A stretch of 41,174 nucleotides of DNA from positions 1-41,174 of the forward strand of contig JAMQPH010000304.1 in the NCBI GenBank assembly GCA_023717605.1, written 5' to 3'. Every line of letters begins with the position of its first letter. The stretch's first letter is position 1. Shown here one piece after another: positions 1 to 41,174 of the stretch. A program made the position numbers and the translations under genes. The notes under the pieces are model-generated. The model was not told the DNA's origin and ran no database searches. It worked only from the letters and a program-made list of their open reading frames with translations. Source of the stretch: Pyrinomonadaceae bacterium. Its GTDB lineage: Bacteria; Acidobacteriota; Blastocatellia; Pyrinomonadales; Pyrinomonadaceae.

Positions 1-42
1 CAAAGCCTGAAGTGTTTTTTCTTGACAGGCCGCCTCTATTGG

Positions 43-91
43 CTGTCCCCGCCTCAAGCTTGCATGTCACTCATCGTAAGAGCGGGGACAG
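43..91. repeat. Short inverted repeat (10-bp perfect arms)
   Basis: The arms ctgtccccgc (43-52) and gcggggacag (82-91) are perfect reverse complements around a 29-base spacer. It lies outside any gene and resembles the other intergenic hairpins in this window, but the arms are short and no second copy is visible here. Confidence 0.5.
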
Positions 92-216
92 GGTCCGCCT
101 TCCTCACCTGCAATTTACTGTAAGTACTTCGTGGGCTTGCACACAGCCACTATCTTGCGGACATGCGTATTTTGTCGTCCGGGCTCCGCCTCTTCCGGGT
201 TCCTCGAACGTTATCG

Positions 217-246
217 TTGACCTTTCTCGCCGTCGCGGGCTATTAT
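217..246 (+). promoter_or_regulatory. Putative sigma-70 promoter for pilT
   Basis: TTGACC at 217-222 and TATTAT at 241-246 are separated by 18 bases. Five of six bases match the consensus in each box. It points toward pilT, about 150 bases upstream of its start codon. This is sequence evidence only. Confidence 0.45.
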
Positions 247-394
247 CTGCGAGTGTTCCTTCGGGCACCTTAGCTTGAGGGACTCCCCGCTGAAGCAATC
301 CACGCTTTACATCCTGTCTAAGACTGAAACTCCCAGAAAGCTCCTGTCTTAGCCCAAAATCCTCTGAATAAGCCCGAAAGGTACTAGTCCAGCC

Positions 395-1561
395 ATGCCT
401 GTAAAAATTGATGATTTGTTGAGAACCGCCACCAGCCAGGGTGCCTCTGACCTCCACCTCAAAGTGGGGGCCTTCCCAATGATGCGCATTGGCGGTGAGT
501 TGCATCCCGTTGGCGATGCCCCGCGCATGAAGCCCGAAGACACTTTGGATATGGCTTTCACCATGATGACGAGCCGTCAGAAGCAACGTTTCAAGGACGT
601 CTCGGAAGTGGACATCGGCTATGGCCTCAATGGTGTCGGAAGATTTCGCGCCAACATCTTTCAGCAACGTGGCACGGTGAGCGTGGTGCTGCGCGTTATC
701 CCGGATGGCACGAGGAGCACGAGCGAACTAGGCCTCCCTCCAGTGATTGATAAGATCGCCACGGAACGACGCGGGCTAATCCTGGTAACCGGGTCAACCG
801 GTTCCGGGAAATCGACAACGCTGGCCGCAATGATTGACCGGATAAATGCGACTCGGAGCGGTCATATTGTAACCATCGAAGATCCAATCGAGTTCTTGCA
901 TCGGGATAAACAGTCGTTCGTTACGCAGCGAGAGGTTGACGTAGACACGCGTTCATTCGCTGAAGCCTTGCGAGGGGCCTTGCGCCAGGATCCCGACGTG
1001 ATACTGGTGGGAGAGATGCGGGACTCTGAAACCATTGAGACCGCACTAACCGCAGCCGAGACAGGCCACCTGGTGCTGTCTACGCTCCACACGCTTGATG
1101 CCACTGAAACCATCACGCGCATCGTTTCGTCATTCCCCGCGCATCAACAGAAGTCGGTGCGTCTTCAGTTGGCCGGCATTCTCAAGGGCGTGATTTCGAT
1201 GCGTCTGGTTCGGGCTGCGAAAGGTGCTGGCCGGGTGCCGGCGATTGAAGTCCTGGTGTCGACCGGTCTGATTCGCGACTACATCGTGAATGAAGAAAAG
1301 ACTTATCTCATTCGCGAAGCGATTGCCGCGGGAACCTCTCAGTATGGTATGCAGACTTTTGATCAGTCACTGTTTCACCTCTTTCAGTCGGGTCTGATCT
1401 CGATTGAAGAGGCTTTGCACAACGCTAGCAATGCTGACGAGTTCAGGATGCGCTGCTCCGGGATTATGTCCTCAGAGCAAGCCATCAACAGCACCATGGG
1501 TCAAACGGGAAGTTTGTCTCCAGCGGTACAAAAGGAAGCTGACGACATTTTCGTTAGGTAA
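395..1561 (+). CDS. pilT: Type IV pilus twitching motility ATPase PilT
   Basis: Hexameric cytoplasmic ATPase that powers retraction of type IV pili at the inner-membrane pilus base. The 388-residue protein has an N-terminal PAS-like region typical of PilT, then the GspE/PilT ATPase core: Walker A GSTGSGKST (133-141), Asp box around TIEDPIEF (160-167), Walker B VILVGEMRD (202-210) and His box TGHLVLSTLHT (223-233). The C-terminal tail runs slightly past usual PilT length (about 345-370 residues). The ATG at 395 has a weak GAAAGG about 13 bases upstream and gives the canonical N-terminus. PilU is the main alternative, because the two paralogues share all these motifs; the AIRNLIRE-like retraction motif is not clearly conserved (the region reads LIREAIAAG). 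No other pilus genes are in the window, so the gene stands alone. Confidence 0.93.
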   Translation: MPVKIDDLLRTATSQGASDLHLKVGAFPMMRIGGELHPVGDAPRMKPEDTLDMAFTMMTSRQKQRFKDVSEVDIGYGLNGVGRFRANIFQQRGTVSVVLRVIPDGTRSTSELGLPPVIDKIATERRGLILVTGSTGSGKSTTLAAMIDRINATRSGHIVTIEDPIEFLHRDKQSFVTQREVDVDTRSFAEALRGALRQDPDVILVGEMRDSETIETALTAAETGHLVLSTLHTLDATETITRIVSSFPAHQQKSVRLQLAGILKGVISMRLVRAAKGAGRVPAIEVLVSTGLIRDYIVNEEKTYLIREAIAAGTSQYGMQTFDQSLFHLFQSGLISIEEALHNASNADEFRMRCSGIMSSEQAINSTMGQTGSLSPAVQKEADDIFVR

Positions 1562-1571
1562 GCGTGCTGGC

Positions 1572-1728
1572 TGCGGCTGCGCCGCCTCCCTTGCGGAAAG
1601 CCTGTGGCTTTCCGCGCGTCATTCTTAAACTTTGAGGCTGTGCCTCTGAACACGGAGGCGTAGCCTCAAGTTTTGTGTAGCGTACCGGAAAGGCATAGCC
1701 TTTCCGCAAGGGAGGCGGCATAGCCGCA
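1572..1728. repeat. Large compound inverted repeat between convergent genes
   Basis: A left arm of about 43 bases (1572-1614) pairs with a right arm at 1685-1728 with a few mismatches. Both arms contain the block gccgcctcccttgcggaaag or its complement. Inside lies a second pair (about 1627-1645 with 1651-1675, aaactttgaggct-like). Each arm is also locally palindromic, for example ggaaaggcatagcctttcc and gaggcgtagcctc. The result is a nested, cruciform-capable element between the stops of pilT and the minus-strand nuclease-fold gene. It may serve as a two-way terminator, but its size and structure suggest a REP/MITE-like element. Confidence 0.8.
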
Positions 1729-1797
1729 CCGACCAGCACAAAAAGTCTATATGTTAACCCGCAAACACTCCGCCATGGTTTCAACGAATCAACTGTC

Positions 1798-3330
1798 TCA
1801 GTTCACTCGCATTCGGCGCATCACGCGTACTCCCGAGCGCCAGTCTTCGTTTATGTCGAAGCGGTACATTTCTAGGTTTGGGGCAATCATACGGGCCAGG
1901 GTTTGAAAAGAGGGATGGACTCTCAGCGTCGGCGCGACGAGATAGACCAGCGGCGACTCGCCACTAATACGCCGCTCACCAAAGAGTCTGGCCCGCCAGA
2001 TGTGTCCACGACGACGATGCGCCTCAACGCGTTGCCAGTAATCTGCGCCCTGTAGCACGTGCTCACGATCTTCAGAGACCTTTAATTCAATCACGACCAG
2101 ACGTCCGTCACGCCTAAGCGCCAGCAGATCAATCGGCCGAACTCCGAGGCGCCCGCCTCTTGCCGTCCGAAACTGGGCATGCAGTGGCGCTATTATCAAT
2201 CCCGGATCGAGTTTCGAGATGTCGCGACGCAGCAACGACTCAAGCCATGCCTCGCCTGCGGTTCGGTAAAGAGCGTGCCGGTGATCTGAAGCTAAGGCTG
2301 ACCTATGCCTGTGCAAGTCGCCCAGTAACACTGCCCAATCGTGTTCACTCTTCTCATCCAGGAGACGTCGTCGCGACCCTTCGATTCCAAACCAGACGAG
2401 CTCGGAGTCGATCAGGCGACGCACACGGGCGAAGGGAAGTCCAAAATAGCGAAGCGTCTCGCCATGGCGCGCCTGCACTACATCAATCGCGTCTGGCGCC
2501 TCAGCAATAATCGCCTGCGCCGACTCGGTGGTTGCCGGCGGAGTGACAGGCCTGAACCGTGCCAGGCGCTTCTTCCATAGTTCTTCCAGCGCGGGACAAA
2601 CCACCGGGGACAGCTCCGTCCACCCCTGGTCGAGTTCATAAACTGCGATTGCGCTTCGCAGACTAGCTCGCAGCATGGCTATGCGTACGGTCAAGGGCTT
2701 CACCAGGTCGCTTTCCACCAGCAGACAGAGTTGCTGCACGTAAGGAGACCGCGCTCGCTCGCTGGTGCGCCCGAACCAGAGCAGGGCAGAGGAGAGAAAC
2801 TCATCGACCTCGCTCGGCTTGCTTGCAGCTACAGAGCCGGTCACGGCGATTCTATGGTGTTTGAGTCGGAGTAGAATTCGTGCGTAGCGTCCGGGTTGCC
2901 CGCGTCGCATTCCCGGGCTCAACGATGCCCGCTCGATCTTCGCTCCCGGTTGCAGATCCGATGCGAGTTGCGCCAGTTGATTGCAGCGGAATTGCCGAGC
3001 TGCCCTGACTGTGGCGGCGATGGCACTTGCCGATGCTCGCGGAATCAGCTCGATTACCGGGCGCTCAGCGCCCATCCGGCGGGAGGCCTGCAACGCCAGC
3101 TTCTCACCAGTCAAATTCCATCCCCGAATTCGCCAGGAACGAATTCCTTTGTCGGTCCAACAGGACAGGACTAGCCGGTTCTGGGCAATGTTGATGTCCA
3201 GTTCGCTTCTGCGGAGAGCTTGTGTGTTTCCGTCGCTGAGTGTGTAGAACCACTCGGCGTGAGCATCAAATAGTTCTGCAATGTGTTGTCGTGTGGATTC
3301 CAAAAGTGAATTTGTGAGGCGCTCGAACAT
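1798..3330 (-). CDS. PD-(D/E)XK nuclease-fold protein of unknown function
   Basis: Conserved-looking protein of 510 residues with no assigned role. The C-terminal part carries a motif order typical of restriction-endonuclease-like folds: a helix with Glu (EAWLESLL), an Asp in RPIDLLAL, then IELK after an RDGR turn. In numbering from the upstream TTG start (520 residues) the candidate catalytic residues are E370 or E374, D411, E425 and K427. These are followed by a GADYWQRVE segment, as in NucS-like and Mrr-like nucleases. The first 350 residues are Arg-rich and not recognised. I prefer the ATG at 3330; a TTG at 3360 in the same frame adds ten residues, and neither has a strong ribosome-binding site. 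There is no methylase or specificity subunit beside it, so a classical restriction system is not supported. Nuclease activity is inferred from the motif only. Confidence 0.75.
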   Translation of the reverse strand: MFERLTNSLLESTRQHIAELFDAHAEWFYTLSDGNTQALRRSELDINIAQNRLVLSCWTDKGIRSWRIRGWNLTGEKLALQASRRMGAERPVIELIPRASASAIAATVRAARQFRCNQLAQLASDLQPGAKIERASLSPGMRRGQPGRYARILLRLKHHRIAVTGSVAASKPSEVDEFLSSALLWFGRTSERARSPYVQQLCLLVESDLVKPLTVRIAMLRASLRSAIAVYELDQGWTELSPVVCPALEELWKKRLARFRPVTPPATTESAQAIIAEAPDAIDVVQARHGETLRYFGLPFARVRRLIDSELVWFGIEGSRRRLLDEKSEHDWAVLLGDLHRHRSALASDHRHALYRTAGEAWLESLLRRDISKLDPGLIIAPLHAQFRTARGGRLGVRPIDLLALRRDGRLVVIELKVSEDREHVLQGADYWQRVEAHRRRGHIWRARLFGERRISGESPLVYLVAPTLRVHPSFQTLARMIAPNLEMYRFDINEDWRSGVRVMRRMRVN

Positions 3331-3406
3331 GGAAATCAACTCGAGGTGAGGCCGAGTCAAAAGAGTGAAACATCGGTGTTCAAAAACGGTTAGAGAGCAC
3401 TGGTCA

Positions 3407-3470
3407 GTTTAGAGTTCGAGCTTTAGCTTGTGTCTTTTGCGAGCAGCAACCTAAAGGTCGAACTCTAAAC
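3407..3470. repeat. Intergenic inverted repeat, 24-base arms
   Basis: Arms at 3407-3430 and 3447-3470 are near-perfect reverse complements (both outer ends read gtttagagttcga after complementing) with about two mismatches and a 16-base loop. The element sits in the gap between the divergent nuclease-fold and thiolase genes. It would form a very stable hairpin and has no poly-T tail, so a MITE/REP-like origin is more likely than a terminator. Confidence 0.75.
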
Positions 3471-3566
3471 TACCTGCCGCTTTGCCCGCTTTCGTCGTTA
3501 CTTCTACCGTGTGCTACCATTTCCGGTCAACTAAATTCCGACCAAATAAAAGTAGTCAAGCTAACA

Positions 3567-4748
3567 ATGAAGAGTGTTTACCTCGCCGGATCAGTGCGTA
3601 CGCCAATCGGTCGATTTGGAGGCACGCTCTCTTCCTGGACCGCCGCCGACCTGGGTGTAGCCGCAGCCAAAGAGAGTCTTCAACGTGCTCGAATCACGCC
3701 CGACCAGGTGCAACAATCAATTTGGGGTTGTGCGCGTCAGGCTGGAGGCGGGCCAAACGTCGCCCGCCACATCACATACCGGGCGGGGGTGCCGGAGACA
3801 TCGCCGGCATTCACGGTCAATCAAGCATGTGGGTCTGGCCTAAAAGCAATCATCCTTGCCACTCAGGAGATTATGCTGGGTCGTGCAGGCATAGTGCTAG
3901 CAGGCGGCACAGAGAGCATGTCTCGCGTGCCTTACTTTGCCGAGGGTGCGCGCTGGGGCATGCGCATGGGAAACACTCAACTGGTGGATGGAATGTATCG
4001 GGACGGCTTTAACGATCCCCTTTCGGGCCTGGTAATGGGCGAGACGGCGGAGAATCTCGCTCGCAGTTACGAAATCTCGCGCGAGGAACAGGACCAATAC
4101 GCTTTGCGCTCACAACAAAGGGCCCAGGCGGCCACTGAAAATGGACGTTTCCAGGATGAGATCGCGCCACTTGAAATTAACGGCCGCAAGGGTGAAACGA
4201 TTATCTTTGAACGCGACGAACATTACCGCGCCGGCACAACCATGCAGGACCTCGGTAAACTGGCGCCGGTCTTTTCAAAGAGCGGAACGGTCACGGCGGG
4301 AAACTCCTCCGGAATTACCGACGGAGCGGCGGCCCTGGTCGTAATTGGCGAAGAAGATTTGAAACTGTCGGGCGCCGAACCGCAGGCCCGCGTCGTTGAT
4401 TATGAAGTTGTTGGTGTGGCTCCGGAAATCATGGGGATTGGTCCTGTCCCGGCCGTGAGCGCATTGTTGGAGCGGCAGAAGCTCCGACTTGCTGATATCG
4501 ATTTGATCGAGCTGAATGAGGCTTTCGCTGCTCAAGTGATCGCCTGCGATCGCGATCTTCATTTCGACCCGGAAAGACTAAATGTGAACGGGGGCGCTAT
4601 AGCGCTGGGCCATCCAATCGGCTGCACTGGCGTGCGTATTACCACCACTCTGCTCCACGAGATGAAAAAACGCGGCGCAAAACACGGGCTCGCGACTCTC
4701 TGCGTCAGCGGCGGTATGGGACTAGCCCTGCTCGTGGAACGCGTGTGA
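3567..4748 (+). CDS. Thiolase (acetyl-CoA C-acyltransferase)
   Basis: Cytoplasmic thiolase that condenses two acetyl-CoA units or cleaves 3-ketoacyl-CoA. The 393-residue length is normal for the family. All catalytic elements are present: nucleophilic Cys88 in NQACGSG, NEAFA (the Asn of the oxyanion hole), His349 in GGAIALGHPIG and Cys379 in CVSGGMG. The sequence resembles biosynthetic AtoB/PhaA-type enzymes more than the FadA subunit, but substrate chain length cannot be read from the sequence. No other beta-oxidation or PHB gene is next to it. Its stop codon overlaps the start of the downstream lipoprotein gene by four bases, so the two are probably co-transcribed and translationally coupled. 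The ATG at 3567 has only a weak ribosome-binding site. Confidence 0.93.
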   Translation: MKSVYLAGSVRTPIGRFGGTLSSWTAADLGVAAAKESLQRARITPDQVQQSIWGCARQAGGGPNVARHITYRAGVPETSPAFTVNQACGSGLKAIILATQEIMLGRAGIVLAGGTESMSRVPYFAEGARWGMRMGNTQLVDGMYRDGFNDPLSGLVMGETAENLARSYEISREEQDQYALRSQQRAQAATENGRFQDEIAPLEINGRKGETIIFERDEHYRAGTTMQDLGKLAPVFSKSGTVTAGNSSGITDGAAALVVIGEEDLKLSGAEPQARVVDYEVVGVAPEIMGIGPVPAVSALLERQKLRLADIDLIELNEAFAAQVIACDRDLHFDPERLNVNGGAIALGHPIGCTGVRITTTLLHEMKKRGAKHGLATLCVSGGMGLALLVERV

Positions 4749-5623
4749 GCAATTCCAACCTAATCTTTGAATCGCAGAGGTGCCGCCGGCAATACGCTGC
4801 CGGCGCCCAGCGACTTCTAGACTCTCGTTCGCGTTTCTTGATTGGGCTGTTCGTCTGCGTATGCTGGTTCATCCTGCCGGCATGCAGAGCCTCGCAAGGA
4901 CCGTCGACTTCCAATACTGGTTCCGCAGATACTCACAAAACCACGTTTACAACACCGCCGTTTTCAACAAAAGAACCTGATCACTACCGGGCGATCCGCA
5001 TCACGAGCGTCATCGAAACAGGGAACACCGAAAATTTGTCATCCTCGCAAAGCACTCAGGTCTTAATCGCTCGCGATGGTGAGAAGCGACGCGAAGAATA
5101 CTCCGCGGGAGCGAATGGGCAGATTGTCTATTTGGAAATCCCTGCAGGTCGTTTCATTGTTTTGCCTGCCAACATGCTCTATGCGGACCTCAGTACAGCA
5201 TCTGACGAGACTGATCCCGGTAGTCGACTTGACCACTCCTCAAACGACTCCCCAGGCCTTTCGCCAGACCAGCTCTTGAATGAGTCACACGTGCCGGCCA
5301 CGTACGAGAAGTTGGGCACCGAAACGCTTGCTGGCGGCGTGACGACCAAATACCGCGTCGTCGTGGTTACCGGAGCTGACTCTCAGAATGAGACGTTGAT
5401 CTGGGTTGATGAAACTCTCGGCATACCAGTCAGATCGGAGGCGATTTCAAGGTCCAGTGGCTATTCCTCGAAGGTAACGATGGAACTTAAGGACGTAAAC
5501 CTTGAGGTGGACGAGCGTCTGTTTTCCTGGCCATCTGATTATAAAAAGGTCGAAGCGCAGCAGATATTTGACCTGATACGAAAGCGGGGAAAGCCGGGGA
5601 CTTCCAAACAACAGGATAAATAA
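4745..5623 (+). CDS. Predicted lipoprotein, LolA/outer-membrane-sorting-like fold
   Basis: Secreted protein of 292 residues, function unknown. The hydrophobic stretch at 31-47 ends in ILPAC, a plausible lipobox with Cys47 as the lipidated residue (Pro at -2 is unusual). A low-complexity Ser/Thr linker follows, then a beta-rich region with alternating strands (an IRITSVIETG-like start, KRREEYSAG, ETLIWVDETLGIPVRSE). This pattern is typical of LolA/LolB-like or DUF4412-type domains that bind lipid or hydrophobic ligands. The GTG start lies in a GTGA overlap with the thiolase stop, the same junction type seen elsewhere in this window. The long charged region before the hydrophobic core is unusual for a signal peptide, so a downstream start is possible. 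The link to thiolase function is positional only. Confidence 0.75.
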   Translation: MSNSNLIFESQRCRRQYAAGAQRLLDSRSRFLIGLFVCVCWFILPACRASQGPSTSNTGSADTHKTTFTTPPFSTKEPDHYRAIRITSVIETGNTENLSSSQSTQVLIARDGEKRREEYSAGANGQIVYLEIPAGRFIVLPANMLYADLSTASDETDPGSRLDHSSNDSPGLSPDQLLNESHVPATYEKLGTETLAGGVTTKYRVVVVTGADSQNETLIWVDETLGIPVRSEAISRSSGYSSKVTMELKDVNLEVDERLFSWPSDYKKVEAQQIFDLIRKRGKPGTSKQQDK

Positions 5624-5758
5624 GCCAACCTCATCGTATGCTCAAGGCATCGGAAAGGCGCACATCGAATCGGTGTGACGCGATCCGAGAAGATCCCCTG
5701 GTACATATTTTTGTCCGAGTGCCGGCCTATCGTCCGGTTTCAAGAAAGGCTTACTAAC

Positions 5759-6775
5759 GTGAAAATAAGAACTCTTAGCGGTGTGTTTATCCTTAGCTTA
5801 TTGCTGGCGGGATTCTCGAGTGTGGTTAGCGCGCAAACCAGGCGCGGTGTTGCCGCAACGACGCGTCAAGGCCTCTTGGCCAAGCTTCCAAAATCGGACG
5901 CTGTGGCTCAGGTCAACATAAAGCGGGTGCTCTCGGAAGCTCTGCCAAAACTCCTGGCGGGCAACTCAGCCAAGCTGGCAGAGATTGATTCCCAGATCGA
6001 ACAATTTAAGACTCGCACGAGTTTGGATCCGCGTTCTTTCGATGAACTTGCCCTGGGCATGCAGTATCGCTATCCCTCTCCGGGTATTACCAAGATCGAA
6101 ACCGTGGCGGTGGCCCGGGGCGTCTTCAATACGAGTGCCATCGTTGCTGCCGGAAAAGCGGCGGCCAACGGCAAATACCGCGAAGAAAAATATCTCGGCA
6201 AGACCATTCATATCTTTACTCTGGACCAGCAGATAAAACTCCTGGGCTTGCTGGACTTGCAGATCCGGGAGCTAGCGGTGACCCCTCTGGATGCGAACAC
6301 GCTGGCGCTGGGCGCTGTGGATAGCGTTCGAAATACGGTCGCAGCCGGCAAAGAAAAGACGCGCGCCAACGCAGAGTTGATTGCCCTGGCTACGCAGGAT
6401 CCAAACGCCATCGTAGGCTTCGGAGTGAACGTTTCCCCGGAGCTGCTACAGAATCTTCGCATCGGTAACGAAGCCATCGCTAAGGATCTATCTACCGTGC
6501 GGCAGTCTTACGGTTCACTAGTCATGACTGACAAGGATCTGGAGTTGTTGGTTGCCGCGCGCACGGTCGATGCCGTGTCAGCACGCAGCCTCGGGGACAC
6601 CGTTGAAGGCTTGAAGCAGTTTGGAGCGCTCTTTACAAACCGACTGTCCGGTATCAGAGGGGTGTTGGCCAGGAGCGCATTGGGAAATCTAAAGATCACT
6701 ACTCAAGGAAATGAACTTCAGATCCGCACCGCAGTCGCTCAGTCAGATGTTGCTCCATTGGTGAGTGGGCAGTAA
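5759..6775 (+). CDS. Secreted protein of unknown function
   Basis: Protein of 338 residues from a GTG start at 5759, chosen because GAAAGG lies about 10 bases upstream and a clean signal peptide follows at once (basic VKIRT, hydrophobic core, cleavage near VSAQ). The frame is open further upstream to 5675, but that adds a non-signal-like extension. The mature part is predicted alpha/beta with repeated Ala/Leu-rich stretches (KSDAVAQVNIKRVLSEALPK, LALGAVDSVRNTV). I do not recognise the family; it looks like the secreted proteins of unknown function common in Blastocatellia. A separate transcript is possible, because 135 bases separate it from the lipoprotein gene. A strong hairpin follows its stop. 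Confidence 0.75.
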   Translation: MKIRTLSGVFILSLLLAGFSSVVSAQTRRGVAATTRQGLLAKLPKSDAVAQVNIKRVLSEALPKLLAGNSAKLAEIDSQIEQFKTRTSLDPRSFDELALGMQYRYPSPGITKIETVAVARGVFNTSAIVAAGKAAANGKYREEKYLGKTIHIFTLDQQIKLLGLLDLQIRELAVTPLDANTLALGAVDSVRNTVAAGKEKTRANAELIALATQDPNAIVGFGVNVSPELLQNLRIGNEAIAKDLSTVRQSYGSLVMTDKDLELLVAARTVDAVSARSLGDTVEGLKQFGALFTNRLSGIRGVLARSALGNLKITTQGNELQIRTAVAQSDVAPLVSGQ

Positions 6776-6780
6776 CGAGT

Positions 6781-6836
6781 TTGAGATTTCAGACATTTCG
6801 GATCTAAGATCTGAGATTTCAGATCCCAGATCGACT
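6781..6836. repeat. AT-rich palindromic repeat cluster
   Basis: Short degenerate repeats built on gagatttcaga and gatct follow the stop codon. They include the perfect palindrome atctgagatttcagat (6+4+6). The pattern resembles the aaatccgaaat-type element after leuS but is shorter and more decayed. Confidence 0.45.
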
Positions 6837-6854
6837 TAAGAGCTAGAACATTTT

Positions 6855-6886
6855 GGGGCCGATCACTTCCGAGAGTGACCGGCCCC
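6855..6886. terminator. Strong hairpin between convergent genes, likely terminator
   Basis: A GC-rich stem with ggggccgatcact on the left and agtgaccggcccc on the right pairs over 13 positions with one mismatch around a 6-base loop. On the plus strand atctgatttt follows, a modest U-tract. It lies between the stops of the secreted-protein gene (+) and the foldase gene (-) and could serve both. Confidence 0.7.
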
Positions 6887-6914
6887 ATCTGATTTTCAGT
6901 ACTTCACCCTTCGG

Positions 6915-8924
6915 TTACTTTACGGGAAACGGAAATTGTGACTGAGGTGGCGCGGCAGCAGGCTCGTCCTCTTCCATGGCGGCAAGTACGTCCTTGTAGA
7001 TTTTTATCTTTCCCGCTCGCTTCATCTCCTCTTGGACCCTTGTGACGTAGTCGTCCCACAGTTGGGTTTGGCGCTCAGTGAGCAGTGATTGGGTCAGCTG
7101 CGATCGTCGTGAAGCAAATGCTGCGAGGTCCGCGTCAACCCGGTTGGTGGCTCCCAGGATTACCCAGTTGTCTCCGACTTTGATCGGAGTCTTAGTTATC
7201 TCCCCAGCCTTCAATGCGTAAGCTACTTCGTCCAGCGCTGGACTGGTTCCGGCCTTGCCGATCACGCTCCCGACCTTCCAATCATCTTCAGTTCCTACTT
7301 CAAAACCCGCCTTATCGGCCGCCGCTTTGATATCGGCGACAGTTTTTACCGTCGACAGTACGTCTTTGGCGTTTTGTTCCAACTGCTCTTTCGCCCTTTG
7401 GAGTTTTAGTTCCTGTGTAATTCGGTCCTTAATCTCATCCAGATCCTGAATGCGCGGCTCTCTCTTTTCAACGAACATCGGAATTGCGAAGCCGTCTTTC
7501 ACGCCTGTCCGTTCACCGACGTCGTTGGGATTGTTCAAAGGTGCAATCGCTTCCTCAAACTGTTGGTTGCTTCCAATCCCCGGAACGTCGTCTCCCGGCT
7601 TGATAAAGGGCGTCTCTTTGACCATCTCAGCAGGACTCATGTTGGCTTCGGAGGCCAATTCCTGCGCGACCTTCTTTGGGTCTTTGGTTTCCTTCAAGCG
7701 CGCCTGTGCCCGCTCCGCGAGCTTCGCCGCCACCGTGTAAGCTCGACGGTTACGCGACGAGACCAACAGGGTCGGCCTGGCTTCTTCGAAGGTCTGTTGC
7801 ACGGAGTCGTCGCGACGTAGGATGTACCAGTTGCCTGCATAACGTATGGGTATGTCCGAGACGTCGCCCGGCTGCATATCAACGGCGCGATCATACAGAG
7901 CGTCGGGTTTATTCGGATTCTTCTTAACCACTCGGGGCAGAAAACCGCCGTTTTTTGCGGTGGCCGGATCTTCGGAGTTGCCTTTAGCCAGCTCGGCGAA
8001 TGTCTCTTTAGTTGACTTGCCGGACGTTGCCATCGCTTTCTTGATTAGCTCTTTGGCTTTTTCTTCTACCTGCGGATCCAGATCCTTGCGCGCAACTTTT
8101 AGCAGAATCTGCTGGACCTTTACTCCTGCCTGCTTGTTCTCTGCCGGCAGTCGGTCAAATTCCTCGCGCAGTTCCTTATCGGTAACCTGGATTTTCGAAC
8201 CGGCTTTCTCGGTGTTGATGAAAATGTAACGGACTTTCTTCTGGGGCTCAAGAATGCGGTAGTCGGTCTTCTTCTGCTCGTAATGATTTCGCAGCTCATC
8301 GTCTGACACTTGAATCTTCTCTGCCAGTTTTTCTGGAGACAAGACTGCATATGACAAACTTATTGTGGTTGTCTCGCGCTGGTAGTTTTCCTGGACCTCA
8401 TCATCAGAGACGCTCACACTCGAGGTAATAAATGCTTTGAGCTTTTCCTGAGCAATCGCGTCGCGAACATTTCTCTCGTAAGTTTCCACGTCGCCGTAGC
8501 GGGCCGCTATGGATTCCTTGTATCGATCCAAGCCCACGAACTGACCCGAGGCATCGGTAAACTGCTTGCGAATTCTCTCCGCAACTTCCGCGTCGCTGGC
8601 CGACAGTTCAAGTCGCGCAGCTTCCTGAGCAATCACGCGATCTCGAATCAGGCCATCGAGGAAGCGTTTATTACCTCCGAGTTGGGCCAGGCTCATCTGG
8701 CCGCCCAGCCATTGCTGATAGTTCTCTCGAAGGCGGGCGAGATCCGCAACAGTAATTTCATCACCGCCAACTTTGGCGAGCACTTGGGTGTTTCTGATAG
8801 GGTCCAGCGCTGGAGCAGAGCGTCCAGGCCCATAGAACACTATTAAACTGACGGCCATGATCACGGCAAAGGCGACGATAATGATGCTGCGTGTCCGTTC
8901 AAGGCGGGCGAATTGTTTGAGCAT
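6915..8924 (-). CDS. PpiD/SurA-like peptidyl-prolyl isomerase, membrane-anchored
   Basis: Periplasmic folding factor of 669 residues, held in the inner membrane by one N-terminal helix (about 13-31). A SurA_N-type chaperone region follows (about 45-225, including the GLIRDRVIAQEA helix typical of SurA/PpiD). The parvulin domain spans about 266-373, with QQILLK at its start, NGGFLPR in the middle and GNWYILRRDD at its end. A second parvulin-like segment lies around residues 520-600 (VADIKAAADKAGFEVG ... GDNWVILGATNR), as in PpiD. The C-terminus is Glu- and Pro-rich. The ATG at 8924 is preceded by GGAAAGG with an 8-base gap. The gene is transcribed alone, divergent from the terC gene. Assignment is to the PpiD/SurA group; the exact orthologue is uncertain. 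Confidence 0.88.
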   Translation of the reverse strand: MLKQFARLERTRSIIIVAFAVIMAVSLIVFYGPGRSAPALDPIRNTQVLAKVGGDEITVADLARLRENYQQWLGGQMSLAQLGGNKRFLDGLIRDRVIAQEAARLELSASDAEVAERIRKQFTDASGQFVGLDRYKESIAARYGDVETYERNVRDAIAQEKLKAFITSSVSVSDDEVQENYQRETTTISLSYAVLSPEKLAEKIQVSDDELRNHYEQKKTDYRILEPQKKVRYIFINTEKAGSKIQVTDKELREEFDRLPAENKQAGVKVQQILLKVARKDLDPQVEEKAKELIKKAMATSGKSTKETFAELAKGNSEDPATAKNGGFLPRVVKKNPNKPDALYDRAVDMQPGDVSDIPIRYAGNWYILRRDDSVQQTFEEARPTLLVSSRNRRAYTVAAKLAERAQARLKETKDPKKVAQELASEANMSPAEMVKETPFIKPGDDVPGIGSNQQFEEAIAPLNNPNDVGERTGVKDGFAIPMFVEKREPRIQDLDEIKDRITQELKLQRAKEQLEQNAKDVLSTVKTVADIKAAADKAGFEVGTEDDWKVGSVIGKAGTSPALDEVAYALKAGEITKTPIKVGDNWVILGATNRVDADLAAFASRRSQLTQSLLTERQTQLWDDYVTRVQEEMKRAGKIKIYKDVLAAMEEDEPAAAPPQSQFPFPVK

Positions 8925-9002
8925 AATTTATACCTTTCCAGCAAATGGCGGATTGTAAAGGAGCGGGCGCGGCTCTGCAACGTGGGAAAGGGTGCCGGGT
9001 GT

Positions 9003-9087
9003 CATAGACTTCAGTCTGTGTTGCCGGATGAGTTGGAACAGCCTTGGTTGAACTGGCGTGGACTGAAATCACAGACTGAAGTCTATG
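9003..9087. repeat. Inverted-repeat element, copy 1 (18-bp perfect arms)
   Basis: Left arm catagacttcagtctgtg (9003-9020) and right arm (9070-9087) are perfect reverse complements, with 49 bases between. The same arms occur at 38488-38506 and 38548-38566. It lies between the divergent foldase and terC genes. Two copies 29 kb apart with different interiors show a dispersed, hairpin-type repeat family. Confidence 0.88.
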
Positions 9088-9141
9088 CCACGCCCCGACA
9101 CCTGACACCTGAGCCCCGACAATGCTATTTTACTGACCTCA

Positions 9142-10227
9142 ATGAACCCGATCGGCAGCTCAACATGGTTATGGGTCGGCTTCTCCGCATTTATACTGCT
9201 CATGCTGAGTCTGGACCTCGGACTCCTAAATCGTAAAGCCCACACAATAAAATACCGCGAAGCGGCGACCTGGAGCGCCGTCTGGGTCACCCTGGCCATG
9301 ATCTTTGCCGGGCTGGTTTTCTATTATCAGGGCTCCACCCGCGGCTTTGAGTTTCTAACAGGCTACCTCATTGAGCTATCCCTCTCGGTAGATAACCTCT
9401 TCGTCTTTCTCCTTATCTTTTCCTATTTCAAGGTGCCCTCCAAATATCAGCACCGGGTGCTCTTCTGGGGCGTGATGGGTGCGCTGGTAATGCGCCTGAC
9501 GATGATCTTCATCGGAGCCGCGCTGATCAACCGCTTCCACTGGATTATTTATATCTTCGGCGCGTTCCTGGTTTACACGGGAATTAGGATGTTCAAGCAG
9601 GAAGAACTCGACATCCAGCCTGAAGATAATCCCCTTGTGAAATTCGTGACTCGGTTCATCCCGATCACCCGCCACTACGAAGAGCAGAAGTTTTTCACGC
9701 GAGTGAACGGCAGATTAACGGGAACGCTGTTGTTACTGGTCCTGGTGATCCTTGAGGTGACCGATCTTGTCTTCGCCGTGGATTCAATTCCGGCAATCTT
9801 TGCCATCACCACCAACACGTTCATCGTCTACACCTCAAACGTTTTTGCCATTCTCGGCCTGCGATCAATGTACTTCCTGCTGGCGGGAGTAGTGGAGAAG
9901 TTCCAATACCTCAAGATGGGACTGGCGATCGTGCTCACCTTTATCGGCGTTAAGATGCTGATTGTCGTTGTGAACGTTCATATTCCGATAAAGTTCTCGC
10001 TCATCTTCGTGGCTGTCGTGTTGCTCAGCTCTGTTGTCGCTTCGCTGCTTTGGCCCAAAGACTGCGAGATGGATATTGATGTAGACCTCCCGGAAGGATT
10101 CGATGCCCCTTTTGAAGACGTCGAATTCGAGAGTACGCAAGAACAGGAAACCGGCAAAGAGACTGAAGCCTCCGAGTTAGTCGAAGAGACCTCCGAAGAA
10201 GAGCCGGAGAGCGTTGAGCGCCGCTGA
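9142..10227 (+). CDS. TerC/Alx family integral membrane protein
   Basis: Inner-membrane protein of 361 residues in the TerC/Alx family, which includes manganese exporters and tellurite-resistance-linked proteins. About eight or nine hydrophobic helices are visible. The family's acidic membrane motifs are present: ELSLSVDNLFVFLLIF in the first half and LEVTDLVFAVDSIPAIFA in the second, whose Asp residues are thought to bind the metal ion. A hydrophilic Glu-rich tail of about 45 residues (QEQETGKETEASE-like) follows the last helix. The ATG at 9142 has no strong ribosome-binding site. No yybP-ykoY manganese riboswitch is recognisable upstream, where the gap is filled by an inverted-repeat element. 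Metal specificity cannot be decided from the sequence. Confidence 0.9.
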   Translation: MNPIGSSTWLWVGFSAFILLMLSLDLGLLNRKAHTIKYREAATWSAVWVTLAMIFAGLVFYYQGSTRGFEFLTGYLIELSLSVDNLFVFLLIFSYFKVPSKYQHRVLFWGVMGALVMRLTMIFIGAALINRFHWIIYIFGAFLVYTGIRMFKQEELDIQPEDNPLVKFVTRFIPITRHYEEQKFFTRVNGRLTGTLLLLVLVILEVTDLVFAVDSIPAIFAITTNTFIVYTSNVFAILGLRSMYFLLAGVVEKFQYLKMGLAIVLTFIGVKMLIVVVNVHIPIKFSLIFVAVVLLSSVVASLLWPKDCEMDIDVDLPEGFDAPFEDVEFESTQEQETGKETEASELVEETSEEEPESVERR

Positions 10228-10517
10228 TGCATGTTAAGGTTCGACAATGCAGACTTGCCGCGCTAATATGGTTTTGACTCAAGAAGATTTTGACGATCAT
10301 CGGCCATGACCAGATTCAGACCACTTACCAAACTCCTCCTACCGGTGCCGCTTCCGCGCCGCGCGTTCTAGCGCAGTTTTGTCGGAGCGGCGAATCCTTA
10401 CAACCAAATAGCAGCAGACCGGGGACGGGTTGATTGGCACGCACCAATGCTCAAAGCGAACTCTTGTGCGCTCGTTCAATTCAATGATTCAGTTAGTTTG
10501 CCGCGGGGACAACAGCG
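10228..10517. other. Intergenic region upstream of leuS with hairpin
   Basis: About 290 bases without a gene. A GC-rich imperfect hairpin lies at 10347-10391 (gccgcttccg with cggagcggc, plus an inner gcgc/gcgc stem). I looked for a T-box leader, expected for some leuS genes, and did not find its conserved antiterminator sequence. No convincing promoter was found. Confidence 0.35.
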
Positions 10518-13088
10518 ATGGATGAAAAGTATTTTCCGGAAGTAATCGAAAAGAAATGGCAGCAGCGATGGGATGAGGGACGGGTGTTTGAAGTCAGTAA
10601 CGACGACCCGCGGCCGAAGTTCTACAGTCTGGAAATGCTGCCTTACCCCTCGGGCTTCCTGCACATGGGCCATGTGCGCAACTACTCAATCGGCGACGCC
10701 CTTGCCTGGTACAAGCGTCTGCAAGGCTTCAACGTGCTGCATCCGATCGGCTGGGACAGCTTTGGTCAGCCGGCCGAACAGGCCGCGATCAAACGCGGAG
10801 TAAATCCGCGTGCCTGGACCGAGGAGAACATCGTCCACATGCGCGGCCAGCTCAAGCGCCTTGGCCTCAGCTACGACTGGTCGCGCGAGATTGCCGCGCA
10901 CAGGCCAGACTACTACAAGTGGGATCAGTGGTTCTTCCTGAAAATGTTTGAACGCGGCCTGGCTTACAAAAGGCAGTCGCCGGTTAACTGGTGTCCCAAT
11001 GAAGGCACCGTACTGTCGAATGAACAGTCGTCGGGAGGTGTCTGTTGGCGCTGCGGAGCTGCGGTCGAGAAGCGCAATCTCGAACAATGGTTTCTACGCA
11101 TTACCGAATACGCTGAACAACTCGTCGGACAGATCGAACAGATTGAAGCCACCTGGCCCGAAAAGGTTCTGAAACGTCAGCGCGATTGGGTGGGTCGCAG
11201 CGAAGGCGCCTACATCGACTTCGCAGTCAAAGACTCCGACAAGAAGATTCGCGTCTTTACTACGCGTATCGACACGATTTTTGGGGCCACCGCAATCGTA
11301 CTTGCTCCAGATCATCCGCTCATCGCGGAACTGCTGGAACACTCGGCGTTGAAGAGTGACATCCAGAAGTTTGCCGAGAAGGTGGTGGCCGCACGGACCA
11401 GGCGCGCCGACCCGACGGAGGAAGAAGTCAAAGAAGGACTGAATACCGGCGTGCTGGCCGTCAATCCCTTCAGCGGCGAGAACATCCCTGTCTGGGTGGC
11501 AAATTACGTATTGATGGACTATGGCACGGGAGCAGTGATGAGCGTGCCCGCTCATGATCAACGCGACTTTGAGTGTGCGCAGAAGTATTCTCTGCCGATT
11601 CGACAGGTGATTGCTCCAGTTTCTCACGTTCAGCCGGCGGCCGAGCCGGTATCAAAAACTGGCACGGACCAGTCTGGCGAAATGCACCAGTCGTTCACGG
11701 ACTACGGAGTGCTGATCAATAGCAACGAGTGGGGCGGAAAACTCTCAGAAATAGCGATACGCGAGATGACCCAACACGCCGAGCAGCACAAATTCGGCGG
11801 TGGGGCTGTTACCTATCGGCTGCGAGACTGGGGTGTCTCCCGACAAAGGTTCTGGGGAGCGCCGGTGCCGATCATAAATTGTGAACATTGCGGCGCGGTG
11901 GCCGTTCCTTACGAGGATCTTCCAGTCGTGCTTCCGGAGACGGCTGAGTTCACCGGCAGCGGCCAATCGCCACTGGCCGGGGTACCGGAGTTTGTGAATA
12001 CAACGTGTCCCAAGTGCAAACGTCCGGCGCGCCGAGAGACAGACACGATGGACACCTTTGTCGATTCCTCGTGGTACTTCTTTCGTTATTGCGATCCACG
12101 CAACGCCGAGGAGCCATTTGATCCGGCAATTGCTGCCCAATGGACCCCTGTCGATCAGTACATTGGTGGGGATTCACACGCCGTGATGCACCTGATCTAC
12201 ACGCGCTTTTGGACGAAGTTCATGCGCGATATTGGACTGGTTTCGTTCGATGAGCCGGTGAAGAAATTACTCACGCAGGGTATGGTAACGAACCTCGTGG
12301 AGGGCACGGACGAGTGGAAGGCGATGTCCAAGAGTCTCGGCAACGGGGTCGACCCTGACGAGATGATCGCGGCGTTTGGCGCCGATGCAGCGCGGCTTTT
12401 CACTTTATTCGCGGCGCCGGTAGAAAACGAACTGCGCTGGATTGAGACGGGGATCGAAGGAGCGGTTCGCTTCCTGCGGAAAGTGTATTCGATGGTGTGG
12501 CGTTGGCACGAGCGCCTTTCGGATTCGTCCCAGAGGAAGGAGGCCCCGAGCAACGAGGAATTGAGTCTGGGGGCTATGGCTTTGCGCCGGAAGACCCACC
12601 AGACCATCGCGCGCGTGACCAACGACTTCGAGCATCTGCACCTCAACACGAGCGTGGCTGCATTGATGGAACTGTTCAATGAGCTGAGTGATTTTGACGC
12701 GCAGCCGGCTACGGCATCCGCGGCCGACCTTTTTGTCGTGCGCGAGGCTCTGGAATCGCTAACTCTGATGCTCGCACCTTTTAGTCCACACATAGCGGAA
12801 GAGATATGGGAGCGTTTGGGTCACACGGGCGGCCTTATTCAGAAGCTTAGCCAGGGCGCCAAATGGCCAAAAGCGAATGCTGAACTGGCCCGAAAGGCGG
12901 AGCTCGAGATTCCCATCCAGGTAAACGGCAAGCTGCGGTCTCGCCTGGTGACCTCGCCAGACGTAACTGAAGACGAGCTACGCGAGGCGGCGGTGGCGGA
13001 TGAGAAGGTGCGTCCTTTCACGGAAGGTCGCGAAGTTTTGAAAATTATTGTGGTGCCGCAGCGGCTCGTCAATATAGTTGTGCGCTAG
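10518..13088 (+). CDS. leuS: Leucyl-tRNA synthetase
   Basis: Class I synthetase that attaches leucine to tRNA-Leu in the cytoplasm. The 856-residue length is typical of bacterial LeuRS. The HIGH-type signature appears as PYPSGFLHMGH (42-52) and the KMSKS loop as KAMSKS (601-606). Between them are the CP1 editing domain, with the threonine-rich FTTRIDTIFGATA segment, and two Cys-containing knobs (CPNEG ... CWRCG and CEHCG ... CPKC), the latter matching the zinc-binding insertions seen in many bacterial LeuRS. The ATG at 10518 begins the usual MDEKYFPEVIEKKWQ-type N-terminus. It appears to be transcribed alone, with an inverted-repeat element just after its stop. Confidence 0.97.
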   Translation: MDEKYFPEVIEKKWQQRWDEGRVFEVSNDDPRPKFYSLEMLPYPSGFLHMGHVRNYSIGDALAWYKRLQGFNVLHPIGWDSFGQPAEQAAIKRGVNPRAWTEENIVHMRGQLKRLGLSYDWSREIAAHRPDYYKWDQWFFLKMFERGLAYKRQSPVNWCPNEGTVLSNEQSSGGVCWRCGAAVEKRNLEQWFLRITEYAEQLVGQIEQIEATWPEKVLKRQRDWVGRSEGAYIDFAVKDSDKKIRVFTTRIDTIFGATAIVLAPDHPLIAELLEHSALKSDIQKFAEKVVAARTRRADPTEEEVKEGLNTGVLAVNPFSGENIPVWVANYVLMDYGTGAVMSVPAHDQRDFECAQKYSLPIRQVIAPVSHVQPAAEPVSKTGTDQSGEMHQSFTDYGVLINSNEWGGKLSEIAIREMTQHAEQHKFGGGAVTYRLRDWGVSRQRFWGAPVPIINCEHCGAVAVPYEDLPVVLPETAEFTGSGQSPLAGVPEFVNTTCPKCKRPARRETDTMDTFVDSSWYFFRYCDPRNAEEPFDPAIAAQWTPVDQYIGGDSHAVMHLIYTRFWTKFMRDIGLVSFDEPVKKLLTQGMVTNLVEGTDEWKAMSKSLGNGVDPDEMIAAFGADAARLFTLFAAPVENELRWIETGIEGAVRFLRKVYSMVWRWHERLSDSSQRKEAPSNEELSLGAMALRRKTHQTIARVTNDFEHLHLNTSVAALMELFNELSDFDAQPATASAADLFVVREALESLTLMLAPFSPHIAEEIWERLGHTGGLIQKLSQGAKWPKANAELARKAELEIPIQVNGKLRSRLVTSPDVTEDELREAAVADEKVRPFTEGREVLKIIVVPQRLVNIVVR

Positions 13089-13104
13089 GAAATCGTTGGT
13101 ATTT

Positions 13105-13228
13105 GGAATTTCGAATTCGGATTTCGAATTTCGTGTGACCTCAGTTGCAGTTACTCCGTCGTGCGGATCCGCACGCATGTGACGACCAAATTCGCAATTC
13201 GAAATCCGAAATCCGAAATCCGAAATTC
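13105..13228. repeat. Inverted repeat of aatttcg/atttcgg units with central palindrome
   Basis: The left arm (13105-13133) and right arm (about 13193-13228) consist of tandem gaaat-type units (aaatccgaaatccgaaat on the right) and are reverse complementary. In the middle is the perfect 14-base palindrome gtgcggatccgcac (13161-13174). The element fills the gap after leuS. Confidence 0.75.
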
Positions 13229-13237
13229 ACCATCAAG

Positions 13238-13266
13238 TTGCTTGCTGCCTTACAGTTAGTTAGAAT
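13238..13266 (+). promoter_or_regulatory. Possible promoter for the kinase gene
   Basis: TTGCTT (13238-13243) and TAGAAT (13261-13266) are 17 bases apart. The -10 matches five of six consensus bases; the -35 is weak. It lies about 190 bases before the kinase start. Weak support. Confidence 0.28.
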
Positions 13267-13458
13267 CAGGCAGCGCGTTCGAACCATCCACTAAAGGGAA
13301 GGTGTGTCGGGCGTCCCAGTGTTATCTGCAGGCACAAGAAGCGCGCCCAGGGTTTCTCAGGGTATGAGTCTCTAATTCTTCCCGCATTGTTCGCAAAGAG
13401 TTTTTCGCCGGCCCAAGCCTGCACCAGCTAGTCAAGGGATACCTTACCGAGTCGTTCA

Positions 13459-15828
13459 ATGAAAGAATGTCCCGCCTGTAGGCGTTGTTTCCCAGACGAT
13501 ATCAATCACTGTCCGCAAGACGGCGATGTAACAACCCACTCGCTGCTCGGCGAGCCCATTCTTGATGCGCGCTACCAGCTAGAGAGGCGACTGGGGCAGG
13601 GCGGTATGGGTGTCGTTTTTCAGGCCCGCCACATTTTTCTGAAGACCGCCCATGCTATCAAAGTGATCTTGCCGGATCTTGTAGGCAATGATCCGATGCT
13701 GGTAACGCGTTTCCGTCAGGAGGCGCTGGCCGCGGCTGCCATCCGACATCAGAACATCATCGCGGTTACGGACTTCGGAGTCGTGCGCGGCACAATGCCT
13801 TTCCTGGGGATGGAGTTTGTGAACGGCAAATCACTTCAGGACATGCTTGCCGAGGAAGGCGTGATGCCGCCCGCGCGAGCGCTGGAGATTATTAGCGCGA
13901 TTGGCGCCGGGGTGGCGGCTGCCCACAAACAAAATATTGTCCATCGGGATTTGAAACCTCTCAATATCATGGCGCAGAACAACGTGCCGATTTCAGAGGG
14001 GTTGAAGATACTCGACTTCGGGTTGGCCAAAATCAAATCCGGTGAGCTACTCGGCTCGTTTGTTCAGGCCAAGACCAGCGGTCTGATGGGGTCACCTTTT
14101 TACATGGCGCCCGAGCAGTGGTCCGACGACGAACCTGACTCCCGTGCCGATATCTACAGCCTGGGTATTATTCTTTATCAGATGTTGGCGGGTGACGTGC
14201 CTTTCAAGGGTTCGTCAATCCCCTCAATTATGAAGAAGCACCTGACGCTGCCGCCGGCCAGTTTCCAATCGCTCGGTATCCAGGTGCCGCCCCGAATCGA
14301 AGCAGTGGTGCGCCATGCGCTCGAAAAAGAGGTCGAAACAAGGATTCCTACGGTCGGTGAGTTCCTCAGCGATCTGAGAGCAGCAGTAAATTCATCCGGC
14401 GCGCCCGCACCGAAGCGTCGCGAGACTGGCTCGATAGATCCTAACAAGACCTTTGTTTCACCGTTATCGCCGACAACTACTCCGCCTGGCACCGAACAGA
14501 CTAATGTTTCTGAGCCGGCGTTTGACTCCATGGCCGGCACGATCAATTCAGCCGCTTTGGAAGGAGAAGTTCGCGAAGAGATCTCAACAGCCGCCGAAGC
14601 ACACCGCTGGGAACAAGAGCAGCGCGACAGGGTAGCGCGCGAGGAAATAGCACGCGAGTCAGAGGCACGCCGCGCGGTCGAAGCGGAGAGAATTCGAAAA
14701 CAAAAAGAGGAAGAGAATCGCTTAGCTAAGGAAAAGGCAGACCGCGAAGAACAGGAGCGACGGCACCGAGAACAATTGGATCGGGTTGCCCGCCAGGCAA
14801 GTGATCTGGAGGAACGTCTCTCGCGGTTGGCAACCAGCATGCCTCCTCCCACGGGTGTTATTGATCCCGAAGTGACGCAAATAAGTCAGAAGATCAAGCG
14901 CGATCCGGTTGGGAATAACAGTTTCTCCGGGGATCCCGCTGTAATTGGACGCAGCCAACAGGCGTTTGTCGAAGTTGCTCCCAAGCCAAAGATTAACCCT
15001 TTGCTATTCGTGGGAGCGGCTGTAGTGGCGATACTACTTGTCGGCGGCGTAATTGGCGCTTATGTAATCCTGAAACCTAACCCAAGTCCACCAATAAATA
15101 ACAACCAGGGGCAACCAACCCCAACCCCTAAATTCAAAGCTGATCTAGTGGAGATTCCGGGCGGGACATTTCAAATGGGTCGCAACGATGGAACCCCTCA
15201 GGAGCGGCCGCAACACCCAGTGACGGTCCAGACGTTCTTGATGGACCGAGCGGAAGTTACCAATGAGGAATACGCAGAGTTTGTCCGTGACAAGAACTAT
15301 GAACCTCCCAGTCATTGGTTACGTGGCAAGCCTCTGCCGCTGCAGGAGAAATGGCCTGTTGTGAATGTCTCTCCGCGCGACGCTGAAGCCTTCGCTGCGT
15401 GGCGCTCAAGCCGGGATGGTGTCGTTTACCGTTTGCCCACCGAGGAAGAATGGGAATATGCAGCGCGCAGCGGCGGCGACTACAAAGCCTACCCCTGGGG
15501 AGACCGCTGGGAGGACGGGCGCGCTGTGGTCAAAGAAGCTGACGCGAAACCGGTCGGATCTTTTCCAGAAGGCGCGAACCGCTGGGGGGTTGTCGATTTG
15601 ATCGGAAACGTGTGGGAGTGGACCTCTTCGAAAGCCTCTCTTTATCAGGGAAACACCGCCGGTCAGATTCCCACTGCTACGAAGGAGTGGGTTGTAGCGC
15701 GGGGTGGGTCCTATTCGAGTGATCCAAACGATAGGCAGATCCCCATTTCAGCTACTTACCGCGATTGGTTTGATCCCACATTAAAGCACCCGAGTTTTGG
15801 CTTCCGCCTCGTGCGGGCAGGCCAGTGA
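13459..15828 (+). CDS. Zinc-ribbon Ser/Thr protein kinase with C-terminal FGE-sulfatase-like domain
   Basis: Membrane signalling protein of 789 residues. Order of parts: a CPAC zinc-ribbon-like start (Cys4, 7, 10, 18); a complete PknB-type kinase domain with the glycine loop GQGGMG (46-51), Lys68 in AIKV, HRDLKPLN (162-169), DFG (186-188) and APEQW (217-221); a Pro/Thr linker; a long Arg/Glu-rich coiled coil (about 370-460); one membrane helix (about 513-537); and a formylglycine-generating-enzyme/SUMF1-like domain (about 560-788) with IPGGTFQMG, RLPTEEEWEYAAR, GNVWEWT and FGFRLVRAG. The kinase should face the cytoplasm and the FGE-like domain the periplasm. The FGE-type domain may act as a ligand-binding C-type-lectin-like fold rather than an enzyme; I do not see the paired active-site cysteines in it. 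Ribosome-binding site weak. Confidence 0.92.
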   Translation: MKECPACRRCFPDDINHCPQDGDVTTHSLLGEPILDARYQLERRLGQGGMGVVFQARHIFLKTAHAIKVILPDLVGNDPMLVTRFRQEALAAAAIRHQNIIAVTDFGVVRGTMPFLGMEFVNGKSLQDMLAEEGVMPPARALEIISAIGAGVAAAHKQNIVHRDLKPLNIMAQNNVPISEGLKILDFGLAKIKSGELLGSFVQAKTSGLMGSPFYMAPEQWSDDEPDSRADIYSLGIILYQMLAGDVPFKGSSIPSIMKKHLTLPPASFQSLGIQVPPRIEAVVRHALEKEVETRIPTVGEFLSDLRAAVNSSGAPAPKRRETGSIDPNKTFVSPLSPTTTPPGTEQTNVSEPAFDSMAGTINSAALEGEVREEISTAAEAHRWEQEQRDRVAREEIARESEARRAVEAERIRKQKEEENRLAKEKADREEQERRHREQLDRVARQASDLEERLSRLATSMPPPTGVIDPEVTQISQKIKRDPVGNNSFSGDPAVIGRSQQAFVEVAPKPKINPLLFVGAAVVAILLVGGVIGAYVILKPNPSPPINNNQGQPTPTPKFKADLVEIPGGTFQMGRNDGTPQERPQHPVTVQTFLMDRAEVTNEEYAEFVRDKNYEPPSHWLRGKPLPLQEKWPVVNVSPRDAEAFAAWRSSRDGVVYRLPTEEEWEYAARSGGDYKAYPWGDRWEDGRAVVKEADAKPVGSFPEGANRWGVVDLIGNVWEWTSSKASLYQGNTAGQIPTATKEWVVARGGSYSSDPNDRQIPISATYRDWFDPTLKHPSFGFRLVRAGQ

Positions 15829-16011
15829 GGCAAACACCGCAGTATTCACTTAAAGGCAATTAGATTATCCAACGACGATTGATCTACAATCCGCCGCATC
15901 ACTTGTTGCCCATTAGACTTTCGTCAAGATGAAGGCTAGCCTAAACAACGCGAGTCGGCGATTATAACTCCGGCTATAATTCCACGTAGTAGAACTGTAG
16001 GAGAAGACCCG

Positions 16012-17274
16012 ATGAAAGCTTATGCAATGGTGCGCGCTTCACTGACATTCGTTGCGCTTTGTTTGAGCTTGCTGTTAACAGGCACTGGCACCACAGCGTT
16101 TGGCCAGGACGTGGGTGCGGAGGTGGGTGGTGGTGCGGGAATCTTTCGCCCTCGCAATCCCGAGACCAGGAAAAGCGTGGCTAAGCCGACGCCGGTAACC
16201 AAACCTTCAACCAGGCCGGGCCCCCGCAGCAACCGGGGAGCAACGGCGGCGGCAGCGGCGGCCGAGGAGCGCGTCGAAGACTTGTTGGCCAAGGGGAACG
16301 AGTTTCGCGATGCGAGGCGTTTCGCCGAGGCGGAGGAAGCTTATCAGGGCGCGCTCAAGATTAAGCCGCGAGATGCACGAGCCGCCTATGGTCTGGGAAA
16401 TGTCTACACCGACCAGCAGCGCTGGGAAAGCGCGGAGTCAGCCTATCGCAATGCCGCGCAGTGGGGTCCTTCCAATGTTGATGCGCTCGTGGCGCTCAGC
16501 GTAGTTCTGGTTCAACCCAGGACGGGAGCGGACAACGCCAAACGGTTTGCGGATGCCGAAGGCTTCGCTCGAAGGGCTGTGCAGTTGCAGCCAAAGAATG
16601 CAGTGGCTTGGGACCGACTGGGCGTGGCGTTGCAGTCGCGGGGATCCTTCACGAATGAAACGGAGCAGGCTTATCGCCGTGCGGTCGAGCTTGACCCTCA
16701 GTTTGCCGTTGCCTACGTCCACCTGGGACGCGTTTTAAAGAGGCAGGGTCGAAGTAGTGAGGCAACGCCGCTTTACGATCAGGCCATCAGTCTTGCCAAG
16801 GACGCGCCCACGCTCAATCTGATTGCCGAATCACTGCAAGCCGAGCAACAGTGGGAGCAGTCTGGCCCAGTGCTACAACGATCCCTGGCCCTTGACGAAC
16901 GCAATCCTACGGCGCTGCTTCTCATGGGCAGAATGCTGGTCGTCTTGAAGAGGTACCAGGAGGCCGAGCCCTATCTGAAAACTTCGACCGAGGTTAGTCC
17001 CAGGGCTTTCCAGCCTTTCAATTTACTCGGCCGCACCTACCTGGCGCTGGAACGATACGCGGATGCGGAGGTTACTTATGAACGGGCGGCGTCGTTTGCG
17101 CCCGCCGGAGATCGCAAACACCTCGCCGGGGCTTTTGGATTCCAGGGCGTTGGTGATGGTTATCTCAAAACCAGGGAGCACACCAACGCCGCTCGTGCTT
17201 ACCAGCGAGCGCTGGAACTTGATCCCGGCAATAAAGAGATAGAGCAGAAACTTTCAAAGGCGCGGTCGCGTTGA
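16012..17274 (+). CDS. Secreted tetratricopeptide-repeat protein
   Basis: Exported TPR protein of 420 residues. A signal peptide (hydrophobic core about 9-28, cleavage near AFGQ) is followed by a Pro/Arg-rich segment (about 45-75) and then at least seven TPR-like helical hairpins. Examples are ARRFAEAEEAYQGALKIKPR, RWESAESAYRNAAQWGPS and HTNAARAYQRALELDPGN, with the family's alternating Ala/Gly/Tyr and Pro positions. It probably serves as a scaffold in the periplasm or outer membrane. The ATG has a strong GTAGGAGAAG ribosome-binding site. It lies between two zinc-ribbon proteins on the same strand (183-base and 34-base gaps), so it is likely co-transcribed with at least the next gene. Confidence 0.85.
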   Translation: MKAYAMVRASLTFVALCLSLLLTGTGTTAFGQDVGAEVGGGAGIFRPRNPETRKSVAKPTPVTKPSTRPGPRSNRGATAAAAAAEERVEDLLAKGNEFRDARRFAEAEEAYQGALKIKPRDARAAYGLGNVYTDQQRWESAESAYRNAAQWGPSNVDALVALSVVLVQPRTGADNAKRFADAEGFARRAVQLQPKNAVAWDRLGVALQSRGSFTNETEQAYRRAVELDPQFAVAYVHLGRVLKRQGRSSEATPLYDQAISLAKDAPTLNLIAESLQAEQQWEQSGPVLQRSLALDERNPTALLLMGRMLVVLKRYQEAEPYLKTSTEVSPRAFQPFNLLGRTYLALERYADAEVTYERAASFAPAGDRKHLAGAFGFQGVGDGYLKTREHTNAARAYQRALELDPGNKEIEQKLSKARSR

Positions 17275-17308
17275 TCCGAGAGCTGAAGACAACAAGAGAG
17301 GTCCCTCT

Positions 17309-18472
17309 ATGAAGCGTTGCCCCAAATGCAGTCGAACATTTCCAGACGAGAGCCAGAAGTTTTGCACAGTAGACGGGGGTCTCCTGATTTCCGATCCGGT
17401 TTTTGATCCCAACGTAACTATCCGAGCGACCGCTGCGGACATGGCGCCATTTGAGACGCCGCAGGACGTTGCTGCCACCAGCCGCGAGCTTCCCGATCTC
17501 AATAAGACGATTGCGACCATGGCCAATGCTCCTACAGTCGCTTTTCCTCGCAACACCGGACCCACGGGGTCAACCACCGCTTCCGACATGCCATTACCTT
17601 CGCCCGGGATCTCGACGCTGCCAGGGGCCACAACTCAACCTCCGCAAGCAAAAAAGAGATCAAAACTGCCGTTGATCCTCGGGGCAGTAGCCCTAGTTCT
17701 GTTAATGGGTGTGGCTGGTCTGACAGCCGTTTTCTTTTATGTCGTAAAACCCCGACTGCAGGAATTTCAAGATGGTCCTGTAGTCGTTGAGGACTCCCCA
17801 CCTGCGGAAGAAACAAACACGAACACGGTGGCGGAAAACACCAACGCAAACACCAACACCAACACCAATAGCTCTTCCGAAGAAGCCGAAGTTCCGTTTG
17901 TGCCCCCTCCCGGCACGACGAAATTCGCCAACTCCACCACCAACCTGGATGGGAAGCTGGCCGAGCATTACCTCGACTTCTCTTTCTACTATCCCGAGAC
18001 CTGGGAGACTGATAAGAAGGCTGGAGTAGCGGGAGCCAGCAATTTCGTAAAAGTCGAACGGCGGCTGCCACCTGATTTTACGCAAGAAAATTTTGCGGTC
18101 GGCTGGTACACAAGTAAAGGAAATTTCGAAGCGGACAGTCCGACATTCCCGCGCCTGGTTGAGCTGCTGGGCACAAGTCTGGCGAATAGCTTTCCGGGGT
18201 ACCGCAAGGTTTCCGAGGGACCAACCAAAGTAAACTCACTCGACGGTTATGAGTTTCGGTTTGTGAGTTTGTCCAAAGGAACTGAAAAAGGCGACGTGCA
18301 GGTATGGGGCCGCGTGATCTTTGTACCCACCGGCATTGAAGGGCAAACTGCCGGCGCAACTCTGATCATGCTAGCCACTTCCCTGGCGCCCGAGTTGTCA
18401 GGGGTCGAAGACGTGGGCGAGAAGGGTGAGATGCCGGTAATTCTTGAGTCATTTAGATTTGCAGGGAAGTGA
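17309..18472 (+). CDS. Zinc-ribbon membrane protein with Asn-Thr linker and C-terminal beta domain
   Basis: Protein of 387 residues, function unknown. It opens with a CPKC zinc-ribbon-like motif (Cys4, 7, 19) followed by DGGLL, closely resembling the start of the kinase two genes upstream. A Pro/Thr-rich cytoplasmic linker, one membrane helix (about 120-146) and an Asn-Thr repeat linker (NTNANTNTNTNSS) lead to a periplasmic domain of about 170 residues. That domain has the pattern of PsbP/DcrB-like folds (LDFSFYYPETWETD ... GYEFRFVSLSKG). The ATG has GAGAGG upstream. Sharing the N-terminal module with the kinase suggests both proteins are built for the same cytoplasmic partner or signal; this is inference. 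Confidence 0.8.
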   Translation: MKRCPKCSRTFPDESQKFCTVDGGLLISDPVFDPNVTIRATAADMAPFETPQDVAATSRELPDLNKTIATMANAPTVAFPRNTGPTGSTTASDMPLPSPGISTLPGATTQPPQAKKRSKLPLILGAVALVLLMGVAGLTAVFFYVVKPRLQEFQDGPVVVEDSPPAEETNTNTVAENTNANTNTNTNSSSEEAEVPFVPPPGTTKFANSTTNLDGKLAEHYLDFSFYYPETWETDKKAGVAGASNFVKVERRLPPDFTQENFAVGWYTSKGNFEADSPTFPRLVELLGTSLANSFPGYRKVSEGPTKVNSLDGYEFRFVSLSKGTEKGDVQVWGRVIFVPTGIEGQTAGATLIMLATSLAPELSGVEDVGEKGEMPVILESFRFAGK

Positions 18473-18547
18473 AACTCGTAGGCGACCGAGGAGTAATGCT
18501 AAGCTGTTCTGAGATTATGAACAGGCTGGCACCCAAGATTATTTAAG

Positions 18548-19174
18548 ATGTCAAAAGAAAACCGAGAACAGAATCACTACCTAACCCCAGCTCGTCTCGC
18601 TCTAACTGTCCTGGTGTTGTCACTCATCGCGGCCTTTGGGGTTTCAAGCTGCAACTCGACTGATGGGATTGGGAAGCCGGGGCCAGTCTCAATCAACCCT
18701 GCCAAGCCTGCGCCGGCCGCGCCAGGCTCGATGGCGTTGCCTTCTGTGGTACTTGATGCTGAGTTGCAATCTATAAACGGTCATCCCATCAAGATTTCGG
18801 ACTATGCAGGAAAGGTCCTGGTGGTGAACCTATGGGCCACCTGGTGCGGGCCGTGCCGCATGGAGATTCCGGAATTGGTAAAACTTCACAAAGAATACAG
18901 GGCGAAGGGCCTGCAAGTGGTTGGTCTTTCAACCGAGAACCCGGAAGCTTCGGCGGAAGGCGTACGGCGCTTTGCGCAGGAGTATAAGATGGACTACCCG
19001 GTGGGTTGGGTCAGTCAGGACGTGGCCATCGCTCTGATGCAGGGGCGGGACGCGATTCCTCAGAGCTTTGTAATTTCGCGCGACGGCAGAATTGTGAAAC
19101 GGTTCATAGGATTTAGTGCGGCTGGCACGCCTCAGCAGTTGAGAGATGCTATCGAACAAGCACTGAAGGGGTAG
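18548..19174 (+). CDS. TlpA-like thioredoxin-fold lipoprotein
   Basis: Membrane-anchored thiol-disulfide oxidoreductase of 208 residues. The N-terminus has a hydrophobic segment ending in GVSSC, a good lipobox (Cys35), then a Pro/Ala-rich linker. The thioredoxin domain carries the active site WCGPC (99-103), with the ResA/TlpA features WATWCGPCRMEIPEL and GLSTENPEAS, and a cis-Pro-containing segment DAIPQSFVISRDGRIV. The family reduces or oxidises periplasmic thiols, for example in cytochrome c maturation. No cytochrome assembly genes are nearby, so the target is unknown. Start chosen at the ATG at 18548. Confidence 0.9.
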   Translation: MSKENREQNHYLTPARLALTVLVLSLIAAFGVSSCNSTDGIGKPGPVSINPAKPAPAAPGSMALPSVVLDAELQSINGHPIKISDYAGKVLVVNLWATWCGPCRMEIPELVKLHKEYRAKGLQVVGLSTENPEASAEGVRRFAQEYKMDYPVGWVSQDVAIALMQGRDAIPQSFVISRDGRIVKRFIGFSAAGTPQQLRDAIEQALKG

Positions 19175-19189
19175 GCACCCGCCAGGTCG

Positions 19190-19420
19190 TTACTTTTTAT
19201 CCTCAGCTTTCTGGGCAGCTTTTAGATTACGCTCACCTTCCTGCTTGAGTTGTTGAGCCTCACGTTCAAGTTCCTCGTCTTGCAGTCCATGCGCCACTTG
19301 CTCTTTCGCTTTACCTTCAATCACCTTCATTTCGGCTTCGACCCGATCCTCAACTTGATCTATCGGAGCAGGTTCATTCGTTTCATCCTGCGTAATGACC
19401 TTGTTCTTATTTATCTCCAT
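19190..19420 (-). CDS. Small charged CsbD-like protein
   Basis: A 76-residue, strongly charged, helix-rich protein with no signal peptide. The segment EGKAKEQVAHGLQDEELEREAQQ matches the spacing of CsbD-family proteins (KxKE ... GDDEL ... EG), which are stress-induced and of unclear mechanism. The ATG at 19420 is preceded by GAGAGGG with a short gap, which supports real translation. It is convergent with the TlpA-like gene, 15 bases away, and divergent from the metal island. The family assignment is tentative. Confidence 0.62.
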   Translation of the reverse strand: MEINKNKVITQDETNEPAPIDQVEDRVEAEMKVIEGKAKEQVAHGLQDEELEREAQQLKQEGERNLKAAQKAEDKK

Positions 19421-19628
19421 AATACCCTCTCTCGGTTCGTGACGTATCTTCGCGGTAAACTCAGTCTAGCCAAAGTCCTTGAGTGAGGCCAGCTTGAGAT
19501 GGTTAGTATCGATAACCGTTACAAAAAGATGACATTCCTATCTCGGCGTAGGCAGGCTGGTGGGGCTGGGGTCATTACTGACTCCGTCCACTTTATGTTT
19601 CTCGTTGGGTCGTTCGCTTGCGGCACAC

Positions 19629-19805
19629 TCTCATTCACACCGCGGCTTTAGCCCGGTGCTGGAGCTTTGTCCCTGACCACTCTTAACCGTTTTAACGGTT
19701 TTGGAATTGGCCGAGTATATGACGCGCTCCAAGCAAACCGTTGAAACGGTTGCAGGTGTCGGGGGAACAGGTTGGCACCGGGCTAAAGCCGCGGTGTGAA
19801 TGAGA
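19629..19805. repeat. 177-bp hairpin element with perfect 30-bp arms and two inner palindromes
   Basis: The arms 19629-19658 and 19776-19805 are perfect 30-base reverse complements (outer ends tctcattcacaccgcggc). Inside are two related 16-base palindromes, AACCGTTTTAACGGTT (19685-19700) and AACCGTTGAAACGGTT (19736-19751). It lies between the divergent CsbD-like gene and the metal island. No open reading frame is inside, so any movement would need an enzyme supplied elsewhere. The rest of the 19421-19885 gap shows nothing else convincing. Confidence 0.9.
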
Positions 19806-19885
19806 TAGTCACGAAAGGCAAATGCCTCACAACCAGTTTTGGCGGTTGGTCGACAAATTGCGAGCCGAGGGTTAGACTTCCCACA

Positions 19886-20407
19886 ATGATTCGCAGTCTT
19901 CCTTCAATAAGAATCGTGCGGTTTGTGCTGGCCCATACCATCAGCCTTTGGATAGCCGGCGCCGGATGCATGATCGGATGTGAAGGGATGGTCGCGACTG
20001 CGGCGACGGTTCCAAGCTCCAGCCAGGAAGAGCATTCAGGGCACCATTCGGGGCAGAAAGTTTCGTTGGTAGCCTCCGGTCACGCCTGCTCATCAAGTGG
20101 ATCCCATAGCTGTTGCGCAAAGAGCGCTGGTGAAACGAAATCAGCGGCTAAGCAAACCAGCGAGTCAGAAACCACGCTGGTTACGGTAAGTGGATCATCG
20201 TCTGGGATTATGAACTGCCCGCTGGCCGTGGGTAGGGCGGCGATTGCTGCGAAGATTCGTACTAATGAAGTTGCCTCCGCTACTGGACTCGGCCATTCGA
20301 TTCTGCCTGCTGAGAATGTTCTGGAGCGAACCTCTCCGCTTTCTACTCCAGCTCGATTACCCAATCGAGGGCACACCTACCTCCGCTGTTGTGTCTTCCT
20401 AATCTAA
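19886..20407 (+). CDS. Small Cys/His-rich exported protein, possible metal binder
   Basis: A 173-residue protein from the ATG at 19886; the frame is open farther upstream but would then begin inside the inverted-repeat arm. It has an N-terminal hydrophobic segment (about 8-33), then a His-rich stretch (HSGHHSG), a Cys-rich stretch (ACSSSGSHSCCAKS), a mostly low-complexity middle and a distinctive C-terminus ending YLRCCVFLI. No known domain is recognised. Its place at the head of the copper-type island and its soft-metal ligands suggest a metal-binding role. Ribosome-binding site weak. Confidence 0.55.
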   Translation: MIRSLPSIRIVRFVLAHTISLWIAGAGCMIGCEGMVATAATVPSSSQEEHSGHHSGQKVSLVASGHACSSSGSHSCCAKSAGETKSAAKQTSESETTLVTVSGSSSGIMNCPLAVGRAAIAAKIRTNEVASATGLGHSILPAENVLERTSPLSTPARLPNRGHTYLRCCVFLI

Positions 20408-20420
20408 AGATCTGCCTGTT

Positions 20421-20478
20421 TACAGGACAGATATGCCTGTCTGTTCAGTATTCATCGGTATCAGTGTGTTCGCTGATA
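20421..20478 (+). promoter_or_regulatory. Candidate operator region upstream of the Cys-rich gene
   Basis: Two overlapping dyads, ACAGG/CCTGT (20422-20426 with 20436-20440) and GACAG/CTGTC (20426-20430 with 20437-20441), sit 70-90 bases before the Cys-rich gene. A TATCAG/CTGATA dyad follows at 20459-20464 and 20473-20478. They are spaced like regulator binding sites and are reminiscent of metal-responsive operators. No regulator gene is nearby and the promoter boxes are not clear. Confidence 0.35.
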
Positions 20479-20512
20479 TCAGGCAATAATCTTTTTAGTT
20501 TAGGAGAACAAA

Positions 20513-20776
20513 ATGAAAAACATCAGAGGATTTGCCATGGGCCTCGCGCTCGGGCTAGCTGCCGCAATTTCAACTGTCGGCCTCGCTCAAAACTCAACAC
20601 CGAAAGACCAACAAACAAAATCGGAATCGTGTTGTGCAATGGAGTCGTGCTGTTGCAAGGGTGAATCGTGCTCGATGAAGCACGACCCGAAAAACCATCC
20701 ATCCAAGGATGGATGCTGCTGCTGCAGTAGTGACTCGTGCGACATGAAGATGAAAGACAAGCAGAAGCAAGGTTAG
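20513..20776 (+). CDS. Exported Cys-rich metallothionein-like protein
   Basis: An 87-residue protein with a typical signal peptide (MKNIRGFAMGLALGLAAAI, cleavage near GLAQ). The mature part of about 60 residues holds 11 cysteines in clusters (SCCAMESCCCKGESC and GCCCCSSDSC), with Met and His between. This composition fits a periplasmic metal-thiolate buffer, like bacterial metallothioneins but exported. GGAG lies 8 bases before the ATG, a strong translation signal. It may be co-transcribed with the outer-membrane protein downstream (144-base gap that contains an imperfect GC-rich hairpin). The sequence does not match any described metallothionein family that I can name. Confidence 0.75.
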   Translation: MKNIRGFAMGLALGLAAAISTVGLAQNSTPKDQQTKSESCCAMESCCCKGESCSMKHDPKNHPSKDGCCCCSSDSCDMKMKDKQKQG

Positions 20777-20920
20777 GTCTGCACGAGGCGCCCGCATCTC
20801 GATTCTTGGAGCCGACTTTCCCTGCTCCATCTCGGGGTGCGGGCCCCGGCATTGTCTTGCGGAAAAGGCACAGGCGCGATCGGTAAGACGCCGACACTTT
20901 TCTTTTAATCGTGGGCGGTT

Positions 20921-22822
20921 ATGAAAAGACAGTCTTCTGAATTCAAGGACGCGGTAATTTTATCTCTAGTCGTCTTGTTCTGCATGGTTTTTGCACCTCC
21001 TGTGTTCGCCCAACATGAAGGCCACAACATGCCGGGCATGAACAAGTCAAAAGCGAAACCAAAGGCAGCTCCAAAGCGGAAAGCAAAACGGAAAACTGCC
21101 GCCCGCGGATCGAAATCTGCCAAACCTACGGTAATTCCAGCTGCTGGGGGCCATTCGGAACATACGCCAAGGACGCCGATGCCCACCACGGCGCCGGCAA
21201 CTACCGCTTGGCCCCATACGCACACGCCTGGAATGTCAATGCCGGCTACTTCACCGGCAGCAAAACTACAAGCATCTCCGGCGCGCCACGACACACACAT
21301 AGCAACGCCCACTAGTTCACCGCAAACAAGCCAGCCGGCCTCGCCGGCGCAGCACGACATGAATATGCCTCAGCCGCGGACGACACCTTCGCCTTCGGCT
21401 TCTCCACACCAGATGGATATGCACCAGCCGACATCTCAACCTTCGCCTGATCCCGCAAGGCAAACTCACGATTCGATGGACCATTCGAAAACCGATGATG
21501 CAAAACCAACCGATCCGATCAAGGGAACGCACAGCGAAGGGGGTCACGCGATGAACGTGGGCCCGCTGATGGTGATGTCTGGCGATGACATGAGCATCCG
21601 AGTGGGCGCGAGCGAAACAAATCTAATGCCTATGGGTCAGATGGGTTCAGGAACGTCCTGGCAGCCGGCTTCAACTCGGACGAATATGCTGCACAAAACT
21701 TCAGGCGACTGGTTGTTGATGTTTCACTACAACGCCGTAGTCGGTGTTAACTCTCAGGGCGGACCGCGAGGGGTAACGAAGTTTGAATCAGCAAACTGGT
21801 TTATGCCTATGGCGTTTCGCAAAGTCGGCCGCGGCACGCTCGAGCTGCGCGGCATGTTCAGTTTGGAGCCCTTTACATTTCCGCCCGGCGGCTCGCCGTT
21901 TTTATTCCAAACTGGTGAGACTTATAAGGGCCTTCCAATCATTGATGCTCAGCACCCGCACGATCTCATTATGGAGCTTTCGGCCACTTACACGATCCCC
22001 CTCGGCGATCGGGCCACCTGGTTTAGTTACTTTGGCTACCCTGGCGAGCCGGCGTTAGGTCCAACTGCTTTCATGCACCGCGCGTCTGCATCGGAAAACC
22101 CATCGGCGGCTCTGTCCCACCACCTTCAAGATTCATCACACATCTCGTTCGGAGTTCTTACCACTGGCTTTACCTATCGCTGGTTCAAGCTCGAAGGTTC
22201 CGTCTTCAATGGTCGCGAGCCCGACGAAAACCGATACAACTTCGAAGCAAATCCCTGGAATTCGCGCTCGGCACGACTATCATTAGCACCTAACAGCAAT
22301 TGGTCAATGCAGGTAAGCCACGGCTTCCTGCGTAACCCGGAAGCGCTGGCACCGGGCGACGTGCGCCGCACCACAGCATCGATCAGTTACAACAAGGTGT
22401 TGAATAGAGGTAACTGGGCCACAAGTCTGATCTGGGGACGGAATCACGAGAGCCACGACGGTGAGATCTTCAATCTGAACGGTTACGTGGCGGAATCGAC
22501 CGTGAACTTTCTGGACAAGAACTACCTTTATACGCGGTTGGAGTTGGTGGACAAGAATCAACTCCTGCGGGAGGCAGATCGCCAACTTCTTGGGATCACA
22601 GAACACCATCCGTCCTTTCGCATCGGCGCGTACACCTTCGGGGCTACTCGTGATGTATGGACAAAGGAGAAGTTGTCAGTCGCCATAGGAGGCGATTTCA
22701 CGTTCTATTCGAAGCCGGCGACTCTGGATGCAATCTATGGCAGTAATCCGACGTCGTATCACTTCTTCCTTCGTTTTCGACCGGGGAAGACCAAGGTGGC
22801 CCAGATGCATGACACGCACTAG
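20921..22822 (+). CDS. Outer-membrane beta-barrel protein with His/Met-rich N-terminal region
   Basis: Secreted protein of 633 residues. A signal peptide (to about 30) is followed by about 180 residues extremely rich in His, Met, Pro, Ser and Thr (HEGHNMPGMN, HTHTPGMSMP, HDMNMPQP, HQMDMHQP), which should bind copper or similar ions. A basic Lys-rich block lies at about 42-65. The rest (about 240-633) shows alternating amphipathic strands ending in aromatic residues (GWLMLFHYNAV-like start; final strand SYHFFLRFRPG), a beta-barrel pattern. HPHDLIMELSATY recurs in related copper-island proteins. CopB-type outer-membrane copper proteins also join a His/Met-rich lead to a barrel, but I cannot confirm homology. 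The copper ATPase starts 15 bases after its stop, so they form an operon. Confidence 0.8.
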   Translation: MKRQSSEFKDAVILSLVVLFCMVFAPPVFAQHEGHNMPGMNKSKAKPKAAPKRKAKRKTAARGSKSAKPTVIPAAGGHSEHTPRTPMPTTAPATTAWPHTHTPGMSMPATSPAAKLQASPARHDTHIATPTSSPQTSQPASPAQHDMNMPQPRTTPSPSASPHQMDMHQPTSQPSPDPARQTHDSMDHSKTDDAKPTDPIKGTHSEGGHAMNVGPLMVMSGDDMSIRVGASETNLMPMGQMGSGTSWQPASTRTNMLHKTSGDWLLMFHYNAVVGVNSQGGPRGVTKFESANWFMPMAFRKVGRGTLELRGMFSLEPFTFPPGGSPFLFQTGETYKGLPIIDAQHPHDLIMELSATYTIPLGDRATWFSYFGYPGEPALGPTAFMHRASASENPSAALSHHLQDSSHISFGVLTTGFTYRWFKLEGSVFNGREPDENRYNFEANPWNSRSARLSLAPNSNWSMQVSHGFLRNPEALAPGDVRRTTASISYNKVLNRGNWATSLIWGRNHESHDGEIFNLNGYVAESTVNFLDKNYLYTRLELVDKNQLLREADRQLLGITEHHPSFRIGAYTFGATRDVWTKEKLSVAIGGDFTFYSKPATLDAIYGSNPTSYHFFLRFRPGKTKVAQMHDTH

Positions 22823-22837
22823 TTCTTTTTGTAGAAT

Positions 22838-25174
22838 ATGGATCATTCCATCAGCTTAGAGAAATCCCAACTCGAAGGGACATCCGTGCCTGTCGTGGAC
22901 CCGGTGTGCGGGATGACTGTCAAACCGGAGTCGGCGGCAGGTCCGTTCGTCTACGATAATGAAAAGTATTATTTCTGCAGCAAGCACTGTCTGCAAAAAT
23001 ACCGCGAAGACCCCGAGCGTTTCACAAAAACAGCTGCTGGATCAATGAATGCAAAACAGAAGGTTGAATACACCTGTCCGATGCATCCCCAGATCGTTCG
23101 TGACGCGCCGGGTAGTTGCCCGATCTGCGGGATGGCACTGGAGCCACGCACGATTTCATTAGACGAGGAAGAGAATCACGAACTCCTGGATATGCGGCGC
23201 CGGTTCCGGGTCAGTGTGATTCTGACGATTCCGGTTTTTTTGATGGGGATGAGCGAAATGATTCCGGGGTCGCCACTCCAACAACTGATTTCCATGCGCG
23301 CGCTCTCATGGATCCAACTAGTCCTGGCATCACCCGTCGTACTCTGGGGAAGTTGGCCGTTCTTTGTCCGTGGTTGGCAGTCCGTCCTGAACCGCAGCTT
23401 GAACATGTTCACGTTGATCGGACTAGGTGTGGCCGTCGCTTATCTATATAGCGTGATTGCCACAATCTATCCTGACGTCTTTCCACATTCGTTTCGACAT
23501 GGAGGCAGCGTTCCTGTCTACTTTGAAGCCGCGACCGTAATCACGACGCTCGTATTGCTGGGCCAGGTGTTAGAACTCAAAGCACGTAGTCAAACCAGCT
23601 CGGCAATCAAGGCGCTTCTTGGCCTTGCACCCAAGATCGCACGACGTGTCGCTGCTGACAAAACAGAACAGGATGTACCTCTGGATCAGGTACAACCCGG
23701 CGATCTTCTGCGGGTGCGTCCCGGCGAGAAGATCCCAGTGGATGGAGTTGTAGTTGAAGGCGGCAGTGCGGTTGATGAATCAATGGTAACTGGCGAGTCG
23801 ATTCCTGTAGAGAAACGACCGGGAGAGCAGGTTATAAGCGGCACGGTTAGCGGAACGGGAACGCTGATCATGAGAGCCGAACGCGTTGGCGCCGAGACGT
23901 TGCTGTCACAGATCGTGCGAATGGTTGCGGATGCGCAGCGCAGCCGCGCTCCAGTTCAGAAGTTGGCAGATCGTGTTTCTGCTTATTTCGTGCCCGCGGT
24001 GATTCTGTTCGCAATCGTCACCTTCGTTGTATGGGCCAGTTTCGGACCCGAGCCGCGCATGGCCTACGGTCTTATCAATTCGGTCGCAGTTCTGATCATC
24101 GCCTGTCCTTGTGCTTTGGGTCTGGCGACGCCGATGTCGATTATGGTCGCCGCAGGGAAAGGCGCGCAGATTGGCGTGCTGTTCAAGAATGCCGAAGCGA
24201 TCGAGATCCTTCGTGAAATCGATACGCTGTTGGTTGATAAAACCGGAACACTAACTGAAGGCAAACCAAAGTTAGTGGCGGTTGTAACGGTAGAGGGATG
24301 GACTGAGGGCGATCTGATTCGGCTGGCAGCGAACCTCGAGCGTGGCAGCGAACATCCGTTGGCGGAGGCCATTGTCGCCGGCGCGCAGGAGCGGAGTATT
24401 GAGTTGGGCCATACGGAGTCTTTTGAATCAATCACAGGCAAGGGAGTTACTGGCCGCGTTGATGGGTACGAGATCAGTTTGGGAAATAGAAGTTTACTAG
24501 ACGACCTAAGCATTGATGCGGCAGAACTCGCTACCAAGGCCGAACAGTTGCGCATAGACGGCCAGACTGTAATGTTTGTGGCGATAGATGGAAAAGTGGT
24601 CGGCTTGCTGGGGGTTGCCGACCCAATCAAAGAGACCACTGCTGAGGCCATCAAGCAGCTTCACGAACAAGGAATTTGCATCGTTATGCTTAGCGGCGAT
24701 AGTCGCACTACCGCCGAGGCTGTGGCCAGTAAGCTTGGCATCGACGAAGTGGTTGCTGAGATCCTGCCAAATCAGAAGGCTGAAATCGTTAAGCGCTATC
24801 AGGCCGAGGGCCGGAGAGTGGCAATGGCGGGCGATGGTATCAACGATGCGCCGGCATTGGCCCAGGCGCACGTCGGCATAGCAATGGGAACAGGTACTGA
24901 CGTAGCCATGCAAAGTGCAAGCATAACACTGGTCAAAGGAGACTTGCTTGGAATCGTTCGGGCGATCCGACTGAGCCGCGCGACAATGAAGAACATCAAA
25001 GAAAACCTTTTCTTTGCCTTTGTATACAACGCGCTAGGCGTACCTCTAGCTGCTGGTGTGTTGTATCCGTTCTTCGGTATCCTGCTAAACCCGATGATTG
25101 CCGCGGCCGCGATGAGCTTTAGTTCAGTATCTGTTATTAGTAATGCGTTGCGCCTTCGCAACCTGAGATTATAG
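22838..25174 (+). CDS. copA: Copper-transporting P1B-type ATPase, CopA-like, with YHS and heavy-metal-binding domains
   Basis: Inner-membrane pump of 778 residues that exports monovalent soft metal using ATP. N-terminal order: YHS/TRASH-type domain (VDPVCGM; Cys24, 47, 51), then a heavy-metal-binding domain (YTCPMHPQI ... CPICGM; Cys80, 94, 97), in place of the usual HMA ferredoxin-like domain. The core has the CPC membrane motif (423-425), phosphorylated Asp467 in DKTGTLT, HP (506-507) and GDGINDAPA (665-673). Tyr730-Asn731 and Met759 with Ser762-Ser763 in the last helices are the P1B-1 (Cu+/Ag+) signature. This motif set is the best evidence that the island handles copper. The start at 22838 leaves a 15-base gap from the barrel protein. 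No chaperone or regulator gene is adjacent. Confidence 0.95.
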
Positions 25175-25178
25175 ACGG

Positions 25179-25230
25179 GTCACTCCGTGGGCAACCTAAG
25201 TCGAGGTAGCACGTGCGCCCATGGAGTGAC
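25179..25230. terminator. Inverted repeat after copA, possible terminator or attenuator
   Basis: Arms gtcactccgtgggc (25179-25192) and gcccatggagtgac (25217-25230) pair over 14 bases with one mismatch; the loop is 24 bases. It lies five bases after the copA stop. There is no U-tract, so termination is uncertain; it may instead reduce expression of the downstream genes or be another repeat element. Confidence 0.45.
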
Positions 25231-25257
25231 GACAGTTCAAACTGAAGATTTCGATCA

Positions 25258-25758
25258 ATGAGAACCAAACTCTTACTATTAGTCCTTGTCCTCCTGGCAC
25301 TGGGCGTCGGGAGTCTGGTGGTGATGAGGCCCGGAGGTGGCGCTACGGAGATTGCCCACGAACATGGTGGGCCAGCAGTGGCCGCGCACGATACGACCCC
25401 ACAAGCCAACAACCACCTGGCCAAGCCGCGAATCCCGGCGTATCAATTAGCCACTGAAGTCGGAAACCTTCCTCCAACGTTGCCAGCGTCAGAATTCATC
25501 GGCAAGGCACGGGAAGCATATGAGGCAGCGAAGAAGATTCCCGAGACGCTGGCCCAGCTGCCCTGCTATTGCGAGTGTGATAAGGCTTTCGGACACAAGA
25601 GCCTGCACACCTGTTTCGTAGACGACCATGCCGCGCACTGTGCAGTATGCGTTGACGAAGCCTTGCTGGCTTACAAGCTCCAAAAAACTGAAAAGCTGAC
25701 GCCAGAGCAGGTGCGCGAAAAGATCATTGAGAAGTATTCAGTCGAGCATCAGCACTAA
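25258..25758 (+). CDS. PCYCGC-motif-type membrane-anchored protein
   Basis: A 166-residue protein with one N-terminal hydrophobic helix (about 4-23) and a His-containing linker. Its C-terminal domain contains LPCYCECDKAFGHKSLHTCF ... HCAVCVDEA (Cys103, 105, 107, 119, 128, 131), the pattern of the PCYCGC family. That family is of unknown biochemical function but is found with metal-handling and redox genes. The cysteine spacing suits metal or disulfide chemistry outside the cytoplasm. It follows copA and precedes the DUF4198-like gene by 13 bases. The ATG at 25258 is the natural start; ribosome-binding site weak. Confidence 0.82.
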   Translation: MRTKLLLLVLVLLALGVGSLVVMRPGGGATEIAHEHGGPAVAAHDTTPQANNHLAKPRIPAYQLATEVGNLPPTLPASEFIGKAREAYEAAKKIPETLAQLPCYCECDKAFGHKSLHTCFVDDHAAHCAVCVDEALLAYKLQKTEKLTPEQVREKIIEKYSVEHQH

Positions 25759-25771
25759 TGAGGTTTCAGAA

Positions 25772-26599
25772 ATGAAGCGAAAGACTGTGATGGCGTTGGC
25801 CATCGCCCTGCTCGTAACAGCAACCGGCAGTGCCCATGACCTGTTCATGAAGCTCGACTCATATTTTTTGGCGGCAAATACGAGAGCCAGCGTGCGACTC
25901 CTAAATGGAACCTTCCAAAAGAGCGATGGGCTGGTCGCACGTGATCGTTTCAGAGATATCAGCGTATATGCTCCGGAGCTAAGCGGGCCTATCAGCCAGT
26001 CAGTGACGTGGCGGGACGAGGGAAAAACGACGGTGATGGACGTCCAGACCGGTGGACCGGGAACATACCTGGCGGGAGTTTCAACTAAACCCAGGGAGAT
26101 TGATTTGAAGGCCGCCGAGTTCAACGATTACCTCCAACACGACGGTATCCCTGACACTCTTGCTGGCCGAAAGACAAACAACGAATTGAACAAAGATGTC
26201 CGCGAGCGTTATTCGAAACATGTGCGGGCTGTTTTTCAAGTGGGCGACAAGCTTTCCGACGATTATAAGAGACAACTCAATTATCCTGCGGAGGTCATCC
26301 CGCAGCAGAATCCGTACGCCTTGAAAGTGGGAGATACGATTAGTGTGCTCTGCATGGTGGAAGGCCAACCAGTGCCGCATCAATTTGTGATGGCTGGATG
26401 GGAGTCGAGCGACGGGAAATTGCATCTGCTTGACGCGCGCACAAATGCGTCGGGCCTCGCAACCTTTAGGCTGGCCGGTGCGGGGAAGTGGTACGTGAAA
26501 TTCATTCACATGACACCGCTCGCTCAACCTGATCTCAATTACGAATCGAAGTGGGCCAGCTTAACGTTCGAAATCAGGGCCAGGAGAAGAGCCTCATGA
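25772..26599 (+). CDS. DUF4198-like periplasmic protein
   Basis: A 275-residue exported protein. Start chosen at the ATG at 25772, because a signal peptide follows directly (MKRKTVMALAIALLVTATGSAH); the longer frame from 25727 lacks one. HDLFMKLDSYFL right after the signal, together with the later beta-rich segments (GDTISVLCMVEGQPVPHQFVMAGW, TNASGLATFRLAGAGKWYVKFIHM), matches DUF4198/NikM-like periplasmic proteins linked to nickel, cobalt or copper handling. The mature N-terminal His-Asp could form a metal site. It is 13 bases after the PCYC-type gene and clearly in the same operon. Confidence 0.82.
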   Translation: MKRKTVMALAIALLVTATGSAHDLFMKLDSYFLAANTRASVRLLNGTFQKSDGLVARDRFRDISVYAPELSGPISQSVTWRDEGKTTVMDVQTGGPGTYLAGVSTKPREIDLKAAEFNDYLQHDGIPDTLAGRKTNNELNKDVRERYSKHVRAVFQVGDKLSDDYKRQLNYPAEVIPQQNPYALKVGDTISVLCMVEGQPVPHQFVMAGWESSDGKLHLLDARTNASGLATFRLAGAGKWYVKFIHMTPLAQPDLNYESKWASLTFEIRARRRAS

Positions 26600-26626
26600 T
26601 ACCAATGACTAAAGAGAGGGCTAGTT

Positions 26627-27340
26627 ATGAACTTTTCGATTAGAGGAACCATGATCGGGGCGGCCAGTGTGGCTATTTTAGTGGCAATATCTGCATTTTC
26701 GGTGCCCGCGCAGAAAAATTCGAGGACCGAAGACGCCGCGCGGCATGCAAGCACGGCGGCGAAAACATTTACCGAGATCATGAACGTCAGAGACAAAGCG
26801 ATTCCCAAGGAGTTATTGGATAAGGCGGAGGCGATTGCGGTCTTTCCGGGAGTGATCAAAGCTGCATTCATTGTGGGTGGCCGCGGGGGTCAGGGAGTAA
26901 TCAGCAGACGCGTAAAAGGAGGCTGGAGCGCTCCGGCGTTTTTCAACCTGAGTGGCGGAAGCTTTGGGGCGCAGATAGGTGCGCAGAAAAATGATTACGT
27001 GTTTCTGATTATGAATGAAGAAGGCATTAAGGGTCTGCTCGAGGATAAGTTTGAAATGGGCGGCGAAGCCGGCGTAGTTGCTGGTCCGGTTGGTCGTGAA
27101 GTTGCGGCGTCCACAAACACCACGCTGGATGCCGGTATCCTTTCTTACTCACGAAGCAAAGGTGCGTTCATCGGCGCAGCATTAAAAGGTGCGGTGATAA
27201 GCCCGGACAATGATCTTAACCTGGCTGTCTACGGAATGAATGCGACTCAGGTCTTGACGGGAGACACCATGCCACTAACCAAGATGCCACCCAGTGTGCG
27301 TATCTTCCCGCGCACGCTTGCCCGCTACTCGGTCCGCTAA
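26627..27340 (+). CDS. SYLF (Ysc84-type) lipid-binding domain protein, exported
   Basis: A 237-residue protein with a signal peptide (hydrophobic core about 9-25, cleavage near VPAQ). The rest is a SYLF/Ysc84 domain, recognisable from KAEAIAVFPGVIKAAFIVGGRGGQGV, GGSFGAQIGAQKNDYVFLIMNEEG and GPVGREVAASTN ... ILSYSRSKGAFIGAALKG. In eukaryotes the domain binds phosphoinositides; the bacterial role is unknown. GAGAGGG lies upstream of the ATG. It is 27 bases after the DUF4198-like gene, so it is probably the last gene of the metal operon, although nothing in it suggests metal binding. Confidence 0.9.
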   Translation: MNFSIRGTMIGAASVAILVAISAFSVPAQKNSRTEDAARHASTAAKTFTEIMNVRDKAIPKELLDKAEAIAVFPGVIKAAFIVGGRGGQGVISRRVKGGWSAPAFFNLSGGSFGAQIGAQKNDYVFLIMNEEGIKGLLEDKFEMGGEAGVVAGPVGREVAASTNTTLDAGILSYSRSKGAFIGAALKGAVISPDNDLNLAVYGMNATQVLTGDTMPLTKMPPSVRIFPRTLARYSVR

Positions 27341-27369
27341 GAAATCGTAACCATAATGTATTCTTTGGT

Positions 27370-27411
27370 GCGCAACAAAAGCTTGACGCTTTTGTTTGCG
27401 CGCCATAGAAT
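27370..27411 (+). promoter_or_regulatory. lexA promoter overlapped by a 13-bp dyad
   Basis: TTGACG (27383-27388) and TAGAAT (27406-27411) are 17 bases apart, a good sigma-70 promoter 65 bases before lexA. The inverted repeat gcgcaacaaaagc (27370-27382) / gcttttgtttgcgc (27388-27401) encloses the -35. The right arm has one extra A. The dyad lies where a repressor would block the promoter, so self-regulation by LexA is a natural reading. It is not a known E. coli-type or Bacillus-type SOS box. It could also act as the terminator of the SYLF gene. Confidence 0.55.
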
Positions 27412-27475
27412 GCGACGACGCCCTAGTTCTTCATCAATTGAGCCCTCAGGTATCTGACAGCGGAAGATTGAACCT

Positions 27476-28096
27476 ATGCTCCCCCGCACTCAGCGACAAA
27501 AAGAGATACTTGACTACCTGACCCACTTCCTTGAGCGACATGGTCACGAGCCTTCCTACGCTCAGATAGCCAGACACTTCGGAGTTAAGTCGAGAGCAAC
27601 GATTGCCAAACATGTTGCCGCACTTGAGAAACGGGGACTGCTTACCCGCAAGAATGAAGACGGTGCCTTTGCCCTGACGGTGAAGGTTGATGACAGCGAT
27701 GCGCTGTGTGAGGTCAGGCTCCTGGGCCAGGTCGCAGCAGGCGCCCCAATCGACGTCATCGAAAATGCGGAAACGATCCCCGTGCCCCGTTTCTTGCTCG
27801 GTCGCGTGCGCCCGGAACGTGTCTATGCGCTGCGGGTGAAAGGCGATTCGATGATCGATGAGCACATATGCGACGGCGATATTGCTTTGATCGAGAACCG
27901 CACCGACGCGCGCGATGGTGAGATTGTCGTGGCCTTACTCATCGAAGAGAACCAGGCGACACTTAAGCGACTCTTTCGACGCGGCTCTAACGTCGAACTC
28001 CATCCAGCCAACTCTCAACTCCAGGTGTTAACTGTGCCCGCAAAGCAAGTTGCTGTACAGGGGATCTTCCGCGGGCTACTTCGTCCCACCAACTAA
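27476..28096 (+). CDS. lexA: SOS-response repressor LexA
   Basis: Cytoplasmic repressor of 206 residues that shuts off DNA-damage genes until RecA-stimulated self-cleavage. The N-terminal winged-helix domain (1-70) includes SYAQIARHFGVKSRATIAKHVAALEKRGLL, typical of LexA. The cleavage site is Ala88-Gly89 in QVAAGAP. The serine-lysine dyad is Ser125 (GDSM) and Lys164 (ATLKRL). Length is normal (about 200). The ATG at 27476 gives the usual N-terminus with RQKEILDYL. Its promoter lies within a dyad just upstream. Confidence 0.95.
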   Translation: MLPRTQRQKEILDYLTHFLERHGHEPSYAQIARHFGVKSRATIAKHVAALEKRGLLTRKNEDGAFALTVKVDDSDALCEVRLLGQVAAGAPIDVIENAETIPVPRFLLGRVRPERVYALRVKGDSMIDEHICDGDIALIENRTDARDGEIVVALLIEENQATLKRLFRRGSNVELHPANSQLQVLTVPAKQVAVQGIFRGLLRPTN

Positions 28097-28179
28097 GTTC
28101 CAGCGTTTACAAGGTTTTGCGCCTTTCCCTCGGTTTGCCTCGGATATGGCCGGAATTCTTATCAATCTCTGAACCCGCC

Positions 28180-28257
28180 ACGATCCACGAAATCACACTA
28201 AACCGCACGAAAACAGATCCCATGTTTCGAGTCAATTCGTGTCATTTCGTGGATCGT
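28180..28257. repeat. Inverted-repeat element between convergent genes
   Basis: Outer arms acgatccacgaaatcacac (28180-28198) and its near-complement (28239-28257) differ at one base. Pairing continues imperfectly into the interior (cgcacgaaaaca with tgtttcgagtc-like sequence), making a 78-base hairpin. It lies between lexA and the ligase gene, which converge. Confidence 0.78.
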
Positions 28258-28289
28258 ATTACTGCTTTGCTTCTAGACTTTTCAGCCTG

Positions 28290-29354
28290 CTAGCTCTTGG
28301 TTTTTCGGGCAGTCTTACTCAGAACCTGATCCGTGTCGCGCTTAATCTCGAAAACGCACTCTTCAGGCTTCTTGTCCTGACGTAAACCCAGGAAAACCGG
28401 ATGGCGCATTCGTCCGTCCGCCGTCCACTCGGAAAACTTTACCTGAGCTACCAGCTTGGGTTTCACCCACTGTACCGGTTCGTTGGTCTTGGGTTTGTCG
28501 ACGAAGGGGCAGTCCTTGGTCTTGAGAGACTGCATCAGTTTATAGGTCTGCGCCAGAGTCTGATGATTAAAACCGCCACCGGTATGTGCAACATAGTGGA
28601 GTTGGCCGTCCCGGTAGAGGCCAACGACAAGCGCGCCGAAATATTCGCGTGAGTTTCGCGGTTCTGTGTAACCGCCGATGACCACCTCCGATTGTTGAAT
28701 GGTCTTTATCTTCAACCACTCGGCGCTGCGTCGTTGCGTGTAGACGCTTTCCAATCGTTTGGCGATCATTCCTTCCAGAGGAACTTTCGCGATCTCCTTG
28801 AAAAGCCTCTCGCCCTCGCCAATGATATGGTCGGAGTATCTGATGTTCCGGGATGCCTTAAGGATCTGCTCCAGTGTTTCCTTTCGTTCGATCAACTTGC
28901 ATCCCATCAAATCAAACCCGTCCAGATGCAGCAAATCGAAGATGTAAAATGCAATCCGTGTAGTTGCTGCCAGGCGTTCGATCTCGCCGGCATTCTTGCG
29001 TCCCAGACGCCGCTGCAACAACTGAAACCTCGACACGCCGTTTTCGTCCAGGGCCACAATCTCACCGTCGAGAACGACGCTTGAACCACGAATACTTTCC
29101 GCTATGTCTGCTAACTCGGGATACTGCGCGGTCATCTCGATTTGGTTTCTGGAGATGAACCGCGCTTTACCGTTCCTGATGAAACAAACCGCGCGGACAC
29201 CGTCCCACTTGGTTTCGAACAGCCAGTCAGGATCCGAAAAAGGGTCATCGACAAGCGTAGCCAGCATCGGTTTGATAACTACCGGCATTGCCGCTTTGCG
29301 TGCACCGTCACAAATTGTCTGGAGGGCCTTAACGCGTTTCGATTTCGTCGCCAT
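28290..29354 (-). CDS. ATP-dependent DNA ligase, LigD ligase-domain type
   Basis: A 354-residue ligase that seals nicks using ATP. The adenylation domain has KWDG with the active Lys49, LDGEIVALDENG (95-106), EGMIAKR (194-200) and WLKIK (213-217). A C-terminal OB-fold segment follows (VVIGGYTEPRNSREYFGALVVGLY ... RHPVFLGLRQDKKPEE), as in the ligase domain of bacterial LigD. The polymerase and 3'-phosphoesterase domains of full LigD are absent and no ku gene is in the window, so this is a stand-alone LigC/LigD-ligase-like enzyme. I prefer the ATG at 29354 over the TTG at 29393. Gaps of about 99 bases separate it from the same-strand gene upstream. Confidence 0.9.
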   Translation of the reverse strand: MATKSKRVKALQTICDGARKAAMPVVIKPMLATLVDDPFSDPDWLFETKWDGVRAVCFIRNGKARFISRNQIEMTAQYPELADIAESIRGSSVVLDGEIVALDENGVSRFQLLQRRLGRKNAGEIERLAATTRIAFYIFDLLHLDGFDLMGCKLIERKETLEQILKASRNIRYSDHIIGEGERLFKEIAKVPLEGMIAKRLESVYTQRRSAEWLKIKTIQQSEVVIGGYTEPRNSREYFGALVVGLYRDGQLHYVAHTGGGFNHQTLAQTYKLMQSLKTKDCPFVDKPKTNEPVQWVKPKLVAQVKFSEWTADGRMRHPVFLGLRQDKKPEECVFEIKRDTDQVLSKTARKTKS

Positions 29355-29453
29355 CTGCCCGATGATAACCCATCTCTGCGCGGGGCTCAGCAACAGGTGT
29401 TGGAGGTGGGGACATAAGGATGCGGAGACAGGGAGGGTCAGGCCCCCGACTGT

Positions 29454-30293
29454 TTAGTCAAAACCGCGAAGTGGCATTTCCGTGGGACGCTGTAGCCAAT
29501 TACTGGCCGGATAGATACTGTTTCCGCCAATGACATGCAGAGTGTAAGCATGCCTTGATTTTTGAGACCTGTTCGCCAGGCTCTTATGAGGAAGTAAGCC
29601 ATGCAGAACGACCAGGGTGCCCGTGGTTACCTCAAGAGGGACTAGTTGCTCTTCCGGAAACGGATCTGGATCGATCACCTCGAAGTGCATGCCGTCCTCA
29701 GCCGCTCGTACCCAACGCGACTTCAATCCGAGATGATGACCACCGGGGATCACCCAAAGACAACCGTTTTCCACCGTGGCGTCTTCGAGCGCAAACCATA
29801 AGCCGGCGATTTCAGCGGGTTCCGTATAGAGAAAAGTACTGTCCTGATGGCAGTTGACCTCGCCCCCTATGTTTGGTTGCTTGAAGATATACATTGACTG
29901 TAGTAGCAAAGGCTCTTCAATCGCGAGGCTGGCGGTTAACTCTCTGATTTCTTTCGTCCGCGAGAATTTACTGAAGATTGGATCGAGATCGTGAAGTGCA
30001 TGGCCGATCTTGTTAATCGACTGTTCCTTGCTTTGTTTCAGGGCACCGTTGGAAAGGAAGGCGTGCTCTTCAAAAAAGAAACGTATCTTGCCGCCGGATT
30101 CGAGAAAGTAGTCGTCGCTAGTCCTGTTTTGATCCTGTGTGGAAAAGACTGACACAAGACCCGGGTCAAACTGGCGGACTAACTCCTCCGCTCTAGCTCG
30201 CAAGCGACTACAGGAGACTCCGTCTACGAAGTTGGTCAATACCAAAAAGCCATCGCGCTGATATTGAGCAACCTGGTTTGCAGAGAGTTTCAT
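29454..30293 (-). CDS. Phytanoyl-CoA dioxygenase (PhyH)-like protein
   Basis: Non-heme iron(II)/2-oxoglutarate-dependent oxygenase of 279 residues. The 2-His-1-Asp iron site is visible as His149 and Asp151 in CHQDS and the distal His236 in HGLLPHKS; Arg247 in SRHAYTLH should bind 2-oxoglutarate. Other family features are LWFALEDATVENGCLWVIPGGHH. The substrate cannot be predicted. I use the ATG at 30293, giving the usual MKLSANQVAQYQRDGF-type start; an ATG at 30314 adds seven residues. It is downstream of the TonB/TPR gene and upstream of the ligase on the same strand, without obvious coupling to either. Confidence 0.9.
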   Translation of the reverse strand: MKLSANQVAQYQRDGFLVLTNFVDGVSCSRLRARAEELVRQFDPGLVSVFSTQDQNRTSDDYFLESGGKIRFFFEEHAFLSNGALKQSKEQSINKIGHALHDLDPIFSKFSRTKEIRELTASLAIEEPLLLQSMYIFKQPNIGGEVNCHQDSTFLYTEPAEIAGLWFALEDATVENGCLWVIPGGHHLGLKSRWVRAAEDGMHFEVIDPDPFPEEQLVPLEVTTGTLVVLHGLLPHKSLANRSQKSRHAYTLHVIGGNSIYPASNWLQRPTEMPLRGFD

Positions 30294-30391
30294 TAGAGCC
30301 GCGAGCCATCCCAATTAAAATGCGTGGATTCTACTAATCGGACGAACTCCAGGGCTTCTGCGGCCTCTCGGTTACTAACTACTCTGGGCTC

Positions 30392-32290
30392 TTACCGGCA
30401 TACGATATTGCGACAACCTATCGGGGGTAAAATTACGAGGGCGTTGGCAATTTTCTCAGCCAGAGGAGAGTCAAGCGAGCTAAGAATCTTTTGCTGCTTC
30501 TCTGCTTCCCTTCGGTTTCCACTGCGAAGGTGCGCTATTGCAAGCGCGTAGAAGGCATCCGCATTCTTTGGGTTAAGTGTCACAACTTGTTCCAATTCGT
30601 TAATTGAGTCGACGAAATGTTTCCACTCCAGGTAGGCCATTCCCATTGCGTAATGCAGTTGTTCAGGTGACGGATAGCCCATCACTAATTTTCGTTCCGG
30701 ATCAATGGCATCAGCTCTCACGATGTAGAGAGACTGCTTGAATGCTGTGAGTGCGTCCTGGGTTCTCTTAAGCGCAAGATAGGAGTGTCCCCACAGGTAG
30801 TAAGCCTGCGCACCGAGTACGCTGCGATCCGTTTGGACTGCCATCTTGAACACGGCAACCGCTTCTTTGTGTTTCTTCAAGGTGGAATAAGACATCGCAA
30901 GTCTTCCGTAGGCATTGGCGTCATTGGGGTTGACTCTAACGGCTTGATTTAATGCTTCAGCAGCTTCTGCGTGCTGGCCAGATGCTTGAAGTTCCAGACC
31001 TTTTTGGTAGAACGACCTGCCGGCTTCCGAGTAATCGGCCGGGCCTTTCGGTTTCAATTCAACGAAGGCGGCTCTCTCAGCGATCGGGCTTGCCTCTGGT
31101 TGGCGGTCAACAGGTTTCGGCGGATTTTTTTCGATTGTGGGAGTGGTCGCGGAGACCGCGTCGCTGGCGGGTGTTGGTGGTACAAAGTCATAACTGATCA
31201 CGCCGTAGACTCTCGTCGCACCGGGGGAGGCTTTAGTGAGCGAGAATCGCGCTTTCCGAGCTGCGGCTTCTGCTGGAGCTCCCAGGAGCGGGTGACCCGA
31301 AGTCGCTTGTGCATTGGTAACAAGGCCGTTCTCATCCACAAGTATCTGGACTTTTACTTTACCGCTAGCTCGGGCAAGAAGTGCCGCGGCTGAATACTCA
31401 GGCTTCGGCAATTCTATGGCCGCATTGCGCAGGACATCTTCTGCAACATGTTGAGCTACACTTGTTGTCGGGGTTTCATCAGGCGTCGTCTGGATCTCGC
31501 TTGAATTTGCGACTGGGCTGACTGGTGCTGCGGTGGTGTTTTTAGCTGCGGCAACCGAAAGCGGTGCGGCAACTGGCTCCTTCTTAGCGTGGGCATTAGC
31601 TGCCTCTGGCGCCGGTTGATTCGCAGTGCTTACCTGGGCAGCAGTTTTTGAAGGCCGCGGAGAATCAGTCGACGGTGCATTTGAGTTAGGGAGCAGAGCC
31701 GAAGAGGTACTCGGCGCCGAAGTTCCAGTGGGCTTTGCTGAAGCCGCGCTGAGTTTTTCGAACGCTTGACTGTAGTAGTAGCTGATCGTGCGATAGGTTA
31801 TTCCAGTCGGTTCGAAACTAATTTTACCGTTTTCAAATACGGCGACGGAACTGTTCATTCTCGTCCAGTTCCCCAACTCGTCAAATTCATATTTGTAAGA
31901 CTCTTTGCTGAGGACTGAGCCGTCCTTGCCTAGCAAGACCATCTCCACAATGTTTCCCTTATCGTCATAGAGATACTGCTCTTTGCCTGGCGGGGTGCTG
32001 GCTCCCGCAGGGTAAGCGGCGGAGTCGATCTTTTTACCAATGGGATCGTAAGTTGCGATTCCGAGAAGCTCGCGCGGTCCTTCGACCCACTTGCCATCTT
32101 TCGGCAAGATCTTGGCGGTTTCGACTCGCACGCGGCGCACGGGACCTTTTAATCTGTCCTGCTCCCGATTGCCGCTCTCTGCATCGACGGAGACTGGTGT
32201 TCGAGACGCGTTGTCCTGCGCGAAGCTTGATTGGAAGAGTCCCAGTGCCAAGCAGCAAAAGGTCAGGGCGCATGTGAGAGATTTTTTCAT
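30392..32290 (-). CDS. Secreted TonB-C-terminal-like and TPR-domain protein
   Basis: A 632-residue exported protein. The signal peptide (hydrophobic core about 5-20, cleavage near SFAQ) is followed by a domain of about 120 residues with YD-repeat-like KYEFDELGNWTRM and YDDKGNIVEM segments. Next come a Pro/Ala/Ser-rich linker, a TonB C-terminal-like domain (about 295-375, GKVKVQILVDENGLVTNAQATSGHPLL), a second linker and four or more TPRs (about 410-620, HAEAAEALNQAVRVNPND and similar). TonB-C domains in secreted proteins of this phylum do not imply a TonB/ExbBD energy system, and there is no membrane anchor besides the signal. AAGGAGG is placed correctly before the ATG at 32290. Its partners are unknown. 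Confidence 0.88.
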   Translation of the reverse strand: MKKSLTCALTFCCLALGLFQSSFAQDNASRTPVSVDAESGNREQDRLKGPVRRVRVETAKILPKDGKWVEGPRELLGIATYDPIGKKIDSAAYPAGASTPPGKEQYLYDDKGNIVEMVLLGKDGSVLSKESYKYEFDELGNWTRMNSSVAVFENGKISFEPTGITYRTISYYYSQAFEKLSAASAKPTGTSAPSTSSALLPNSNAPSTDSPRPSKTAAQVSTANQPAPEAANAHAKKEPVAAPLSVAAAKNTTAAPVSPVANSSEIQTTPDETPTTSVAQHVAEDVLRNAAIELPKPEYSAAALLARASGKVKVQILVDENGLVTNAQATSGHPLLGAPAEAAARKARFSLTKASPGATRVYGVISYDFVPPTPASDAVSATTPTIEKNPPKPVDRQPEASPIAERAAFVELKPKGPADYSEAGRSFYQKGLELQASGQHAEAAEALNQAVRVNPNDANAYGRLAMSYSTLKKHKEAVAVFKMAVQTDRSVLGAQAYYLWGHSYLALKRTQDALTAFKQSLYIVRADAIDPERKLVMGYPSPEQLHYAMGMAYLEWKHFVDSINELEQVVTLNPKNADAFYALAIAHLRSGNRREAEKQQKILSSLDSPLAEKIANALVILPPIGCRNIVCR

Positions 32291-32790
32291 GGGGGGCCTC
32301 CTTGAAATTACTTGTTGGTGCGGAATGAATAGTTAATTTGGCTTTGAATCCGCTGAAGATCGCCGCTTTCACCAAAGACGGTTCGGTTAAAACTACTCAA
32401 AAAACAGGGACAAATTTCGCTGTGGCTTATGACGGTTTTTGCGCTGAAGCTACCAGCGACGACGTGGGAGCGTACCCACCGGCCTTAGCGCATTTTTCGG
32501 TTGATATGCCTGGGTGTCCGATTCGGGAGCCGACAGCTTAAGAACAGTTACGAACGGGAGCAAAACTCTCGTAAGGACAACCGCAAGACTTTAGGCTCGT
32601 TCCTTGTATATACCGGTTGCCGAGGAGTGTCAACGGTCACTTAGCCAAGACATCCCCCGTCAGTAGGAGACTCACCCCGTTAACAAGAAGGCTGTCCAAC
32701 AACGGTCGCGATCACGGCAAACCGACCACCACAATTGATCATACTGTGGCAGTCTGGGCTGATGCTGTATGATCTGGCGTGGAAGATCTC
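32291..32790. other. 500-base gene-free region
   Basis: No convincing gene. A 67-residue frame at 32338-32541 uses a TTG start without a ribosome-binding site. An 8-bp perfect dyad gatcatac/gtatgatc lies at 32737-32744 and 32767-32774, just beyond the 3' end of the tRNA, and could help end tRNA transcription. Otherwise I see nothing. Confidence 0.4.
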
Positions 32791-32866
32791 TGGAGCCGGC
32801 TGCCGGAATTGAACCGGCGACCTTCTAATTACGAATCAGACGCTCTACCAACTGAGCTAAGCCGGC
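32791..32866 (-). tRNA. tRNA-Thr (anticodon CGT)
   Basis: Read on the minus strand it folds as a full cloverleaf of 76 bases including an encoded CCA. The 7-bp acceptor stem is GCCGGCT/AGCCGGC with discriminator T. The D-arm is GCTCAGTTGGTAGAGC, the anticodon stem TCTGA/TTAGA with one G-U pair and loop TTCGTAA, and the T-arm contains GTTCAATTC. The anticodon CGT reads the threonine codon ACG. A clear promoter lies upstream (32905-32934). Confidence 0.97.
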
Positions 32867-32904
32867 TTTCAAGCGAAACGCGAGGTGCGTTTTCGAAGAA
32901 TTGC

Positions 32905-32934
32905 ACTATACGAATGCTAAGTTTGTAGTGTCAA
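32905..32934 (-). promoter_or_regulatory. Promoter of tRNA-Thr
   Basis: On the minus strand, perfect TTGACA (32934-32929) and TATAGT (32910-32905) are 18 bases apart, about 40 bases before the mature tRNA start. This is among the strongest promoters in the window, as expected for a stable RNA. Confidence 0.7.
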
Positions 32935-32962
32935 GCATCCGAACTAAACGGAGGAACAAGAT

Positions 32963-33256
32963 ATGGGCAGGGAACAGATGCGAAACCTTGATACTTCCAG
33001 GATCGGGGGAGCGCAGGTTAACGAGTTTGAATATCAGAAAAACCAGGGGGAGCTGACCGAACAGTTGGAACAGCACCCGAGCGCGGCCAAAGAGGCGAAG
33101 CGTCTCACGCAGGCAGAGCGTGTGAAGCAGATAATGGCCGCCGCGCATAAGAAGGTTGAGAAGAGGAAGAAAAAAGGAGCCGCAGCAACCGGAAAGAAAA
33201 AGGCGACGACCAAAGCGGCGGCTAGGAGTACTAAAAAAGAAGCTGGTAAGAAGTGA
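32963..33256 (+). CDS. Small protein with Lys/Ala-rich C-terminal tail
   Basis: A 97-residue cytoplasmic protein without recognised domain. The N-terminal two-thirds is polar and helical (NEFEYQKNQGELTEQLEQH). The last 35 residues are basic, with KKATTKAAARSTKKEAGKK, resembling histone-H1-like tails that bind nucleic acids. A perfect GGAGG is positioned before the ATG, so it is probably translated well. Its stop overlaps the start of the next gene by four bases (GTGA), making it the first gene of a coupled operon with trmFO. A nucleic-acid role is only suggested by composition. Confidence 0.75.
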   Translation: MGREQMRNLDTSRIGGAQVNEFEYQKNQGELTEQLEQHPSAAKEAKRLTQAERVKQIMAAAHKKVEKRKKKGAAATGKKKATTKAAARSTKKEAGKK

Positions 33257-34917
33257 TCCTCAGTAACAACTCACCGTCTGACAGCTACACCTGGAATCGG
33301 CTACACAGTTTGTTGAGTCTAGGTCTGAATTGTCTGCGGACAGCAGCAGTGCTGGTCGTCTTGGTAGGTTGCGGAGCCGATCAGCTTCTCGCTCAGAAGA
33401 AGGCAGCAGTACCCACGCGCAAGTTACCTTCGGCGGAGAAGGTTGTAGACAACTATCTGAAGGCTATCGGCGGAAAGAAACGTATTGTTGCCATTCGCGA
33501 GGCTGCCTACGATTGGACAATTCAACTAAAGGACCAAACGATGGGTACAGCCAGGACGCAGATTAAGGCGCCTGGTTCGGTTCGTACCGAAATGACGTTC
33601 GGTAACGGCCAGATTATCTCAGCTGCAAATACAAGGTCAGCCTGGGTGTACGGTTTCGACGGCCAACTACGCACCCTCACCGGCGCGGAGTCCGACGCCG
33701 CCAAGTTGAAGTCGTTGCTGGACGCAAGCCGCCTTGTTGATTACAAGAAGCTGAATGTGATGGCCCGGGTCGTGTCGCTGAGCGATTTGCCTTCCGAGAC
33801 ATCTTTCATTGTCGAGTTTTCCACCCGCAATGGTGCCCGGCTTCGCTACTGGTTTAGCGCGAACAGCAAGTTGCTCCTGAAAATTGAAGACGAGGCGAGC
33901 AAAGCCACCGCGCGCTTCGCTGACTATCGTGTGGCGGTGCCTACGAGCACTGTTCTTGAACCACACCAACTCAGCGTCTCCACGGATGGTTCAGGGGAAC
34001 TGACTCTTGTGCTTCAGCGGGTAGACTACAACAAGGCGATCCCGGATACGGTTTTCAATCCTCCAGTCCCTGGTGAATCGCTGGACGTGGCGGCTCTGCT
34101 GCGCGAAGTCGGACGAAATCAGGACCTGGTGGAAAAGCGTGTCTCGGAGTACGCCTTCATGCAGAAGGAAATCGACCGAGAGATCAGCAGTAAGGGGGAG
34201 ATTAAGAAAGAGACGACCAAAGTCTATGAAGTTTTTCCCCTAGCCGACCGAGAACCGATTACGAAACTGGTAAGCGAGAACGGGGTGCCGCTTTCCGGTG
34301 AGCGTGCAGCGAAGGAAGCAAAGCGCGTTACAGAGGAGTTTTTGAAAGCTGAGCGCGATCGCGAAAAGAATGGCGAGAAAGCAATCCGCCGTCGCGCGGA
34401 ACGATTGCGAAAAAGAGCGACGCCGGCGAAGGCAGACGAAGACGATGACCCCGTCATCTCGCAGTTCTTAAAGGTTTGCGAGTTTGTATCTCCGCGCCGC
34501 GAACGGTTTCACGAACGTGACGCTGTTGTCTTCGATTTTCGCCCTCGTCCAGGCTACCGCCCCCGTAACCGTCAGGAAAACTTGATCTCGAAAGTTGTCG
34601 GCGTGGTCTGGATTGATCCGATTGATAAGCAGGTAATGCGTCTTGAAGCAAGACTCGCGGAGGGCTTCAAGATGGCAGGCGGATTGTTCCTCTCGCTGCG
34701 TCCCGGCGCAGGATTCGTGATCGAGCAGACGCGAATGGCTGAGGGCGTTTGGCTACCACGGTTGGCGCAAGTCAATCTATCGGTAAGAGTTCTGTTGTTC
34801 GGCGGTGGCGATTTGAACAAGACCATCGAGTGGAGTGACTACAAACATTTCAAAGGCGACGTCGGCGATTACAAGCTTGATGCGCCGAAAACCGTTGAGC
34901 CGGAGAAGAAGCCGTAA
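33253..34917 (+). CDS. Predicted lipoprotein with LolA-like region
   Basis: A 554-residue exported protein. Hydrophobic residues 30-39 end in LVGC, a textbook lipobox (Cys40). Next come a LolA/LolB-like beta-rich domain (about 55-280: VVDNYLKAIGG, RTQIKAPGSVRTEMTFGNGQ, YWFSANSKLLLKIED, FADYRVAVP), then a charged helical segment (about 340-390) and a second beta-rich domain (RFHERDAVVFDFRPRPGY ... VVWIDPIDKQVMRLEARL). This two-domain layout is seen in acidobacterial proteins of unknown function. The GTG start in the GTGA overlap puts about 29 residues before the hydrophobic core, longer than usual, so an internal start is possible. Its stop overlaps the trmFO start by one base. Confidence 0.75.
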   Translation: MILSNNSPSDSYTWNRLHSLLSLGLNCLRTAAVLVVLVGCGADQLLAQKKAAVPTRKLPSAEKVVDNYLKAIGGKKRIVAIREAAYDWTIQLKDQTMGTARTQIKAPGSVRTEMTFGNGQIISAANTRSAWVYGFDGQLRTLTGAESDAAKLKSLLDASRLVDYKKLNVMARVVSLSDLPSETSFIVEFSTRNGARLRYWFSANSKLLLKIEDEASKATARFADYRVAVPTSTVLEPHQLSVSTDGSGELTLVLQRVDYNKAIPDTVFNPPVPGESLDVAALLREVGRNQDLVEKRVSEYAFMQKEIDREISSKGEIKKETTKVYEVFPLADREPITKLVSENGVPLSGERAAKEAKRVTEEFLKAERDREKNGEKAIRRRAERLRKRATPAKADEDDDPVISQFLKVCEFVSPRRERFHERDAVVFDFRPRPGYRPRNRQENLISKVVGVVWIDPIDKQVMRLEARLAEGFKMAGGLFLSLRPGAGFVIEQTRMAEGVWLPRLAQVNLSVRVLLFGGGDLNKTIEWSDYKHFKGDVGDYKLDAPKTVEPEKKP

Positions 34918-36266
34918 TGCGAAATGTAATCGTCATTGGAGGCGGACTCGCCGGAGTTGAAGCCGCGTGGCAAGCGGCACGGGCGGGAGCGCACGTGCGA
35001 CTGTTCGAAATGCGACCAGTCTCTCAAACTCCTGCTCATCGAACGGACAAACTGGCTGAAATTGTTTGCTCAAACTCACTGAAATCTGACGAACCTGGCA
35101 CTGCACCTTACTTACTCAAGGAGGAATTGCGACGTGCAGAGTCTTTGGTGATGGAGGCCGCGGCGGCTACCCGCGTGCCTGCGGGTGCTGCCCTCGCTGT
35201 CGATCGCCAGTTGTTTGCTGAGTACATCACAGAGAGAATTGAAAGCGAGTCGAGTATCGAGTTGGTGCGCGAAGAGGTTACCCGAATTCCCGAAGACGAG
35301 ATTGTGATTATCGCGACCGGGCCGCTCTCCTCCGAGGCCCTCACGGCCGAGATCATGAAAATCACCGGCAACGACCAACTTTATTTCTACGATGCCATCG
35401 CACCGATTGTCTCGGCCGATTCAGTCGATCGTTCGATTGCATTCCCTGCTGCTCGTTACGGAAAAGGCGGCGACGATTATCTCAACTGCCCATTTGATCG
35501 TGAGCAGTATGCCGTTTTTTATCAGGCCTTGATTGAAGCGAAGAGCGTCCCGCTGCAGCGTTTTGAAGAAACGCGCTGGTTTGAATCGTGTCTGCCCATA
35601 GAAGAGTTGGCAAGACGAGGCGTTGATACGCTGCGCTATGGGCCAATGAAACCGGTAGGACTGGTAGATCCGCGCACAGACCGCGAGCCTTACGCCGCTG
35701 TGCAGTTGCGGCAGGAAAATTTAATGGCTGACGCGTACAGCCTTGTCGGCTTCCAAAATCATCTACGCTACGGAGAGCAGGCGAGAGTTCTGCGGCTGAT
35801 TCCGGGGATGGAAAATGCCGAGTTCTTGCAGTTTGGCCAAATCCATCGCAATACTTACATCTGTTCACCACGTGTGCTCGAGCCGACGATGCAGATGCGT
35901 GAACGACCGAATGTTTTTTTTGCCGGGCAGATATCCGGAGTTGAGGGATATGTTGAATCGGTCGCGATGGGATGGTTGGCGGGAGTAAATGCAGCAAGAC
36001 TCGCCGCCAACCAGACCCTGGTTAAAGCGCCACCTCGAAGCGCCACTGGAGCGCTAGCGCGCTATGTCGCAAACACGGAAACCAGGAATTTCCAGCCCGT
36101 TAATATCACTTTCGCCCTGCTGCAACCGCTCGACGAACAAGATCGGCGCCGCTTTCGTAGAAAGCGTGACCGCCATCAATTCCAGGTTGAATTGGCCTTG
36201 AAAGAGTGGAACGCTTGGCTTCAAGAAACAAAGCATCAGCTAGCAGCTTTGCAGGCGGCGACGTGA
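34917..36266 (+). CDS. trmFO: tRNA m5U54 methyltransferase TrmFO (folate/FAD-dependent)
   Basis: Cytoplasmic flavoprotein that methylates U54 in the T-loop of tRNA using methylenetetrahydrofolate. At 449 residues it has normal length. Key features are the FAD-binding GGGLAGVEAAW (8-18), EMRPVSQTPAHRTDKLAEIVCSNSLKSD with Cys51, and a second conserved Cys191 in YLNCPFD; these match the two family cysteines used in catalysis. QISGVEGYVESVAMGWLAGVNAAR near the C-terminus is typical. It starts inside the TAATG overlap with the preceding gene and ends in a GTGA overlap with the VWA gene. Other bacteria often keep trmFO next to a xerC-type recombinase gene, as here with one gene in between. Confidence 0.97.
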   Translation: MRNVIVIGGGLAGVEAAWQAARAGAHVRLFEMRPVSQTPAHRTDKLAEIVCSNSLKSDEPGTAPYLLKEELRRAESLVMEAAAATRVPAGAALAVDRQLFAEYITERIESESSIELVREEVTRIPEDEIVIIATGPLSSEALTAEIMKITGNDQLYFYDAIAPIVSADSVDRSIAFPAARYGKGGDDYLNCPFDREQYAVFYQALIEAKSVPLQRFEETRWFESCLPIEELARRGVDTLRYGPMKPVGLVDPRTDREPYAAVQLRQENLMADAYSLVGFQNHLRYGEQARVLRLIPGMENAEFLQFGQIHRNTYICSPRVLEPTMQMRERPNVFFAGQISGVEGYVESVAMGWLAGVNAARLAANQTLVKAPPRSATGALARYVANTETRNFQPVNITFALLQPLDEQDRRRFRRKRDRHQFQVELALKEWNAWLQETKHQLAALQAAT

Positions 36267-37372
36267 CGTCGGGCTCCTGTCGAGGGCACGAGGAGTCATT
36301 CATCAAGATCGTATTCATAACCCTTGCTCTGACGGTTGCGGCGTGGTTGTCAGCGAGCGTCAACGCACAGTCGGGGAGGCAAAAAGACCCTAAGCCGAAG
36401 TCAAAGCCCACCCAGGGTCCCATCGCCCAGCCCAATCGTCCACCCACTTCACAAAAATCTCCAGCTCCAATTGCTACAGCTAGCACGCAGAGCGAAACGG
36501 GCGACCACGTTGATCCCGCGGACGTGGTACGCGTCTCCTCGAACCTGGTTCCGATTCCGGCTTCGGTAATCGACACCAAAGGTCAGGCGATCAGCGGTTT
36601 GAAGCTCGAGGATTTTGAGTTATGGGTTGATGGCCAGCTTAGGTCGATAAGCGATATTACTCGGTCAGAGTTACCTGTGCGGCTGGCAATGCTTTTCGAT
36701 AACAGCGGCAGCCTTGATTCTGCGCGCGAGTTTGAGAAGCGAGCTGCCATGCACTTCTTTCGCAGAGTAATGCGCCCTTCCGATGGGGCGGCCATATTCT
36801 CTGTTGAGACCGATAGCTATCTCGCACAACCCATGACGAGCGATCCAGGGAGACTTGAAGCCACGATCTCGAGCTTTGGCAAGCCGGAAGGAGGAACCTC
36901 ACTCTTCGACGCTATAATTGATGCTGCTGCTTATCTGAGGCCATACCAGGGACGCAGAGTTGTTCTCATTGTTTCTGATGGTATTGAAACGACGAGTGAA
37001 GCCGATTTTGAAACGACCCTTCGGCGTGTCCTGTCAGACGATTGTCAGGTTTTCGTGGTTCAGACTGGACTATATGAAGGCGCCAATTTGCGCGCGCTTG
37101 CCGCTGAGCGACGCATGGAGCAGTTAGCAGTGCAGACCGGTGGGGCTGCTTTCATTCCCAGGACAACCTCGGACCTTGAGACAGTGTTCAAACAAATCGC
37201 CGCTGATCTGGCACAACAATACGTCTTGAGTTACTACCAGTCGGATGCGCAACGGGATGGTCGCTATCATGTCATCGACCTGCAGGTAAAATCTCGCAAA
37301 GATGTTCGCGTGCGCGCCCGCAAGGTTTACTATTCTCGCAAGAGGTTCAGTACCGGAACGAGTGATTGGTAA
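36263..37372 (+). CDS. Exported VWA-domain protein, acidobacterial type
   Basis: A 369-residue exported protein of the VWFA-related acidobacterial kind. I chose the GTG at 36263 because it forms a GTGA overlap with the trmFO stop and places the signal peptide (about 15-35, cleavage near VNAQ) near the N-terminus; the frame is open 57 bases farther into trmFO. A Pro/Lys/Gln-rich linker follows. VRVSSNLVPIPASVIDTKGQAISGL, the usual lead to this VWA type, precedes the VWA domain with its MIDAS motif DNSGS (146-150), metal-contacting Thr in GGTSLFDA and GRRVVLIVSDGIETTSE. It probably mediates metal-dependent protein contacts outside the cytoplasm; ligand unknown. Confidence 0.88.
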   Translation: MTSGSCRGHEESFIKIVFITLALTVAAWLSASVNAQSGRQKDPKPKSKPTQGPIAQPNRPPTSQKSPAPIATASTQSETGDHVDPADVVRVSSNLVPIPASVIDTKGQAISGLKLEDFELWVDGQLRSISDITRSELPVRLAMLFDNSGSLDSAREFEKRAAMHFFRRVMRPSDGAAIFSVETDSYLAQPMTSDPGRLEATISSFGKPEGGTSLFDAIIDAAAYLRPYQGRRVVLIVSDGIETTSEADFETTLRRVLSDDCQVFVVQTGLYEGANLRALAAERRMEQLAVQTGGAAFIPRTTSDLETVFKQIAADLAQQYVLSYYQSDAQRDGRYHVIDLQVKSRKDVRVRARKVYYSRKRFSTGTSDW

Positions 37373-37383
37373 AGAAGAAGAAT

Positions 37384-37535
37384 CAGCCGCGGATTTTCGC
37401 GGATGAACGCAGATCTGAAATAACCGGAAGACCAAAAGTCAGATGGAAGGAAACCCTGCGCAATCAACTCGGCACTCAGCGACTAAATGTGTTGTCCCGA
37501 TCTGATCCGCGTTCATCCGCGTAAATCCGCGGCTG
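37384..37535. repeat. Inverted-repeat element of ccgcggat/cgcggatgaacgc type
   Basis: The left arm (37384-37415) and right arm (37499-37535) are reverse complements with a few mismatches and a small insertion. They share the core gcggatgaacgc and its complement gcgttcatccgc; gcggat-type units recur within each arm. It lies between the VWA gene and xerC and ends 12 bases before the xerC start, so it probably includes part of the promoter region. Confidence 0.8.
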
Positions 37536-37547
37536 GATCGGTCCTTC

Positions 37548-38477
37548 GTGAATCTCATGGAGCAACTGTTCGCCCAGTTCTTCGACCACCTCCGTTACGA
37601 GCGCAACGTCAGTGAACACACCTTGCGTAATTATCGTAGCGACCTTAGCCAGTTTCTCGATTATCTTGCCCCAGCTGATCGACAGTCAGGGAAGCGGAAC
37701 GCACCTGACATCCACGAAATCGATCACCTAACGATTCGTGAATGGCTTTCTACCCTTCACTCGGCTCAAAAGAAAAAAGCTTCGGTGGCTCGTAAGCTTG
37801 CGGCCTTGCGCACCTTCTTCCAGTTTCTGGTGCGGGAGGGTGTGATCGAGCTTAACCCGGCGAAGCTTGTCTCGACGCCGCGTCTTGAAAAAAAGCTGCC
37901 ACAACATCTCTCAATAGAGGAAGCGATCAAGTTCATCGAAACGCCGGACACGGAAACCGATCTGGGCAAGCGCGATCGGGCCATGTTGGAATTGATGTAC
38001 GCGACCGGCGTGCGCGTGTCGGAATTGACGAAAATGGATCTCTCCGACATGGACTTCAAAAACAAATTAATTCGCGTCAGCGGGAAACGGCGGAAGGAGC
38101 GCATCGTTCCTTTCGGCGATCCGGCGCGCGAAGCGTTGAAGACGTATTTGGGCGCCCGTGATCGATTTCTCAACAACGCGGCGATTTCAGAGCGTGAACC
38201 GGAAGCTGTGTTTCTGAACTATCAGGGCACGAGGATTACAACGCGCTCGGTTGGCAGGATGGTTGAGAAATACATTCGCATCTGCTCCGGGATGCATGAC
38301 ATCAGTCCTCACGCCCTGCGTCACTCCTTTGCCACTCACCTCCTCGACAGTGGGGCGGACTTGCGCGACATTCAGGAGCTTCTGGGTCATGCGCGTCTCT
38401 CATCGACGCAAATCTACACGCATGTCTCGATGGAGAAACTCATCAAGGTCTATGACAAAGCTCATCCCAAGGCGTGA
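37548..38477 (+). CDS. Tyrosine recombinase XerC/XerD
   Basis: Cytoplasmic recombinase of 309 residues that resolves chromosome dimers at dif sites. The N-terminal SAM-like core-binding domain (1-105) is complete, and all catalytic residues are present: Arg156, Lys180, His255, Arg258, His281 and the nucleophile Tyr290 (TQIYTHV). Length and motifs fit the host Xer proteins rather than phage integrases, and no attachment site, excisionase or mobile genes flank it. XerC versus XerD cannot be decided; its place two genes after trmFO favours XerC. GTG at 37548 is used; an ATG at 37557 would shorten it by three residues. Ribosome-binding sites are weak for both. Confidence 0.92.
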
Positions 38478-38483
38478 GTTGAA

Positions 38484-38570
38484 GTGGCATAGACTTTAGT
38501 CTGTGATTCAGGCAGCGATAGTTTCGCGGTTGGATGAGGCAAGGGTGTCACAGACTGAAGTCTATGCTAC
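38484..38570. repeat. Inverted-repeat element, copy 2 (same arms as at 9003-9087)
   Basis: Arms 38488-38506 and 38548-38566 pair over 19 bases with one mismatch, and pairing extends outward (gtgg/ctac). The arm catagactttagtctgtg differs from copy 1 by a single base, while the 41-base interiors of the two copies are unrelated. It fills the gap between the convergent xer and dksA-like genes and ends at the stop codon of the latter. Confidence 0.88.
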
Positions 38571-38945
38571 CTAAAGTGAGGACGTTTCGTCGTCTCCGTT
38601 TGCGGCTTCCAGGGCGGCCTGGCAGGCCGCGCAATATCTAGCGGTGGGCAGGGCTTCAAGACGGCGTTCATCGATTTGCTTACCGCAACGCGCGCAAATG
38701 CCGTAACTCCCTTCCTTGATTCGCAAAAGCGCTTGATCAATATCCGCAACCATCTGCGACTCGCGATCACCATGGCGCAGAGCGAGTTCTTTGTTGACGT
38801 CCATCATTGACAGATCACTGCTGTCTTTTACTCCGTCATCCGACAATTCAAGAGCGGCTGCCTGATCTTCCCAAATATGTTCATTGAGTTGTGGGAGTTG
38901 TGAGAGTAGAAGGTTGCGGAAATGTTCAAGTTTCTTTGCGTTCAT
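38571..38945 (-). CDS. DksA/TraR-type zinc-finger transcription factor
   Basis: A 124-residue cytoplasmic protein of the DksA/TraR family, which binds the RNA-polymerase secondary channel and alters transcription with ppGpp. A helical coiled-coil-forming region (1-75, including acidic DVNKELALRHGDRESQ and DIDQALLRIKEGSYG) precedes the C4 zinc finger CARC ... CAAC (Cys84, 87, 105, 108). The DxxDxA tip motif of E. coli DksA is not clearly present, so its activity may differ. I use the ATG at 38945, with GGGTGG just upstream and the normal family length; the longer open frame to 39089 has no support. Transcribed alone. Confidence 0.9.
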   Translation of the reverse strand: MNAKKLEHFRNLLLSQLPQLNEHIWEDQAAALELSDDGVKDSSDLSMMDVNKELALRHGDRESQMVADIDQALLRIKEGSYGICARCGKQIDERRLEALPTARYCAACQAALEAANGDDETSSL

Positions 38946-39378
38946 AAGTCCACCCTGTCTGTTGCGACCTTCCTGCGAAGGTCGAATTCTACGGAGGATG
39001 GCTGCGTATAGCAAATAGATAAACGTCGCTCCGTTGTACAGCACAAGCGGATCATTGGCGTCGGTTGAAGACGCCAGGCAAAAACTCAACTTGAATTACG
39101 CTTTCAGCGTAATTCAGCGCCTCGGTGAACCGTGGAATTAGTGTCCCAGTGTATTCCGCGCTCCGCAGGAAATGGACGGCACTCCAACTGCAACATTGAA
39201 TTGCGCTCCAGCAGACACAAATCTTCTTCTTCATGTCCGCGTGTTCCTAACCGAGTTTGAGCTTGGCTCCTACGGAATCTCCGAACTTTGCCCGACTTTG
39301 CCCTGGTCCCACCAATCATGAGCCTGGATCCGTTAGCTGGAACACCCTTTGCCAAGCATACCTCCGGAGGACAAAGCC
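38946..39378. other. Gene-free region between dksA-like and methyltransferase genes
   Basis: No supported gene. It holds two small hairpins: cgaccttc/gaaggtcg (about 38965-38984), close to the dksA-like start, and the perfect 10-bp dyad gaattacgct/agcgtaattc with a 3-base loop (39093-39115). A 60-residue minus-strand frame at 39052-39234 starts MKKKICVCW but shows no family features. No clear promoter was found for either neighbour. Confidence 0.4.
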
Positions 39379-40386
39379 TTGGCCTGGGAAACAGCTCTGC
39401 TAAAAAACACACATCACCGCACTTATAAGAACTGCCTCGACCTGATTGACGCGTACTCTGACTTCGCGCCCTGGTGGGAACGAGTGCTACTGGCCATTTA
39501 TGCCGGCGTTGGACCACCGCTGGCTCGATGTTTTGGCAGCAACACTAAGAATCTCTGGCGGCACGCTGATGCGATCGTGGGAGATCTCCTGGTTGCTTCG
39601 GGAATGTCGCCCAGTGAGGTTGCGAAATCGTTACGGCAGTACGTCCGACTGAAACGTGAGGAGGACCATAATCTCTCCTTTGAGAAAGCGCGAGAGAGTA
39701 TCTATGATCAGCCGTTCTATCCACTGGTAACTCACTTCACCCTGGCATTTCAGCCGTCCGCAGTTGCGCGCATGAGATTTGTGCGACGCATCGTCGAGTC
39801 AGTCCCATCTTCGACAGCAAATGTGGCTGATCTTGGTTGCGGCTCAGGCGCGATGCTTTGTGAAGTCTTGAGAGTGAGACCAACCTGGTCCGGGTACGGT
39901 CTCGACATCAGCGAGACGGCGGTTAACTATGCGCGTCGATTAGCCGCACATAAGGATGTTGCGGCGCGCGCGCAATTTCAAACTGGCTGCCTGATGAATC
40001 TTCCGTTTGCCAGCAGGTCCCTCGATGTTCTAATCGCTTCGGAAGTGGTTGAACACCTGCCTAATCCTGAGCGTGTCTTTGACGAGTTATCGAGAGTGCT
40101 GGCCCCGGGTGGACTGTTACTGGTGACGGTGCCTGCTGAAAGCCATACACCGGCACATCTGCACGCACTCAACAGTGCGGCGGATCTGTGCGGGTTGATC
40201 GAGCAAGCTGGACTTAAGGTCGCCAGTGTCGAGACGAAATGGCATGTGAGTTATGGAGATGACCGGAAGCACATATTTGCCGTGGCGAAAGCTGGATGGG
40301 AAAGCGTGCCTGATTTAGAGCCTGCCTATTCCTTCTTGCTGCCGCAGATCAGTTCGGCAGCCAGCAGCGGAATACTTAGTTCGTGA
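39379..40386 (+). CDS. SAM-dependent class I methyltransferase
   Basis: A 335-residue cytoplasmic enzyme. About 130 residues of uncertain fold (DFAPWWERVLLAIYAGVGPP) precede a UbiE/Methyltransf_11-type domain with the SAM-binding motif DLGCGSGAM (151-159), GYGLDISETAVNYARRLA, FASRSLDVLIASEVVEHLPNPERVFDELSRVLAPGGLLLVTVP and the usual later strand. The substrate is unknown; the motifs fit small-molecule or lipid/quinone methylation. I use the TTG at 39379, because a strong GGAGG lies 8 bases before it; the TTG at 39349 has no such site. Its last 61 bases overlap the end of the convergent gene on the other strand. Confidence 0.85.
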   Translation: MAWETALLKNTHHRTYKNCLDLIDAYSDFAPWWERVLLAIYAGVGPPLARCFGSNTKNLWRHADAIVGDLLVASGMSPSEVAKSLRQYVRLKREEDHNLSFEKARESIYDQPFYPLVTHFTLAFQPSAVARMRFVRRIVESVPSSTANVADLGCGSGAMLCEVLRVRPTWSGYGLDISETAVNYARRLAAHKDVAARAQFQTGCLMNLPFASRSLDVLIASEVVEHLPNPERVFDELSRVLAPGGLLLVTVPAESHTPAHLHALNSAADLCGLIEQAGLKVASVETKWHVSYGDDRKHIFAVAKAGWESVPDLEPAYSFLLPQISSAASSGILSS

Positions 40387-41174
40387 TGGCCGGTAATTGA
40401 ATAGCCTCTGCCGGCGCCACCGGCAGTAGGCCGGCGCACCACGTTGGTCAGAGGGCGATACGATTGGATGAAATCGAAGTTGGCGGTGGTGATGTCGGTC
40501 AGTGGGTGGCCCAGATTGCGAACCAGGGTGACAGCTTTCAAGAAAACCTCCGGCAAGACGACCGCGGAGCCCACGTTTAGATAGACTCCGCCACCATTCA
40601 TGCGGCGCACAAGTTCTCCGAGTAAACGGAAATCCGTATGCGACGTTGCTCCGAGAGCTGCCCCGTCGGCGCTCGGATGAAAATGAGCAATGTCGCCGGC
40701 AATAGTAATGTGAGCGGTGAAGGGTATGCGGCCATCGTAAGCCGCGCAGAGCAAGGAGTAGTCTCGATGCGTGGGCTTCAGGGCTATCAGGGCGCGTCCG
40801 AGTGCTTCACCAAGACCAATACCATCTCGCATGCCTTCACGCGCCGAGCCATTCAATAACTGTCCCGTCTCCTCAGCGGCTCCAAACGCGCCTTCACCTA
40901 GCGTCGCGTCCACGTCTTCCGAGGTTGATCCCACCATAGCTATCTCCGCGTCATGGACCAGTACCGAACCGTTGGCCGCAATCGCGGTGACAAAACCGCG
41001 CCTCATGAGGTCTATGATTACGGGCGCCAAACCCACCTTAATGACGTGGCCGCCCAGACCCCAGATGATCGGTTTGCCCGCTTGTTTGGCACGGCGAATC
41101 TGACCCGCTAGCCCGCGCAGGCTTAGTACGCCGAGAATATTTGGCAGACTCGTGAGAAAGTCGGCGAGCGATGA
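40326..41174 (-). CDS. Conserved protein of uncertain function, N-terminus beyond window
   Basis: Partial gene. The frame stays open to the window edge, so the start is missing and only the last 282 residues are seen; the GTG at 41036 is an internal codon. Conserved-looking segments are PIIWGLGGHVIKVGLAPVI, ANGSVLVHDAEIAMVGSTSEDV, GDIAHFHPSADGAALG, GGGVYLNVGSAVVLPEVFLKA, NFDFIQSYRPLTNVV and GYSITGHHELSIPLL. The Gly-rich and His-containing blocks suggest a Rossmann-type or DHS-like NAD-binding enzyme, but I cannot name the family with confidence. The stop lies 61 bases inside the convergent methyltransferase gene. Confidence 0.6.
   Translation of the reverse strand, partial: SSLADFLTSLPNILGVLSLRGLAGQIRRAKQAGKPIIWGLGGHVIKVGLAPVIIDLMRRGFVTAIAANGSVLVHDAEIAMVGSTSEDVDATLGEGAFGAAEETGQLLNGSAREGMRDGIGLGEALGRALIALKPTHRDYSLLCAAYDGRIPFTAHITIAGDIAHFHPSADGAALGATSHTDFRLLGELVRRMNGGGVYLNVGSAVVLPEVFLKAVTLVRNLGHPLTDITTANFDFIQSYRPLTNVVRRPTAGGAGRGYSITGHHELSIPLLAAELICGSKKE

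Follow-up and report, generated by a model that had tools for sequence, protein, structure and literature searches.

What a run of same-strand genes around a copper-type ATPase does, and what controls it, is the question raised by the window analysed here, a stretch of 41,174 nucleotides of contig JAMQPH010000304.1 (GCA_023717605.1) from a Pyrinomonadaceae bacterium. ORF translation found seven ORFs on the + strand between 19886 and 27340 (Table 1), each of them where the earlier note, which had described a copper-handling island with several undescribed parts, had placed a gene. The CPC, YN and MSFSS motifs that it had pointed out can be seen by eye in the ATPase translation, and motifs of the CPC, YN and MxxSS type mark Cu+ pumps. 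Likewise, its identification of the Cu+-type P1B ATPase and of the PCYCGC, DUF4198 and SYLF proteins is borne out by Pfam and NCBIfam scores above the cut-offs. It had further held that an order unique to this genome would speak against the island; since the order recurs, whole or in part, within the genus, it is not unique. The seven ORFs form a conserved copper-type island, and the copper reading stands for the ATPase and for the neighbours of the barrel's relatives, but neither for the first gene (g1) as an effector nor for SYLF as a member. The absence of CusABC and of a multicopper oxidase is true of the island but not of the genome, in which two CzcA/CusA-type pumps over the cut-off and one multicopper-oxidase domain lie on other contigs; to speak of half of a system is apt insofar as these RND pumps and the oxidase domain sit elsewhere. 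A TlpA gene (18548-19174) holds a conserved upstream position in the genus and was left out of the island, a minus-strand ORF separating it from g1.

Table 1. Features of the island and of the g1-g2 spacer in the window.
Feature	Position	Strand	Description
g1	19886..20407	+	173 aa, exported, with Cys/His motifs; ends in LPNRGHTYLRCCVFLI; putative metal-sensing leader of the CutF/CruR type
RNA element	20405..20515	+	Conserved; spans the g1-g2 gap with the g1 stop and g2 start codons
P1, 5' strand	20406..20417	+	Closing helix; starts at second base of g1 stop codon
P3	20457..20480	+	Hairpin with compensatory changes
P1, 3' strand	20481..20494	+	Ends about 19 nt before g2 start codon
AGGAGA	20502..20507	+	Likely Shine-Dalgarno (SD) of g2 (by eye)
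g2	20513..20776	+	Exported Cys-rich protein, 87 aa, 11 Cys, metallothionein-like
Barrel	20921..22822	+	Outer-membrane barrel of an unnamed family, with an N-terminal tail rich in His/Met and six invariant His; porin-like by prediction
ATPase	22838..25174	+	Cu-type P1B ATPase, YHS and HMBD domains
PCYCGC	25258..25758	+	PCYCGC/CYCXC-family exported protein
DUF4198	25769..26599	+	Mature protein predicted to start with His (HDLF, by eye)
SYLF	26627..27340	+	SYLF/Ysc84 protein that pairs with lexA; probably outside the system

The ATPase, composed of YHS, HMBD, E1-E2 and HAD domains, is the only protein of the genome over the TIGR01511 cut-off (606.6 bits, cut-off 397); it shares domains and family scores with CopA-type Cu+ ATPases of the YHS/HMBD variety, and nothing about it is unusual. 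The two following genes belong to known families, PCYCGC matching PF13798 and NF041379 (108 bits, cut-off 90) and DUF4198 scoring 83.5 bits against a cut-off of 34. That the copper module consists of the ATPase and the barrel only, with these two proteins as passengers, is in our view rather unlikely. Two species in which barrel and ATPase are missing at the locus, perhaps through an assembly fault, and the rarity of DUF4198 near the barrel (2 of 43 loci, one of them the window) would fit such an arrangement, but g1, g2, PCYCGC and DUF4198 stay together in those same two species and PCYCGC lies near the barrel in 8 of the 43 loci, again counting the window, over six genera. SYLF (108 bits, cut-off 25) is a different case: it was found at most 1.5 kb upstream of lexA in 17 of 30 lexA loci, in five of which (L164, L165, L171, L175, L181) the barrel of the genome is on another contig or was not found. 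SYLF was rejected as a specific member of the system because it pairs with lexA also where no barrel is nearby, and is probably a neighbour outside it, though in several species of the window's genus it stands directly behind the Cu-ATPase or DUF4198.

The control of the island is most plausibly sought at its front. The first gene starts with the ATG at 19886, in a frame open from 19796; a signal peptide (by eye) and a Cys/His motif are present, and neither g1 nor g2 is covered by a Pfam or NCBIfam family over cut-off. At E<=0.01, a g1 profile built from 11 of the matched genomes finds counterparts in 26 of the order's 119 genomes, spread over 11 of 29 genera; for 23 of the 26 the match lies below 1e-9. 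Across these sequences the signal peptide, the Cys/His motifs and the C-terminus (LPNRGHTYLRCCVFLI in the window) are kept while the remainder drifts: in the last 20 alignment columns of 11 g1 sequences the top residue reaches a frequency of 0.75, compared to 0.33 elsewhere, gapped columns included, and the last eight codons of 24 leaders, the only ones counted, contain 911 synonymous versus 409 amino-acid-changing codon-pair differences. Moreover, a Cys-rich ORF follows the g1-type leader in all 23 readable loci (21 by tblastn, 2 by eye). Judged from these features, g1 is more likely a leader ORF of the CutF/CruR kind than a structural copper binder, and its earlier reading as a copper-binding effector finds no support because it behaves like a leader. 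Similarly, the statement that no regulator is present is correct in that the island contains no protein regulator and a domain search found no CsoR domain in the genome, whereas g1 together with its 3' RNA is probably the regulator of the island. The genome has a second leader-like ORF, which lies upstream of the gene for a CusA-type pump.

The spacer behind g1 contains an RNA element that folds with a window z of -6.2; an Rfam search of the window returned nothing but a tRNA. In the alignment of this element 89.7% of cells are paired, compared to at most 51% when it is slid, and its 10 double-change cells and its covariation score were reached by none of 500 shuffles; of the weaker measures in the same test, the number of pairs with a double change was reached by 8 and that of further pair types by 235 of the 500. 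The covariance model, whose alignment omitted L035, L043 and L046, matches 11 of the 119 genomes, one match each, and nine of these are its training set; in the two genomes added, one of them with a weak match (E 0.012), the element again lies behind a leader of this type. In a subsequent search of 73 loci, the model gave L035 and L046 weak scores (25.8 and 21.5 bits) at the correct position but missed L043. Of 24 loci folded at minimum energy, 13 pair the nine bases that begin at the stop codon with bases lying 16-28 nt ahead of the g2 start, stop-codon bases themselves being paired in 10 of those 13; in the other 11, P1 was missing or different. Cognate strands paired better than swapped partners (p 1.5e-4; L237/L241, at a contig end, L239 and L242 omitted), also with near relatives removed (18 loci, p 5e-5, the floor), while an earlier test had reached p<=0.05 individually at only 5 of 12 loci; all these p-values are optimistic because the sequences are related.

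These observations bear on whether g1 could instead be a periplasmic protein of an ordinary kind that binds metal or acts as a chaperone, with a docking site or degradation tag at its C-terminus and a spacer RNA that serves only mRNA stability or processing, a view that we consider improbable. It is true that g1 is exported and Cys/His-rich like g2, that hydrophobic C-termini can act as protease tags, and that masking the 5' strand in silico did not expose the g2 SD in the window type (12 loci, p 0.77), so that SD masking is unsupported as the mechanism of this type. Against this view, the middle of g1 varies while both of its ends are kept, the RNA helix has its anchor at the stop codon and its strands pair specifically with their cognates, and leaders with true RAPP/RGPP ends are found before the same barrel family. 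Just as improbable is that the element is an intrinsic attenuator, a stem followed by a U-run, partly setting g1 apart from the genes behind it whether or not the ribosome takes part in the control. P1 does end in AUCUUUUU in the window and its close relatives, and the element could not have appeared in our terminator scan because this was restricted to loops of 3-8; the U-run nevertheless lies inside the helix, and in several other genera it is short or missing where P1 is kept.

The leader reading of g1 draws on two described systems. Similar to CutF of Rhodobacter capsulatus as reported in PMC9973294, g1 is an exported Cys-motif leader with a stalling-like C-terminal end and an RNA structure between it and the following gene, so that it shares with CutF-like proteins the signal peptide, the Cys/His motif, the short same-strand gap and the structure in that gap. 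The end of CutF is described there as proline-rich and its gene as preceding a multicopper oxidase gene, whereas g1 precedes a Cys-rich protein, the barrel and the ATPase, and its last 30 residues contain no PP. The filter given in that report (PP within the last 15 residues, length <150 aa) would not select g1, which is 173 aa long; the main text of the report (PMC9973294) does not name Acidobacteriota. CruR/DUF2946 of Bordetella pertussis, according to PMC9426467, likewise carries a Cys motif, some 50-60 residues from its end, and precedes an outer-membrane protein gene, in that case a TonB-dependent transporter instead of the present barrel family, and acts through Rho and not through a stop-anchored helix; arrest by CruR is demonstrated in PMC12992588. 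Membership of g1 in DUF2946/CruR was rejected, the PF11162 profile matching neither g1 nor 10 other leaders and a C-terminal RAPP being absent from the window's leader type.

Other leaders stand before the barrel in its relatives. Those with RAPP/RGPP ends, which resemble CruR/DUF2946 as described in PMC9426467, belong to the distant-barrel group, while others end in HAPP..VFLI and have, at their stop codon, an anti-Shine-Dalgarno directed at the barrel gene (mean rank 0.077 over 10 loci, KS 2.8e-8; shuffle Fisher 5.6e-6). L051, whose start is not determined, was omitted from the anti-SD and SD-masking tests; downstream starts were set by hand for L052, L069 and L073 and by an SD-plus-signal score for the others. 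Among 72 barrels from outside the order, 16 had a leader beside them under a C-terminal rule written after the ends had been seen, with 5 of 116 loci dropped for having <900 nt upstream; seven duplicate loci were also dropped. Many Bacteroidota leaders near barrel relatives end in PP..CVFRI or similar, like the CCVFLI of the window, and five of six match HYC_CC_PP (NF047658), a family name that did not appear in the literature searched, whereas no match was obtained for g1 or for three further Acidobacteriota leaders. A further leader class ending LPxRGxTYLRCCVFLI with a stop-codon RNA switch, alongside RAPP or anti-SD leaders before an undescribed His-bearing copper porin in sister lineages, is put forward tentatively, at somewhat less than even confidence; with three leader types before the barrel, one outer-membrane copper protein would have three different nascent-chain switches.

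The barrel itself has no Pfam match at E<=1 and a single NCBIfam row of 11.8 bits against a cut-off of 450, and its assignment to CopB (PF05275) or to any other named outer-membrane family was rejected for lack of a Pfam or NCBIfam match. A predicted model (pLDDT 86.7) has a beta-barrel fold whose best Foldseek matches are 16-stranded general porins such as OmpF, Omp32 and OmpK36 (probability 1.00, E 2.6e-10 and weaker), suggesting a porin-like protein; overlap is moderate among the 50 matches listed (TM 0.45-0.54 by query and 0.48-0.68 by target, rmsd 5-9 A). The six invariant His and the His/Met-rich tail set the barrel apart from general porins, to which a PDB sequence search found no relation, nor did the PDB offer anything useful by sequence for PCYCGC. 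The barrel represents an undescribed family; going by record titles, its relatives come from eight phyla. Among the neighbours of these relatives are CusA/B, cupredoxin, MerR, PCYCGC, a DUF326 four-helix protein, HMA and DUF305, and copper-type markers occur near the barrel in 18 of 23 close loci, 32 of 76 other loci and 1 of 17 sister-group loci, the barrel of the sister group adjoining recR/ybaB. For L050/L021 the barrel was listed in one search and absent by tblastn, and both were dropped.

We regard it as reasonably probable that the island is an operon for defence against copper or another soft metal, with g1 at its head as a nascent-peptide sensor. In this scheme g1 would be translated and exported, and its Cys/His motifs would sample metal while the conserved C-terminus is still in the ribosome, whose pausing or not at the last g1 codons would decide whether P1 can form. 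The position of P1, with its 5' strand starting inside the g1 stop codon and its helix next to the g2 ribosome-binding site, is demonstrated in the sequence; its formation there would set the expression of g2 and the genes behind. Among the products, g2 may serve as a periplasmic metallothionein-like buffer, the porin-like barrel with its His/Met tail and conserved His would act at the outer membrane, the ATPase would export Cu+ from the cytoplasm, and PCYCGC and DUF4198 may be periplasmic binding or relay proteins. That silver, zinc or mercury is handled instead of copper is quite improbable: YHS and HMBD ATPases occur in silver systems and the ATPase also exceeds the threshold for TIGR01512, a Cd family (403.3 bits, cut-off 313.5), yet it scores higher with the Cu family TIGR01511, and cupredoxin, DUF326, HMA and CusA-type neighbours argue against another metal. 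A further point in favour of another metal is that CutF-like proteins are described as not all copper-specific (PMC9973294).

Nascent-peptide control of metal genes has been worked out in few cases, as presented for CutF (PMC9973294) and CruR (PMC9426467). The leader-RNA type described here, a conserved pair with defined helices ahead of a barrel family without Pfam or NCBIfam match, is a variant on the CutF/CruR theme and, if the proposed mechanism is true, would add a copper-type operon to those under stop-codon-anchored RNA control. The barrel family would then be a candidate for a dedicated outer-membrane copper path. Moreover, if our reading is right, it cautions against taking small Cys-rich ORFs of metal operons for metal sponges, as their role may be regulatory instead.

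The seven ORFs of the island and their domains were as the earlier note had described them (ORF listing, Pfam and NCBIfam), and their order recurs within the window's genus, in the genome G096 and, in part, in other genomes; its observation was thereby confirmed, while its interpretation as a copper-handling island proved right in part only. The most likely start of g1, an exported 173-aa Cys/His ORF proposed as a metal-sensing leader, is the ATG at 19886; the barrel and ATPase genes are separated by 15 nt, and the PCYCGC gene and the DUF4198 ATG by 10 nt. G096 shows TlpA, g1, g2 (the exported Cys-rich 87-aa protein) and barrel, then ATPase, PCYCGC, DUF4198, SYLF and lexA, spread over two contigs, DUF4198 and SYLF being 1.9 kb apart. 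Two relatives, G060 and G112, kept g1, g2, PCYCGC, DUF4198, SYLF and lexA at the locus without barrel and ATPase, of which only short remnants are left, and TlpA, g1, g2 and PCYCGC are present in G116. SYLF lies at most 1.5 kb upstream of lexA in 17 of the 30 lexA loci fetched, five of which (L164, L165, L171, L175, L181) belong to genomes with no barrel match or with the barrel on a different contig, so that the SYLF-lexA pair also exists without the island. Against regarding SYLF as a mere neighbor, several species of the window's genus have it downstream of the Cu-ATPase.

Features of the window and of the loci compared with it
Feature	Sequence	Positions	Strand
Inverted repeat	window	19617-19817	
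g1, proposed leader	window	19886-20407	+
Spacer RNA	window	20405-20515	
P1, 5' strand	window	20406-20417	
P1, 3' strand	window	20481-20494	
g2, Cys-rich protein	window	20513-20776	+
Barrel	window	20921-22822	
Cu-type P1B ATPase	window	22838-25174	
PCYCGC protein	window	25258-25758	
DUF4198 protein	window	25769-26599	
SYLF protein	window	26627-27340	
Locus without barrel and ATPase	L188	6800-9400	
Locus without barrel and ATPase	L214	8200-10700	
Second leader-like ORF, own genome	L213	11700-12092	
Sphingobium plasmid locus	L002	11034-13395	
Sphingobium plasmid locus	L004	11186-13215	

The window represents the entire contig C435 of a 7.38-Mb genome (909 contigs, completeness 99.6, contamination 5.3), in which the island ATPase alone exceeds the TIGR01511 cut-off; the second match, on contig C248, scored 352 bits, below the cut-off of 397. 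Outside the island this genome encodes two CzcA/CusA-family pumps over cut-off and one Cu-oxidase_3 domain, and a domain search found no CsoR domain in it. Just 5' of g1 lies an inverted repeat, with 43-nt arms that are 88% complementary and 115 nt apart, which resembles a small mobile element or one of the REP type. Judged by eye, signal cleavage would leave His as the first residue of the DUF4198 protein, which is likened to His-brace copper proteins, whose mature chain starts with His.

In the g1 alignment (11 relatives) the mean top-residue frequency, gapped columns included, was 0.75 in the last 20 columns versus 0.33 elsewhere. Over the last eight codons of 24 leaders, codon-pair differences were 911 synonymous versus 409 amino-acid-changing, and therefore the peptide, not the DNA, is conserved at the leader end. 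Small exported Cys/His ORFs of three main C-terminal kinds occur 5' of the barrel relatives: those ending RAPP/RGPP, found in the distant-barrel group, those ending HAPP..RHxLxxVFLI and similar, and the window's kind, which ends RLPNRGHTYLRCCVFLI and has a Cys-rich ORF between leader and barrel. Sphingomonad leaders end PAPPPPxIA, with a Cys-rich ORF again preceding the barrel, and Bacteroidota leaders end PP..NCVFRI and similar (HYC_CC_PP match in five of six tested). A strict C-terminal rule (R[AG]PP near the end, or PP plus a hydrophobic xLI-type end), fixed after the ends were known, was passed by 40 of 95 candidate upstream ORFs versus 12 of 1087 control ORFs (Fisher p 2.3e-37), and at least six of these 12 resemble leaders 5' of other genes. 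Upstream candidates with a PP or xLI-type end were present at 20/22 close-barrel and 16/17 distant-barrel loci, the two barrel groups of this order, versus 16/72 other loci, so that the link between leader and barrel is strong in the order and patchy outside it. A g1 profile made from 11 of the genomes had matches (E<=0.01) in 26 of 119 genomes, three of them weak, and in 11 of 29 genera. Since a g2-like Cys-rich exported ORF followed the leader at all 23 readable loci (21 by tblastn, two by eye) and the barrel followed within 1.5 kb at eight, the core unit is the leader plus the Cys-rich protein. A second leader-like ORF of the window's own genome, which ends HSPPESSNPAYIRNLALLI and had no family match, lies near the end of contig C688, 5' of a CusA/CzcA-type pump gene.

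The spacer RNA joining this core unit had a fold z of -6.2, and values of -3.7, -2.4, -6.7, -1.5, -7.7 and -5.2 were obtained in six relatives. Its closing helix, P1, starts within the g1 stop codon, at the codon's second base, and the third base of this codon is part of a covarying pair (AU 4, GU 3, GC 2). On nine sequences 89.7% of cells were paired, versus 36-51% when slid, and both-side changes occurred at six pairs in ten cells. The double-change cell count was matched in 0/500 shuffles, as was the covariation score (0/500); of the weaker measures, the double-change pair count was equalled in 8/500 and further pair types in 235/500. Covariance model matches were found in 11 of 119 genomes, one apiece and in two genera; nine are its training set, and the new ones, in G112 (85.5 bits) and G116 (31.8 bits, much shorter spacer), both have a g1-like ORF upstream. 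Beyond the reach of this model, the first 13 nt of 24 unlike leader spacers pair with the region 5' of g2 (mean duplex -8.2 kcal/mol cognate versus -6.6 swapped, permutation p 1.5e-4; 18 loci with near relatives removed, p 5e-5, the test floor). Less favorable to the helix was an earlier shuffle test, in which 5 of 12 loci had p<=0.05 (Fisher 4.7e-4, rank KS 0.046). P1 appeared in 13 of the 24 minimum-energy folds, the partner strand lying 16-28 nt upstream of the g2 start and stop-codon bases taking part in ten, and did not appear in the other 11. However, masking the 5' strand gave no rise in predicted accessibility of the g2 Shine-Dalgarno (SD) sequence (12 window-type loci, p 0.77); the pairing tests thus support the P1 helix but not its effect. 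A terminator-like role is possible for the U-rich 3' strand, and the terminator scan is blind to long-loop elements such as this RNA.

At ten loci with HAPP..VFLI leaders the stop-codon stretch was one of the top-ranking partners for the SD of the barrel gene, falling within the best 7.5% at nine, the exception being L045 (45%). The mean rank was 0.077 (KS p 2.8e-8, composition-controlled Fisher p 5.6e-6), and with the stretch masked the SD was on average predicted to be more accessible (0.45 versus 0.32), with an increase at seven of the ten loci (p 0.024), all these p-values being optimistic because the loci share kinship. Stop-codon pairing with the barrel SD was not found at 16 loci with RAPP/RGPP leaders (mean rank 0.85), which would fit a different mode of action, for example Rho-dependent control as in CruR.

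The AlphaFold2 model of the barrel (residues 201-633, 40 sequences) has approximately 16-17 strands (pLDDT 86.7, pTM 0.86), and its top Foldseek matches in the PDB were general porins, the best at E 2.6e-10, with TM values of 0.45-0.54 relative to the query and 0.48-0.68 relative to the target. His 345, 347, 386, 400, 401 and 407, Met 295 and 312, and Asp 342 and 404 (window protein numbering) are invariant in all 40 sequences. Of 100 genomes searched from the order, 51 had a barrel match at E<=0.001, and in 44 of these it reached E<=1e-50; tblastn on the sequence fetched for contig C14 of G086 (L021, L050) did not recover the barrel listed there. In the GTDB collection at least 505 of 591 candidate stretches match the barrel. 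The titles of 80 kept relatives, among the matches listed, name what we take to be Acidobacteriota, Bacteroidota, Pseudomonadota, Verrucomicrobiota, Omnitrophota, Sericytochromatia, Gemmatimonadota and Chthonomonas (Armatimonadota), and many of these are metagenome assemblies. Three plasmids, two from Sphingobium and one from Pontibacter, carry the barrel; both Sphingobium plasmids show the order leader, small Cys-rich ORF and barrel, with adjoining MerR and DUF305 genes. Copper-type markers (Cu-ATPase, CusA/B, DUF326 four-helix protein, HMA, cupredoxin, DUF305 and PCYCGC; tblastn) lay within 5.5 kb of the barrel at 18/23 close-barrel, 1/17 distant-barrel and 32/76 other loci (116 loci, with seven duplicates and L050 left out). 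Since the distant barrel precedes YbaB and RecR genes, the barrel alone is no proof of copper.

The mechanisms nearest to the g1 leader are those of CutF and CruR, which involve a stalling-like state prolonged by copper (PMC9973294) and an arrest relieved by copper (PMC9426467). Because these two respond to copper oppositely, no sign of regulation is predicted for g1. A further paper (PMC12992588) reports in vitro demonstration of the CruR arrest and RAPP/RGPP uORFs upstream of metal genes in many phyla, with Acidobacteriota in the genome set. The RAPP-ending leaders of barrel relatives probably belong to this uORF kind, whereas the window's leader kind lies outside it. In a search mainly of open-access papers, neither leader nor barrel was named in titles and abstract openings of the CutF-like, CruR, DUF2946 and Acidobacteriota copper-leader literature. 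In summary, the barrel is an undescribed family, and the mechanism proposed for the leader in the accompanying leader-RNA pair is akin to the known CutF/CruR kind.
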